A stretch of 64,000 nucleotides of DNA from Adineta ricciae. Its lineage: Eukaryota > Rotifera > Eurotatoria > Adinetida > Adinetidae. Shown here piece by piece: positions 1 to 64,000 of this stretch. A program made the translations under genes and the position numbers. The notes beneath the pieces are model-generated. The model had not been told where the DNA came from, did no database searches, and saw only the letters and a program-made list of their open reading frames with translations. The stretch is from positions 244,414 to 308,413 of the forward strand of contig CAJNOJ010000117.1 of NCBI GenBank assembly GCA_905250025.1, written 5' to 3'. The first letter of the stretch is position 1. Every line of letters starts with the position of its first letter.

Positions 1-402
1 GCAAGAAATATTCTTAATATGATTGTAATATTTACAAAGGATTGACCGATGTAATTAAAGTATGAAATGGTTGTCAATAACCAATAGAAATGTTTTGTTA
101 GGTGAAGAAGAGGAAGAAAGAATGAATGACTGAGACGATGCCTTGGCAGTTCTTCATCATCATTTGATATACCAAGCATATTCTTGCGTATCAAAAGCTT
201 TTTCTTTTGTTTTTCTATGTTTATTTATTCTATCTGCTTCTTGAAATAACAATCAAGTTAGGGAGATATCGCCTGTTTATTATTAAACTCGAATTTTAGA
301 TGAATCAACATTATTTTTCTGGTGATTGATATCCAGATGGAACAAGAACGGTAATGAATCCATCGAGAAAACGCCTCTTTTTCAAACTTTCTTCTCTTTT
401 TC
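1..402. other. No gene recognised at left edge
   Basis: I see no coding sequence here. A pyrimidine-rich tract ending in AG at 409-410 looks like a 3' splice site, so the RhoGEF that follows may have an upstream exon in this stretch or outside the window. Confidence 0.5.
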
Positions 403-3400
403 ATGCTTAGTATATCATCGTATATTGCTGATTCTGATTTACCAACGGGTATGATGCATTTCTCATTGGTTGAATTGACAAGTCGACCTGCTCTCATGTG
501 TGATTTAGGTCTCAAACAGAAAAATGTGATTATTCAACGAGATCGTTTTGGATATGGTTTAACAGTATCTGGTGATAATCCTGTTTATGTATTAAGTGTA
601 CGTGAAGGTGGTGCTGCTCATCGAGCGGGAGTCAATATAAATGATCAGATAATTAAGGTAAGACATTTATTTGGTGCTATCTAATCTTCAGAAGATTTAT
701 TTACAGAAGTAAAAAAGAAAACGTTAAATTCGATAGAAAGTGTCTTTGGATATTTGATAGAAATCTTGAGTATTTTCATAATAAGGTTCAGTCGACGATA
801 GTAAATCTAATGTTGTCTTGTATCGGATGGTTATGTGTTCAGGAATGTAGCGAATCTCGGAAATGAACTTTTCATTTCGCTTCTTTGGAAAGATGTAGAG
901 TGTCGACGAATAGAAGTCTAATTTTAATCGATTATCGTATTCAATACTATGAAATAAGGTTGTTAGATGTTCATTTGTACAGAATTGACCTGCGTTATCT
1001 GAACGAACATAAACACCTTGGTCTAATTTGATGTACTCGCGTGAACGTAGATCGGTATGATCATCTATGTAGGAATAGAAATAGCGTTCGTATGAGACGG
1101 GTTGTGGAATGATTTCAACTGTTTCTTGAACTTGAGCTTGTCCGTGATGAAAAGGGTATAATTCATTGAATAAGTTCATTTTGCGTAAATCTCTAATCAC
1201 TGGTGGTGGACGTTTAAGAATTGACTTGGTTAACGGAGGATTAAGCGGAATATTGGCTTGTAAGACATTCAACGTTGAATATTGGATTGGAGGTGGAGGT
1301 GCACGAGTCGTTTTTGAACTCGTTCGAACAGGTTCACCTGTCACTATTTTCATTGTTAATGATTGATGGTTATGATATGAATAGAATCATGTTCGACAAC
1401 AAATATTTGTAATGTTAATGCTTACTTCGATAAAAAAAAGAACTGAATGTATCGTTCAATTGGATTGTTTATGATGTGTTAAGTATCTATTGAATCGATT
1501 TGATCTCTTCCCTCTAGAAATAGACGAACAAGATCGAGATATTCAAAGTGAATGAACTCGTACTTGTCTTTTTTCTATTCGTTTGCTTAGTCTTTCATAA
1601 GTATATGAGGCAAAGTTAAGTGGCTGATGTTTCGCTTTATATTCTCACTAAAGATTCTTTTTTTTTCAATGAATTCTTTTCGTTTTTTATTCGGCCTACT
1701 ATTCTCTTCACCTAGCACCTTTCCTTTTCATTTCTTCTTCTTCTTTATTTCTACTCTATTCTTCACTTTCAATAAACTATTATCGCACCTACTAGTGCCA
1801 ACACCGACATTTTATGGTTGGCTTCCATTGATTTATTATATCTATCATTGCATCACATATATTCTATCATCGTGAATATGAAAAGTAACTTAACCACCAT
1901 CACAATCATCATCATAATAAAGAGTAGTCTGTTGTTCTTATCTCTCTGCGAACTTTCGTGGTTTGAAATACGAAAACGATTGTCTCTAATAAATTCTATG
2001 GTAAAATATACGCGTTGTGTTTGTTCGTTCTTTCGTATTTTGATCGAATTGTAAAAAAATATATGAATGGTATGCCTTGATATAAAAAAAAATGTTAATC
2101 GTTTTGCGTATATGAAATGCATAACAATACTCTCGAATGCTCGTGTCCGCGTTCTTCTTTAGCCTAGCCTTGATGATTGAACATAAAACGATATCATTTG
2201 TACACCTGTTACATATGGAATAAATTGCACACCTGTTATCTATTGTTTGATTACGTCATTGAATTTGATTGATTATTTCTCGTTCGAATCGGACTCGATT
2301 TGAGAAACGAAGACAATATGGGGTCAATATGTCTTGACATTGAAGTGTTCAAGTCGTATTTCGCATCAGTTCGGTGACTTTCAAGTGATGCACTCAGTGA
2401 TAAACGAAGACAAGTGTTTTATTATATAAAAAGATCGAACTTTAGTCTGTTGACATAGAAAATCCAATTGTAATCATTATTAAATATCACTGACACATCT
2501 TTTTCGTTCAATGACGATCTTTCTTATCAACGACGACACTTGAATCTGGGAGAAATGATAATCTAGTATGCAAACAATAGTAATTTTCGAGGTCATATAT
2601 CAAAGTTATACTCGACGTGTCGAACAACGAACGAACATATCAATCGGATATGATTGAATGTTGAATTATCTTTCGTTTTTTTTTATATGCTTTATCGATC
2701 AAAGACACTGTTATCATTTTGTTGATAATTAACATACTATCTTAAGTTGAAAGAGGAGATATTTAATTTGAATTTGGTATGGAAATTAAATAAGACCGAA
2801 AAGTACCCGAATTCCGCGTTTTTTTCTTTTTTTTTATTAGAAACTCTTGAGTAGAAATACTTGTCAAGTGGTTGAGGCAGTCCGTTAATGAAAACCTTGC
2901 ATAATTATGTTTGATTTTTATTTTTCAGGTCAACGGCACGCGCGTTACACATTGTACTCATGTTGACGTAGTCAATTTAATCAAATGTAAGTTTGACTTT
3001 TCTTTCTTGTGCATCGTATCGATGAGAAAAGGAGCCGAATGTGTTTAGTTCGAAGATACGGAGGGGAAGTCAATATGTCCGATACGGACGTTTAAGTCTT
3101 GTCAAAGGTCTTTTCCTCTCTCTCTCTCTTTCCCTTTTTTCTCATCTGCTCAGTTTGAACGCGAAAGTAAGAAGCATAGAAAGGAAAGGATGCGTAAATG
3201 TGTGAAAGATTATCATCAATCGTCATCGTTTATTCTTCGAGTCGATGATGTTGCATCTCTCTCGTTTGTCTCTTCGCTATCGATTGTTGTCAACGTTGCC
3301 GTTGTCGTCTTGACTTGATGATGATGATGATGATGATGATGATGCAACAAAAGGTTCGATGCTGGTCGTTTACCTCTCCTGTGGAAAGCGTTTATCCAAG

Positions 3401-6400
3401 GCCCAATATCAACTCATGGTTGTTCGAGTAAACAGAAGAAAAACAAAACATAGATGAAGAATCTACATGCTTGATTGAACGGAAAATCGCTCTTTATGGA
3501 TTTTGTTGATAGCCGGTGGTCGATCAATGTTTCGTCAAGTAATTTCATAATGTGTCGACAACATCGGCTCGTCTACAAACATATGCCTTGTTTATTTTTC
3601 CCATCGATTCTGATTGATCAGACGTTGTCGTTGGCATCGTCGTCGACCAGACAAAGATATATCGACAACGATCAGCTTGATAATCTGTTCTTTCTAACCT
3701 CTTTGCACGAATAACTGCCGTTGTTATTTGTTTGTTTTTTCCTCCTCTGTCATATCTTTCTCGTTTTTTCTTCTCTCTCTCTCTCTGTCTCTTTATTTTC
3801 ATCTTGTTTTCTGTCATATCTCAAATCAGTCATGTCAACAAGATTTCTTTCTCTTGCCATGCGTTGACCGCTTCCATCAGTAGCGTTTCATCTAGTATTT
3901 TTTGACCAGCACAGTTTCTTTCAACACAACTGCCTCTCAACAGACGGATGGATATGCGTATATAATCGCTTATCGTTGCTATTTTCTTTTAGTTCGAAAG
4001 AAAATCAGAAGAAATCATATATACTATGACAACTAATAGTACTATTCGCAACTGATAGTTGCCTTTTGATGATTCGACTTCGGACTAATTTACAATGATC
4101 GATGAGATCTTTAAAAGAGAAAAAGTCTGACAGAATGATACAGAAAAGAAGATAATATATCGTATCGTACTGAAAAACATCTCAGAAAGAAAGACATCTA
4201 ACAACGAAGATGAAAAAAGACATTCGTCTTTGTATGTTGTCGATTAAGCTCGTCAGTTTTCTCAACTGGGTGATGTTTATCTGTAGTCATCTGTAGGAAT
4301 CAACGTCTAATCTTCAAGAAAAACATCGAATGGAGAAATCGAACTAGCAGAACAAGTTCAGATGACTGTATTTTCTTGCTTGTTAATTATTTCCATATTT
4401 TTCTTTTGTCGTCAAGTTGCTGTTCTTCTAGTTCTTCTTCTTCTTCATCATCTAATAATCATCATCGTGTAGTTTTTTGTACTCAAAACAAATCTTATCA
4501 GAAAAGAAAAAGAAAAGCAAAAAAAACGAAGAAAGACTGGTAAAATGCTTGAGTTTTCTGTACATATACATAATCAACGGTTCGCATAACTTAATCTGAG
4601 AGGTTCTTCTTTCTTTGCTTCTCTCCTTCTCCCTTTTCTTTCCCTATGTCTTAGACATATAGATATATGTCTAGATATCGAATAGAAATAAGGGACCGGT
4701 GCCATCTCTCTTTCTCTCTTGGATTTTCTTCTTCTCGTGTATCATCGTTATTACGGACGATTTCTTTTGTTACGCGCTTGTGCGTTGTAGAAATTGCACT
4801 GAGGCCATATGCTAAGGCGATGTTGTTGTGTATTGAAGATTAACAAGCTCTCATTCAGAATATTAAACACATATATCTATTCATTGGTAGTAGTGACAAT
4901 CGGTTACCTTCGAGCAGGATGATGGCATAATGTTGAATATCACTTTTTTTCTTCGTTTTTTTTTTCATTTCTCTGTTCTGTCCATGTACATATACGTTTT
5001 TCTCTTCTTCTTCTTCTTCTTTCATTCTCATACTCAATCTTCTCGTTTCGTATCGTCGAGGTACAATGTCTCGCTCATTTCTTTCTTCGTTATGTATATA
5101 GCGAAGCAATTTGATTGAAAAAATCATTTGCTTCATGATCAATCTACTCCCTCGTGTGTGATGTCATGAAGAGTATTGATCGAATCGTACACCTACAGAC
5201 ACGTTTTAGATTTTTCGACAATCAATATATGAGGTGATAATCTGATAAAAAAACGAAAATGGCCACCGCCATCTCGGTGCGAATACCTGCTGGTAAATTA
5301 GGCACAGTTCGTGTGGATCGAACTGTCGATATTTATCCAGCTTCCGTTAATAACGATGGAAATGATTTCAATCCAAATACCTCATCGCCGTCATCATGTG
5401 TTCCAACTATGGCATTACATCGCCAATTGACGAAGACAGCTGTAACAGCAAGTCCAACAACACTGATCATTGATCATAGTGAACAACTACAAGCGGAACA
5501 CGACGAGGCACATAGTTATATTCCTGTTACCAAATGGTTCGATACATCTAATGGTAATAATAATAATAACAATAATAACGGTCATGATGATGAACAAGTA
5601 TCTGATATCGCAGTTATCTATTCGGTAGTTCGAAATCCTCCAACACGAGGAGCATCGTCACCGAAAATTGTCGTTTCGCCTACATCATCGAATGTGAAAA
5701 GTAATACTCCACGTCCCTATGGAGCGAAAAACTATGCATTGGAAGCACCATTAACACCTGTCGTTACGCATACTTCAAAACAAGCGCAAATCAAGTCACT
5801 ATCCTCAACTCGTACAAATACTGCTCCTACTCTCACTTCGACATCCGCGCCAACATCACCTGAATCCTGTTTAACGACGAATTTAATTCCAACTAATCCG
5901 CCATCTATACGTATACAATCATCGACTTCATTTACATCTCATGACCGACCATCAATACCATCTGTTGCTATAAAACCACGTCCATATTCTTTTCGAAGTG
6001 CCATTAATCCGCCTAATGAAACATCAACACTACAGAAGGCAAAGACGGTAACCGTCACAACACTTTCGACGAAATCGAATAGTACAGATAGTTCTCAATC
6101 GCTACGTTCACGTCGTTCATTTCGAGCTGCACCTCGGAATGTGATTGAACGACAACTATCGAATTTAACAGGACGTGTATCACAGTTACACGATTCATTT
6201 CTTGCTCGTCTATCAGATTTCACATCGAGTACGAGTAGTCGCCATCGAAATCGTTCATTAACATCGTTACATACGAATTCAGTTAACCCAACTAATCTTC
6301 CTGACACCGATTCACGTTCGACACAAAACTCTTCGACAGCACGTCATCAGCGACGTTCAGTTAAACCTCGACCGAAATCGGAAACCTATGAGGATCATCA

Positions 6401-9400
6401 TCGTGTCAATGCAGGTAAAGCATCTCTTGCGTCATCATCATCATTACCACTATTATCGATGGATATTAGTTATTGTTGCACGAAATTTCTTTTCTCTTTT
6501 CGTTTACTTCTTCATACACAATTAGTTAAGAACGTAATCATATTTCGATTCGATTAATGTTATGAACAACGTGTGTGTAAAGAGAGATGACGCTGATGAT
6601 ACGTTTGAAATACATCGACGTGTCTATGATAGACAGACAGACATCTAAAGGCGAGAAAATGACATTTTAAGATGAAAAGAAACAAATGAGAATAGAATCT
6701 TTGTTATGGGCCAAAACAATAGATGAGATTATTGTTTGACCATGAAGATAAAACGATGATGAAGAAAAATGACATCAGCAGGATTGACTTGAACAAGGTT
6801 AGATTAATGAATACAGAGATGTCTTCGATTCACAGACAGAGAAAATCGATATTCAATTAGATTAATAGAAAATTAATTTAAAAAACAATATTTTCTTTTC
6901 TTTCCTATTCCGCATTTGTTTATTGATATATTTCGAACGCAAGAAAAAAAAATGTCGATTCTCATATTACAAATATTTCTCCTCAGCTCTAATTATATCC
7001 AACTAACGTTATTTTTCAGTTTTTTTTTCTTCCATCTTTCTGACGAGATATTCTTTCATTGAATATGCATGTGAGCGCGGCATTCAAAGCATGGCTTATG
7101 GCATTCCGATGTTATCCCAACATCCCATATCATCGTTTGGATGTTTGATGGATAACGTTTGTTGAATGTCTCGAAAAGAAAGGCGTTTTTTTCTTCTTAC
7201 ATTACATTCTCATCAATCCTTGTCAGATTTCTATCATATCAAATCCAATGGAAAATGAATTCGCTCTTCGAAATGACTAAAAGCTTGAAGTTTGCTTTTC
7301 CTAGCTTAATTTTTCTATCAACACAAAACGCCTTCGTCCTTGTCTGCATCATATTCTTTCAATCTATCAACAATATCCTGTCGTTGTATATTATTATGAT
7401 TATGATTATTATTATTCTAACTTGTCGTGCGTTCGAGAGATGTATAAGCAAACGACGAAACTAATGACAATCAGAAGAGCTGTTTATAGTAGGGAAAAGA
7501 AGAAAGAAAGATAACAGAATGAATCCTATACATCTTTGCCCCCCTATATCACTGAAAGAGATACATGATCTGATTATTTTCTTGTCAAAGTTTGCTGAAA
7601 ATCACTGTTTTCTTCATTTGAATTAGCGGGTTCATATGCTCAATTGACTCTTCTCGGTCAACCCAAACTAGCTTCAACATCCGCTCAAAAACTGACGCCA
7701 AGTGATAATCAAAATGGTCGCGTAGCGTTTCGAACAAATCCATCAACAGGTTCTATTCCGGAACGATCGAATAGTACGATTAGCACACAATCTTTGCAAG
7801 CAACGTTTGATAACAAAAAAGCGAAAGAAAGCTATGAACGAATTGCCAAACAACTTGAGGTAAGAGTTTCGCTGAAGGATTTGATGGTAATTTTCATGTT
7901 TTCGTTTTTCTTCAATGAAGAAATCAAAAGCAGATCTAGGAAGACAACGTACCAAAGGTCCAAATCACAATCCAACAAAAGTAGCATTTATTGAAAATCA
8001 AATTCGACAATTCGAACAACAATTAAGTGAAATCAAACGACCAGGAGAATTATCGGAGGTAAAACTTTTTCTCTCCTTTTCATTCGGTTCGAATTTGTCG
8101 ATCTTTTTAGTCATCAATCGAAATTTCACCGGTCAAACCAAGTTTTAGTGTTGATAATCTCGGCAATCAACCTGATCTATCATCGTCCAATCGAACATCA
8201 ACTGTAAGTTCATCGGCGACGATCACTCTTTTCTCTTCTTTCTCGAAAACTCGACTCCCGACTGACTAGTTCATCTCATTCTAATCCCTCACATCTTTTT
8301 CTACAGCAATCTGATACTCCCAGTGGTCACAAGAAACAGAATTCTTTACCTGAATCATCTGTTCTACAAGTTATGAATGTTGCTATTCCGACAGCACCAA
8401 ATCCGACGACATCAGTTAGTTCATCATTGCAGAATATTAAACGTAAACTGCATTCTGGAAAGTCTGAGACTTATGATCTAGCAAAGGTAACGCAGATAGC
8501 TGAGTGACAAACTCGGAGCTATTTGATTAACTTTCTCTTCTCGAAATTCTGCTTTTCTCACATCGACATTCATTCGCCTGCTCTTTATTCACATATCTAA
8601 TTGACTGAATGTTAAAGCTTTTCACTATCTATTCTTGTAGTGGTATATCATTGGTGAAGTAAGTTCATTGTTGTTATCATCATCTTTGGTTCCTCTTTCA
8701 CTGTTTTGCTTTCTGTGAAGCACAAAACTTGATATTCAGTGGTTAAATCATCATTGCTTTTGTTTAGTATGGAGATCCATCTAATACAATTCTTCCAGCA
8801 GATGAAAAACATGCATTTCGGGTATGCTGAATCAATTTTTGCCTGAAATTTTTTCATTGTCCATGTGATTCTTCGTTTAGGATACACTCGATAATGATGA
8901 TGAACTTACTGAAGTAAATTTTTCGATTTGAATGTTGAAAAGCGAAATATTTCTTCATGCTATTCTTTAGCTACCATCAAAAACATCTATATCATCCTTC
9001 GATGATATTCAACAGAATATCAATAATTCTAATTGGACACCATTAACTATTTTTCTTAGTTTTCTTTTCAATGATCCAAACAGTGATCCAACTCACATGG
9101 TAAATAAACTGATCTTCCAAATTTATTCATATTCTTGCTGTTTGTAGCTATTCTACTTTCTAACGGAAGAATTACGTGTAAAAAAAGCTGAGAATCGAAG
9201 CGAACTAATTCGATGGATATTTGAAATTCATTCCACATTCACTATGAATGGCAGCGTAAGTATTTCATTGACTTCTCTCCTTTTCTCTGTAGAAAATGAG
9301 TATCTCTTTTAGCCCTTGTACATTGGCCTTCCACAAGTACAAACAGATTCAATACATCGTCATTTAGAAACTCAACAACAAGATATTAATGAGGATATAA

Positions 9401-12400
9401 AATTAGTTTTTAATGATGCGAAAGATTTTGCACGATCAGTTATTATCGATAAACAATTACCTGAATTTAATCACAAACGAACACTAGGTAAACTGACTTT
9501 TCACGCCTAATTCTTCTTCTCATACTTGCTTGCAGGTCTTTATCGTGATGTTGATTTCTCTTCAAGTACAAAACAAACTCATTTCATCGAAGAAACACTT
9601 CGATCGAAGTTCGAATCGTATTACAAAGCAAATATTGATGATTGGAACAGTATTAAGAATTCGAAAGAGTAAATCGAAACGTTTTTGATCATCTCTCTTG
9701 TATTGTTGTTTGATTTTCATTCAGTCTGGCATTGTTATGTTCATTAGCGACATATTTAAAACGTTGTGATATTAAAAAATGTGGAAACATTCCATTGGAA
9801 AAAATTCCGAAGTTTCTCGATCGGGAACAAAAACGTCTATTATCGAAGTTACCGCGAGCAACAGTATCGAAACGAGTAAGTCTTTCTCGAAAACAAAATA
9901 AAACAAGTACATTTCGATTTCTATTAGATTAAAGATCATCAATTGAATGAACATCAATTCACCATTCAAGTTCTATGCAAAGTTTGTTCGAAACCATTGT
10001 GGGGAATCAACTATCAAGGTTATCTCTGTGGATGTAAGTCATTAGCAGATCGAAGATTCGAAAGTAGATCATTCTTTGATTAGATTGCCAACAAGCATTT
10101 CATCGTGAATGTGCATCGAATAGTGAAAAATGCTCAAAAGATCGAAAAACTCATAGTATTACTAATCCTGTTCTAATTAAACCACGAAAAACGCCGAAAA
10201 ATCCCTCGAGTAAGTGTTTCTTATCTATCCATCCTTTCAAAAGTTTGTTCATCAATGAAAATAATCTATCTCCCTCGTCGCAGGATCATTTTCAGCGGAC
10301 AGTTTAATTTCTCCTTTGTTCAGCATGCATTTTTCATGTATGCAACAAACTATTCAGCAACAAGTGATCTTACCACAACGGATTTTCGTTCGACGTTCTG
10401 TTTGTGGTTTTCTAAACGGTAGTTTGTAATATTCGTCTAGTCGTTGTCTATTCACGTCTCTTTCCGTTGTTCTGTGCGAAAAACGAAAGAATATGTTCAC
10501 GCATTTGAAATCTATTTATTACAGGTCCAACAAGAGCTTCAAGTTTAAATGAAGGACGTGAAGGAAGTCTTCGTAAGTGCTCAAACTCGAATTTTATTAA
10601 CTAGAGCTTTAATTGTTGTAGCCAATGATGTCTATGAAAATATGTCAGCAATCAACGAAAACAATGGTAAATTGATCGTTCTTCCAGAGTTTTCTTTATC
10701 ATTTGCATCTCGTTCAGATCCATCCAATGCAAATTTATTATCTATCCAAGAACAGAATAAGAATTCAACGTAAGGATTTGTTATTCAAACAAACAAGATG
10801 AATACATATTGCTTGATGCTAGTAGCTTGGGACGACGTTTCAGCGACCGGCAAGCAACACCGAATCGACCGACGTCGAAACATCGTTCGAGCAGGTAAAG
10901 ATCTTTAGAGATTTCCTTTAAATCTCAATATCAAATGAATTTGTTTCAGTGAAAGCGACGCGAGTGATCTTGAGGGGTATTGATTCATTTTCCTTTTTCA
11001 CACATTCGCTTTCTTCCATTTTGCATGATAAGAACGACAATATAGTCGGAGAATAATTCGATTTAAATCAATTCATCATGTAGTTCTTTTTTATTAACAC
11101 ATGAATGAATGATTTTTTCGATCAGACCTGGTGCTTTCTATACGATTCTTTTGACCCGCAGGCATTCGGATACAAATTTTGCTTTGCCTCTCTTGAAGAA
11201 TAATTTGCAAACTATCCTTCAATCTTTTTTAGCAATCCACAAATGGGAGGAAATACCATCGACGAGCTGCTCAGTCGTGGCGAAAGCGAAGTTATGCTTC
11301 AACAACAAGAATCCATCAATTTCAAGTAAATCTTCGTCAAATATTTGTCTCTCTTTCTCATTTCTGCATCACTTTCAGAGCCAATTCATTTGATCTACCG
11401 ACAAGTCCTGAGCCATTGAATCAACAATCTACACCCACGGATGGTGATAGTGATCTTGAAGCTGATGTTAATACATTGCCAAATCTAAGCGATTTTATTC
11501 CTAACGATGTTCTTCAAGCACTCTATCAATCGCGTGAATGGAAATTACAAACAACGATTAATGAGTTAATCCATACGGAACGAACACATTTGAAAGGTTT
11601 AAAAATCATGAGAAAATGCTTTCGCGAGCCAATGGAGCGTTTTCCGGGAATGAGTCCAGTTGAACTTGATTGTATTTTTCGAAATCTTGATCAATTAATC
11701 AATTTACACAGTAAGGCACCAGAAAATTCTTCGAACAATCAATGAGTATTGTTCGACTTTTAGCTCAATTTAAATATGCACTACGACAACATCGTGATGA
11801 AGCAAAAGATCATGTTGTTCGTCATATTGGTGACTTAATCCTGAAATTTGTAAGTTAAATCTCTTCTCCCTTTCGAATAACGAATCCTTTCTTGTAGCTT
11901 GATGGCGAAAAGGGCGAACAATTTGCTGGCGCATGTGCGTATTTCATCGAAGATCAATCCCAAGCTTTGAAATTAATCAAAAAGAAAGAACAATCAGCTG
12001 ATTTTGCTTTATTAATGCGAGTAAGTGAAGTACTATCTCATTGTTTTCGTGAATTATTCTTCATACGACTTGTTAAGACATGCGAATCCAATCCGTTATG
12101 TCGTCGATTAACTCTAAAAGATTATCTTCCATCAGTAATGACGCGTTTCACCAAATTGAAAATGTTATTCGAAGCAATGAAAAAATTTGTGTCCGACGAT
12201 GAAGTTGAAAGTGAAAAACTGAGCAAATGTGTCGAATGTGCTGATAGTATTTTGAAACGAATGAACTATGCACGTTTGAAAAAAGAACAAGAAGCTTTAC
12301 TGAAACAAATCAAAGCCAATCTGGAACTTCAAATTCCTAATGATGATAAATCCATCAATCTACAAAATCTCCAGGTAAAAATTTGTTCAACGAAAACTAA

Positions 12401-14522
12401 ATCGATTCGATTCGATCACTTTATTTCATAGGATTGTCTCGAAGTTACAAACAATCGCTTGATCTATTCCGGTACGTTGAAATTATTACCGGATACAACA
12501 GCACAAAAAACCGAATTCGAATGTTGTCTTTTCACGGACATTTTCGTTTTCTTTCAAAAAATTCCCGTTCAACCATCCGAACAACGCGGTATCGAAGAAA
12601 CATATCGTTATATTTTGAAAGAACATCAACGCGATGCAAACAGTGGACGACACACCCGACCACGTACGGCAGTACCTGGAACACGATTCACTGCAGCACA
12701 AAATTTCATTCTCACACCGATTATTCGATTGGAACATTTATTAATTAAGAAGAAAGCTTGCGGAGGTAAGAGTATTGATGAAGAATTAGTCAATTCAATA
12801 GGAAAATGTTCGATCTTCTCTAGGTGCTCGTTCTTTCTACGTCATTGATACAGATAAAAAACAATTGATCGAAGTCGAAGCTAATTCCAAAGATGATTTA
12901 GAAAAGTAATTGACTCTCTTCAATTGCTTGTTTTTCTATTTCGATTGTACCCTTGTAGATGGTTAGAATGGATCGAAAAAGCTCGAAAACGTTTTGACAA
13001 ACCGAAATCGTCACTTTCAACGTCGAGTGAAAAGAATCCTAATTCATCAATCTCTTCTCCATCAGCCGTATCATCGACGTCTACAACAACAATAACACCC
13101 CGGTAATTATTTACTCGATTCTCATGGAAAACAGCCATTCAACCGATTTGTGCATTTCAGATCAGTAGTCATCGAAGAACAAACAAACATGCAGTTAGTT
13201 GATCCAAATCAAGTGAAAATAACTGATAAACAAACGTTAATTGAAGATACACCTGAATCGTTATGTAATGCAATCATTGAAAAAGACAAAGAATTAGAAC
13301 GTTTATTACATGAAAAAGAAATGCTTCTGTCGCGTCTGCTCAATATTCCTCAAGATCAAATCAAAGATTCACCAGGAAATGTAAGAATCAATCGAATTTC
13401 TTTTCCTTCTTCATTTCATGTTCCTATCTGCAGATTGCTTTAACACATTCGACAAAACCAGCATCGTCGCTAGAAGCGATTACACATGCAGCGAGTTGTC
13501 GTATGTATTTCTCTGATTTTTATTCGCCAGTTCGTGGTTGTTATTTGTGTAGATAATCAATTGATGCAAACGATTAGCCAAACACAAAATCGAGCAGCAC
13601 GAGAAAAGAAAGCATCGGCTGTGGAACTTCAGTCCTTGTGGACACCATTAACACAACTCGGCGAACAGTTGAGTTTCGCTTTGGTAAGTAAATACAAACA
13701 AATCATCGACGATTTCTTTGGTTTTTCTTCAGAAATTAACAAATCAGCGAAAACAAGATGCTCCGATTGCTCGAGATTACCGATCACATACTTCAGACAC
13801 CCAAAATTCAGTTTTACGACGAAATAGTAGCAGTTCCAGTAGTACATTAACAATGACACCATCAATGCTTAGTAACATATCTCAACCGTACTCCGATCTG
13901 AAAGATTCAATGTCAATGTCGTCACTCCACTCATCGGAATCACTTGGCTCAGTCGCTATTCCAGCACAACATCAAACATACAATGATATGCCACATTTTC
14001 AAATACGATTACCTTTAGCTAACGAACAATTATCGTCAATAACCGATTTAGATGAAACAATGAAATCTGTTCCATCGACCAACAAACGTCAACAATTGCA
14101 TATGGCTACCGAAGTTGTTGAACGGTATGATGAAGGTGTTTTCGACGATGGTGCTACCAGTCAAACTGAAGAAGATGAAAATAACAGTGTGGTGATTGCC
14201 GATAGTGACGATGAAGACGAAATAGAACATTTCGATTCTACTGACAGTATTATCGCTGCTGTTGAACATGCTCAACAATCGAATAATTACCTAATGCAAA
14301 TGAATAATATCCAAACAAATTTAGATAATTCAAATACATCAACGGAAGCTCAAACTGTTAATATCGGTGAGATGAACCAATACAGTTCGGGTTTCATTTT
14401 CAGTTCGTTATGATTTAGACATGTTTGATGAGGAAGTCTATGACAATGTCAAATCCAATAATTCGTCAATAACAGATGATAATGACAATCACACTATACG
14501 AAATTCTGCCAGCAATGCGTGA
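403..14522 (+). CDS. Rho guanine-nucleotide exchange factor, PDZ-RGS-C1-DH-PH (DRhoGEF2/LARG type)
   Basis: This is a Rho GEF expected to link G-alpha12/13-coupled receptors to RhoA at the cortex. Exons read by eye: 403-657, 2929-2986, 7627-7859, 7921-8058, 8111-8203, 8307-8486, 8641-8658, 8768-8821, 8881-8913, 8971-9099, 9148-9255, 9313-9487, 9536-9668, 9725-9875, 9928-10033, 10084-10209, 10284-10418, 10525-10572, 10622-10666, 10688-10769, 10826-10894, 10950-10976, 11233-11325, 11379-11710, 11764-11849, 11898-12020, 12078-12374, 12432-12765, 12824-12905, 12959-13102, 13161-13380, 13434-13500, 13553-13683, 13733-14366, 14404-14522. All phases join. The PDZ (GYGLTVSGD, then IIKVNG, then SGSYAQLTLLG) spans exons 1-3. 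The RGS-like domain lies at about 8971-9870. The C1 finger (CKVC, CGYC, HREC, C) is at 9928-10170. DH starts near 11540 (INELIHTERTHLKGL) and PH near 12432. The tail is acidic and Ser-rich. PDZ+RGS+C1+DH+PH matches Drosophila RhoGEF2; vertebrate ARHGEF11/12 lack the C1. The start is uncertain: 403 may be intronic, and Met codons at 451/454 are alternatives. Confidence 0.93.
658..2928 (+). other. Long RhoGEF intron 1
   Basis: This intron is 2.27 kb, bounded by AAG|GTAAGA and a TTTTTCAG acceptor, against 20-60 bp for most other introns of the gene. Apart from the nested minus-strand ORF I see only AT-rich sequence. Confidence 0.75.
724..1353 (-). CDS. Intron-nested antisense ORF, 209 aa, unknown
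   Basis: An uninterrupted 209-codon reading frame lies on the opposite strand, wholly inside RhoGEF intron 1 (658-2928). I do not recognise the family. The N-terminal quarter is basic and proline-rich (APPPPIQY, ILKRPPPV). It includes a SILK tetrapeptide at residues 44-47, a short motif known in some PP1 regulators but too short to be diagnostic. The remainder is rich in Tyr, Asp and aromatic residues (YERYFYSYIDDH, LYIFPKKRNEKF), which suggests a folded domain. No signal peptide or membrane segment is visible and there are no introns. This length is unlikely by chance in such AT-rich DNA, so I treat it as a probable nested gene, possibly a retrogene. Confidence 0.6.
   Translation of the reverse strand: MKIVTGEPVRTSSKTTRAPPPPIQYSTLNVLQANIPLNPPLTKSILKRPPPVIRDLRKMNLFNELYPFHHGQAQVQETVEIIPQPVSYERYFYSYIDDHTDLRSREYIKLDQGVYVRSDNAGQFCTNEHLTTLFHSIEYDNRLKLDFYSSTLYIFPKKRNEKFISEIRYIPEHITIRYKTTLDLLSSTEPYYENTQDFYQISKDTFYRI
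3317..3344. repeat. (ATG)n microsatellite
   Basis: About nine tandem copies of a GAT/ATG trinucleotide lie in RhoGEF intron 2. Confidence 0.9.
5259..6557 (+). CDS. Ser/Thr-rich disordered ORF nested in RhoGEF intron 2
   Basis: A long open frame starts at an ATG in the context gaaaATGGCC and lies inside the 4.6-kb second RhoGEF intron (2987-7626) on the same strand. The product is low-complexity and basic, rich in Ser, Thr, Pro and Asn, with an Asn run (5551-5580) from AAT/AAC repeats. No domain is recognised. A short charged stretch (residues about 290-325, NVIERQLSNLTGRVSQLHDS) could be helical. The last ~45 residues turn hydrophobic and intron-like, and a good donor (AG|GTAAAG) sits at 6413/6414, so the true end may be an exon boundary there. 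Phase 0 at that donor does not fit RhoGEF exon 3, which needs one carried base. It is either a nested gene or an alternative first exon using another donor. Confidence 0.55.
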   Translation: MATAISVRIPAGKLGTVRVDRTVDIYPASVNNDGNDFNPNTSSPSSCVPTMALHRQLTKTAVTASPTTLIIDHSEQLQAEHDEAHSYIPVTKWFDTSNGNNNNNNNNGHDDEQVSDIAVIYSVVRNPPTRGASSPKIVVSPTSSNVKSNTPRPYGAKNYALEAPLTPVVTHTSKQAQIKSLSSTRTNTAPTLTSTSAPTSPESCLTTNLIPTNPPSIRIQSSTSFTSHDRPSIPSVAIKPRPYSFRSAINPPNETSTLQKAKTVTVTTLSTKSNSTDSSQSLRSRRSFRAAPRNVIERQLSNLTGRVSQLHDSFLARLSDFTSSTSSRHRNRSLTSLHTNSVNPTNLPDTDSRSTQNSSTARHQRRSVKPRPKSETYEDHHRVNAGKASLASSSSLPLLSMDISYCCTKFLFSFRLLLHTQLVKNVIIFRFD

Positions 14523-15522
14523 AATGAATGATATTTTCTCCATGAAATTCTTTGGTGCTATCCTTATCCGCCATGAATTTTGTCTTCTAATTTCTTTTTT
14601 TTCAACATTCTATGCATACAGATGAAAATATTTCAATTTGATTGCGTTTATATATATATAGTTACACGTATATATATATACATCAATACATCATGTTGGC
14701 CTGTTTTTAATAGAGTTTTTTTAAAAACATAGAATTTTTTTCACTTTTCTATCACTCATGTCCACCGCAATGCGATCCAGATGAAAATTTGAATTTGTGC
14801 TATATCTCCTGCTTGTTATCAACTGGGAAAAAGCAAGTCGGGAGAATTGATTTGAAAAACCTCTGTTCGTTTTCTTTTTGTGTATTTCTGCGCGTTTATT
14901 TCTTCTTTTCTTCCTCACTTTCTTCTCTTTTTGTGTATAGTTTTTCTTTTGGTTTGGCAGTTCTGCGCATCATCTTCTCTTTGTCTACTCGCAACGAACC
15001 TTTTGTGCGGATTTTCGAGCTCTTTGTGCACATACGGTGTGTGAGAATGTTGATTATTTCGTTTTTACACTGTTCTCTTGTTCTTTTTACCAATGGCGGA
15101 TTGATGAATGTGTTTTCTTTTCTCTTAAAGTATACATATATATTTTTTTTGCTTGTTGCTGCCTTCCATATTGTCATCAACAAAAAAATTAAGTCAATAA
15201 GTAGTGATTCTTCTTTTTTTTTCATTGACTTAATTTGTTGAATTGATTTATTATGAATACAGAGAACAAAACAGACAGGTTAAGTCGGCCTCATCTTTGC
15301 CCAATATCTGAAACGTTCGGGTCAGAATGAATGAGATTAATTGCGTTTTTATTCAATTGAAACTTTGCTGAGAAACACACAGAAAAAGAAGGGAGAAAGA
15401 AAAGCTCGATTGTTTCTATCGAACCATCGATTTTTGTTGATTACCATTTGTAAATATCGATGGAAGAGATTCTTGTTCGTCATCATAATTCAATTCGAAG
15501 TACGATGTGCGATTGGCGCTTG
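14523..15522. other. Convergent intergenic region
   Basis: This kilobase separates the 3' ends of the RhoGEF (+) and KIF9 (-). It holds short TATATA runs near 14647-14680 and T-rich stretches. The open frames here are T-rich low-complexity readings that I do not regard as genes. Confidence 0.6.
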
Positions 15523-18500
15523 TTACTGTTGCAGCTGGGGCTTGTCTCCATGGGCCTTGTGCAGTTGCTGCATCAAATACATGCTGAAAGAGAAAATATA
15601 AAATCGAATGAAAGATGAAAATAAGATTCGAATTTACACGTCGATTTGTTTTCATTTGGGCTTGTCGGAACGGCATGCTGTCAAGATCGGTTAATAATAA
15701 TTCCTTTTGCATACGTTCAAAGCGTTCAGCTGCATCATCGAGAACGAGATAATCGCTTTTGATTTTACTTGGTGATGCCAAATCACCAACATCACCGGTA
15801 TTATTTTCGTTCACATAAGTCTCATTATACCATATATCAAATTCTACATAGGTTGATGTGTCTATTGTAAATAGGAGCCTTTCGTTTTTTACCTTGAAGA
15901 AGTCGATTTTGACATTGAGCAACCAAATTTTGACAATATGTTATTTCCGATTTGAGACTCTTCCATTGTTCGTAATCGGTACGATATGTACCTTTGAGAT
16001 CTTGTAATTTCGAGATTAGTTCGTATTCTTCCTCGTCAATAATCGTTTCACCATTCTCATTGAGAAATTCACCTAGAATGAATAACAATGAAATTATAAA
16101 GCAAGAGATAGCAAATAGAAAACGTGCGTACCCATGGATAATCGTTCGTTTTTCTTCTGTTCTGCTCTACTTCGTGTTTGATCTAGTTCCGCTTTGGTTT
16201 GATTGATTCGTCGTGCAAATTCAGCAAATTGTTTCTTTTTCGTCGCAGTTATTTCCTTATTTTCCACGTAGATTCGATTCAAATTCGAACCCCGAGTTTG
16301 TTTGAACTCTTCAAATGCAGCCGATCGACCTGGTGGTGTACTAAAATACATTGAACACTCTCGATAGATATCAGCATTTGACTTGAACAGAAGTTACTCT
16401 TACTTTGGACGTTGATCTTTTCCATCAAGAGCTTCACTTGTTTCTTTCAGTTGTTCCTCGTCCGTTGTTGTGATGCGTGGTGCATTCAGACCAGTTGGTT
16501 TTACACCTGGAGGTGATGGAGATTTAGCCTTCGTACTGAAATAAAATGAAATGAAATCGAATGTATTTTCTGATAAGAACTTACTTATTCGCTTGGGCAA
16601 CTGGAGGTTTTGCTGTAGTGCTATTTTGCTTTTTATTTCGTGCAGTTTTGAGAGAACCATCTTTAGCGCCTCGCTGATCTTTAGAAGAGACACCTGATGC
16701 AAAATTTTGCCCATCAAGATCGCCACCTAAACCGTTTGCATTGTTAGCACCTCGAGTGATACCAGAGATCTAAACAATCGTCGAGAGAGATTCATTTCAC
16801 TTGTTCGAAACAAGCTTTTTGTCAAAAGAAGAAGCCTAGAGCAGATGGAAAGCCTACAGTGGCGAATATTTTCACCGATTGAATCAACGAACGATTTGCA
16901 TGCTGCATTGAACTAATCAAAATAAATTCGACTCTGACATTCTCTGTTGATTTCATATAGAATAGCTAAAGCAATGAACTACTTACGAATACTGTCGAAT
17001 CATCTTCCTAGAAGACAATTTTTATTTAAATATTCTCTTTCATCATATATCGATCGCATAGTTAAGGACAGAACAAATGTTTATTTACTTTATGACCGCT
17101 CTGTTGATCGTATCCTTGATTATCTGCAGGAGCATATCGTTCACGACACTTTTTTTCTGCATCTTTTTCCGTTATTCTTTAACAAAAAGACAAATGACCA
17201 TTCGTACTCAAGGAGTTCCTAACTTACCGACAAATATTTCTCATCGTATTGAACACCGCTACGAAAATCCAAGCATACTCACAAAAGAATCATTTCTAGA
17301 AGGAAGCAAACCTTGTATTTGTCGAAGACTTTTCACTTCAATATCATCCAATGTTCCATCAATGAACCGACGACATTGATTTTCGATTTCATAGAGTTGT
17401 TGTTCCGATAAGGACTCATGAGCTGCATTAGTTCGTTGAACCATTGAATCATGCAAAGCTAATTCGTCCCGTAACAATTTATTTTCACGTTTATAATTTT
17501 CAATTGCTTTGATCGGATCGATCACTTCATTCACAGTTGGTTCAGCTGGAACGCACATCATTCGACTAGCAAAACGGAGTGTTGAGATCTATTCGAGACG
17601 AAAAGAGAACCGACAAAGATCAATCAGCGAAATAAATATCTCCTTTTACTGTTTCTTCAAGTTGTTGTAATTCAGGCCAAATATTCGCAATCATAACAGT
17701 GTTACATCGCCCACCGATACTGTCTTTCAATGCATGCGTTAATTTTGAACTTCGACAGTTGTGAGAATTGGGTTTTTTATCCGACAGATTGAGTACCGCT
17801 TGTTCAAGAAATGAGAGAGATTTATTAATAAATGTTGCTTCACGTTTTGTGACACCTTCCGACTAAACACATCGAATCGGAACTATTCGTCATGAAAATA
17901 CGCGAAAAGAACTTACATTCGTTTTTGCTAATCGTTCACTGCCAGCTAAATCCACGAGATTTAATTTCGACATTGTATACTTTTCCGTCGATGAGACGGC
18001 CGATCGACGTTCGATTAGAATAGTAAATATACAATGAGAACGAGATGATTGTTTATTGAGAACGTGTTGACCTATAGCACGATTGGTTTCACCTTCGAAT
18101 AATAAATTCAATGCTTCTTCTTCACTATTTGCAAGCCGATAGGATAATCCTTTCACATAAACTAAGCCCGAATCTTCACCAATAGATAATTGCTGTTGCT
18201 GTTGTTGATAATCCGATTGAGAATTCAAAGTTCGAAGTAAATCACACATTTGATCATTGTAAATCTCAAGATACGCAATGCTGAACAAAAGGAATCTTTC
18301 GAATGACAATCGTTCGTCCCATGGGAAAGCTCCTTACCGAATGGAATAAGAAAATTCTTGGCGCGTCGCAATTTCTTGGTAGAGATATTGCAAACTCCGA
18401 GGAATAATTCCACGGTTTTGATAACTTTCAGAAAAACCAGTCATTGTATGAGTTTTTCCAGCACCCGTTTGACCGTAACACATAATTGTACCTAGAATGA

Positions 18501-18867
18501 ACTCTCTCAGCATCTCTTTCTTTGTGCAAATCAAATCAAGCGAACCGTTGTAGCCGTCTAATGTTTGATGAATGACATCCTTTGCAACAGCATTAAAGAT
18601 ATCTTCTTGATTCACGTTGTTAAAAACTCCGTCGAAATGAAATATCCAATCGTTAACTTTATTATCAATGATATTCTGTGACGGTGCTCGGTGCAAATTG
18701 ACCGTCTGGAGAAAATCAATAATTTCATTCTAATTGTGTCTAATAAACAAGTACATGTGAACACTTACCTTATTATCTCGTCCGATCGCAAGTACTTCAG
18801 ATGCAAAATGGTTTGTTGGACGAGTTCGGACATAAACTTTCACTTTATTCGATGCTCGTTGTGGCAT
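15523..18867 (-). CDS. KIF9: Kinesin-like protein KIF9 (kinesin-9 family)
   Basis: This is a kinesin-9 motor; in other animals KIF9 acts in motile cilia and sperm flagella. The start ATG is at 18867 and exon 1 runs to 18769. The motor domain shows the P-loop GQTGAGKTHT after DGYNGTIMCY, switch I NKQSSRSHCIF and switch II NLVDLAGSERLAK, then the kinesin-9 neck region. The C-terminal half matches vertebrate KIF9 along its length: AFEEFK, IIDEEEYELISKL, EITYCQNLVAQCQNRLL and EFDIWYNET appear in the same order. An in-frame 54-nt intron (18492-18545, weak donor GTTCGC) interrupts DGYNG/TIMCY. The last exon is ambiguous. The acceptor giving a short QLHKAHGDKPQLQQ tail ends at 15523 and resembles the KIF9 C-terminus. 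An upstream acceptor gives a longer frame ending at 15416. The start is only 89 bp from the divergent neighbour. Confidence 0.95.
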
Positions 18868-18956
18868 ATCGAAATGAATATTTATTTCTATAGAAACATA
18901 AAAAAATAGTAATCTTCTTTTCCTATTTATTCTCTTTTTTTGTCTGTTATTTAACG
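18868..18956. promoter_or_regulatory. Putative bidirectional promoter, KIF9 / DUF1294-like gene
   Basis: Only 89 bp separate the two divergent start codons, so both promoters and 5' UTRs must share or overlap this AT-rich stretch. I see no defined factor site. The call rests on geometry alone. Confidence 0.5.
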
Positions 18957-19601
18957 ATGAATAAATCCGAGCGTAGAGGAGCCTTATCTACGATCAGACA
19001 AAGTCGATATCGTTCAAAATATCTTCATATGAATTATAATGGTAAAAACTCAATCGAACTACTGAATAATTTACCTCGCTATCGTCGAAATTATGTTCGC
19101 TTTCGACAAAGTTCGTCTCGGTCACGATCAAGAGAAAAAACCAAAATCGTTGCTTTACGTCCGACTATCGACTATCGCGCCAAACTAATCTTACTCATCC
19201 TACAAACTCTTTCTCTATTCCATCTATGCTCTGTCATCTATTGTCATCAAAAACATCCTTTCCTAGCCGCAAGATACACTCTCATCACGCTAATCCTTCT
19301 CAATTTTCTAACTTACAGTTGTGTTCAATACGATACGCAACAAGTTGAACATGGACGGTTGTTATTAGGTGAAAGTCCACTGTTATTTCTATTTTGGTAC
19401 GGAGGACTTCTCGGTGGTGGATGGGCATTGTTAAACGAAAAACATAAACATCTACGTAGTCAAGCATTTCGATCTCGATTAAAACTGATTACATTCTTCA
19501 ATGCTACCTGGCCTTTTCTTGTCTATATTTTACATATGTATCGAAATGAATGTTCATTTATAGATGCTTCTCGTATGTTATTACCACTATTCGAAGCCTA
19601 A
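18957..19601 (+). CDS. Intronless four-span membrane protein, DUF1294-like
   Basis: A single-exon 214-aa protein. The first ~70 residues are basic and Arg/Ser-rich. Four hydrophobic segments follow, at about 75-96, 104-122, 141-159 and 177-195. The segment from residue 125 has the DUF1294 pattern as I know it: a D near the end of one helix, a GE pair (LLLGESPLL), a glycine-rich helix (GGLLGGGWALL) and a following basic His/Lys motif (EKHKHLRSQAFR). DUF1294 is a mainly bacterial inner-membrane family of unknown function. The match is by eye and moderate. Absence of introns, in a region where nearly all genes have several, fits a recent acquisition or a retrocopy. It sits head-to-head with KIF9. 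Confidence 0.75.
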   Translation: MNKSERRGALSTIRQSRYRSKYLHMNYNGKNSIELLNNLPRYRRNYVRFRQSSSRSRSREKTKIVALRPTIDYRAKLILLILQTLSLFHLCSVIYCHQKHPFLAARYTLITLILLNFLTYSCVQYDTQQVEHGRLLLGESPLLFLFWYGGLLGGGWALLNEKHKHLRSQAFRSRLKLITFFNATWPFLVYILHMYRNECSFIDASRMLLPLFEA

Positions 19602-20986
19602 CATCATTTGTAATAATAGATGACATTAAAAAAACAGAAACTATAGAAACACCTTACTGATTGAAAGTTCATACAAAGATGTCGCATGTAGGAGATGGAT
19701 TTTATGCAATCAGCAATTTCAGTTGAATTTAGTCGATTTCTCAATGAAAGAAAAAAATCAGGTGATGCTTCCAGCCACGCAGATTGACTAAGTGTTATTT
19801 TTAGTAAGAAATTAATTGAGAAAAGGGAGTGGCATACGCTGACCTGCGTTCGTCATAAGAATTCCTATACATATCTACTCAGATCATGGAATGAACATTG
19901 ATTCATTTGTTATTCATGTATCATCAATCATGAACTTTTATTTTGTCTCGTTTTGTTCATTATGTAATTAATATCAGCATTGCCAAACATTGTGCTCAAT
20001 TGGCATATAGAATGTCTGTAAAACGTAGATTTATGGTTACATATCTTCTTAAATGTAGAATACTTGTGATGATTGATGTGTAAGATATAATTGAATAATC
20101 TGTCTGTCAAATTGCGATGATATCTTCAAAATTCAATCAGTAATTGTTTTCATAATTTTCGTCTACATAATGTACAACCAACGAATCTCGTCTCTGAAGA
20201 ATTTTCTCACCGTTTGCATTAAAATCGGTGATCACAGTATCGGATTTAAGCAAATGTTCTAGAACATTTGGATGCAGTTGCTGCTCTTTAAGAAGAAATG
20301 ACTAGTAATAGCAACACTTTTAGACAAAGGTCACTTTCAAAATGCAGACAACCATGTTGCAGAAGACGCTAAACAGTCGGTCGCATTTCTTTTGTAACAT
20401 TCGAACGAAGAGAATAGAGTTGTCTACGACAAAATCTTTGACTTCAGCTTCATTCGAGTAACTCTCGTGATTCTCTCGACTGATTACTCCATAAATATAT
20501 CATGAACTGAGTATTTTTCTCTGATTCAACTTTGTTTTTTCTTTAGTGATCGGAATGACTAGGGAAAAGAATGACAGAGTCAAATAGTAGATCCTTTTTT
20601 TTATTTATTTTCGTTCTTTCCCGTTAAAAGAGAAAAAAGCAGAGCCTGGTTTTTTATCCTTCACGTTAATTTTCTTCTTCTCCTTGGCGTTCTTCTTCAT
20701 CGTCTTCCTCGTTTCCTCTGCATCTGACATGCAAGTACGAACGGAGATGGAAACCGCCAGATGCAGTTCAAAATACGGAAGAAAAGAGAAGAATAAGAAG
20801 AAAAAGCCCAAAAGATCCGTCTTTTTTTGCCTCTCTATATTTGCCTTCACTCGTAAGACCGACATTCACGTCACATCAGCATATTTTTTTAACTATATAT
20901 CGTCGCAGAAGCATTCCAAGGTTATAATGTGTGGTTTTTTCTTCTAATTCATCGTGTAGATACTTGAAATTCTCGGCTTGGCAGTG
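19602..20986. other. Intergenic, nothing recognised
   Basis: No convincing coding sequence is visible. Short frames near 19928-20110 and 20605-20947 are AT- or Lys/Phe-rich readings without domain features. Part of the stretch is presumably UTR and promoter of the following gene. Confidence 0.55.
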
Positions 20987-22430
20987 ATGAAATACATTCT
21001 TCTTCTTCTACTAAATCTTCTTCTAACACCAACTTTAGCACAAAAATTCAAAGGTAAACCATCCAATAACTTCTACTGTACAGTGAAACTTAGAACTTAT
21101 CATTTTTCTATGCAGAGGAAAGTCCGTATTTGGTTATTCGTCTGATGGATCTTCGATTAAACGAAGTAGGCTAACTCTTTTTCAATGTGTCGTCGTTATC
21201 TTAATCTTTAACTAGTGGAAACTCGACACGTTAAACAAAATGGAACGCGCACTTGATGCCGAATTAAAGTATACAGATGAGAAGAAAGGCACTGCATGTA
21301 AATCAATGTAAATATACACAGAAATTGTTTATCTCGTTGACATTTGCGTCTTCCTTCTGCTCTTTTAGCTTTTTCGAACAAGAAATTGATTATCCGAAAC
21401 AAGATGCTCGTTTTCTCGATCTGAGTATTCGCGGAATTTGTATCGATGATCAAGGTGCTCGTCATCCTATTGCAAAAGAATTGATTACCAGTAAGTTTCG
21501 TAAAGAAAAACAAAGAAGGTATGTAGGTTCTGCATTTATTCAGATGCCATTATTCGACGGCTGGATGAAGTTAATCGAGCTGTTCACGCTCATGTCTATC
21601 GTATTGGTAATGTGAAAATCTATAAACGCAATCGAAATAAGTTGAATTTGATTATTATACCTTCATCTATTGGATTTATCGCTTTATTGTTTGTTTTGAC
21701 ATTCTTCTTGCGACGAATGAGGTAAGCCGAAGTCATTCAATGCGTTGGTTTGTACTGTTTTGTTTTCAGGAATTCACAGAAGCGTCGTCATATTATCACC
21801 GAATTAGAAAAGAAGAGAGAAGCATCAGTGAAAAAAGCTCAAACAATGCCAAATATCGATCCTCTAGCCAATGATAAACAACGTTTATTACAAATGGATT
21901 CCACAGTTGCTGGAAATGTTTCGAACACGATGGGTAGTCCGAAGGAGTTCACTAACGAACAAAATACAACTCCAACTCGCAGTACCAATCCCAGCACTGC
22001 TAGTGATCATCGACTCTATAATCGCGACTATCAAGGAACAGCGCCAGCACCCAACAAAGACAATAATCGAACATCTCAATATAATCGTGACGAGGATTCG
22101 ACATTTTCAAATCAACGCTCGTTGAAATCGAGTCGTGAGCGTATGCACGTACCATTCGAAAGTGACTCTCATTTCGTTCCAACTCATTCGCAATATTCCT
22201 ACGAACCGCAATATCCTGAGATGCTTTCCATGCACGAACATCATCCACGTGTCGTTGTTCGAACAATCCGAGATGATGGAAACTATCAAAACTATCAAAC
22301 ACAATCCTATGAAGATCCATCGAAAACATTCGTTTCGATTCCTGTGCAGATTGAACATAGTAGTCCACATCAACGATTCGTTCCACCACCGTATCATTCA
22401 GATCCATACTATCCACATGTTAATTCATAG
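20987..22430 (+). CDS. Type I single-pass membrane protein with disordered PPxY-containing tail
   Basis: Exons 20987-21053, 21116-21165, 21216-21268, 21369-21490, 21544-21720 and 21769-22430 join in continuous phase. The protein opens with a clear signal peptide (MKYILLLLLNLLLTPTLA), followed by an ectodomain of about 120 residues with a single Cys (RGICIDDQG). One transmembrane helix comes next (LIIIPSSIGFIALLFVLTFF), flanked inside by RRMR and KKR stop-transfer charges. The cytoplasmic tail is about 220 residues and Asn/Ser/Tyr-rich. It carries a PPPY motif near the C-terminus, which could bind WW-domain ubiquitin ligases of the NEDD4 type. No family is recognised. It may be a lineage-specific receptor or adhesion protein. 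Confidence 0.8.
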
Positions 22431-24930
22431 AAGAAGAAAAAAACACAACAGAAACTATTTTGTTAATGAACGAACGTTCCGATTGATTTTTACATGCAAT
22501 TCATTTCGTTGATTGAATTCCTTTAGGTTATTTCGTAAATATCTTCGCTTTTCAATGAAATGCTTCATCGTCTTTTCATTCACAATAAACTTTTGCTCGA
22601 CACATTTCTCAAAAGTTCAAGTTTTTCCATGACAACATTCAAGAGAATCTTATAAAATAAAAGGAAAATGAATTTGTAAAGTTTTCTTCCTATGTCCAGA
22701 TTCAAACGTCATTTGAGTATTTATATCCGGTAATATGTAGAACAAAATAATATACTGCTAGAGGTTATTAGCCTTGAAATGTGCCAAAGAAATGTCGCAA
22801 ATTATTAGCGCTAATTGACACGTAGATATCATCAGATTTCTGAAACAAAACGCTCAATTAATCAAGAAAACAAATCTCTATTACCCTTATGAATAAACAA
22901 AATAACGATTCCTGTACGACTGTAATGTTCGTGTTGAAGATAAAGGAGTTCTTTCTTACTTAAAGGACAAGTCGTATGTCACTTACTTTACGGATTAATT
23001 GTAAAAGTCACCGAAGCGTACTGCCGATGTGATATTCATTTTTTTTAATGTGAGATAGAATAGTACATTAATTATAAATAGATGTAGATTTTCTATGTAA
23101 TCCGCAAACATACAGTAATTGTCTGGAATTTCTTTTTACCGGGCATGAAAAGTTAATCAAATAAGAAGTTTTTTAACATTTGTTCAGAAATCTTCGTTGA
23201 AGAAGAACGTCACATACAGATGAGTCGATTTCAAGCTTCTCGCAATCCATCTATATTTATTTTTAATCAAAAAATGAAATTTAAATAACTCGAATGTCAC
23301 CGTGTATTAGCAGATAGTAAAGAAAACTTCAAAATTAAAACACCGTGACAATTGTAAAAATACATTGGATGAATCTTAGGTTTTTGGATTGTTCAACATG
23401 TTCTGGTACATTTGAAATATTCATTAGTAATATGCCGAATTTTCAATGTAGACTATTAGTACCAATCAAATCAATGTTTGTCCTAATAGCAGGATTTATT
23501 TTCGTCTGATTATTATTGTAACTACAAATCTAGTACGTCAATGAAGCGTCCTATTGACAGTACCGAAAGATCAAATGTATAGATGTGCAAACATGTCGAA
23601 TGTCCCCGACAAATAACAGAAATCCTATAAATAGTATCAGTGTACAGATGGATATATTCGTGATTCGTTGAAAACAGTATGATCTTTGGCATATATTTGT
23701 CGTCTTTGTCTATAGTTGATAAATAATTGTTTCCTAAAGTTGATTTAAAGAGCAAATTCTTTTCTTTTCCAATGTTATTGATTGGTAAAAGTCAGGCGAT
23801 TCGCTTCTAGTTATTTAGTTAATGTCGAGCGATAATGATGACTGGTCGATGATGATCATCAACATGAGCACTGTCCTACTCTCAATTGAATTGATGTAGA
23901 CAATATGGATGTGTGTGTGCGTGTGTGTATATGTATGTCTGTTAATTTGAGTTTCGCTATTGATCGTTTACATCCGTTTGTTCTTGTCTCTCTGACATTC
24001 TACTTGCTCATAGAGAACACGCACACGATTATGAGCAAGTGTTATAAACAAAAAGTGTTGTTGTTCACTGTAGGAAACCAGCGATCGATGATTGATTATT
24101 GATTTGTGCGTCTTTTTTTCTCTCTCTCTCTCTCTGTGCATATGTATATAAACTTCGAGATTAATGACTTTCATCTTTCGACGAACAAATGATAAAACAG
24201 CAGTCAATTGCATATGAAAGGTAATTTGACTCGTGTACATTATTGATTGAAGAGAACTGATCATATCATCATTAGAGAGAAACAATAATAAGCATATGAT
24301 GTGAAAAAGAGAAGACAAAGATGACACCATCAGATGAAGAGAAACAAAGACAGTTAGAAAACGATTTCTTTTTGTCGATGTGCATCTGCAGATGCTTGAC
24401 ATTACATGAAAATGATTGTTTGTCAAGAGACTCTCTTGATTGGAATCGATTAGTGTCGTCTTTGTCTTTATCTCGAAGGAAAAGAGTTGCTCAGTGAAAT
24501 TATCTCCTCATGTCGTGCCATGTCTTTTCTTTTTTTTTCTCTTCAATATTGATAATCGCTTATTTTGTGTCTATTTAACGACAATGTCCAATATTGTACT
24601 TGATTGTTCTATTTTCTCTGCTCATTTCCTGAATATGAGACTCCATACGATCAACGCACACGCCAAATGCATACTAAATCTCTATATCATGCTGAGATGA
24701 TCATTCCTTTTCCCTGTCTCTCAATAGATTAAACCGAAGAAGAAAGGAAACAGACAACGAGCCAATGGAAATAATTCTCATCTTTTTTTATCGCATACGC
24801 ATCTGATTGGTGAATAGACATTAAGAAGAAAAAGATTAGCAAAAGAAATGCTCAATCAATTGATCTACTTTTTCTTTTCTCCAACTCAACTCTACAAGTA
24901 TCATTCTCGGTACTTTTCTGGACAATAACA
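22431..24930. other. 2.5-kb intergenic region upstream of NK3 homeobox
   Basis: No gene is seen. The sequence is AT-rich with a CT repeat (about 24118-24138) and a perfect 10-bp inverted repeat. The 152-codon minus frame at 23968-24426 runs through the CT repeat and low-complexity sequence, and I do not consider it a gene. The space next to a developmental regulator is a natural place for enhancers, but none can be identified from one sequence. Confidence 0.5.
24002..24040. repeat. Perfect 10-bp inverted repeat (hairpin)
   Basis: ACTTGCTCAT at 24002-24011 is exactly complementary to ATGAGCAAGT at 24031-24040, with a 19-nt loop. It has no T-run, so I assign no role. Confidence 0.6.
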
Positions 24931-25823
24931 ATGATCGGTGGAAAACCATTCGATGTCGAATCCCTTCTGCGTGATTGTGTTGTCAAGAAAAAACGACCTA
25001 TTCATGACGCTATTCCAACCTATAACCAAACACATTCACTACAACAGCAACAGGCAACTGATTTATCGATTGGAAAAGATAAATATCCATCCGGTAAAAT
25101 CTTAGCCAATATTTCAAATTAATACGAACTGTTTTCGTTGTTTAGATGAAAACGCTGATTGTTCAAATAGTTCATCAACAAGTGGTAGCAGTATCAGCGC
25201 GATGCGACATAGCATTGATGCTTATCGTCAACATTTATTTAGTAATGCGACCAATGAAGTTGCCAAGTCATTTTTATTGAGTCTTCGAAATTTGACATCA
25301 TCATCGTCGTCGGTACCATCGTCCATGGTAGGCATCGGAGGGAATAATAGTACCATTCAAATTAAGAAAACCAAACGACGTTCACGTGCTGCATTTTCGC
25401 ATGCACAAGTCATCGAATTAGAACGAAGATTTGCACAACAAAAGTATTTATCAAGTACAGAACGAGCAGAATTAGCGACCTTACTGAGCGTAAGTCGAAT
25501 TTTCTCTTCAACTCTATGTAACAATATCTATTGCTTTTAGCTTCAAGAACAACAAGTGAAGATTTGGTAAGTTATCTTTTTCTCCTCTTCGATTTCCGCA
25601 TTCCTAAGAATCTTGTTCTTTTAGGTTTCAAAATCGTCGTTATAAAGCAAAACGAAAGCAACTCCTCAGTCAAGTCAGTACAACACCTAATACACGTCAT
25701 GTACCCGTGACTGTACTTGTCTATGAAAATCATGGTTATTCAGGCAATTCATCTTCATCTTCATCGTCGTCTCGTTTAACTCACCCAAAACCACCGTTGA
25801 TGATTCCATCAATCAATCTCTGA
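24931..25823 (+). CDS. NK3/bagpipe-class homeobox transcription factor
   Basis: This is a DNA-binding homeodomain protein; NK3 genes pattern visceral mesoderm and skeleton in other animals. Exons are 24931-25093, 25146-25489, 25541-25566 (only 26 nt) and 25625-25823, and phases join. The homeodomain (about 25373-25660) reads [19 protein letters not shown], then [16 protein letters not shown], then [26 protein letters not shown] and the RYK end of helix 3 are NK3/Bapx hallmarks, whereas NK2 proteins read VLFTQAQV and QNHRYK. Two introns interrupt helix 3, one just before LQEQQVK and one inside the codon for W48. The N-terminus contains a short conserved-looking FDVESLLR motif where other NK proteins have TN/EH1 repressor peptides. 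The C-terminus is Ser-rich and short. Confidence 0.93.
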
Positions 25824-25907
25824 AGAATCTCTTCGAACTGAAAACATATTTATCTATGTACATTTCGATTCTATTTAACATTTTGTGTTGTTTTGTTTGT
25901 GTACGTA

Positions 25908-26655
25908 TTAGTCAATATCATTGAGCAATCGTGTGTCATCACCAACATCTTCATTTTGTAAACGTAAATATGGTATATCATTATTGTCAAGACCAATCAT
26001 ATTTATTTCGTATTTCCCATTGAAATGATAGAGTGTCTGAACGAAATATTTCAGTGTGTATTCAATGACGAGCATTGCACTATAGAGAGTACTGGAGAAG
26101 TCGCCTGACAAGAAAAATATTTGGAGAACCGATGTACCGAGAAAATAAGATATACGCAAAAGAATACTATTCAATTCAAGGAGCTTTTCATGGATTAGAT
26201 TGATCTCATTAGTGAATGAAGACGAGCAGATCGTTTGAATAATAGAAATAAAATCAAGAATATGAAGAAGAATTAATAATTGTCGACGAGCATTGCCAAA
26301 ACAGAGAATCAGCCGATCTAATGAATTCTTATTCCATAGATCAGACCGTCGAATCATGAGAACCAATTGAGTAATAAGAAAAAGTATGAACATGAATATA
26401 ACAGCAGATTTTAATGTGCCCGAATCACATTGTTGAGAGAATGAATACAATGCAGATAGTTACATGAACAAGATGTCGAGTCAGTCGAAGACGGAGTGAA
26501 AAGTTGAATTGTATAGGATGCTCATTTGTATTAAATAGTGAAGTTATTGTAATAGTTTGTTGCATCGAACAGCTCAGATCGAATATACAACAACAATATT
26601 GAGCGCGTTTATCGAAAATTTTTCTAGTAAGTAACGTGCGTCCTCTACGTGTCAT
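25908..26655 (-). pseudogene. Multi-span membrane ORF, probably frameshifted
   Basis: Two overlapping minus-strand frames look like one protein broken by a one-base shift. The upstream frame (26655-26425) ends VHVTICIVFILSTM then stop. The downstream frame (26450-25908) continues with loop and helices (AVIFMFILFLITQLVLMI, then three further hydrophobic stretches) and an acidic tail. There is no AG acceptor between about 26320 and 26460 on this strand, so a normal intron cannot easily join them. Either the gene is disabled, the assembly carries an indel, or the real gene starts at an internal Met (26393). I do not recognise the family; hydrophobicity and size could suit part of a chemoreceptor-like protein. 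Confidence 0.45.
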
Positions 26656-26908
26656 GTATTTCTAGCCAATCGCAGCTGTTATCTCTCAACCATTTGTTAT
26701 TCGAAATGAAATGGATTATAACTGGAACGAGACCTCTATTTAAACGATTTTCGTCTTCTTTCATCTCAATTTAATAATCAATTCGATCAATTGATCGATT
26801 GAGATTCCTTGACAAAGCAATAAAAACCTAAGGAAAGCGCTTCATACTACAAAATTCACTGTTCTTCTCTGGATCAAATTACGAATTTTTCACATATTCA
26901 TCGGTTCA

Positions 26909-28765
26909 ATGTTACAAAATCGCCTTTCGAATGGTTCGTCAACCGTTCGAAAACAACAAACAGCTGTAAAGCAAACTGTTGATCGACCGAAACTCCATTC
27001 TTGGCACAATGATGCATCTAGTCATCGAAATCATTCTTACCAAAATCATCACTTCAGCAATGAAACAAACAATTGGCTGAAATCTTCGCCGAAAATCGTC
27101 GATGACACACCAGAATTGGAATTAACATGTCAAGAAGATATGCTTACCGACACTCAATTACAAAACTATCCAACACAAGTAGTATCTTCATATATCAGTA
27201 GGAAGAAAACATATTTCGAATCTGTTTAGGCGTATGATCCAACAGCTCCACTACCCTTACCAGCTGTTCGTAGACGCACGTCAGTATTAAAGAAAGTACC
27301 GACACAAGATATTGAAATACTTCGAGATCAGGACGAAGATTTCATTCCCAGTGAATCCGATGACGATGATGACGATGATGAAAATTATCTACCAGAACAT
27401 GATCGACGTCCATATAATCGCGCTAGTCATGTGAATGGAAGTATTGGTCGAGGTGAGATTTTAGTATTATAAACAGCAATTTCGAAATTTCGTATTTCTT
27501 AAAGGTCGTGGTCGCGGTGGACGTGGTCATTTAACTTCGACAGTCAATCGATTACCACCCTCAACGCATTTCGTTCGACCACAACCTTCACCAACTCCAC
27601 AACTTCATTCATTATCAACAATGACTAATCATCGACATCAACAAATAGATGCACTTGATCGTACTTATGCTTCAGCTCTAACGCGATTCTATGGTACACG
27701 CAATGGTCAACTAGTCGATTCATCCAGCTACGGAGATTTTCGTATTAGTGCGTTATTCTATTCTGACAAAATCAAAGCTAACTTATGTTTTTCTTGTAGA
27801 ATGTTCGATATGTGGTGAACAGTCAACTAATAACATGTCTTTCATTGCACATTTATGTTCGCACTTCGAGGATGATCTTAACTATATTAGTCCATTTGAT
27901 AAAGTCTACCGTCGTTGTTCGGTGTGTCACGAAGAATTTTCTACACCTTTTCAAACCCTACTGCACAAAGATCAAGAACATCTCTATGACACAAACGAAT
28001 ATCGTTGTCGAATTTGTCAACAAAATCATCCGAATTTAGTCGATTTATTTGCTCATTTGAATTCAGTACATATCGGTCTTGATATGCCTTATTTCTGTGA
28101 TCAGTGTCACTATCGTACGTCCATGTACGAGGACATGGCTCATCACATTCGACAAGTATATCCACATGATTGAAGGTTTATGTTTACACATACAAAACAT
28201 CTTTTGCTTTCAGATCCACAAAGGAACACAATATTTCTTTTGTCCATATTGCTTTCAGTCAGTGCTACTGCCAATGTCTGATACGAATTTGTTGAATTCA
28301 ATACCTGCTTTTCGTCACGTCATTCTTCATTTTGATCGAATCGAAAATAGTAATAATAAACAGCAACAACGTCGCATTGAATCTTTATTTAAATATTGTG
28401 ATCGATGTGTGTTACATGTGAAATCTGTCAAAGAACACTACAGTTATCACCATCCTTTGAATTCGACAACTGATGATGAGGAAAACAATCAGGAAGATTT
28501 CAAACGAAATAATTCTCACCAAACGAATGGTAAGTCAATGAAAAAAGAGAAAATTTCAAGTGATAGGAGTCTATTTTAGTATGTAATCATCGATCGTATC
28601 CATTCAAATTTGATCACAATAAGCATTTACCCATGGCGACTATTCGGCGTCGACCTACAACATCGAATCATTACGAACAGGTAACGTTCGACTGAATCCG
28701 TCAAAGTCTTTAGCTCGTATTTCACTTAGATTCATATCAATAGTCGATGGTATCCTCGCCGGTGA
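26909..28765 (+). CDS. POGZ/ZNF280-like C2H2 zinc-finger protein (copy A)
   Basis: A probable nuclear DNA-binding protein. Exons include 26909-27178, 27230-27452 and 27505-~27748, then zinc-finger exons from about 27801, and a last exon 28730-28765 ending IHINSRWYPRR. After a disordered acidic N-terminus (DDDDDDDE run) and an RGRGRGGRG patch, the C2H2 units begin with CSICGEQ. They continue with CSVCHEEF...H, YRCRICQQNHPNLVDLFAHL...H, YFCDQCHYRTSMYEDMAHH and YFFCPYC, and finally CDRCVLHVKS...H. The pattern of a YRC finger followed by PYFCxxCxYRTSxxxDMxxH and then a CPYC unit is the one I know from POGZ and ZNF280 proteins. It is a clear paralogue of the minus-strand gene beginning at 31960, with which it shares the LTC..D.L...QL...P segment, the YGDFR segment and the fingers. 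Unlike that copy it has no THAP domain. Confidence 0.85.
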
Positions 28766-29250
28766 TTTAGTAACTAGTTCTAACTTGCTCTTTGACATCT
28801 CAGTTGATCCAAACCGGATGATTTTCTCTCTTTCTATGAAATCTGCTTGGTTTCCTACAGATGCTCAATTCTACATTGAAATTTGTAGTTCTCTTTCCAG
28901 AAGATCCATGCTTTTTTCTCTTGATTTTATCACATTCAAAACTTGTTATTGTACATTGATTACTTGTTTGTTTGTTTGTTTTTTTGTACTTTATCATTTC
29001 TTTCTTTTGTACTGTCAAGCAAAATTATTTGCCGTGCAAATAATGTTCTATGTGATAATCGAAAGAAGAAACAGAAGAAAAAGAGGATAGAACAGGCACA
29101 ACGTTGTATTCTGCATAGACGCATAGAAGAAATCGAAATGATAAATGTCGTGAGACCCATACACATACGTAAACACACAAACAGTGTTCGATGCCGCGCA
29201 TCGAACGTAGTAGAAGAGAGAAAGATCAATAATAATGTACTATGGTCAAA
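28766..29250. other. Spacer between tail-to-tail zinc-finger paralogues, ending at an N
   Basis: This stretch has no recognisable coding sequence and ends at the ambiguous base 29251. It should hold the 3' end of the minus-strand paralogue but does not, which suggests missing sequence at the N. Confidence 0.6.
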
Positions 29251-29251
29251 N

Positions 29252-31960
29252 GGACAAAAGAAATATCTTGTTCCTTTATGAACTTCATCAATGTGATAGA
29301 TCATATCGGCATGCATTGATGTTCGAAATGAGCAGACTTTACATGAGTATGGCATTTCTAAACCACAATGGCAGAGATTTAAATGTGCGACTAATTCTAA
29401 TAATGATGCATGACGTTGTTCACATATTCGACAGCGGTATTCATTGATTTCTAACATGTGCTTATCGTCGATATGCATAGCAAGAAAATATGGATTGGAA
29501 AATTCTGATTGACAATGTGCACATTTGGTGTTAATTTGTTCAAAAGGTGAACTGGTATTTGGTTGGAATTGTTCATCACGATTGTTTTCATCGTTTTGCT
29601 GTTGATCAAGATGTTGACAAAGATGCGTAATTAATTGGATATTATTCTCGAAGAGAAGACTTTCACACATTGGACACTAGAAAAGGATTGAACTCGTTAG
29701 CAATTTCCTTTCTTGGAAGTGAAAGATATACCTGACTACGAAAATCACCATAATCAGATAATGGCAAGTTGCGACCGGGTTTTTGACCATAGTATTTCGA
29801 TAGAGCACGCTTGTAAGTATGTTCTGTATGAAAGAGAAGTATGAATTGAGATGTACACACAAAAAAGAAGATTAATTACCAAGTTCGACTTCTAAACCCT
29901 CCTCTAAAACATTGACAAAGCAACTTTTCGTGAGGTATTAAAGTAGAAACAAGTTATTTACCACGCGTTCTAACTGTGCCTGGCTTGAGACGTGGCAATG
30001 GTTGGTCACGAGGATATTGTGTTGAAGCGTTTGGAGCAAAAGCTGGTTGAAGAAATGGTATTGTTGCTTTTCGAGCTGGTTCTGGCTTTACAAATTGTGT
30101 TTGATAGAACTGACCACGGCTCGCTCGTTGTTGATTGTTCAATGAATTACGATGTTGTTGTTGTTGCTGCTGCTGTTGCTGTAGAGGTGTTGATGATTGT
30201 CGCACATTTCGATAAGAATTTGTATGATTACCACCGCCACCACGTTGGTACGATGATGCATAATTATTTGTCGACAAATTCGTCCGTTTAGACCAAGGTA
30301 AACGATCGTCTTGTTGACGATTAATCCAATCACGATCACGAACTGTATCATCTTGATCAGGCTCATTGTTATTCCATTCATCTAGATCATCTAATTCATC
30401 AGGATCTTCGTCTGCATAGTTTGTACGATACGTCGAACGACGTGCTGTGGAATTTGTTGTCGAAGGTGTCGTTGGAGGATATCGAGGATGTAAACGAGGT
30501 CGACCGACTGGATTACGAGGTTTCGGTGCTATACCGTTTGTTGATTCTGTTCGATCCAGAGCCTAAAAATAATCTTTAAATGACAACTCCGCTGGTAAAA
30601 TAACCTACTTTAACAGGACAATGTGCTAATTGTGCTTCGGATAATTGATCATCGAGACAATTCAGATTTAAATCCACATCTATGGTTGGTTTCACATCAT
30701 TAGCCGCCTGTCGAAGATTTTCGTCAAGATTATCACATGACGGTGATGTTGTGAGAAGCTGTTGCTGCTGTTGTTGTTGTTGTTGTTGTTGTTGCTCATG
30801 GAAATATTGTCTTTGGTATTGATTATTAACACTATTTCGATAAGGTAACGATGTTCGTTTATTCGTATTTATTGAATTAGTATTGTTTGACATCGGTGTC
30901 GTTTGCTTAGCACGAATATTTGCCATATCTGATCGGAATCGTTTCGCGGATGAAGATGGAGTTGATGAAGTCGAAGAATTTGTATCGTTCAAATTTTGTT
31001 TCTCGATTAATGAACGAGAGTAGGAAGTGAAAAACGAGGGTATGGCATCAGGACGTAGTGTAGTAGGTCCTTCGAAATCATTTTGGCCAAAATGTTCACG
31101 GCACACTTTGAATGTTGCAGTTGACGGTGATACTGGGATATTTTCGAAACCACATGCATCGAGCCATTTACGCGCAACAGTTGTATCGCGTGGAATTTTA
31201 TATAACTGTACACGATGACGACGAGCAAGATAATTATGCGCACAGCCTTCCACGTGACAACGATTTGACGCTTTATTTTCCGACTAAAACAGAAATTTAT
31301 TGAGCAATGGTTGGCGAAGAGCACACTTCCTTACATTATCATGAGTCAAAGAAGATTTATTCACAATGAAGGATGTTTGGCTTTTATTATCCAGATTTTC
31401 AGTTTGGGTATTATTATTATTTGTTGCTGCTGTTGGTGCTAGACGTGTCTTCACATGGCCACTTTCAAGATTCATCTTTAAAATAGGTTCTAACGTTCGT
31501 CCATCTAGATCAGGATTGCTGGTATGAAAGGTAATATTGGTTTTCTTAATGGCTTTATTTGATTCTTGTAGTTTATCTTGATAAGCAATCATTTTATAGA
31601 AAACCTCCAGATCAAACAATGTTGGTAGAGATTTCGGTTTAAGTACTTTTGTGCCATTTCCAACATAATCGAAACACGGCTCTTCGAAATGTTGTTCACA
31701 TACACGATGTGTTGGAGATGGACGTAGATCAGTACGCATAATATTTTTGTACCAAGCTGCTGATATATTTCCCAGATGTACTGGAACAGAAAAATATTGT
31801 ATCGACGGATTGGATTGGATTCCATTTGGACATCCTTGCACAATACATATTGGATCATTATGATTAAAATGTGCCCTAAATCAAAATCAAAATCAAAAAT
31901 AAATATCTATTTTCATTCATCAAACAGTAACTCAAGACAGCGACCATTGATGACTTACAT
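29252..31960 (-). CDS. Double-THAP plus POGZ/ZNF280-like zinc-finger fusion protein (copy B), 3' truncated at an N
   Basis: The start codon appears split by an intron: AT at 31960-31959, then G at 31875 after an 83-bp intron, giving MAHFNHNDPICIVQGCP. The first THAP zinc finger has C-x4-C (CIVQGC), C-x2-H (CEQH) and an LKPKSLPTLF box. The second, after an intron, has CHVEGC, CREH and LRPDAIPSFF. A Gln run (about 30761-30796) and disordered sequence follow, then a segment paralogous to copy A (LNCLDDQLSEAQLAHCP), a GGGG/Q-rich stretch and the same C2H2 array (CPMCESL, CAHCQSEF, YRCRICEQRHASLLELVAHL, YSCKVCSFRTSMHADM, YFFCP). Coding stops exactly at the N at 29251, where copy A continues CPYC, so the end is lost. 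THAP domains are DNA-binding modules known from P-element transposases and host genes. The likely role is chromatin or transcription. Confidence 0.88.
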
Positions 31961-32604
31961 CCTACCTCGTTGTTGCTACTTCGATACAACAACGAATAGT
32001 AAATTAGAACTAGCAGTGGACACTGGCGTGCTCCGTCGGTGGTGCAGAAGCGACGGCGCAAGAGAAATATGCAACGTTGGGGGGGAATGAATAGCAGCAC
32101 CAGTAGAGAGGCAAAGATACTTCGAGTAAATGTGGAGGATGAACGACGACGACGATGTACACACGCACACACAACAGAATGAAAGAAATAAAAGAGAAAA
32201 GAAAAACGTGCAAGCAAAGCAAACGAGAAGAACAACATAATTTCTTCTCTCTCTCTCTATTTCGTTTTCTCATTTTCTCTCTCTCTCTCCCTGCTTACTT
32301 CGCATTCTGCTGAACTAGACAGCGAAGGGCTACCGACGGACTAACGAACGGACGTCAGGTAGAAACAAAGCTATCAAATGAACTTTTCTTTAATCACTCA
32401 TGATGAGCAGTTTTCTCGTAACACTATTGTTTCGATCAAAGTACGGAAGTTGACAAACCGAAGCATTTTATTCGTATCATTTACAATCAAAACGAACTTC
32501 GAATAAACAACCGTATCAAATAAAATTTATGAGATAAGAATCGACATGAGAAAAAATAGAAGAAATGTTTTCATGCATTAGTATAACCACGAAACGATAT
32601 ATCA
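31961..32604. other. Upstream region of THAP gene
   Basis: It holds the 5' UTR exon and promoter side of the THAP gene and CT-rich repeats near 32243-32292. Open frames in this interval are Arg/Ser low-complexity and are not considered genes. Confidence 0.5.
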
Positions 32605-33525
32605 CATGTTATCAGTTGATGTCGAGTCGAAATGTTTAACATTGTTGAGTAATAGTGGAAGAAAATAGCTTGGTATTATGGTTTGCAACCAATTAAGAAA
32701 TAGTGTTTCGTTTTTATCGAAGAAATGATAGGCATTGAGAAGTTTGGACTTAGTTAAGCGATAATGTTCAAGAATTCGCGAACATTCGTCATCGATTGAA
32801 TCATTAGGGGATGATTTTTTGAAGAAAGAAAACAAATGGCGAAGTTTTGCAAAAAAAGATGTTGATTGTTGTTGATGACAAACGAGTTGTGTGAGATGAT
32901 TGATCGAAGCTTTTAAATCTTGAATGTTTTCAGTCAGATTTATTTGTGATTGCTGTTGTTGAGCATCTGATGTGAAAAGTAAATAGATTTTCTTTTCGAA
33001 AACAATCTATTTCAAGTTTCTACTTGAAGATTTATTGTAATATCGATACGAAGAAAGCGATCGCTCAGTTGAGTTACTTTCTTCGCTAGTCGATGAGGAT
33101 ACTTGAGTATTCGATTCAGTATGATGAATATAATAACTGTTCGTATTGATGGTCGAATCGTATTTCTTTCGTTTTATATTTGGACTTAATCGACTGGATG
33201 ATGACGATGAAGCAGCAGTTCGTTTTGTAGTTCGGGATGATAAGCTCGGATTATACCGTTTCTTTTTCTTTCGACGAGTTTTAATTTGGCAATTAACTTG
33301 AAGTTTACTTAAGCAACATGCATCCGAATTAGATAAAGATTGAAATTGTGGATGAGGGATGTTTTTAGCATCAAATGGACAACAAGGTGTGCATGTTTGA
33401 ATAACACCAGAGAAAGACTTGTCTTTGTTCACTTTTCGGTTGAAGAAATTCATTCGAAAGAAAGAAAACTTTATATTCAGTTCATATTTGGCGCTGAAAC
33501 CTAGAACAGATTGTTCGTTAGACAT
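32605..33525 (-). CDS. Unknown basic Ser-rich protein
   Basis: Two exons. The first runs from an ATG at 33525 (MSNEQSVLGFSAKYEL) to a donor near 33017 (TCTTCAA|GTAGAA). The second runs from an acceptor near 32967 to the stop at 32605. The first exon contains two Cys pairs (CTPCC and ACC), a basic KTRRKKKKR stretch that could be a nuclear-localisation signal, and poly-Ser. The second exon opens Gln-rich with a likely helix (LTENIQDLKASINHLTQLV), then a compact region with Leu and aromatic residues (FLNWLQTIIPSYFLPLLL). No family is recognised. An in-frame ATG further upstream (33570) would add 15 residues. It is divergent from MCM8 with 124 bp between start codons. Confidence 0.65.
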
Positions 33526-33649
33526 AGCTATGACAAGAAACAACGGTCTTTCGTAGTGTTGCATAAGCACATGGTGGTCTATTTTTCTTTCTCTCAGCGT
33601 GAAATATATATATTCGTATTTTCAGACTAAAGTTTTGTTGTAATTTGTA
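33526..33649. promoter_or_regulatory. Putative bidirectional promoter, unknown gene / MCM8
   Basis: 124 bp separate the divergent start codons. A TATATATA stretch lies at 33606-33613. No other site is recognised, and the call is geometric. Confidence 0.45.
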
Positions 33650-36600
33650 ATGGCTCCTCCGGGACAAAAAAAGCCACAACAAGGACAGCAAAATGGACCG
33701 AAAAAGAAAGGATACAATCCATATAATAAATTCAAAAATCGACATTGGAAAAAGAAAAAAGGAAATAATGATAATTCATCGAAAGATGCTGGCGATGAGT
33801 CCACTCGAGATCATTCACATGCTGTTCCATCAAGTCCAGTGAAAGTGATTCAAACACCGATCAGTACGCTTTTTAGAACTTCATTTCAACTATTCATTCA
33901 CTTACTTTTCCTTTACATTCAGCAACTTATATTAATATTACTGAACAAACAGAACGATACCGTGGCTGGTCTCTCTATTTTCCCGATACAGGTAAAGATT
34001 TTCCAACGAAATCAATTGAATCCCATCGATTGTTTTACTTAGATAAAGAATCTGATCTTAGTTATCTGTCAGTTTGTCAATTATTCGAAAAATATTTCAA
34101 AAATACGAGAGATTTATACGATTATGTAAGCTTTCACATTGATATTCCGAATTCATCAGTAGAAGTTTTCTTCTAGGCTGCCATCGAACAGAAACAGTCG
34201 TTTACGATCAGTTATTCTGAAATTCTCAATGATCAGATGTTTTCAGAAAAAAAGCAAACATGGAGTTTATTCTTCTCCGATCAGAATGAAACAACAATGC
34301 GACTTATTGGTTTAGCTATGCATCAAGTAAGACATTGCACTAATATTTACAAATACAAATACAATCGATTGCAGTGTATGACCGATGAACAAGAAGAAAA
34401 AGATCGATTGGCAGCTAGTGAATGTCATCATCCAACAGTACCTCTTGTTGATCTTCCAATAATTCATGCTCGCCTAGTCAATTTCGCACCACAGATTCAA
34501 TTAAAAGATGTCAAAGCACAAGCTTACGGTTAGTCAGACGTTCTTTCAATGTCATCAACTAGATTTACGTCTAGGTAAATTCGTTTCGATTCGAGGCGTC
34601 GTTGTTCGTGTAAGTAATTCACAATGTTTGGTCATTCGACTTGCATATGAATGTTCAACCTGTCGACATACGTTTGGTGTCACGTGTGAAAATGGCAAAC
34701 ATACCGAACCAGAACGTTGTCCAACGCCCGGTTGTACGAGTCGAGTATTTGTGCAACAACGTTCACATCCATTAACAACAATTATCGATTGGCAAACGAT
34801 TCGGTTGGAGCGCTTTCATTCGATTCAATATGAAAGATTTCGAATAAATGATTCTTTTAGATTGCAAGAAGTTGCTTCCGAAGCATCGAAGGCGCCCGGT
34901 CGAATTCCACAGACAATTGAATGTGAATTAACAAACGATCTTGTCAGTAGTGCGATACCAGGCGATGTCGTCGTTGTTTCTGGTATTGTTAAATTAATGG
35001 TTGATGAAAATAGTATGTCAAGTAGATTTGAATCCGAAAATGTGATAATCTCTTTGTTATCTATTTCGATCAGATGGGATACGAAAAGTATCGGATCAAT
35101 CATTATTACAAGTGTATATTGATGTCAATTCAGTTGTTAATCAACGATTGAATACATCCGAAGGATCTATGAATGGAAATAGTCTGATGAACACGATGGA
35201 CTTTTCTTTATTTGATTTGTATGGTATTCAGCAAATTCAACAGCAACGAAATGTTTTGAAGTGAGTTCGAATTGAAATGATGATGATGATTCGATGACGA
35301 CAAGAATAGATTATTGGTTCATTCACTTTGTCCGAGCATCTACGGACATGAACTTGTTAAAGCAGCACTTCTAATGGCTTTATTTGGTGGATTAGTTCGA
35401 GGCGAAGATGGTGCTGTGAGTAAACTAAGACAACATTTTATTCTTGTCTAGAATGTTTTATTTTAGTCTCATATACCTATTCGGTCTGATCCACATATAT
35501 TGATTGTCGGTGATCCAGGTCTTGGCAAAAGTCAGTTGCTTCACGCTTGTGTGAGTGTTGCGCCACGAGGTAATATTCGTCATTTTCTCTTGTTTTTAAT
35601 GACATTTATTTTCGCGAAAACGTATTGAAGGTGTCTATGTTTGTGGTACAAGTTCAACCCAATCGGGCTTGACTGTCACGCTGCACAAAGATAAAGATGG
35701 TGAATTGATGTTGGACGCTGGTGCACTTGTTATGGCTCATCAAGGTTGCTGTTGTATCGATGAATTCGATAAGATGGTTACTCAACAACAAGTTCTACTT
35801 GAAGCAATGGAACAACAGTGTGTGTCCATTGCTAAAGGCGGAATCATGGCGAGTATACCAGCACGAACATGTGTTATAGCTGCTGCAAATCCTGTTGGTG
35901 GACATTATAATAAAGGAAAAACCGTGTCGGAAAATTTGAAGTAAATTTGCACGATTGGGAAAGATCATGTTGCTTTTGTGCATTTTGAAGATTGAAAGGA
36001 CCGATTTTAAGCCGGTTTGACCTTGTTTTCATTCTTATCGATCGTGCGGATGATGAACTTGATTATCGTTTATCTGAACATGTCCTTGCTCAACACAATC
36101 GTTCAATTCGTTCATCACATAACAATACTACGGTCAGTTCAACTCGAACCCAACATGAAACAACGACAGCGAATTCCAATTCGACCAACGATACTTCTCT
36201 ACTTGATCATTTACGTTTGAAACCTGGTGAGACAATCGAACCAATTGGACCAAGTCTTTTACAAAAAGTAGAAATAGTTTATTTCTCTGAAAATAAATTC
36301 TTCTCATTTTATAGTACATCGCCTATGCTCGTCGATACGTAAAACCGCGTCTAACACGTGAAGCAATCGACATTTTGAAAACATTCTATTTCCAATTACG
36401 TGTTGCTCATCAACGAGATGGTACAACTCCCATCACCCTACGACAACTGGAATCATTAATGAGACTCACTGAAGTAAGAAAAAACCGAAAATAATCAACT
36501 TCACTAAATACATCATTATGGATTTAGGCTCGTGCGAAACTCGAATTACGCGAAGAATGTACGAAATCAGATGCAATTGAAGTCGTTCAAATAATGCGAG

Positions 36601-36993
36601 CTAGTATGCTCGATACATATACGGATGAAAATGGTCAATTGGATTTCACACGATTACAACACGGCTCCGGGATGGGCCGAGCATCTGAAGTTTGTGATTG
36701 ATTTTCTGCTTAGATAAGAAATAAATGTTGATTTTAGGTGAGAAAAATGATGAATGCTATTCGATGTGTCAGTGAGAAAAAGAAAAATCCCATGTTTTCA
36801 AAAGCAGATCTAAAACAAATCGCCACAGTAATTCGCCGTTGTGTATCAACAGCGATAATCAATCTCTTTTGTCTCTATTTAGGATCTTAAAATCAATATG
36901 GACAAATTCGACGAGTTATTAACTAAACTAAATGAACACGGTTATTTATTAAAAAAAGGTTTAAATTTATATCAAGTTTCTTTAGTGGATTAG
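33650..36993 (+). CDS. MCM8: DNA helicase MCM8
   Basis: This is an MCM-family AAA+ helicase which, with MCM9, works in homologous recombination and cross-link repair. A Gly/Lys-rich N-terminus ([19 protein letters not shown]) is followed by RYRGWSLYF, equivalent to YKGWKLYF in vertebrate MCM8. The OB/zinc region follows ([13 protein letters not shown], then CPTPGC). Next come [16 protein letters not shown] and the AAA+ core: Walker [10 protein letters not shown] (about 35509-35535), Walker B CIDEFDKM (about 35755), sensor [12 protein letters not shown], arginine finger [10 protein letters not shown], and the MCM8-type [10 protein letters not shown]. It ends [17 protein letters not shown]. An in-frame 57-nt intron with a weak donor (34804-34860) sits between DWQTIR and LQEVAS. 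All catalytic motifs are intact, so it should be active. Confidence 0.96.
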
Positions 36994-37809
36994 GCGAACT
37001 ATATTTATTTATTTATTTTTATGTATTAGTTTTCTGTTGAATATATTTTTGTGTTGTATAGAAAAAAAGAATGATTTCGAATAAGCATATCACTCTGCAT
37101 AATTTCAAATGTTACCAGACGCTCAACTGGATATTGTAAGAACAAATGAAGTGACAACGAATAAAATATCAAGAAGCTTAAAAAGAGATGTCAAAACAAA
37201 AAGTCAGACAGATTTATTTGGATTGTATCATTGATGAGAAAATGTTATTTTATCATTCAGGTGGAAAATTCCTAGGCAAACATTGATGTATTAAATATCC
37301 AGCAATTAAAAGGAGTTGATTGAGTTCAGGTGGATTGGAGAATATGAAAATTTATTGAAATGGTCTCCTCCATGAACTGAACTTAATTTAGTCCATATTT
37401 TATTCCAGTTGAAAGCAAATATTTTACATCAATCAATTTCCTCTGTATCACATAACAGATTTCGATGAAATCTTTTAATAGAACATTTCTTTCTGTTGTT
37501 ATTCTCCATCGTAGTTACTCGAAGAAAAGGAGGGGAAAATAGTTGCTAAGCACACACGAGATTTCTCGACATTCCGCATGTTCTTGAAAGAAAACACCCC
37601 AATATTCACTCATATTAAATCTCACTTTTTTTTTCTGTTTGACATCGAACAAAAAAAGACAACAAACGATTGATGAATAATACCTAACATTAACTGATCA
37701 AATAATAAAGAAAGAAGAGAGACTGGCAGAAAATATATGCGTCGTCGAGATATTCATTTCGAGTCTTTATTGATCGTCGAAGAAAAAAAACCGCACGTCG
37801 CGATAAACT
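36994..37809. other. Intergenic, nothing recognised
   Basis: AT-rich sequence between MCM8 and the DUF2252 gene. No gene, repeat or site can be supported. Confidence 0.55.
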
Positions 37810-39425
37810 ATGTCTCGAATCATTCCCAATCCCAATCGTCATCAAACTAATCGCTTATCGTACGATGTTCTTGCTCCCCAGAAGGCAATCAATCGCATTC
37901 GAGCGCAATCCAATGAGCAACGATCGAAATTTATCATCGATACATTTGCGCATTTCTTCGGGGCAGGTATTCGAGATAATCCCAATGCCTTTCGTGCCCG
38001 TTTTCGAAAGATGGCTGCCTCACCCTTTAATTTCTACCGTGGGTCAGCCGTCTTATTCTATCAAGACTTGAAAGTCGATCAAGATCCATATGTCGCTCGA
38101 AACAACGCTGCGGGACAAGTTTTCATCCATGTAAGATTATAACTTCTTCTGTCGTATCAAATCGATATGTTGTTGGTTTTTGTAGGGAGATTTACACGCA
38201 GAGAACTTCGGTACTTATTTAGATAGTAATGGTATTTTAAACTTTGACGTTAATGATTTCGACGAAGGTTATATTGGCCCGTTTACATGGGATGTGAAAC
38301 GTTTAATAGCGTCAATCAATTTGATTTGCTATTCGAAAGGGTTCTCCGATCGAGAGATCGAGCACATTCTCATTGTATTTGCTGAAGAGTATTTAAAACA
38401 AGTTTATCATTTCTGTAAAAATGCCAAAGATCATTTTGCATTAACATTAAGAAATACCTCGGGCAAAATCAAGAAATTACTCAATGAAGCACGTATCAAA
38501 TCTCACGTGGCCCATTTAGATTCCATGACATGTATTGAAAATTATGACCGACGATTCATACGTTCGAAACATATTCAAGATGTCGATGATAATTTACGTG
38601 ATAGTCTTATGCGAGCATTCGAAAAATACTTAGAAACAATACCGGAAAATAAAAAAATAGCTGAAAGAGGTTTATCTAGTGGACAATTAACTTATAGAAT
38701 TAAAGATATCGTTGCACGTTCGTCACCGGGAATTGGCTCAGCTGGCAAGATTTCGTATTCATTTTTAATTGAAGGTCGCTCCGAAACATTAGAAAACGAT
38801 GTTGTCCTTTATATGAAACCCGCACAAAGGTCAGCTATATCGTATGTCGTTCAACATCCTGTTTTAGACGAATACTTCAAACATGATGGATTACGAACTG
38901 TTCTATGTTCATATGCAATGCAAGCGTCGACACCGAAATGGTTGGGTTATACGACACTAGGGTCAATTCCATGTTTAGTTGATGCCGTTGAAGCACATTC
39001 AGAAGATTTAGATTGGTCTGATGTAACAGACTTCAAAGAAGTTGTCGAAGTTGTTCAATATCTTGGAAAAGCAACGGGTATAATGGATTTGTGTACGATT
39101 CTTTTGGAAATGAAACGACTATTTTCTAGCTAAAATTCATTGTGTTGCGGATTCTGACTGTGTGAACACACCAAAAGATGTGAGTCATTTACCGTTTTCA
39201 GTTATACCAAGAGACACAGAACACATGATTCGTGATGCGATTCACGGTGAAGACGATGAATTTATACAAGATATGGTCGAATTTGGCATGGTAAACATAC
39301 GATGACTTTCTATTATTGATTGAAACTACAAAAACTGTTTTCTTTAGGTTTATGGTGAACAAATCAGACGTGATCATCGATTATTTTTCGAAGCATTTCG
39401 GAATAACCAATTTCCAGGACTTTAG
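37810..39425 (+). CDS. DUF2252 family protein, candidate horizontally acquired
   Basis: Exons 37810-38130, 38186-39077, 39130-39290 and 39348-39425 give a 483-aa protein. It matches the DUF2252 family by eye: FFRGS-like FNFYRGSAVLFYQDL, the GDLHAENFGTY motif (GD.H..NFG in bacterial members), FDVNDFDEGYIGPFTWDVKRL, FLIEGR and LYMKPAQRSAI. The late YLGKATAKIHCVAD corresponds to the family's G...A..HAR-like end. GD.H..N and D.NDFD resemble the catalytic and metal-binding loops of aminoglycoside-phosphotransferase/kinase folds, so a kinase-like fold is plausible, but the biochemical role is unknown. DUF2252 is mainly bacterial with some fungal members. Short GT-AG introns show that the gene is established in the host. 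Confidence 0.9.
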
Positions 39426-40032
39426 AAACACTTAGTTGGTTTTTCTTAGTACTCTTTTACTCTTTTTCAATGTTGTGATCAGCTTGCTTTCTATAAATAG
39501 ATCTTTTAGCGAGGTATTATTATTCTTTTATTTCCCACAGAAAAACTTTTTGCCACTGACGTCAGCAAAATTTCTGACGATACTCTCTTTGTTGAATTTT
39601 TCATGTCGAAAAACTGTCTTCCTTATCACTTGTTTTTGATCAGTACGCAATTATTACAGGTAACTTCAAATGAAAACGCGTGGTGTTTTTAAAGAACACA
39701 CTCTTCACTCAGGATAGTAAGTCTATAACGACGTCAATGAATGTTGTAAGCGATAGGATGCAATAATTAGTATTATAAAAGACGTTTTTTCGAGAATCGT
39801 AGGTGTGACGTCAGGTTTTTGACTTGCGTAATTAGGACCCATTGATACTACTTTAAGTGTGACGTATACTTACTCGATCGTATCTATCATGAGTGAGAAC
39901 GCATCTGTATATATATATGTATACTGAAAGGTACAGTCAATATTGCATTTTTCATTTCGTTTTCATTGCGACTGCTGGTCTATTGTTCGTTGGTCAAACA
40001 AACACAGTTATTTCTATAGTTGATCATCTACA
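39426..40032. promoter_or_regulatory. CRE-rich upstream region of small Tyr-rich gene
   Basis: Two perfect palindromic cAMP-response elements TGACGTCA lie at 39557-39564 and 39806-39813. A GACGTCA lies at 39730-39736 and a TGACGTAT at 39860-39867. A TATAAAAG box is at about 39774-39781. ATF/CREB-family proteins bind this sequence. The target gene is inferred from position. Confidence 0.5.
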
Positions 40033-40230
40033 ATGGGTTTCTTTACTTACGCTCGTATTGGGTATGCGGTATATGAAGCATACGAGGATGGCAAATTCGA
40101 CAAAGTTCTTGGAAGTGTTGCCAACCATTATCCAACAATGTACAACAAGGTCGGCGAATATGTACCATTAAGAGTACAAGCTCCTCAATACGGTTACAAT
40201 CATGGTTACCACAGAGTCGGCTATCATTAA
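40033..40230 (+). CDS. Small Tyr/Gly-rich protein, 65 aa
   Basis: A single-exon 65-residue frame with a compact charged first half (ARIGYAVYEAYEDGKFDKVL) and a Tyr/Gly/His-rich end (QYGYNHGYHRVGYH). The context tcatctacaATGGG is acceptable for initiation. No signal peptide or domain is recognised. Coding status rests on biased composition and the promoter-like sequence upstream, and chance is possible at this length. Confidence 0.5.
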   Translation: MGFFTYARIGYAVYEAYEDGKFDKVLGSVANHYPTMYNKVGEYVPLRVQAPQYGYNHGYHRVGYH

Positions 40231-41231
40231 CAATCCGACAATAATGTTTTTTTTGCGTTGAAAATGCGCCTGTCAAACTGTAATGATTATTGTATGTGAT
40301 AAATGAAAGAAAGGAAGTACAGTCTTTCTATTAATAAATTTGTATATTTTCCTCGAATATTTCTCACGTTCTGCTCGAACACACGTGAAGTCTCTTCATC
40401 CGGTACTTTAAGTTTATGTCCTGTCGCTTCAGTTGTAGTAGTTCTATGCCCTTTCAGCATGACAAGCGAAGTTGAATTATCATCTATACTAAAGAAATTT
40501 TCTCTGATGTGACAATCATCGTCTGTAATTGAATTATGATAATAGTCACATACCATATGAGCTCTTATTTTCAAGGTCTAGGGAGCAACACATCGTCATT
40601 TACAGCATTTTGAATAATGAATGAGAACGATTAGTAAGCAAATAAATAGGCTACTTTAGATGTTTGCGTATTTTAATGTCAGACAATTGTTTTCGATTCT
40701 CACAGTGATTTCCTTCTTGTTCTATTCGATAATATCCACTACATTTAGTAGAGAGTATTATTGTTGACAAAAGATAATTAGACAAGAAAAAACAGCTTCA
40801 TCAAAACACTTAATTAAAACTTCAGCAATGTTTTTCCTCAGTCATCAATGCACTACACAACCTAAGGATTAAAACCATTAGATTTTCTAAAGCTAAATTA
40901 TGACATGATTACATTAATTCAAGCTGAAAGGAAAACATTAACAAACATAGATAGAGTAAACGATGATTTTTTTCTCGCCGTATGCTATTCCGTTTGACCC
41001 CGTTCCCATCGATACCACGCGAGCATCTAAAATACGGCTATTACTCTATTTTCTCTGTGCAACAATTCGCCGTTCTTCTCTCTTTTCTTTTTATTCTATA
41101 GTAGATGGAGAAAAAAGATAGCAGTTCCTTTTTCTCCTCCTGTCTTCTCTGTCATTTTTCTTTTTCCGCGGTACTTACGTAGTTATTTAGTTTATAAACT
41201 TATTCGTAGATTGATTTGAAGCGGAATACAA
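40231..41231. other. Intergenic, nothing recognised
   Basis: Short frames only. The last 100 bp before 41232 are pyrimidine-rich and probably belong to the promoter and 5' UTR of the ubiquitin-like gene. Confidence 0.5.
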
Positions 41232-41625
41232 ATGTCACACTCGAAGGATCCTATAATTTCCACACATACCGATCAAGTCAGCGTAACTGTTGTACGAAAA
41301 TCCGATGGCCAATCGATGACATTCGTAATGGATGAGAAAACTCATGTACATGATTTGAAAATGGAATTACGAATACGATTACCGCCTCAATACGAACAAG
41401 GCTGTCGGCTAATTTTCCGTGATAAAGTTCTCAAAGGTAGACATTCATTAAAACATTATGGCATAAAAAAGGGCGTCAATGATCAAGCCATCTCAAGTAC
41501 GTCGAACGCTTCCTGTTTTCACTTTGTATATACTGCGTTCTTATGTCTTCTTTCTCTTTATAGTGGACGATTCAAAAGACTGGAAGTCATCATCATCGTC
41601 ATCGGATTCTGAACAAGAAAAATAA
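41232..41625 (+). CDS. Small ubiquitin-like-domain protein
   Basis: Two exons join at AUCUCAA|GUACGU and a TTTATAG acceptor (about 41561), giving a ~108-aa protein. Residues about 15-85 have a ubiquitin-like pattern: a beta-hairpin (VSVTVVRKSDGQSMTFVMDE), a helix (VHDLKMELRIRLPP) and a CRLIFRDKVLKGRHSLKHYGI segment. The last corresponds to ubiquitin's [21 protein letters not shown]. There is no C-terminal Gly-Gly, so it is a non-conjugated Ubl. It ends in an acidic Ser-rich tail (SSSSSSDSEQEK). Partner and function are unknown. Confidence 0.8.
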
Positions 41626-44600
41626 CAAGTATTTGAATTACTATTTTTGAACATATGAACATTATATCCATGCTAAATTTATCCATGTTTTGTAGACATG
41701 TTCATTTAGTTAGAATAAAAGAAAGCAAAGTATATTGTGATTTTGTTGAGCACTCGTCAGAATCTATTAAAACAGCTATATGTCAAAGTATATATATATC
41801 ATGAAAGAAGGGAAAATGCAAGTGCATTTTTTTCATGCTGTAATTATGTTTATTAGAAAAGAAATGGGAATTTTTTTGCTATTATTAAATTATAACCAGG
41901 ATCAAAAAAGAAAATACACGACCAAATCATTGTTTCATTGTCATCAAGGGAACAAAGAAAAAGATCTATCTTTCTATTCAGACAAGCAAATCTGAAGACA
42001 AAGCCCAGATTTTATTATTTCCGATGATTTTCTATCAATAGTCTGCAATCGAGATTAGATTAGAATGCCAGAATAATATATACACAGCAGGACATGTGGT
42101 TTATGAACACGAGAGATGTCTTGTTCATTATAGAACGAGATTGAGTGGAAGTAAATATTTTCCACAGCGATAGCTATCGAATGAAAAAACCGCCGTTATA
42201 TGAATAGTAATCACCAGCCTTCTCTTTATTCCAGCACATTATTGACAACCGGTAGTAATAGTATAGATCAAACCGGATAAAACCTTGACTTGTTTTAATG
42301 AGCTTTAGTCATTATTCTATTTTTAGTGAGCAGATATTAATAAGATTTTGATTATTATCTTGCTTTATCATACGAAGTGCTAATCTATCGCTCAAGATAG
42401 AATAGTTTGTGAAAGAAAAGTTCATTTTATTTTTAAAATTCCTCAATTCTTGATCCTATTCATTGTGTCCTTAGTTATGAAACACGATTGTGCGCACGAC
42501 ATGGTTCTGGAAAATTTAGTTTTCCTTTGCGATCCATTTAAGTTTTATTTCTCGCAATGGATCAGCAAAAGCGACATACAATGGAAGAGGAGGAAGTCAA
42601 ACTTTCCATATGAAAACATTACCTGTGAGAATGAAAAGATCAAATTAGCCTGTTTATTAACATAAAATGCACACATGCTGCTGTGCTCATCTACAAGTTC
42701 CTCCCATTTGAACTTTTGATATTTGGCAGTGGATGTGGAGAGAACTTACAGTTACTATTGATTGTTTGTCTTCGTATTTAGCGAGAAATCATTTCTTTTA
42801 CATGTCAATTGCATCGACTTGAAGTTGGTTTGGCTCTGTCAGCGCTTCTGGTTCTGACGAACTGTTTAAACCATGTTGTCAATTTAAGTTTTCATTAGCT
42901 CAAGTTAGTATGTATTATTCCAGATTCACAGACCTGATGTCGAATCAGTCGATGTGGGATGAAAGAAAAAACAGTCAACTACTCACGGCGAATTTTACCA
43001 TAAGCAGATAATCAATAATGAGATCCTCAGAGATATAACTCATAAAATCGCAGGAAAAATTCAGAGAAAACGATGCACTATTTCTGAACTATTGAAGAAG
43101 GGAAAAGAGAGAATACATCTACTATGTCTCCACATTTAGTTTTGCCTTGTAAGAAGAAGAAGAAGTAATACAATCCGATTAACTTGTCAGACTTTCTCGT
43201 GCAACATACGTCGGATTTGATTGAAATCATCTGGCTGATCTTCGCGTACATGGTACCAAGTGAATTCTATTTCATCGAGATTAGGATCACCCGTAGATTT
43301 CCGTGCTGGAAATGTTCTAGCAATATCACGCACAGAATGATGATGATGATTTCCATTTCCAACCACGAAAGTATATAAGCAATGAAATTGGCGGTTCTAC
43401 TTTCAATAGCAAAACAATAATGATGAACGAGTGAGAAGAAATTGACCTTAACTTACTTATGAATATTTAATGTACTTTTACGGAAAATTAGATTAGTAGT
43501 ATACGCCATATTAAGCATAAAAAATATGAAAAAGTAACGCTTAATAGAGAGAATAGTTATGTGTGATCATCGGAAGGAGACTGTAGTTACAAAAACCTTT
43601 CCTAATAAATGAACAAAGTTAACCTTCTATAGCTGAATCTTGTGCTTCAATAATTCACTTGAAGACTTAAAAGCTCAAGCATCCTCACACTCCCTGGGAC
43701 TCATCTTTTACCCATTGATTGTTCTTGTCTCTTATATGAACAATAAGCGATGTATCAATGCTATCACTTTGTACGAATTTAGTTGAACTATGAAGAATAA
43801 TTATCATGTTGATTGTTTCCTAGTTGAACATCGATGCCAACACGAGACTAATCGATACTTCGTTTATATAAAAGAGAATTAGAGACGAGATATTATATTA
43901 TGCGTTCCCATAATAAAATATTCATTATTTGCCTTCTTACACAATTCTAAGTACTGCGATGGGAACTTCTGCTACACCCTAAATATTGTATAATCAATTA
44001 ATGAGTTAAATTCTCAAAATTCGCAGAAATCGAGGTCAGAAAATAATGACGACGAAAATCTTGTGAATGGCTGTGTTATGTTCTTCAGTAACAACTAATT
44101 ATTCACATAGTATTTGCAGTCATGTGAATGATTAAATGAATCTCATTTTGTTGTCAGAAAAATAGCTTCTATTTTTATTATAGCAATTCACAAAGATGAA
44201 AGGCAAGTGTTTTAAACAGTTCATTATATTATTTCTTTTTCTGACAAAGTGATTTTGACTGTCATTCACAAGCACAAATAAAAACAGAGGATATCGATTT
44301 TAACTTCTTGTTCACGTATCAAATCTTCACAAGAAATCATCTACCATAATTATTTTTCAGTTCTTTGTATTTTTGTTGAACAGTGATCGATGCTGGAAAT
44401 TTATCAATGAGTTTCAACATATATAACAGCATGTCTTCGTTTATCTCTCCATCTAGCGTCATCATAAGCTGCATAGCTTGTGTTACCTATAGATATACAA
44501 GACGAAAATACAGTATATGTCACAAGGAAAGAGCTGAGAGAAAGAGAGAAGCTACATGTAAAAGATTGATTTGCTGAATGACAGCGATTGAGTAAGTTTG

Positions 44601-46049
44601 TTTTCTTGTTGGACTAAAACCATTTATGAAGAACTATTACTTTCGACAATCAATAAGAAAAGAAAACAAATGGCCTGTATTATCATTGACAAAATTTTTC
44701 AGCGACAAAGACGATCAAGGACTAATAGGTATTAGTTTAGGGAAGCAAGAGACATTTAACTTTAGAGAGATATAGTTTTAAAAAAATGGCAGAGAAGAAC
44801 GAGAATGAATAACGGACACGGTTAGCCCTACATGTCCATAACTAAGAGCTCAAATTGGAGAATATTCACGAATAACAAATGTACGTATATGAATTGAATG
44901 TATTATGTGATCGCACGAGAAAAATGATTGATACGGAATACCACCAGAGAAGATAATACTTACTATGATGAACGACGTGTAAATTGTCGAATACATGCTG
45001 AGTCAATCTAGTTCTGTTTCTGTATTAATGTCCATTTGGAAAGGTGTGTTATTACGAAAATACTATGATTTGTATATCTACTATGTATCTCTTACAGATT
45101 TATCAGATTGTTTACGATCGTGACATTTTTAGATACAAGTGCAAATTTTATTAAAAAAATGAATCATCAAAGATTCTTTCATTGAAAGGACTTAACGTAA
45201 TAGTTGTGATGTTTTGCAGTACACATAATTCTCGGATAAAATCGAAGGTTTCTGTATTTATTGCCTTGTATCCCGTATTGTCTTAAGCTACCAACATACG
45301 ATTTTTTGCATTATATTATAATTTCAAATTTACCGGATGATGATTGGACTAAATCTCATTGAAACCGATCATCATAAGTAGCCTTGAGTTTATTTATCTC
45401 AATTATCCTTATATCCATAACCAATACTCTCATTTGAGTCGTATTAGAAAACGTGTATAGCAACCATTTTGTGAAACACGACCTGGAAGGAAACGTTGAA
45501 TGTTTATGGGTAGAAATTTGGACCCACCCCTGCCTCTCCCCCAAAGACATGACCATACGTGCGTTTAGTATCATACTTCTCTTGTGCTCCTATGAAGAAC
45601 CTAATCAAGCAACTTACACACTGAGCAGCTTATAGACCAAACTCAGTATTTCGGAATGAGACTTGTGTCGTGTTTCACATTTTACTCCCGTAGGGATTAC
45701 GCTCAAAGCTTTTTTTATCGGTATGGATATTTGTGTCGCCCAAGATGTTTTATTAGAATTGAAAAATGATGAAAATACAAATAAAAATAAAAATAAACTA
45801 AGTCAGAAAATATGAGAAAGAAGACAGAAAAATAAAAAAAGAGCGCTCATGAAACTAACTACTTAAGTGTATTGAATGACAAATACAGTCTTACATGCTG
45901 GGCGTTCAATTGATTCTGTGTCTTGTTAGCTAAAAGAAAAAAATATGAAAGTTAAAACACGTATGTACAATTGATGTGATAAGATATAATCGTCACGTTC
46001 TCGATCAGTTAGTGCAGAAAGACTTTGTCTAATAAAATGCTTACCTCTT
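41626..46049. other. 4.4-kb gene-poor region
   Basis: No intact gene is seen. The only recognisable content is a decayed copy of the small gene at 47567-47815, located at 42705-42930. The remaining frames are short and AT-driven. Confidence 0.6.
42705..42930 (-). pseudogene. Decayed duplicate of the gene at 47567-47815
   Basis: On the minus strand this block aligns to the neighbouring gene over about 220 bp. Shared stretches include GACAACATGGTTTA, TTTCTCGCTAAATA and GAAGACAAACAATC (GAAGAGAAACAATC in the intact gene). Numerous substitutions separate the two. Reading the gene's frame gives a stop where the gene has a sense codon (TTAAATTGACAACATGG against TTAAATCGACAACATGG), and another in GACATGTAA. 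It is therefore non-functional in this frame. Confidence 0.8.
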
Positions 46050-46364
46050 TCAATTTAAAGGAGCAAGACACATACAATGACATTGACCACTGCTCGGATC
46101 CGCACAATCACCTGCTTCACAAGGAGGATTGGGATAATTGTCAGTGACTACATCTTTAAAAAAATTGACGCAACGGTTGTTACCGCAGCATTTGCTGTCT
46201 GTGTTACAAAAACCAGTAAATTGAACACATTCATTTTTTTTCATCAAATAACGGAGAAGAGCAATTTCTCTCGTGTCATATGTCATCCGTGCTTGTACTA
46301 AGCAGTTTGTTGTTATGAACACCAAGAGGATGGCCAAACATATCATTTGATTGAGCTTTTGCAT
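46050..46364 (-). CDS. Secreted cysteine-rich peptide with cystine-knot-like spacing
   Basis: A 104-aa single-exon protein with a strong signal peptide (residues 1-25, hydrophobic core ICLAILLVFIT). The mature part has cysteines spaced C-x6-C-x5-CC-x4-C-x16-C-x4-C-x7-C-x-C-x-C. The C...C...CC...C...C core resembles inhibitor cystine knot peptides, a scaffold used by ion-channel modulators, protease inhibitors, antimicrobial peptides and neuropeptide-like proteins. The role cannot be chosen from sequence. A TATATAAA box lies about 90 bp upstream (near 46455-46465, minus strand). It is isolated in a gene-poor stretch. Confidence 0.7.
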   Translation of the reverse strand: MQKLNQMICLAILLVFITTNCLVQARMTYDTREIALLRYLMKKNECVQFTGFCNTDSKCCGNNRCVNFFKDVVTDNYPNPPCEAGDCADPSSGQCHCMCLAPLN

Positions 46365-47566
46365 TGTTCTTTTGTTAATGTTCGACTTTGGATAAAAGAG
46401 CAGTACACAGATTCAACAGAATATGTCAATAGTGAATCTACAGTAATACTTTGATTTATATATACGTGGATTGTCGAGCGAAGAGAAATATATTAGGGCG
46501 GAAACTGCTTTCTCATTGAGAGAGAGAGATTTTTTATTCATGGATGAATATGTACATCTTCGCCGTTTCAAACATCAGTCATCCACATATTTCGATAATA
46601 ATAGCATACCCTTGCTACTTTCAATGGTAGATATTTCAGAAACATTGCTTTCCTTCTTACTATTTTGTTCGCATTCGACCTTTAATGAGAAAAACAAGCT
46701 TTGATAACAATCTATGCACCTTTTACAATCATCATTTACGTATGAGGCGTTTCTATACATTAAAAAGAATCAACAAAAAATATGTCGACATACAATCGAT
46801 CAGCGAAGGTGAAATCTCATGTGCGTCAGAAGATAATAATGAAAATATATGTACTTGGAGAAAAATAAATTCGAATGTGTATTTAGAGGTTTTTATTATG
46901 ATCATGTTTCGATATTTAAAACGTAATAGCTTTATATTTTGAAAGTCTAAGAAATTCTCTGTTATCTTACAAAGATGAATGATCTAATGTCAAATAAAAC
47001 AACATTTTCCTGCTAAAATCAAGAGAGGTGTGAGCAACACTGATCAGAATGTAGATGAATTATTTCTAGAAACAAATGGTTTTATTAAATAATGTTTTCT
47101 TATCTTCAAGTAATTGATTTTTTATTGTAGTAATAAAATGCAAATGTTCAATCATTTTGATAGAAAATACTTGGACTAGTCGATGATCTTGCTGCTTGTC
47201 TTGTCAAATTCTTGTTTAGAATCTGAAAAGAATCGTATGATGGACAATATTTGTTGAATTTCAGGGAAGATTTTTTTTCTTTTGAAGGATCTTAACTAGA
47301 GCCGGATTCCAGGTCCAGGTCTAAGCAAATATTTTTACATAAAATCTTTCCTTCCTTTCTGATTATCTTTTATTGACTAATTGAAAGAGGAAAATAAAAG
47401 CACACATTTGATAAGTGATACTGAAGTGCAGGTGTCGATTCAAAATCCTTGGACCCGGCGCGCTCTACTTGACATGGAATGATGACGATAATAAAGACCA
47501 AATATTTTGTCAGAGGAGGAAAATTTCCAATCAGTGTGAATACATTCGGACAAACACATAATTTTA
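46365..47566. other. Intergenic with MITE-like element
   Basis: No gene is recognised. Short frames at 46471-46942 are not supported. An inverted-repeat element lies at 47297-47467. Confidence 0.5.
47297..47467. mobile_element. Candidate MITE-like inverted-repeat element
   Basis: A 171-bp block begins TAGAGCCGGATTCCAGGTCC and ends with GGACCCGGCGCGCTCTA. The ends are imperfect inverted repeats of about 20 bp that share TAGAGC and GGTCCA, and they are GC-rich against an AT-rich interior. The interior has no coding capacity. A target-site duplication is not clear (TA at most). The call is structural only. Confidence 0.35.
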
Positions 47567-47815
47567 TTAAATAATTCTATTTGAACTTTTCACATTCGGC
47601 AATGGACGCAGAAAGATCTTCTTCAGACTTCCAGCCACTGTCGATTGTTTCTCTTCATATTTAGCGAGAAATTGTTCCTTTTGCATGTCAGTTGCGTCAA
47701 CTTCAGGTTTGTTTGCCTGTGTCAATGCTGCTGATCCTTCAGGACTATCTAAACCATGTTGTCGATTTAAACTTTCATTAACATAAGCTTGTATATCATA
47801 TTCTGATCTTTTCAT
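47567..47815 (-). CDS. Small unknown protein, 82 aa
   Basis: An ORF from ATG at 47815 (MKRSEYDIQAYVNESLNRQH); an earlier Met at 47896 would extend it. The product is hydrophilic with helix-favouring stretches (DATDMQKEQFLAKYEEKQS) and a basic C-terminus (LKKIFLRPLP). No domain is recognised. That the frame is real is supported by a diverged duplicate at 42705-42930, which retains the codon pattern but has acquired stops. Confidence 0.6.
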   Translation of the reverse strand: MKRSEYDIQAYVNESLNRQHGLDSPEGSAALTQANKPEVDATDMQKEQFLAKYEEKQSTVAGSLKKIFLRPLPNVKSSNRII

Positions 47816-48045
47816 TGTGAAATAATGACACGCGCTCAAAAGTTTCACTCGAGAAAGTCTTTCATCAATAAATGGCAATGAACGACATCTACACACATCG
47901 AATCCGACTCGTTAATTATTATTTTATGAATGACTAAATGCTTGCAAAACTATTAGTTAGTTTAGCGTACAGCAAATGAAGTTGATTTACTGATATATTG
48001 CAATTCTATGGTTTGATTCATAAAAAATTAACTACATATTCTATA

Positions 48046-49727
48046 ATGTCTATGTTAACACGACCAAGTGTTGTTTTTGCTATTGTATTCGGCTGCTTTG
48101 CAGTTCTCATACCACGTGTTTTTGTACCACTGTTTCGTCCAAGACAATCTGCACCCGTACATCAGCAATATGAACGTAAGCGTTTTCCTATTAATAAAAA
48201 TTAAATATCACCATTCACTTTCTATAGATTTTCGACGACCACCGTCACCGCCAACCGAATCAATACCACGAAATGATAACGATGATAATCACGAGCATGC
48301 ATCGGTTCGCACTCGTTTTAGATTACAGGAACAAAAAAACATATTAAAGATATATTTCATTTTAGGATTCTTTTGCACATACGCGCATGCGTCATCCTCA
48401 TGTCGAACATCAGCAACAATCAATAACGGATCAAATTGGCCCAAAATCAGCTGTTAAATTTGCTTTACCTATGTATACTGTTGGTATTGCAATTTTCTTT
48501 CTCTATACTTGTTTCAAAGTATGTTAAATGATTCAAAGACTATTCCAGATAAAATATATTCCTTTGCTTTAGTATTGGGCAAAACGAAATACTGAAGAAC
48601 ATAGGATAAAAAGCCGCTATTCAAGTAATAATATTCAATGGAATGGGCAGAAAAAAAAATTTAAGTATTGTGTGAATACTCGTCAAGAACAGAATGAAAA
48701 AGAAGACGATGATGAAGAACTCTATGATGGTATACGAACTTCATCAGTCTTTCAAAAGATAAGATTATTTTGTATTTGTAGGACTAGATGCTGATTATGT
48801 CGAATACTTACGATCGAAAAAACAAAAAGAGCTTAATGCTGAACAAGCGCTAACGAGAGAACAAAGACAAAGTATGATGGTTGAAATTTAGAATTGTTGA
48901 TTTTATGAAGGCGATTCTCCTAGTGCATAACACACTTGATGAAATGAAACATTCATTATCATTTATCAGTTCGAAACTTGGTGCAACTCAAACGGGAAAT
49001 AGTCTGACCAGTAATGAAATTTCACAATTACAAGATCGACTTGCTTCAACCGAAGCTCAAATGTGTAAAATTTTAAATGCACTCGATATCGCTTCGAATC
49101 AAGTGAATAAATTAACTCGAAATACTCGACAAACACTTCAACACCAAGTACAGCAGGTAAATGCATAGAGACGATCGTCTAGTCATCCTATGCTGATGTC
49201 TTTTGTTTTAGGAAAATATTATGGATGATGGCGACGACGAAGGAGAGAATCGTCATTTGTCATCGAGATCACAAAGTGAAAGTGAAGAAGACGAGGAAGA
49301 AAATTCGAACAGTGAAGAGCATTCATTACTTTCAGACGAACAGAGAAATGTTGAGCATGATGAAGAAGAAAGTTCGTCATCTTATGAAGAAGATGGGGAA
49401 GATGGAGTGCCAATTGAAGATAATGAATCAGAGTCATCATCATCAGAACGTTACGGCCTAATGACAACAAACTACGAATGTGACCCATCGGCAATCGATG
49501 ATTATGAATTGGATACGATCAAGAAACCGGACGAAACAACTGACAGTCAAACAAAAGTGCATGAATGGAACGAACGCCACCATTCTCAATCAATAAGCAG
49601 TAATTCATCCAATGAACACGATCAATCAATACCAAACAACGAACAAAAATCAAATGAAAATGCTATGTTGGATATTCGGAATGAAATAGACGTGTTGTAT
49701 CCGAGAAATCAACTAGAACATAACTGA
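48046..49727 (+). CDS. RIC3: RIC3-like acetylcholine-receptor chaperone
   Basis: RIC3 is an ER membrane protein that helps assemble nicotinic acetylcholine receptors. The start is taken at 48046 (MSMLTRPSVVFAIVFGCFAV), giving an N-terminal hydrophobic segment as in RIC3. A proline-rich luminal stretch follows (RRPPSPPTES), then a second transmembrane helix (LPMYTVGIAIFFLYTCFKYW), matching IIPIYGFGIFLYILYILFK of the human protein. After a charged linker comes a coiled coil (ISQLQDRLASTEAQMCKILNAL, compare QLQEKLKETEAAMEKLINRV). The C-terminus is long, very acidic and Ser-rich. About seven exons; several donors are weak (for example GTTCGC). RIC3 is fast-evolving, so conservation of order and helices is the main evidence. 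Confidence 0.85.
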
Positions 49728-49980
49728 CTGCTCTTTTATATCTTCCATTAAATGCTGTAACAACAAAAGACAAATGAAGTGAAGGAGATAATCACGAACA
49801 CAAACGACTTGTAGATGTGTCACTAGATGGCGAGATATAACAGAAAACTGCGTCGTTTTATTGTGTGCAAATTTTTCTATTAGTTATCGTCTAGTCATTG
49901 TAAATTTTATCGTTTGTTTTTTATTTGTAAATAATGTCGTGTACATTCAATTGTTTTATTTTGCTTTTAGATTGAAAATC

Positions 49981-52675
49981 ATGGCTGATCGTTTTAAAAA
50001 TGTTCGTGTACCTGGTTCAAACGATAATGTCTACAAAGACGAATGTGTTTATTCATTTGATAATCCAGAATCTGAACATGGTCTTTATATTTGTATGTCG
50101 ACATTCCGTGGTGTAGGAAAAGATCATTTAGCACGACATTGTCAAACGAATCCGGGAAAAAATGTTTTTCTACAAATTCTTCGAAGACGAATACCTGTGC
50201 CCGTTGATCCAAATATTGAGCCAACGAAAGTAACCAAATTAGCGATTGGTGTCGAAGGTGGCTTTGATGCTAATCAATCGAATCGATTCACATTTGATGA
50301 AAAATACGCGATTTATATTCATCCAGATGAAACAATTGCCTATCCGAATGAAGTGCAACAACTGCCTGATATTGTCAAACGCTCAGCCGACGCGATTATT
50401 GCGGCTGATTCCGCTTTTTTAAAAGAAGAACGTTCGTTAATGAATGCAACATGGGACGGAGAAACACGGCAAGTAACAAGACATACATCGACATTAGAAC
50501 AGTTGAATAACGGGATAAAAATTCCACCAAGTGGATGGAAATGTCAACATTGTGACTTAACAGATAATCTATGGCTGAATCTAACTGATGGAGCTATTTT
50601 ATGTGGACGAAAGTTCTACGATGGAACAGGAGGAAATAATCATGCAATTGAACATTACAAAAAGACGAAATATCCATTAGCTGTTAAGCTCGGTTAGTTA
50701 GAAGAACTAGATGATAAATCTTGTTTAGTTATTTGATCGATAACTACGATGTTTTCTTCTAGGAACAATCACTGCCAAAGGTGCTGATGTGTACTCTTAT
50801 GACGAAGATGATATGGTTGAGGATAAAAATCTTGCGATTCACTTATCACATTGGGGCATCAATATGTTAAAAATGGAGAAGAGCGATCGAACAATGGCTG
50901 ATTTAGAAATTGAATTAAATCAAAAATATAGTGAAGCATCCGCAATCGAAGAAGCCAATTCAAAATTACAACCTGTCTATGGACCAGGTAGATAAACGTA
51001 CCACCGATTTCATTGTAATCAACTGTTCACTATTTTCAGGTTATACGGGAATGAGAAATTTAGGCAATTCATGTTACATGAATTCTGTTGTTCAAGTCCT
51101 ATTTACTCTCAGTGACTTTCAAGACAAATATTATAAGCATTGTGATTTCTATTTCGATACAGCAAAAGATCCTGCTCATGACTTTAACGCTCAAACAGCG
51201 AAATTAGCATTTGGCCTTTTATCTGGACAGTATTCCAAGTCACTTCCTGCCACTAGTGATCCAACATTATATCCACCGTCAGGTATTCGTCCTCAAATGT
51301 TTCGATCATTGATTGGACGTGATCATGCCGATTTCGGTACGAAACAACAACAAGATGCTGCTGAATTTCTTCAATATTACATTGAGCAAGTGCATAATCA
51401 TTGCTTGAAAGATCCAACACCAGATCCAGAATTAGATCCAAGTATTTGCTTCCAATTTGAATTGGAGGAACGAATCTATTGTCCAGATACAAATCAAGTT
51501 CGTTATATAGCTCGACCTGATTCGATGCTCCGAATGAATGTTCCATTGGAAGCTTCGAGAAATATGCACGAAGTCCTCCAGTACAATGCAACAAAAGAAG
51601 AACTAGAAAAACAAGGACAAAAAACCGACGACTTACCAATTGTGCGTCCAATTGTTCCACTGAAAGAAACTATTGCGCATTGGGCTGCACCAGAAGAAAT
51701 CCGTGACTATATTTTACCACGTGATGGTCGCCGAACTACAATTCGAAAAACGCAAAGATTTCGAAATTTTCCAGATTATCTCTTCATTCAGTTGAAGAAA
51801 TACACGTTCAATCCTGACTGGACACCAAAGAAGATCGATGTGTCCATGGAAATTCCTGACGAAATCGATCTGAATTCACTGCGCGGAACAGGTTTCCAAC
51901 ATGGTGAAACATTGATGCCAGAAGGTAAAAGTCTCACTAGTCGTCTGAATAGCAAGTTAGATTTTACTTTTATTTATAAGATGAAACCTCCGGAGCCGCA
52001 GCAAGTTCAGGATCGGCTGTTCATGTTAATGAAGTTCTTCTTCAACAACTTGTCGATATGGGTTTTTCAACTGAAGGTTGTAAACGTGCGTTGATCAACA
52101 CAGGAAACAATGATGTTGAAGCTGCAATGAATTGGGTATTCGAACATCAATCCGATCCCGATTTTGATACACCTTATCAAGCACCAAGTAAAAAGGCTCG
52201 AGTAGAACAAACACCGCCAGTGAGATCTTTCTCTCCTGTCAATACTTGTCGTCTAGTTTTATACATAACTGAAATTTAGGTTGATGAAGAAAGTGTGGGA
52301 TTAGTTATGTCCATGGGCTTTTCACGTTCACATGCTGTTCGTGCATTGACAGTATCGAACAATAACGTTGAAGCAGCTGTGGATTGGGCTCTCAATACAC
52401 CAGAAGATGATTCTGCGTTAAGCACTCTAATTCAATCATTACCTCAATCAGCACCTGTAGAACAATCGAAATCACAATTTCGTGATGGCACTGGCAAGTA
52501 TCGTCTCATTGCTCTCATTTCACATATTGGCAAACATCCATCATCTGGTCACTATGTTGCCCATATTCTTAAAGAAGGCCGCTGGGTGATCTTCAATGAT
52601 GAAAATGTGGCACTCTCGGAACATCCACCAAAAGATTTAGCTTATCTTTATTTATATAAACGTGAAACGGCTTAA
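49981..52675 (+). CDS. USP5: Ubiquitin carboxyl-terminal hydrolase 5 (isopeptidase T)
   Basis: This is a cysteine deubiquitinase that disassembles free polyubiquitin. Five exons, starting 49981: 49981-50693, about 50763-50990, about 51041-51925, about 51981-52219 and about 52280-52675. Domains in order: the N-terminal cryptic ZnF (VYKDECVYSFDNPESEHGLY); ZnF-UBP (GWKCQHCDLTDNLWLNLTDG, CGRKFYDGTGGNNHAIEHY), which reads the free Gly-Gly tail; the USP Cys box GMRNLGNSCYMNSVVQVLF with catalytic Cys; QQQDAAEFLQYYIEQV; two UBA domains (LVDMGFSTEGCKRALINTGN and LVMSMGFSRSHAVRALTVS); and the His box HPSSGHYVAHI with catalytic His. It ends LAYLYLYKRETA. All catalytic residues are present and the length is typical of USP5/USP13. 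Confidence 0.97.
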
Positions 52676-52977
52676 TCAATTGGTCCATCACAACCGAGAC
52701 ACTCTTCTCTCTTCTTCTTTCTCTTTTGTTATACTTCCACTTTCTTTGTTATTTTAAACCAGTTGAATATGCATTAACTCTAAGCATTCAAATCAAGATT
52801 GTTGTTATGCACAGATTCATACTTTTTATCGTTACTTCTTCTTTTGTTTTTCAGATGTATACTAATTCGAAATTCTAATAGTTCTATTCTTGCTGTAAGC
52901 TAATCCACGATCAATTGAAATTGTGTTTTTCACATTCCAGTCTCTTTCTCTCTCTCTCAGCATACAAACAAGAAAAA

Positions 52978-53403
52978 ATGTCCGCAAGTAGTGAAATGCA
53001 AATTCGTCGTACAGCGACTTCACGACCAACAGGTGCCGGCTCGCATTTATCCTCGACTGGTACACCATCGTCAGCTAGTAGTCACAAACGAAGACACGAC
53101 GCTGTTCTATACAGTGATGCTGCTGTTCGTTTCAATGAAAATAGTCTTGAACAATGTCGAACATCTGTTAGTGCACTTTCGGGTTGTGTTGCTGGTATTA
53201 TTGGTTTAACATCTTATAAAGGATTTCTCTTCTATGGTTTCTCTATGCTACTATTATCATTTCTTATCTTTGTCGTCATTCGACGTGAACATCGCAAGTT
53301 TTTTACTAATTTAAACCACGTTTTCGTCAATGGATTTTTCAATGGTCTGCTTACATATGTACTCTTCTGGACATTTCTCTATGGAATGGTGCATGTTTAT
53401 TGA
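52978..53403 (+). CDS. EMC6: ER membrane protein complex subunit 6
   Basis: EMC6 is a core subunit of the ER membrane insertase. This is a single-exon 141-aa protein. The C-terminal ~90 residues match EMC6 closely: CRTSVSALSGCVAGIIGLT, three hydrophobic helices, and the near-invariant end TYVLFWTFLYGMVHVY. The N-terminal ~50 residues are a Ser/Thr/Arg-rich extension absent from the ~110-aa vertebrate protein. The start ATG follows aagaaaaa. It lies 300 bp after USP5. Confidence 0.97.
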   Translation: MSASSEMQIRRTATSRPTGAGSHLSSTGTPSSASSHKRRHDAVLYSDAAVRFNENSLEQCRTSVSALSGCVAGIIGLTSYKGFLFYGFSMLLLSFLIFVVIRREHRKFFTNLNHVFVNGFFNGLLTYVLFWTFLYGMVHVY

Positions 53404-53656
53404 AAAGCATGAAAACAAAAATGAACAGCTAACTGTAATAGCATAAAGTAGTGTTTCAGATTTGTTTCCTTTTTTTTATAACTGGATTGTTGTTGTTATT
53501 GTTTCACTCAACAGAAAAAAAAAGGAAATTTCAAGAATAAACTTTATACACTCAATCACTACTTCTAAATTGAACTACGTAGAATCTATTTCGTGTAACC
53601 CAACAGACGAAGAACGTAACATACAGAGTTCTATATGCAAATTAGATATTCTAGAT

Positions 53657-54947
53657 ATGAAAACCAAGCCAACGAATTCGCGTTCATCAAACTCTTCTTC
53701 AACTGCATCATTAGTCTATACAAATAAAGTTTCAGTGCGCTCATCACTGGAAAATAATGACTGTTACGCTATTGATTTAAGTCTAAATAGTACGGGAAAT
53801 CATATTGCTGTACTAACTATTCCGAGTACAATTCAATTGTTTGATGCAACAACATTAAAACAGTTGTCATCTCTTTCGTCAACTTCAAACAACTTCGATA
53901 GTGCAGATTCAACATCGTCAATTACTATTAGTGCTATCCAATATGCTTATGTTTCACCCCATACTCTATTAGCTTCGACAAATCAAAATTTAGTTCTCCT
54001 GTGGGATACGAGAACACCACAACAAGAAACAGTTCGCTTGAACGGATGTGCGGATGAACACAATTTTCTTTCTGTTACATCTAATAGCGAAGATCTATTA
54101 GTCGCTGCTGGTACTGAACTGAAAGGTGAAGAAAATGTCGCAATTGCATTTTGGGATTTACGTGCACCGATCAATGGACAATTGTTAGGGTATTACACAG
54201 AATCTCATTCGGATGATATCATTCATGTTGAATTTGACCGAACGAATTCGAAAAAGTTAGTCAGTGGATCAACCGATGGTCTTGTCTGCCTGTACGATGT
54301 TGGCAAATCGACGGAAGAAGATGCACTTGAACAGGTATCGTATTTATTTCGAAATCGCGAACAATCTAGTCGGTTTTCTTTTCAAGGTTTACAATGCTAA
54401 CGGACCTGTCGCTAAGTGTGGTTTTGCTCAGTACAACACTGTTTATGGTATCACTGGATCGAATGCTTTTTATGTATGGTCAACATCCGATGACGAACAA
54501 CAACAACAAACTCTTGTTCAGGGAGACACCGATAGTGATATTCTTTCGAAAGAGATTTCTTTGGAAAAGTCATCAAAAATGATTCATCATCTTCCATCAA
54601 CACATTCAACAATTGTTGACTTACTCACTGACAGTAGAATCAATAGTCTACTACCATCTGCTTTTCATGAAACGAAGTCCAGTTGGCCATTGTTAATGTG
54701 TGATCATATGGGTAAAATGAATATTACATTAGTATCATCCGAACAATCTGAACCAATCATATTATCTCTTCACTCACCTCATTCGGAAACAATCCGAGCA
54801 GCAGCGACATATCAGTCATCGCTATATTCTTGCAGCGACGATGGACAGCTAGTTCGCTGGCAGTCATCTTCTGCAATAGATGGTCACGATGACAATGAAA
54901 AACAAGCACCATCAAGGAAGAAATCAAACAATCGAAAGCCTTACTAA
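53657..54947 (+). CDS. WDR89: WD-repeat protein WDR89-like
   Basis: A WD40 beta-propeller. It resembles WDR89 over FWDLRAPINGQLLGYYTESHSDDIIHV (read here in two parts: FWDLRAP and YTESHSDD) and LVSGSTDGLVCLYDV. Other blades are visible as LLWDTRTPQ and CSDDGQLVRW. Two exons split after EEDALEQ (54334 donor, 54385 acceptor). I place the start at ATG 53657; the frame is open further 5' to 53462, but that part is hydrophobic/basic and probably 5' UTR. A basic C-terminus (RKKSNNRKP) could be a nuclear-localisation signal. The function of the family is poorly known. Confidence 0.88.
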
Positions 54948-55135
54948 ATATTTTTGTTTTGTTTTTTTCTGTGGTTTTAACAAGATAGTATACATCTTGT
55001 TCAATAAAAAGAAATGATTTTGACAATACGATCAGAGATTATTGTTTTTCACACTTCAATGTTATTTTTCTCGCTATTAAGTATGATGCATTCCGGCATA
55101 TTTTTCTTATTTGATGCTACCATCCAATTATGTGT

Positions 55136-55155
55136 GTATATATATATATATATAG
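55136..55155. repeat. (TA)n microsatellite
   Basis: About nine TA dinucleotides in the spacer between the WDR89-like and Axin-like genes. Confidence 0.8.
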
Positions 55156-55512
55156 ACGCGATGCTTGTTGTGTTTCTCCATCGGACAACTATTAGATCGG
55201 CACTTCGCTTTGATCGTCTTCAAAGGAATAGACGGATTAAACATCTAAATATGTGTGCATATACGTTACTGAAATGTATTTTTCAAATTTTTTCTCTTTC
55301 CATCTGGGAGTGTCTTGACACATCAATAATGACGAAACGATCGCCGACGCGTCGGTTAGACGGAGAAAAAAAGACGAATTGAACAGAAACGAAAAAAGAA
55401 GAAAGACAAACGTCCATATATTTGATAGGCTATCATTTCGTTAACGTTTTCTTCTATATACGAAAACGATTTCAACACAAATTGATCACTTTTGCCGAAA
55501 GTTTCAGAAATT

Positions 55513-56537
55513 ATGTCTTTCAGTGACACTGAATGTTCACATCGCTCATCGTTAGCTCATCGAGTACCAGCAAATAATGCTCCCCAATCATCGCGAACAA
55601 TTCCAGCCCACGAAATTGTTTCTAATCCGGAAACATCAAAATTATTTCTGGAATTTCTCCTGAGTTCACCTCAAACAGTTACCCTTGGCTCTGTTTATGC
55701 GATTGTCTTAGTACTAAACGAAAAAAAAGATGATCTCCATCAACTGCATGAAATCGGACGAGCAGCGTATAAAACTTACATTGAAACTGAATCGGTTCTA
55801 CCTTGGTTACCTATGCAACGCCGATTAGAATTACGTGATTTGTACCGTCGAAAACAATTCAACGAACATTTTTTCGATGGCGTCGTCGACGATCTACTAA
55901 TCTATCTAGAAACTCAAACAGATGTCTTTCGACAATTTCTCAATTCCAGAGTTTGGAATGAATATCGACGAGAAAAGTTCACGAAAAATCCTGCTCAGAT
56001 TAGATCAACATCGACATTAGTGAATAATACAAGTAATTATCAAAACGAAAGTGATCTCAAGCGCTCTCGCAAACTTCATTCATCATCGTTATCCTTGCAA
56101 ACAAAAGGCAAGTCGAATGATCGACATTCACATCATCATCATCATCACAATCGAAGTGTTCGAATTGAACGTATGAAAAGCTTTCTTTTGAAAATATTTC
56201 ATTGCTCATGTGTACTGTTTTAGCAACATCAATGAAGAAAACACGTGTAGCTTATTTTCTGCCTGATAGTGATACCCCATTTGTTATTCAAGTCGCTGTT
56301 CCTGTCGAATCTATTACATTGAATGATATTCTCCCACGATTGCATATCTCCTCAGTAAATCAACGAAATAATCTCAGTACAAATACTTCACTGGACTATT
56401 TCGTCAAGCACCGAGCATCGAATGAGAATTGGCTTGGTGGTGATACACAATTTATCAATGAAAAAATCGATGACTTCGATCAGCCGCTTCCAAATATTGA
56501 TGGAACGGTAGTCATACGAATTTTGAACAATAGTTAG
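55513..56537 (+). CDS. Very short Axin-like protein (RGS + DIX)
   Basis: Axin scaffolds the beta-catenin destruction complex in Wnt signalling. Two exons (55513-56170, 56224-56537) give about 320 aa. Residues ~40-160 form an RGS domain of Axin type: FLEFLLSSPQTVTLGSVYAI, then AAYKTYI, then VVDDLLIYLETQTDVFRQFL and NSRVWNEY. The C-terminal ~100 residues read as a DIX domain (TRVAYFLPDSDTPFVIQVAV at the start, LDYFVKHRAS in the middle, DGTVVIRIL at the end). RGS plus DIX is the defining Axin combination. The linker is only about 70 residues, Ser/His-rich with a HHHHHH run, where other Axins have several hundred residues including GSK3- and beta-catenin-binding helices. I see neither. The start is at the ATG just after a possible acceptor (TTTCAG), so an upstream exon is possible. 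Confidence 0.8.
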
Positions 56538-57126
56538 ATTCTTCGAATTATTTGTTTTCTTTGTGTTCTCCTTATGAATGTCAGATGACTCTTTTTTGTT
56601 GTTGTATGAATTATTGAGTAATGAGGATATTTGAATGATTCATAAATTTCAAACACAGTGCGAATGTACAGGAACTAAATGTTATTGTAAATGGAAAAAG
56701 AAAGAAAGAAGTACATTCTCGAGTTGTTTTTTCGTTGAAAAATCAGTCATGCGGAAAGGCATAAGTGACATGTATACATATATACGAGTATTGGTGATGA
56801 GTAAAGCAAAAAAATCGAATATACGCGTATATCAATAGTTTGGACATTCATCAATGTAAGTAGCTTCTATGTTGTGGAACAACATCATAGATAATTTAAT
56901 GATCCGAGAGCCAAATCTGTCTGGAATTGCTTTCATTAGTAATTCCCTTCGTTTTTCTTGACGAGACGATGAGTCATCTTTGAAGTCATGTTTTTCTTAT
57001 TCTCTGCATGAATACTTCGCAACAATGCAATTAGAAGCAATGTCGGCAATGATTTTTCTTAATTTTGATTATTGATGTCTAACTTCAGATTTGATCCAAG
57101 GATCGTTGTTTTAGAGATAATTCATT
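56538..57126. other. Intergenic, nothing recognised
   Basis: AT-rich sequence between the Axin gene and the small membrane protein, presumably UTRs and promoter. Confidence 0.5.
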
Positions 57127-57476
57127 ATGGTAGTACTTACGACAGATGTGATTGTAGCATTAGCAGTAGTTGCGGTTGTAGTGATTCTCATTCTACTTAT
57201 TCTTTTGGTAAGAAAAACAGTTCGATCGAAATCAGTTTTGAAATCCGATGAATATTTTATATTTAGATCTGTTGTTTATGTCGCAAGTGCGATCAATGTG
57301 CGCGATGGTCACGACGCAAAGCGAACGATCAAGAGGATGCGAGACGAGCAGCCGAACTTGCTGATTCTCGCCGTGAATTCAATGAAATCCGACAGCAACA
57401 CGAGGTGGTGCGCGATCAACTCCGAGTGAAATATAATCTTAATGGTGGCAATTCGAATGCTGAAGTTATTCCATAA
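57127..57476 (+). CDS. Small single-pass membrane protein, 96 aa
   Basis: Two exons (57127-57207, 57267-57476) join in phase 0. The N-terminus is short, followed by a strongly hydrophobic helix (VIVALAVVAVVVILILLILL). A juxtamembrane Cys cluster (ICCLCRKCDQC) suggests S-palmitoylation. A charged helical segment rich in Arg, Glu and Gln follows (about residues 46-82: ARRAAELADSRREFNEIRQQ), consistent with a short coiled coil. The layout is of a tail-facing-cytosol micro-membrane protein. No family is recognised. Confidence 0.75.
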
Positions 57477-58901
57477 TTCAGTGTTGTTTTTTGCTTTCTT
57501 TTGTATATCTTTTCTTGACATTGTGTATTTATATTCAATGGTCTTGAACAAATGATGATGATAAATGTGTTGTGTTTTATCTTTTGATACACATCGAATT
57601 CTGTGAACATAAAAAAAGTCAATATTTGATCGATGTCTATTACACTTGAGGAGCTAGTGGCTGTCTAGTCTAACACCTATAGCAATTTACAAAATTGACA
57701 TAGATGAAACGTGTTTTGTCTCACGCGACAAATGTCTCTGTTCCATATTACTTATGAGAATCGAATTAAAATACATTTGTCTTCTCCCTTTCTCACTAGT
57801 CTTCTCATTTCTTCGTTCTTTTTTGCTGTTGTGCATATAGAAAAGTTCAACTGTTCTATTCGCATCAATTGCCCCTTCTGTTATTATTTTGCTGCTGTCG
57901 TTGCTGCTTGATTAACACAGTGGGTATACATATCTAACAATAAGTGACAAAGAAATGAGGTCAAGTTCGATACAAGGTTTCTTTTTTCATACTAGACGAA
58001 AAGAAATATTTTGACGCTCAATATCACAAGACATTACACTTTTATGTACATTCAATAAGCACACACATTTGTTCTATTGAAATATGTTAAACACATATCT
58101 TCGAAATCAGTCAAGTAAGACTATCAGTCGGAGAATTGGAGAAATGATTACAAGGTTTTCATTGATAAGAACAAACATATTTATATAACATAGTTGCTGT
58201 TATCTTTTGATTCTGTCATTGGATGACATATCAGTAATGAATGCGAAGATGCAAATAATTAATCATTGACTTTCTCTCTTTAGGATTGTCAGACAGTTAT
58301 TTAGCTTTTGAATGCATTTGTTATTCGAGAACGAATACAATAGAACTTCTCAGCTTTGTAGTTTTTGTTTAAAGCTTTCCATCGGAGAGACGTGTGTTTT
58401 GTACTGAGTAGTTCTATTCGAGAATATTCTTTTTTGTAGAAAACACTATTCTCGATCTAAATGACGAGAAAACCTAAGATGACAGAAAGAAGGAAAGGCA
58501 AAAGCGAGTGACGATTGAACAATTCCTATCCTCTACCCTTCTCATCGTCATTTTTGACAAGCAAGCTTCGAAGAAGGAGAGGAAAGAAAAGTTCGCGTAT
58601 TATAGTAAGACATGTTGGCGGACACCCGATCCATGTCGATGGAGGAGAAGAAAAGAAAAATAGGAAAAAAAACGGGTTGAGATAGCTTCTTTGTAACTAG
58701 TCTGAAGAAGTGAGAAACGACCGAGAAAAGAAAGAAAAGAGAACAAACAACGGGTCGTCTCTTGATTAAATCAGGCAGCTAAGGCATAGATGACGTACTG
58801 CTAGTGCCCGAAACTGAAGAAAGAAAAAGAGAGGAAAAAAGAAGACGATGCCGTAGAAAAAAAACTATAGACGTCGATGTCTTTTCTTTTCCGTTTTCCC
58901 T

Positions 58902-58942
<41 letters not shown>

Positions 58943-59917
58943 TCCTAACCCTACTTTCTGCTATTGTGCGTGCAGAATGCAACACACACAACCCAAATTC
59001 CTCGTCATTCTCTCATCATTTGCTAGCACAAGAAACAACAAACGAAGACAAATATACACCCACGTCTAGCGGATTGATCAATTCTACTATCTTTTTTTCT
59101 CTTCTCGCGATCGTTTTTTCTCGGCATTTTCTTAAAAACGAAAAACAAACATCATTCTAACGTTCAACACATCGTACGTCTATATGTTCTTCGGATTGGT
59201 CAGTAAACGACAATCAGTAAGTTTATTCTTTTGCTCTTTTACTTGAACAAATGCACAGTGTTGTGTAATCAGACAGCGCCAGGTGCCAAGCGTATATTCT
59301 TAACTCTTTCAGTCATTTTTTTGCTTTTTCCTGTTAATTATTGTATACGTAACATAAACCAAATATAGGTGAGTCTTAGCATTGGATGTATATCGTTATC
59401 GAAAATCGGCAGCTGTTTTCATGCATGCATCTAATCGATATTAATCGATTAAAACGAGACAGTTTATTTGAAAATGAGTGTGAAATACTTTAAGACGGGA
59501 CGTTTTCAATAAATATATTTCTAGATGAAGGCCTTTTCGTAATAATTCTTTCGTTGGAGAAAAAGGCCTAGAATGAGATGGCNGTAGTTCACATATCACC
59601 ACTGTTACTATTCTCATCATCATTTTCATGAACATTTTCATTCTCTTTCGTCTATCAATGTCCGATGTTGAAATATAGTTGGCAAGCTTATCATCATTAA
59701 CACGTAGTGTGAGAAAAAAGAAGGCGAAAAAAAAGAAACGAAAGAATGTATGTCTAGTGTCTATTTTATGTTTGATTCATTTGTCCGACCATAGTAAAGT
59801 AATATCAATCAGTAATAATATGTTATTGAGGTCAACAATGAGGTAGCAAGACATTGAAGTTTAGTTGTATCGAAATGAAATTTGTGAACAATTTTTCTTT
59901 CTTTTATAGTTGGCTCC
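57477..59917. other. 2.4-kb region upstream of the RUN-domain gene
   Basis: No gene can be supported. It contains a long CT repeat (58909-58939) and a single ambiguous base at 59583. A possible non-coding first exon with donor CAATCA|GTAAGT lies near 59217, and an acceptor TTTTATAG precedes 59911, consistent with a 5' UTR intron of the next gene. Confidence 0.5.
58909..58939. repeat. (CT)n microsatellite
   Basis: About 15 uninterrupted CT/TC dinucleotides; on the other strand this is a GAGA tract. Confidence 0.9.
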
Positions 59918-62900
59918 ATGTTCAATCAGAACGGCGGAACAACGTTAGTTTCTCAATTACTTGACTCAATCAATGATCATCTGACAAGTGCTCATTCATC
60001 CATGGAAGAAAATACTGAACGGCAATCACCGCAAAAACAAAATCAACAGCCACATTCACCAGAATATGAAATGTCAGTCGACAATCCCGATGATGATGAA
60101 CTTTGGCTTAGCGGCCATCGATCGATCTTTTCATCGTATGGAAGTTATTGTCGTAAAGCGCCTGCTCAACTTCGTGATAGTCAATACGAAGGGTTCCATT
60201 GGGATTTATATGAAGATCGTAATTATCACCATCTAGCTTTTGAACAGGAACAACCGGATGTTTCAGCTAATTGTCAAGCAACAAGTCTTTCGGAATGGTC
60301 AATGCGATTAAGTTCAGGTGTGATTGGTGCTGAAGGAGATACGGAGGATGACGCTGATGGTGAAGGTGATGATAACACCTCATCATCGGATCCACCGCGT
60401 ACCTCGTGGCATGCGATAAAATCGAAATCGATTCATCGAAGTTGTTCATCATCATCGGCCAACACATCCGATGGCGGCGCGCATCGATCACGTAGTCCTC
60501 TGACATTGTACCGTTTATTTCAACGTGCAAGATCTCAACAACATCCTTGTCGAATCTATCAAAACTTCAGTGATAAAAGTATTTGTGATTCATTGACATC
60601 ATCATCCTGTTCGAATCTGAACAAACTAAATGAATCAACCACGCAGAAATATAACGTGCCTATACCAAGATTCCAACTGAAAAGTCCAACGACATTCTCT
60701 CAATTAAAATTAAATAAATCCAGTAGTCATAACGATCTTTATTCATCGACAGAACAGTCAGTGACGAAGAATAAAGTACAATTCAAGGGTAAGTCCAAAG
60801 CACCAAAATGATCAGTTATCATTGAATCCTGTTCGAATAAGAAAAGAAAGGAAAGGGTTAAACCATCTACACCGTCTATGTGTCCCAACCGTCAAAACTT
60901 TCTTTGATTGACATTTAGATAAGTACACATGAAAGCTTTATCTGACGTTGTTTTTTTTCGTTTTAGCTTCTAATCAAGCTAGTTCTCGTCGTAGTGTTGA
61001 TCAATGTCTCCAAACATCTATACATGTTGACAATAGTTCATCACCTCAACCAAAATCAACACGTCGTTATATTCCCCGATCGACTTCTCGACCATTGAGT
61101 ACACAAAATCATTGTTTACAGACAGAAAATACCTCTGTCACTCGTTCGAAGAGCGTTGACCGTCTATTAAATAATAATACTCAGAGTTCAAATGTGAATA
61201 CTCCTAGTCAAACACTGAAACTTCCATCATCTGCATCTCATTCGTCACTGCCAACACTGTCGTCATTGCCCGATCTCAGTTTTCTTGTTTATTATGCCAA
61301 AGAAAACCCAACACCATCACAACCTTCATTATCAGCCACGACAACACCTACATGCCATTCGGCACATCCACATCCTCCTTGCGGAATGAAAACAACATTT
61401 TCCGAACCGTCGTCATTAACGAAGAAAGCAACACGAACTGTCTTCTATTGTAGTTTAAAAGTACCATCAGCATCACCGTCATTATCGAATCCCTTGCGAC
61501 CAACATCACTTCATCCTCCTCTTCCTTCTTCTCTATCAGCGATGCAGCGACCACGAACACTCAAAGAAATTAAACGTATTAAAAGTATTAAAACAAGCCC
61601 AACAACAGTGAGTCATAGTCCACTTCGTGCATTACCACTTAGTCCATCTGTTCCATCTAATGCTGATCATCATATTAAAGAGGAAGAAACAGCAACATTC
61701 TCTTCAACATGTTCAAGTACATCCACAAGTGCAAATAGTACATCGAGTAGTGGCTATTTTAGTAATAGTTCAGCGAATCATCAACGTCACATTCAAACGC
61801 CGACATCGTCTCATCCATTGAAATCGTGTCTAAAACGAGCGAAAACCGAAGATCTCACAAGTACACCATTAATGACGACTCCATCAACAACAGCAAACGT
61901 CCTTGCTGTTGGAACTGCTGGTGATGTGTTTACATTAGCTGCACAAACATTAACAGATAGACTCGGTGATCATATGATGAAAACACCACGACATCGACGA
62001 TATTCTGCACCAAGCATATCGTCTCATCGACAAACTCTTTCAATCCAATTAAGAACACGCCAAAAAGGATGTACTTTATCGGAACATGATCTTCGTGCAA
62101 AGAAAAGTGTTAGTTTTTGTGATGATATTGCTCGAAGACTAATCACACCGTCAGCTAGTCCCAAACATCGACCGACACCACCACCATCTTCAGCGGCATT
62201 TAGATATGATCGAGGTATGAATGACTCTGTTGTCTCATGCATTTCTCATTTTTGTTTCTTTGGTTTTTTTTGAAGAGTATTGTGATTTAGTCCCACGAGA
62301 AAGTTTGACAGACAGCCCACCGAGTGAATTTAATCTATCTGAAGACGAACATGAAGATGGTAATGGACCACAGCCGATGAACTTCACCGAAAATGCACCA
62401 ACAGAAATAACGAAGCCATTACCGGTTAAATATGGAAGTGATAAATATCTTGTTGACGCTTTCGCAAATACAGTTCTTCGCATCTTAGAAATCAAATGTG
62501 GTGATCCTCAGGTAAAACTTTGCTTTTTCCTTTTCATTTTTCGCTTCTTATCTATTGTCTGCTTTTAGTCATACTACCTAAATAATATCACAAATCGAGA
62601 ACTCGACCGAACATTACGCCATGATCTATGTCCTCTTCTGCGTGAAGTTCTTGAAGATGGCCTTCGGCAATATAGTGGCTCTTTATTTTCTAAAAAAGTC
62701 AATCTATGGCGGTTGATTGATTTAACCACACCAACAACTGGTCGCTTTAACGAAGCAAAGCTGAAAGCTCAACTTGGTTTATCCTCAACAGCAGATTGGA
62801 CAGAAAAATTCAACGGTTTTATCTATCATTTACTCAAGTAAATACGCTGCGCACATTTGTAAAGAGTACACCTTCATCACAATTTCTTTTCATTGCAGCC

Positions 62901-63394
62901 TTCATGAACTGGCTTCATGGTTGTCACATTTTGTATCTCATCGTGCAGTCTTTACTGGATATTACGAACCCTGGGCATTCATACTCGTGCATGCAGATAA
63001 TGATCTTTTTGAACGAGTTACGAATCAATTAGAAAAGCTTTCACCATTGCCATTTCGTCTCAAATATACACATTCTTCAACTGTTATTCCAACAGCAAGA
63101 ACAGCAACGACGTCACCATCTACTGCAGCTAATCAACGACCCTCATCATTATTACCGAAACGATTCAACGTTCGAGCTTGGTTACGTGATCGAAAAACTC
63201 AAGTCAAAATTTCACCAAAAGAACCACAAGCTCCGGCACTTCCAGCGGCGCCCACCAACAAAACATCTTCATCCAAATCAGTCTCTTCTGCATCCACAAA
63301 ACCATCGACAGCAGTACCGCCTCCACCGAATGTTTCTATACGACGTAAACTTGGCTCAATTCCAGTACCGAAACGACATCAAACAGTGCATTGA
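59918..63394 (+). CDS. RUSC-like RUN-domain adaptor without SH3
   Basis: A long Ser/Thr/Pro-rich adaptor. Exons are 59918-~60788, ~60966-~62215, ~62275-~62511, ~62569-~62839 and ~62900-63394. The C-terminal RUN domain matches RUSC1/2: LCPLLREVLEDGLRQYSGSL (LCPALLEVLEDGLKAYVLDL in the human family), FNGFIYHLLNLHELASWLSH, GYYEPWAFI and LSPLPFRL. RUSC proteins link kinesin-1 to vesicles and interact with small GTPases. Upstream, KKSVSFCDDI contains a K-x-V-x-F PP1-docking-like motif. Vertebrate RUSCs end in an SH3 domain. Here the protein instead ends in a Pro/Ser-rich tail with PPPP and KRHQTVH, and no SH3 is visible. The first coding exon is taken from the ATG after the TTTTATAG acceptor. Confidence 0.85.
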
Positions 63395-64000
63395 ACAATT
63401 CATTTTAAAATCCTTGTTTTCTTTATATATGTATATGTCTATATTAAATTATAATTGCATTCAAAATGCTGATATATCAATCGTATATTCTCAGTTGTTG
63501 TTCTTGTTCCTCTCTTTCTCTCTCGTTTTTTTGTCAAGTAATTTTTTAAATGTTTGTGTGTACGTGTGTGTTGATGTTTTTTGAAATAATTCACAGTATT
63601 TCTATCTTTATTTATCCTAATATACCTTTTTCTTTATTCAGTCGCATGAACTGTCCGTGCAGTTCACGTTTTGTTTTCTGTGTTCAAATGGTAAAAAAAG
63701 TAAATCAAAATAAATACATACGTATAGTCACCCGAGTTTCGAAGGCTTCACATTCAAACTTCAAACACAAACATCAATATAAACAAACTTATGGAGCAAA
63801 TCTCGTGAGTCTTCATCGTAAAATAGAATCATGTAAGAAATGCGTTCATCACCTGTGTCTGATTGTTATTTTTTATAGAAGACCCTTTCGAAAACAAATT
63901 TACGACACACAAACCGTGATTATTGTCAATAATGCCATCTATCTCGTGGAATACTTTATCACAAAGAATAAATAATCACGTACTGATAGGTATTTGTTAA
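63395..64000. other. 3' flank, nothing recognised
   Basis: Downstream of the RUN-domain gene only AT-rich sequence is seen; the longest frame is Lys/Val-rich and unsupported. UTR or the start of another gene outside the window cannot be excluded. Confidence 0.45.

Follow-up and report, generated by a model that had tools for sequence, protein, structure and literature searches.

The joining of transposase-derived DNA-binding domains to host domains is a known route to new regulators. In Caenorhabditis elegans, proteins with one or several THAP domains are found among chromatin-associated regulators (PMC9757741, PMC8552245): LIN-36 and LIN-15B act with DREAM (PMC8552245), and HIM-17 sits at germline promoters co-opted from transposons (PMC9757741). 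THAP domains joined to another domain have also been described in LIN-15B, F19F10.11, and ETS-6 (PMC12570147). Among human THAP proteins, most combine the domain with an HBM and a coiled coil (PMC6944463). POGZ, also named ZNF280E (PMC7301966), belongs to vertebrates and is chimeric, including a Passer-type pogo transposase (PMC7386202). The gene described here, from the bdelloid rotifer Adineta ricciae, likewise has more than one THAP domain, but these are joined to a C2H2 finger array instead of the usual human partners; the available sections of the C. elegans literature mention no POGZ-like array in the THAP proteins of that species. Similarly, no description of tandem THAP domains with such an array was found in the accessible text of the literature on THAP, POGZ/ZNF280, and rotifers, while our sequence searches covered the animal's own genome. 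This fusion of known parts is real and possibly lineage-specific; its interest lies in rotifer gene regulation and in the evolution of ZNF280/POGZ-type proteins rather than in a new mechanism.

The window, that is, the whole 64,000-nt stretch analysed, lies on contig C117 of the assembly. On its minus strand, between positions 31960 and 29252, removal of six GT-AG introns (46-83 bp) joins seven exons into one open frame of 786 residues, which stops at an assembly gap. An earlier note on this DNA had placed two THAP signatures in frame with a C2H2 array, and once the six introns are spliced out both are indeed in frame with it on this strand, which confirms that the twin-THAP/finger gene is real. 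The limits given in that note hold at one end only: 31960 is the first base of the split start codon, whereas 29252 is the edge of the gap and not the end of the gene. The features of the locus are as follows.

31959-31960, minus strand: coding part of exon 1, the first two bases (AT) of a start codon interrupted by intron 1 (AT/G)
31335-31875, minus strand: exon 2, with THAP domain 1 (residues about 11-88) and a linker
30609-31283, minus strand: exon 3, with THAP domain 2 (from about residue 189) and a Q-rich low-complexity linker, flanked by phase-0 introns on both sides
29962-30562, minus strand: exon 4, with a low-complexity stretch, one AT-hook-like motif recognized by eye (PVGRPRLHPRYPP), and conserved blocks
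29880-29903, minus strand: exon 5, a 24-base microexon whose skipping leaves the frame intact
29732-29823, minus strand: exon 6; an EHTY tetrapeptide spans the exon 5/exon 6 junction
29252-29676, minus strand: exon 7, with four complete C2H2 fingers plus the first residues of a fifth (YFFCP), ending at the gap
29251, no strand: assembly gap, a single N where the homologue has about 430 bases
26909-28695, plus strand: THAP-less paralogue of 507 aa in six exons, which carries a homologous array of fingers and is convergent with the twin-THAP gene

Two further contigs carry this gene. Contig C25 matches the window at 95% and continues through the gap; opposite the N at 29251 it supplies what remains of the array, a final intron, and the stop codon (119 residues and one extra intron), giving a complete gene of 911 aa with eight exons and seven introns. 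A diverged copy on contig C21 encodes 866 aa, also in eight exons with seven introns, in the same domain order and, as judged from exon lengths, with the same intron phases as in C25. Between about 17.5 and 53.4 kb of the window, stretches of C21:528000-555500 match it collinearly, the pattern that an ohnologous segment should show. All three copies share the split start codon. Upstream of it, the 5' leader (31960-32038, minus strand) is conserved between the window and C21, as part of a 76% match that reaches 32038. We also noted that intron 2 (31284-31334, minus strand; L009:3408-3458 in the C25 homologue) has 51 bases, a multiple of three, and is stop-free in C25, so that the THAP exons of that copy form a single open frame of 435 codons even when unspliced; unlike its homologue, the window copy has an in-frame TAG at the end of this intron.

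Divergence was assessed by the Nei-Gojobori method. C25 and the window differ with dS 0.164 and dN 0.011 (dN/dS 0.067 over 784 codons), and C25 and C21 with dS 1.401, a value near saturation, and dN 0.137 (dN/dS 0.098 over 861 codons). These dS values, 0.164 and 1.40, fit the mean KS published for homologues (0.135-0.14) and ohnologues (1.27) of A. ricciae (PMC5916493). The available account of that genome further gives a median homologous divergence of 4.55% and a GC content of 35.6% (PMC5916493); the window ranges from 0.325 to 0.404 in 2-kb bins, compatible with A. ricciae or a close species. Recurrence of exon order and domain content in both the homologue and a copy with dS of about 1.4 makes the pattern more than chance, and the shared architecture together with the fitting dS values indicates that the fusion seems to predate bdelloid tetraploidy and to have been maintained. 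For THAP domain 1, dN/dS was 0 between C25 and the window and 0.057 between C25 and C21; the corresponding values were 0.054 and 0.124 for THAP domain 2, and 0.013 (142 codons before the gap) and 0.09 for the fingers. Regional dN/dS peaked in the low-complexity parts, at 0.152 in exon 4 (C25 versus window) and 0.265 in the linker after THAP domain 2 (C25 versus C21). Both THAP domains and the fingers are thus under purifying selection in homologue and ohnologue.

The earlier note had proposed checking for two PF05485 matches, and a Pfam scan revealed exactly two stretches in the window protein, with 89.5 bits against a cut-off of 23.9 (E 2.5e-25); the absence of this model, named there as grounds for refutation, is thus not what was found. 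Scored singly, the two domains reached 51.8 and 51.3 bits, and the C25 and C21 proteins likewise contain two PF05485 stretches. The ligands of THAP domains follow the consensus C-x2-4-C-x35-50-C-x2-H, and the spacing measured on the C25 and C21 copies, C-x4-C-x43-C-x2-H and C-x4-C-x46-C-x2-H, falls within it. Invariant positions of the domain are a P, a W, an F, and the P of the AVPTIF box; P31, W41, F63, and P84, common to both window domains, correspond to them. The rotifer domains share ligands and invariants with human THAP1, THAP2, and THAP11 and with the THAP domain of P-element transposase. Among solved chains, a sequence profile matched THAP2 (E 3.1e-5) and THAP1 (E 2.3e-4), and THAP11 at only E 0.16. 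A predicted structure of the first domain, of low confidence (pLDDT 54), had THAP chains as the top six of its 29 PDB matches, P-element transposase among them, the best at E 2.5e-3 and none with E below 0.001. Exon 4, including the AT-hook-like motif, had no Pfam match in scans of the window, C25, and C21 proteins.

The finger array is less readily classified. Generic Pfam C2H2 models scored below their cut-offs (zf-Di19 21.7 against 27.5, zf-H2C2_5 17.3 against 27, zf-C2H2_4 10.9 against 27), so the finger call rests on motif, homology, and conservation. By eye, the linkers are unlike the standard TGEKP type, which, together with the low Pfam scores, means that the array need not contact DNA; a predicted structure (pLDDT 43) was of no use. 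The array was compared with that of human POGZ, for which we assumed a reference sequence rather than taking one from a database. Against this assumed array, phmmer scored both C25 and the THAP-less neighbour at 62.7 bits and C21 at 66.3 bits. Smith-Waterman alignment scored 222; with cysteines and histidines held fixed, 300 shuffles scored no higher than 140. Among solved C2H2 chains, the highest score was 27 bits with the truncated array of the window and 26.9 with a three-protein profile. The contrast with the POGZ scores is a guide only, as queries and settings differed and only some C2H2 proteins have solved chains. The likeness to the assumed array appears to lie in a similar finger order and in a PYxCxxCxYR(S/T)S...CPYC double finger, and is moderate. 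Hence, the POGZ/ZNF280 label of the earlier note is supported by clear array similarity but, the human reference being an assumed one, is only probably right: the array is probably of ZNF280/POGZ type.

Unlike POGZ, which has a pogo/DDE domain, the rotifer proteins carry THAP domains instead; no pogo transposase (DDE) domain was found in the complete C25 and C21 proteins (Pfam, E up to 10), nor did Pfam scans of these two proteins reveal the ZNF280 N-terminal domain. The zf-POGZ model (PF25429) had no match in this genome, in a search in which no positive control gave a signal. Of the 28 families for the assumed POGZ array itself, the 25 listed did not include this model, and we dropped it as uninformative for this stretch; it probably covers another part of POGZ. 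A finger match on contig C60 (E 4.9e-6) was also set aside, as it looks like a generic C2H2 gene, presumably Gfi-1-like.

Genome-wide, the assembly (130.5 Mb, 1033 contigs) contains at least 10 PF05485 matches at seven loci. Tandem THAP domains occur at three of these (C117, C25, and C21), all with the finger array, and single matches at the other four (C670, C152, C61, and C978). A coarse pattern applied to 8 kb around each single-THAP locus found a C2H2-like match at none of the four, a weak negative considering that the same pattern recovered the THAP domain itself in only one of them; the sequence of these loci includes 269 N in L011 and three N in L014.

The convergent neighbour bears on the origin of the fusion. 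Its array is homologous to that of the twin-THAP gene (about 181-186 bits), and the position of its first intron corresponds in the alignment to intron 3 of the latter (PTQ/AYD and PVK/ALD). No THAP domain was detected in it by Pfam at E up to 10, and the best upstream candidate for a THAP relic in a loose search (E 0.035 over 31 residues) was taken as chance. Its C25 copy keeps all five introns and is constrained (dS 0.153, dN 0.018, dN/dS 0.116), and no copy was found in the searched collinear block of C21. A genome search with the paralogue retrieved its exons solely from C117 and C25, along with the copies of the twin-THAP gene; a weak match on contig C18 (E 2.5e-4) was also recorded. In the finger region, dN between paralogue and twin-THAP gene is 0.506, against only 0.12 for the ohnologue, which suggests that the array gene duplicated before the tetraploidy, unless the paralogue evolves faster.

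Proteins of the ZNF280/POGZ type without THAP domains serve as outgroup. With such an outgroup, a gain of THAP domains by one copy requires a single step, whereas gain before the duplication followed by loss in the neighbour requires two. A THAP-less sister gene next door thus favours gain on one copy, and the THAP part most likely joined one of two array-gene copies before bdelloid tetraploidy. We put forward tentatively a fuller scenario: duplication of a ZNF280/POGZ-type finger gene within the rotifer lineage, later gain of both THAP domains by one copy before the tetraploidy, and restriction of the chimera to bdelloids. If true, it would represent a second, independent joining of such an array to a transposase-derived DNA-binding module, parallel to the union of array and pogo transposase in vertebrate POGZ. 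Fused and unfused sister genes lie side by side, and the genome supplies a homologue and an ohnologue for comparison, so that when the fusion arose and how it changed binding can both be tested.

As to function, this single bdelloid gene probably encodes a nuclear regulator of chromatin or transcription that binds specific DNA sequences, a reading in which we have good confidence. Each THAP domain would read a short DNA site, so that jointly they may recognize a longer or a paired target. The AT-hook-like stretch, a single motif, could contribute a minor-groove contact, and the ZNF280/POGZ-type array might make contact with nucleic acid or with partners in chromatin. The EHTY tetrapeptide (residue 621 of the C25 protein, 574 of C21), which fits the HCF-1-binding motif [D/E]HxY, may bring in co-regulators such as HCF-1. 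This is a weak hint, as shuffling the C25 protein 5000 times yields a motif of this type in 698 cases, and an unrelated one is present in the window copy of the THAP-less paralogue. Most human THAP proteins carry [D/E]HxY, and its presence does not decide HCF-1 binding (PMC6944463).

Other readings of the locus were weighed against that of a chromatin or transcription regulator. The protein could act mainly in the repair of DNA double-strand breaks, with the THAP domains conferring choice of site or partner, a role that would matter in a desiccation-tolerant rotifer. The resemblance of the array to the assumed POGZ array speaks for it, and the reported links of human ZNF280A and POGZ to DNA repair make it worth testing (PMC13113357). 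However, that resemblance is moderate and the Pfam scans detected no repair domain, so we hold it unlikely. Quite unlikely, too, is a role in transposon silencing, by which THAP domains captured from a P-like element would steer the array to transposon DNA. The DNA-binding domain of P elements is a relative of THAP domains (PMC9757741), and POGZ has been reported to bind heterochromatin proteins (PMC7301966). Nevertheless, the P-element RNaseH-like domain (PF21787) had no match in the genome, in a search that lacked a positive control signal, and both THAP domains are constrained at dS 1.4, unlike what an arms race would be expected to produce. Nothing that we found links the twin-THAP gene to transposons, and the transposon-aimed regulator envisaged in the earlier note is accordingly not supported.

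A wrong join of two adjacent genes, one with THAP domains and one with fingers, is very improbable. A finger gene without THAP domains does adjoin, and the exon chain was read from genomic sequence alone; however, introns 2 and 3 (51 and 46 bases in the window, both phase 0) lie at identical positions in the three copies, the 46-bp intron that separates the second THAP exon from exon 4 leaves scant room for a terminator and a promoter, and C21 shows the same exon chain. Finally, the THAP domains might be those of a domesticated or decayed P-element-like transposase, which is hardly credible: Pfam found no P-element-type RNaseH-like catalytic domain in the window, C25, or C21 proteins, and for the two complete ones, C25 and C21, scans extended to E 10 showed no catalytic domain of any transposase; the finger array occupies its place.

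Elsewhere in the window, single N bases occur at 29251 and 59583; as the former replaces about 430 bases of the homologous contig, a single N may mark a longer gap. On the plus strand, 34505-36342 contains exons resembling an MCM-family helicase, which we take to be MCM8-like, and 49792-52094 contains exons resembling a ubiquitin-specific protease with a zf-UBP-like part, presumably USP5/13-like.
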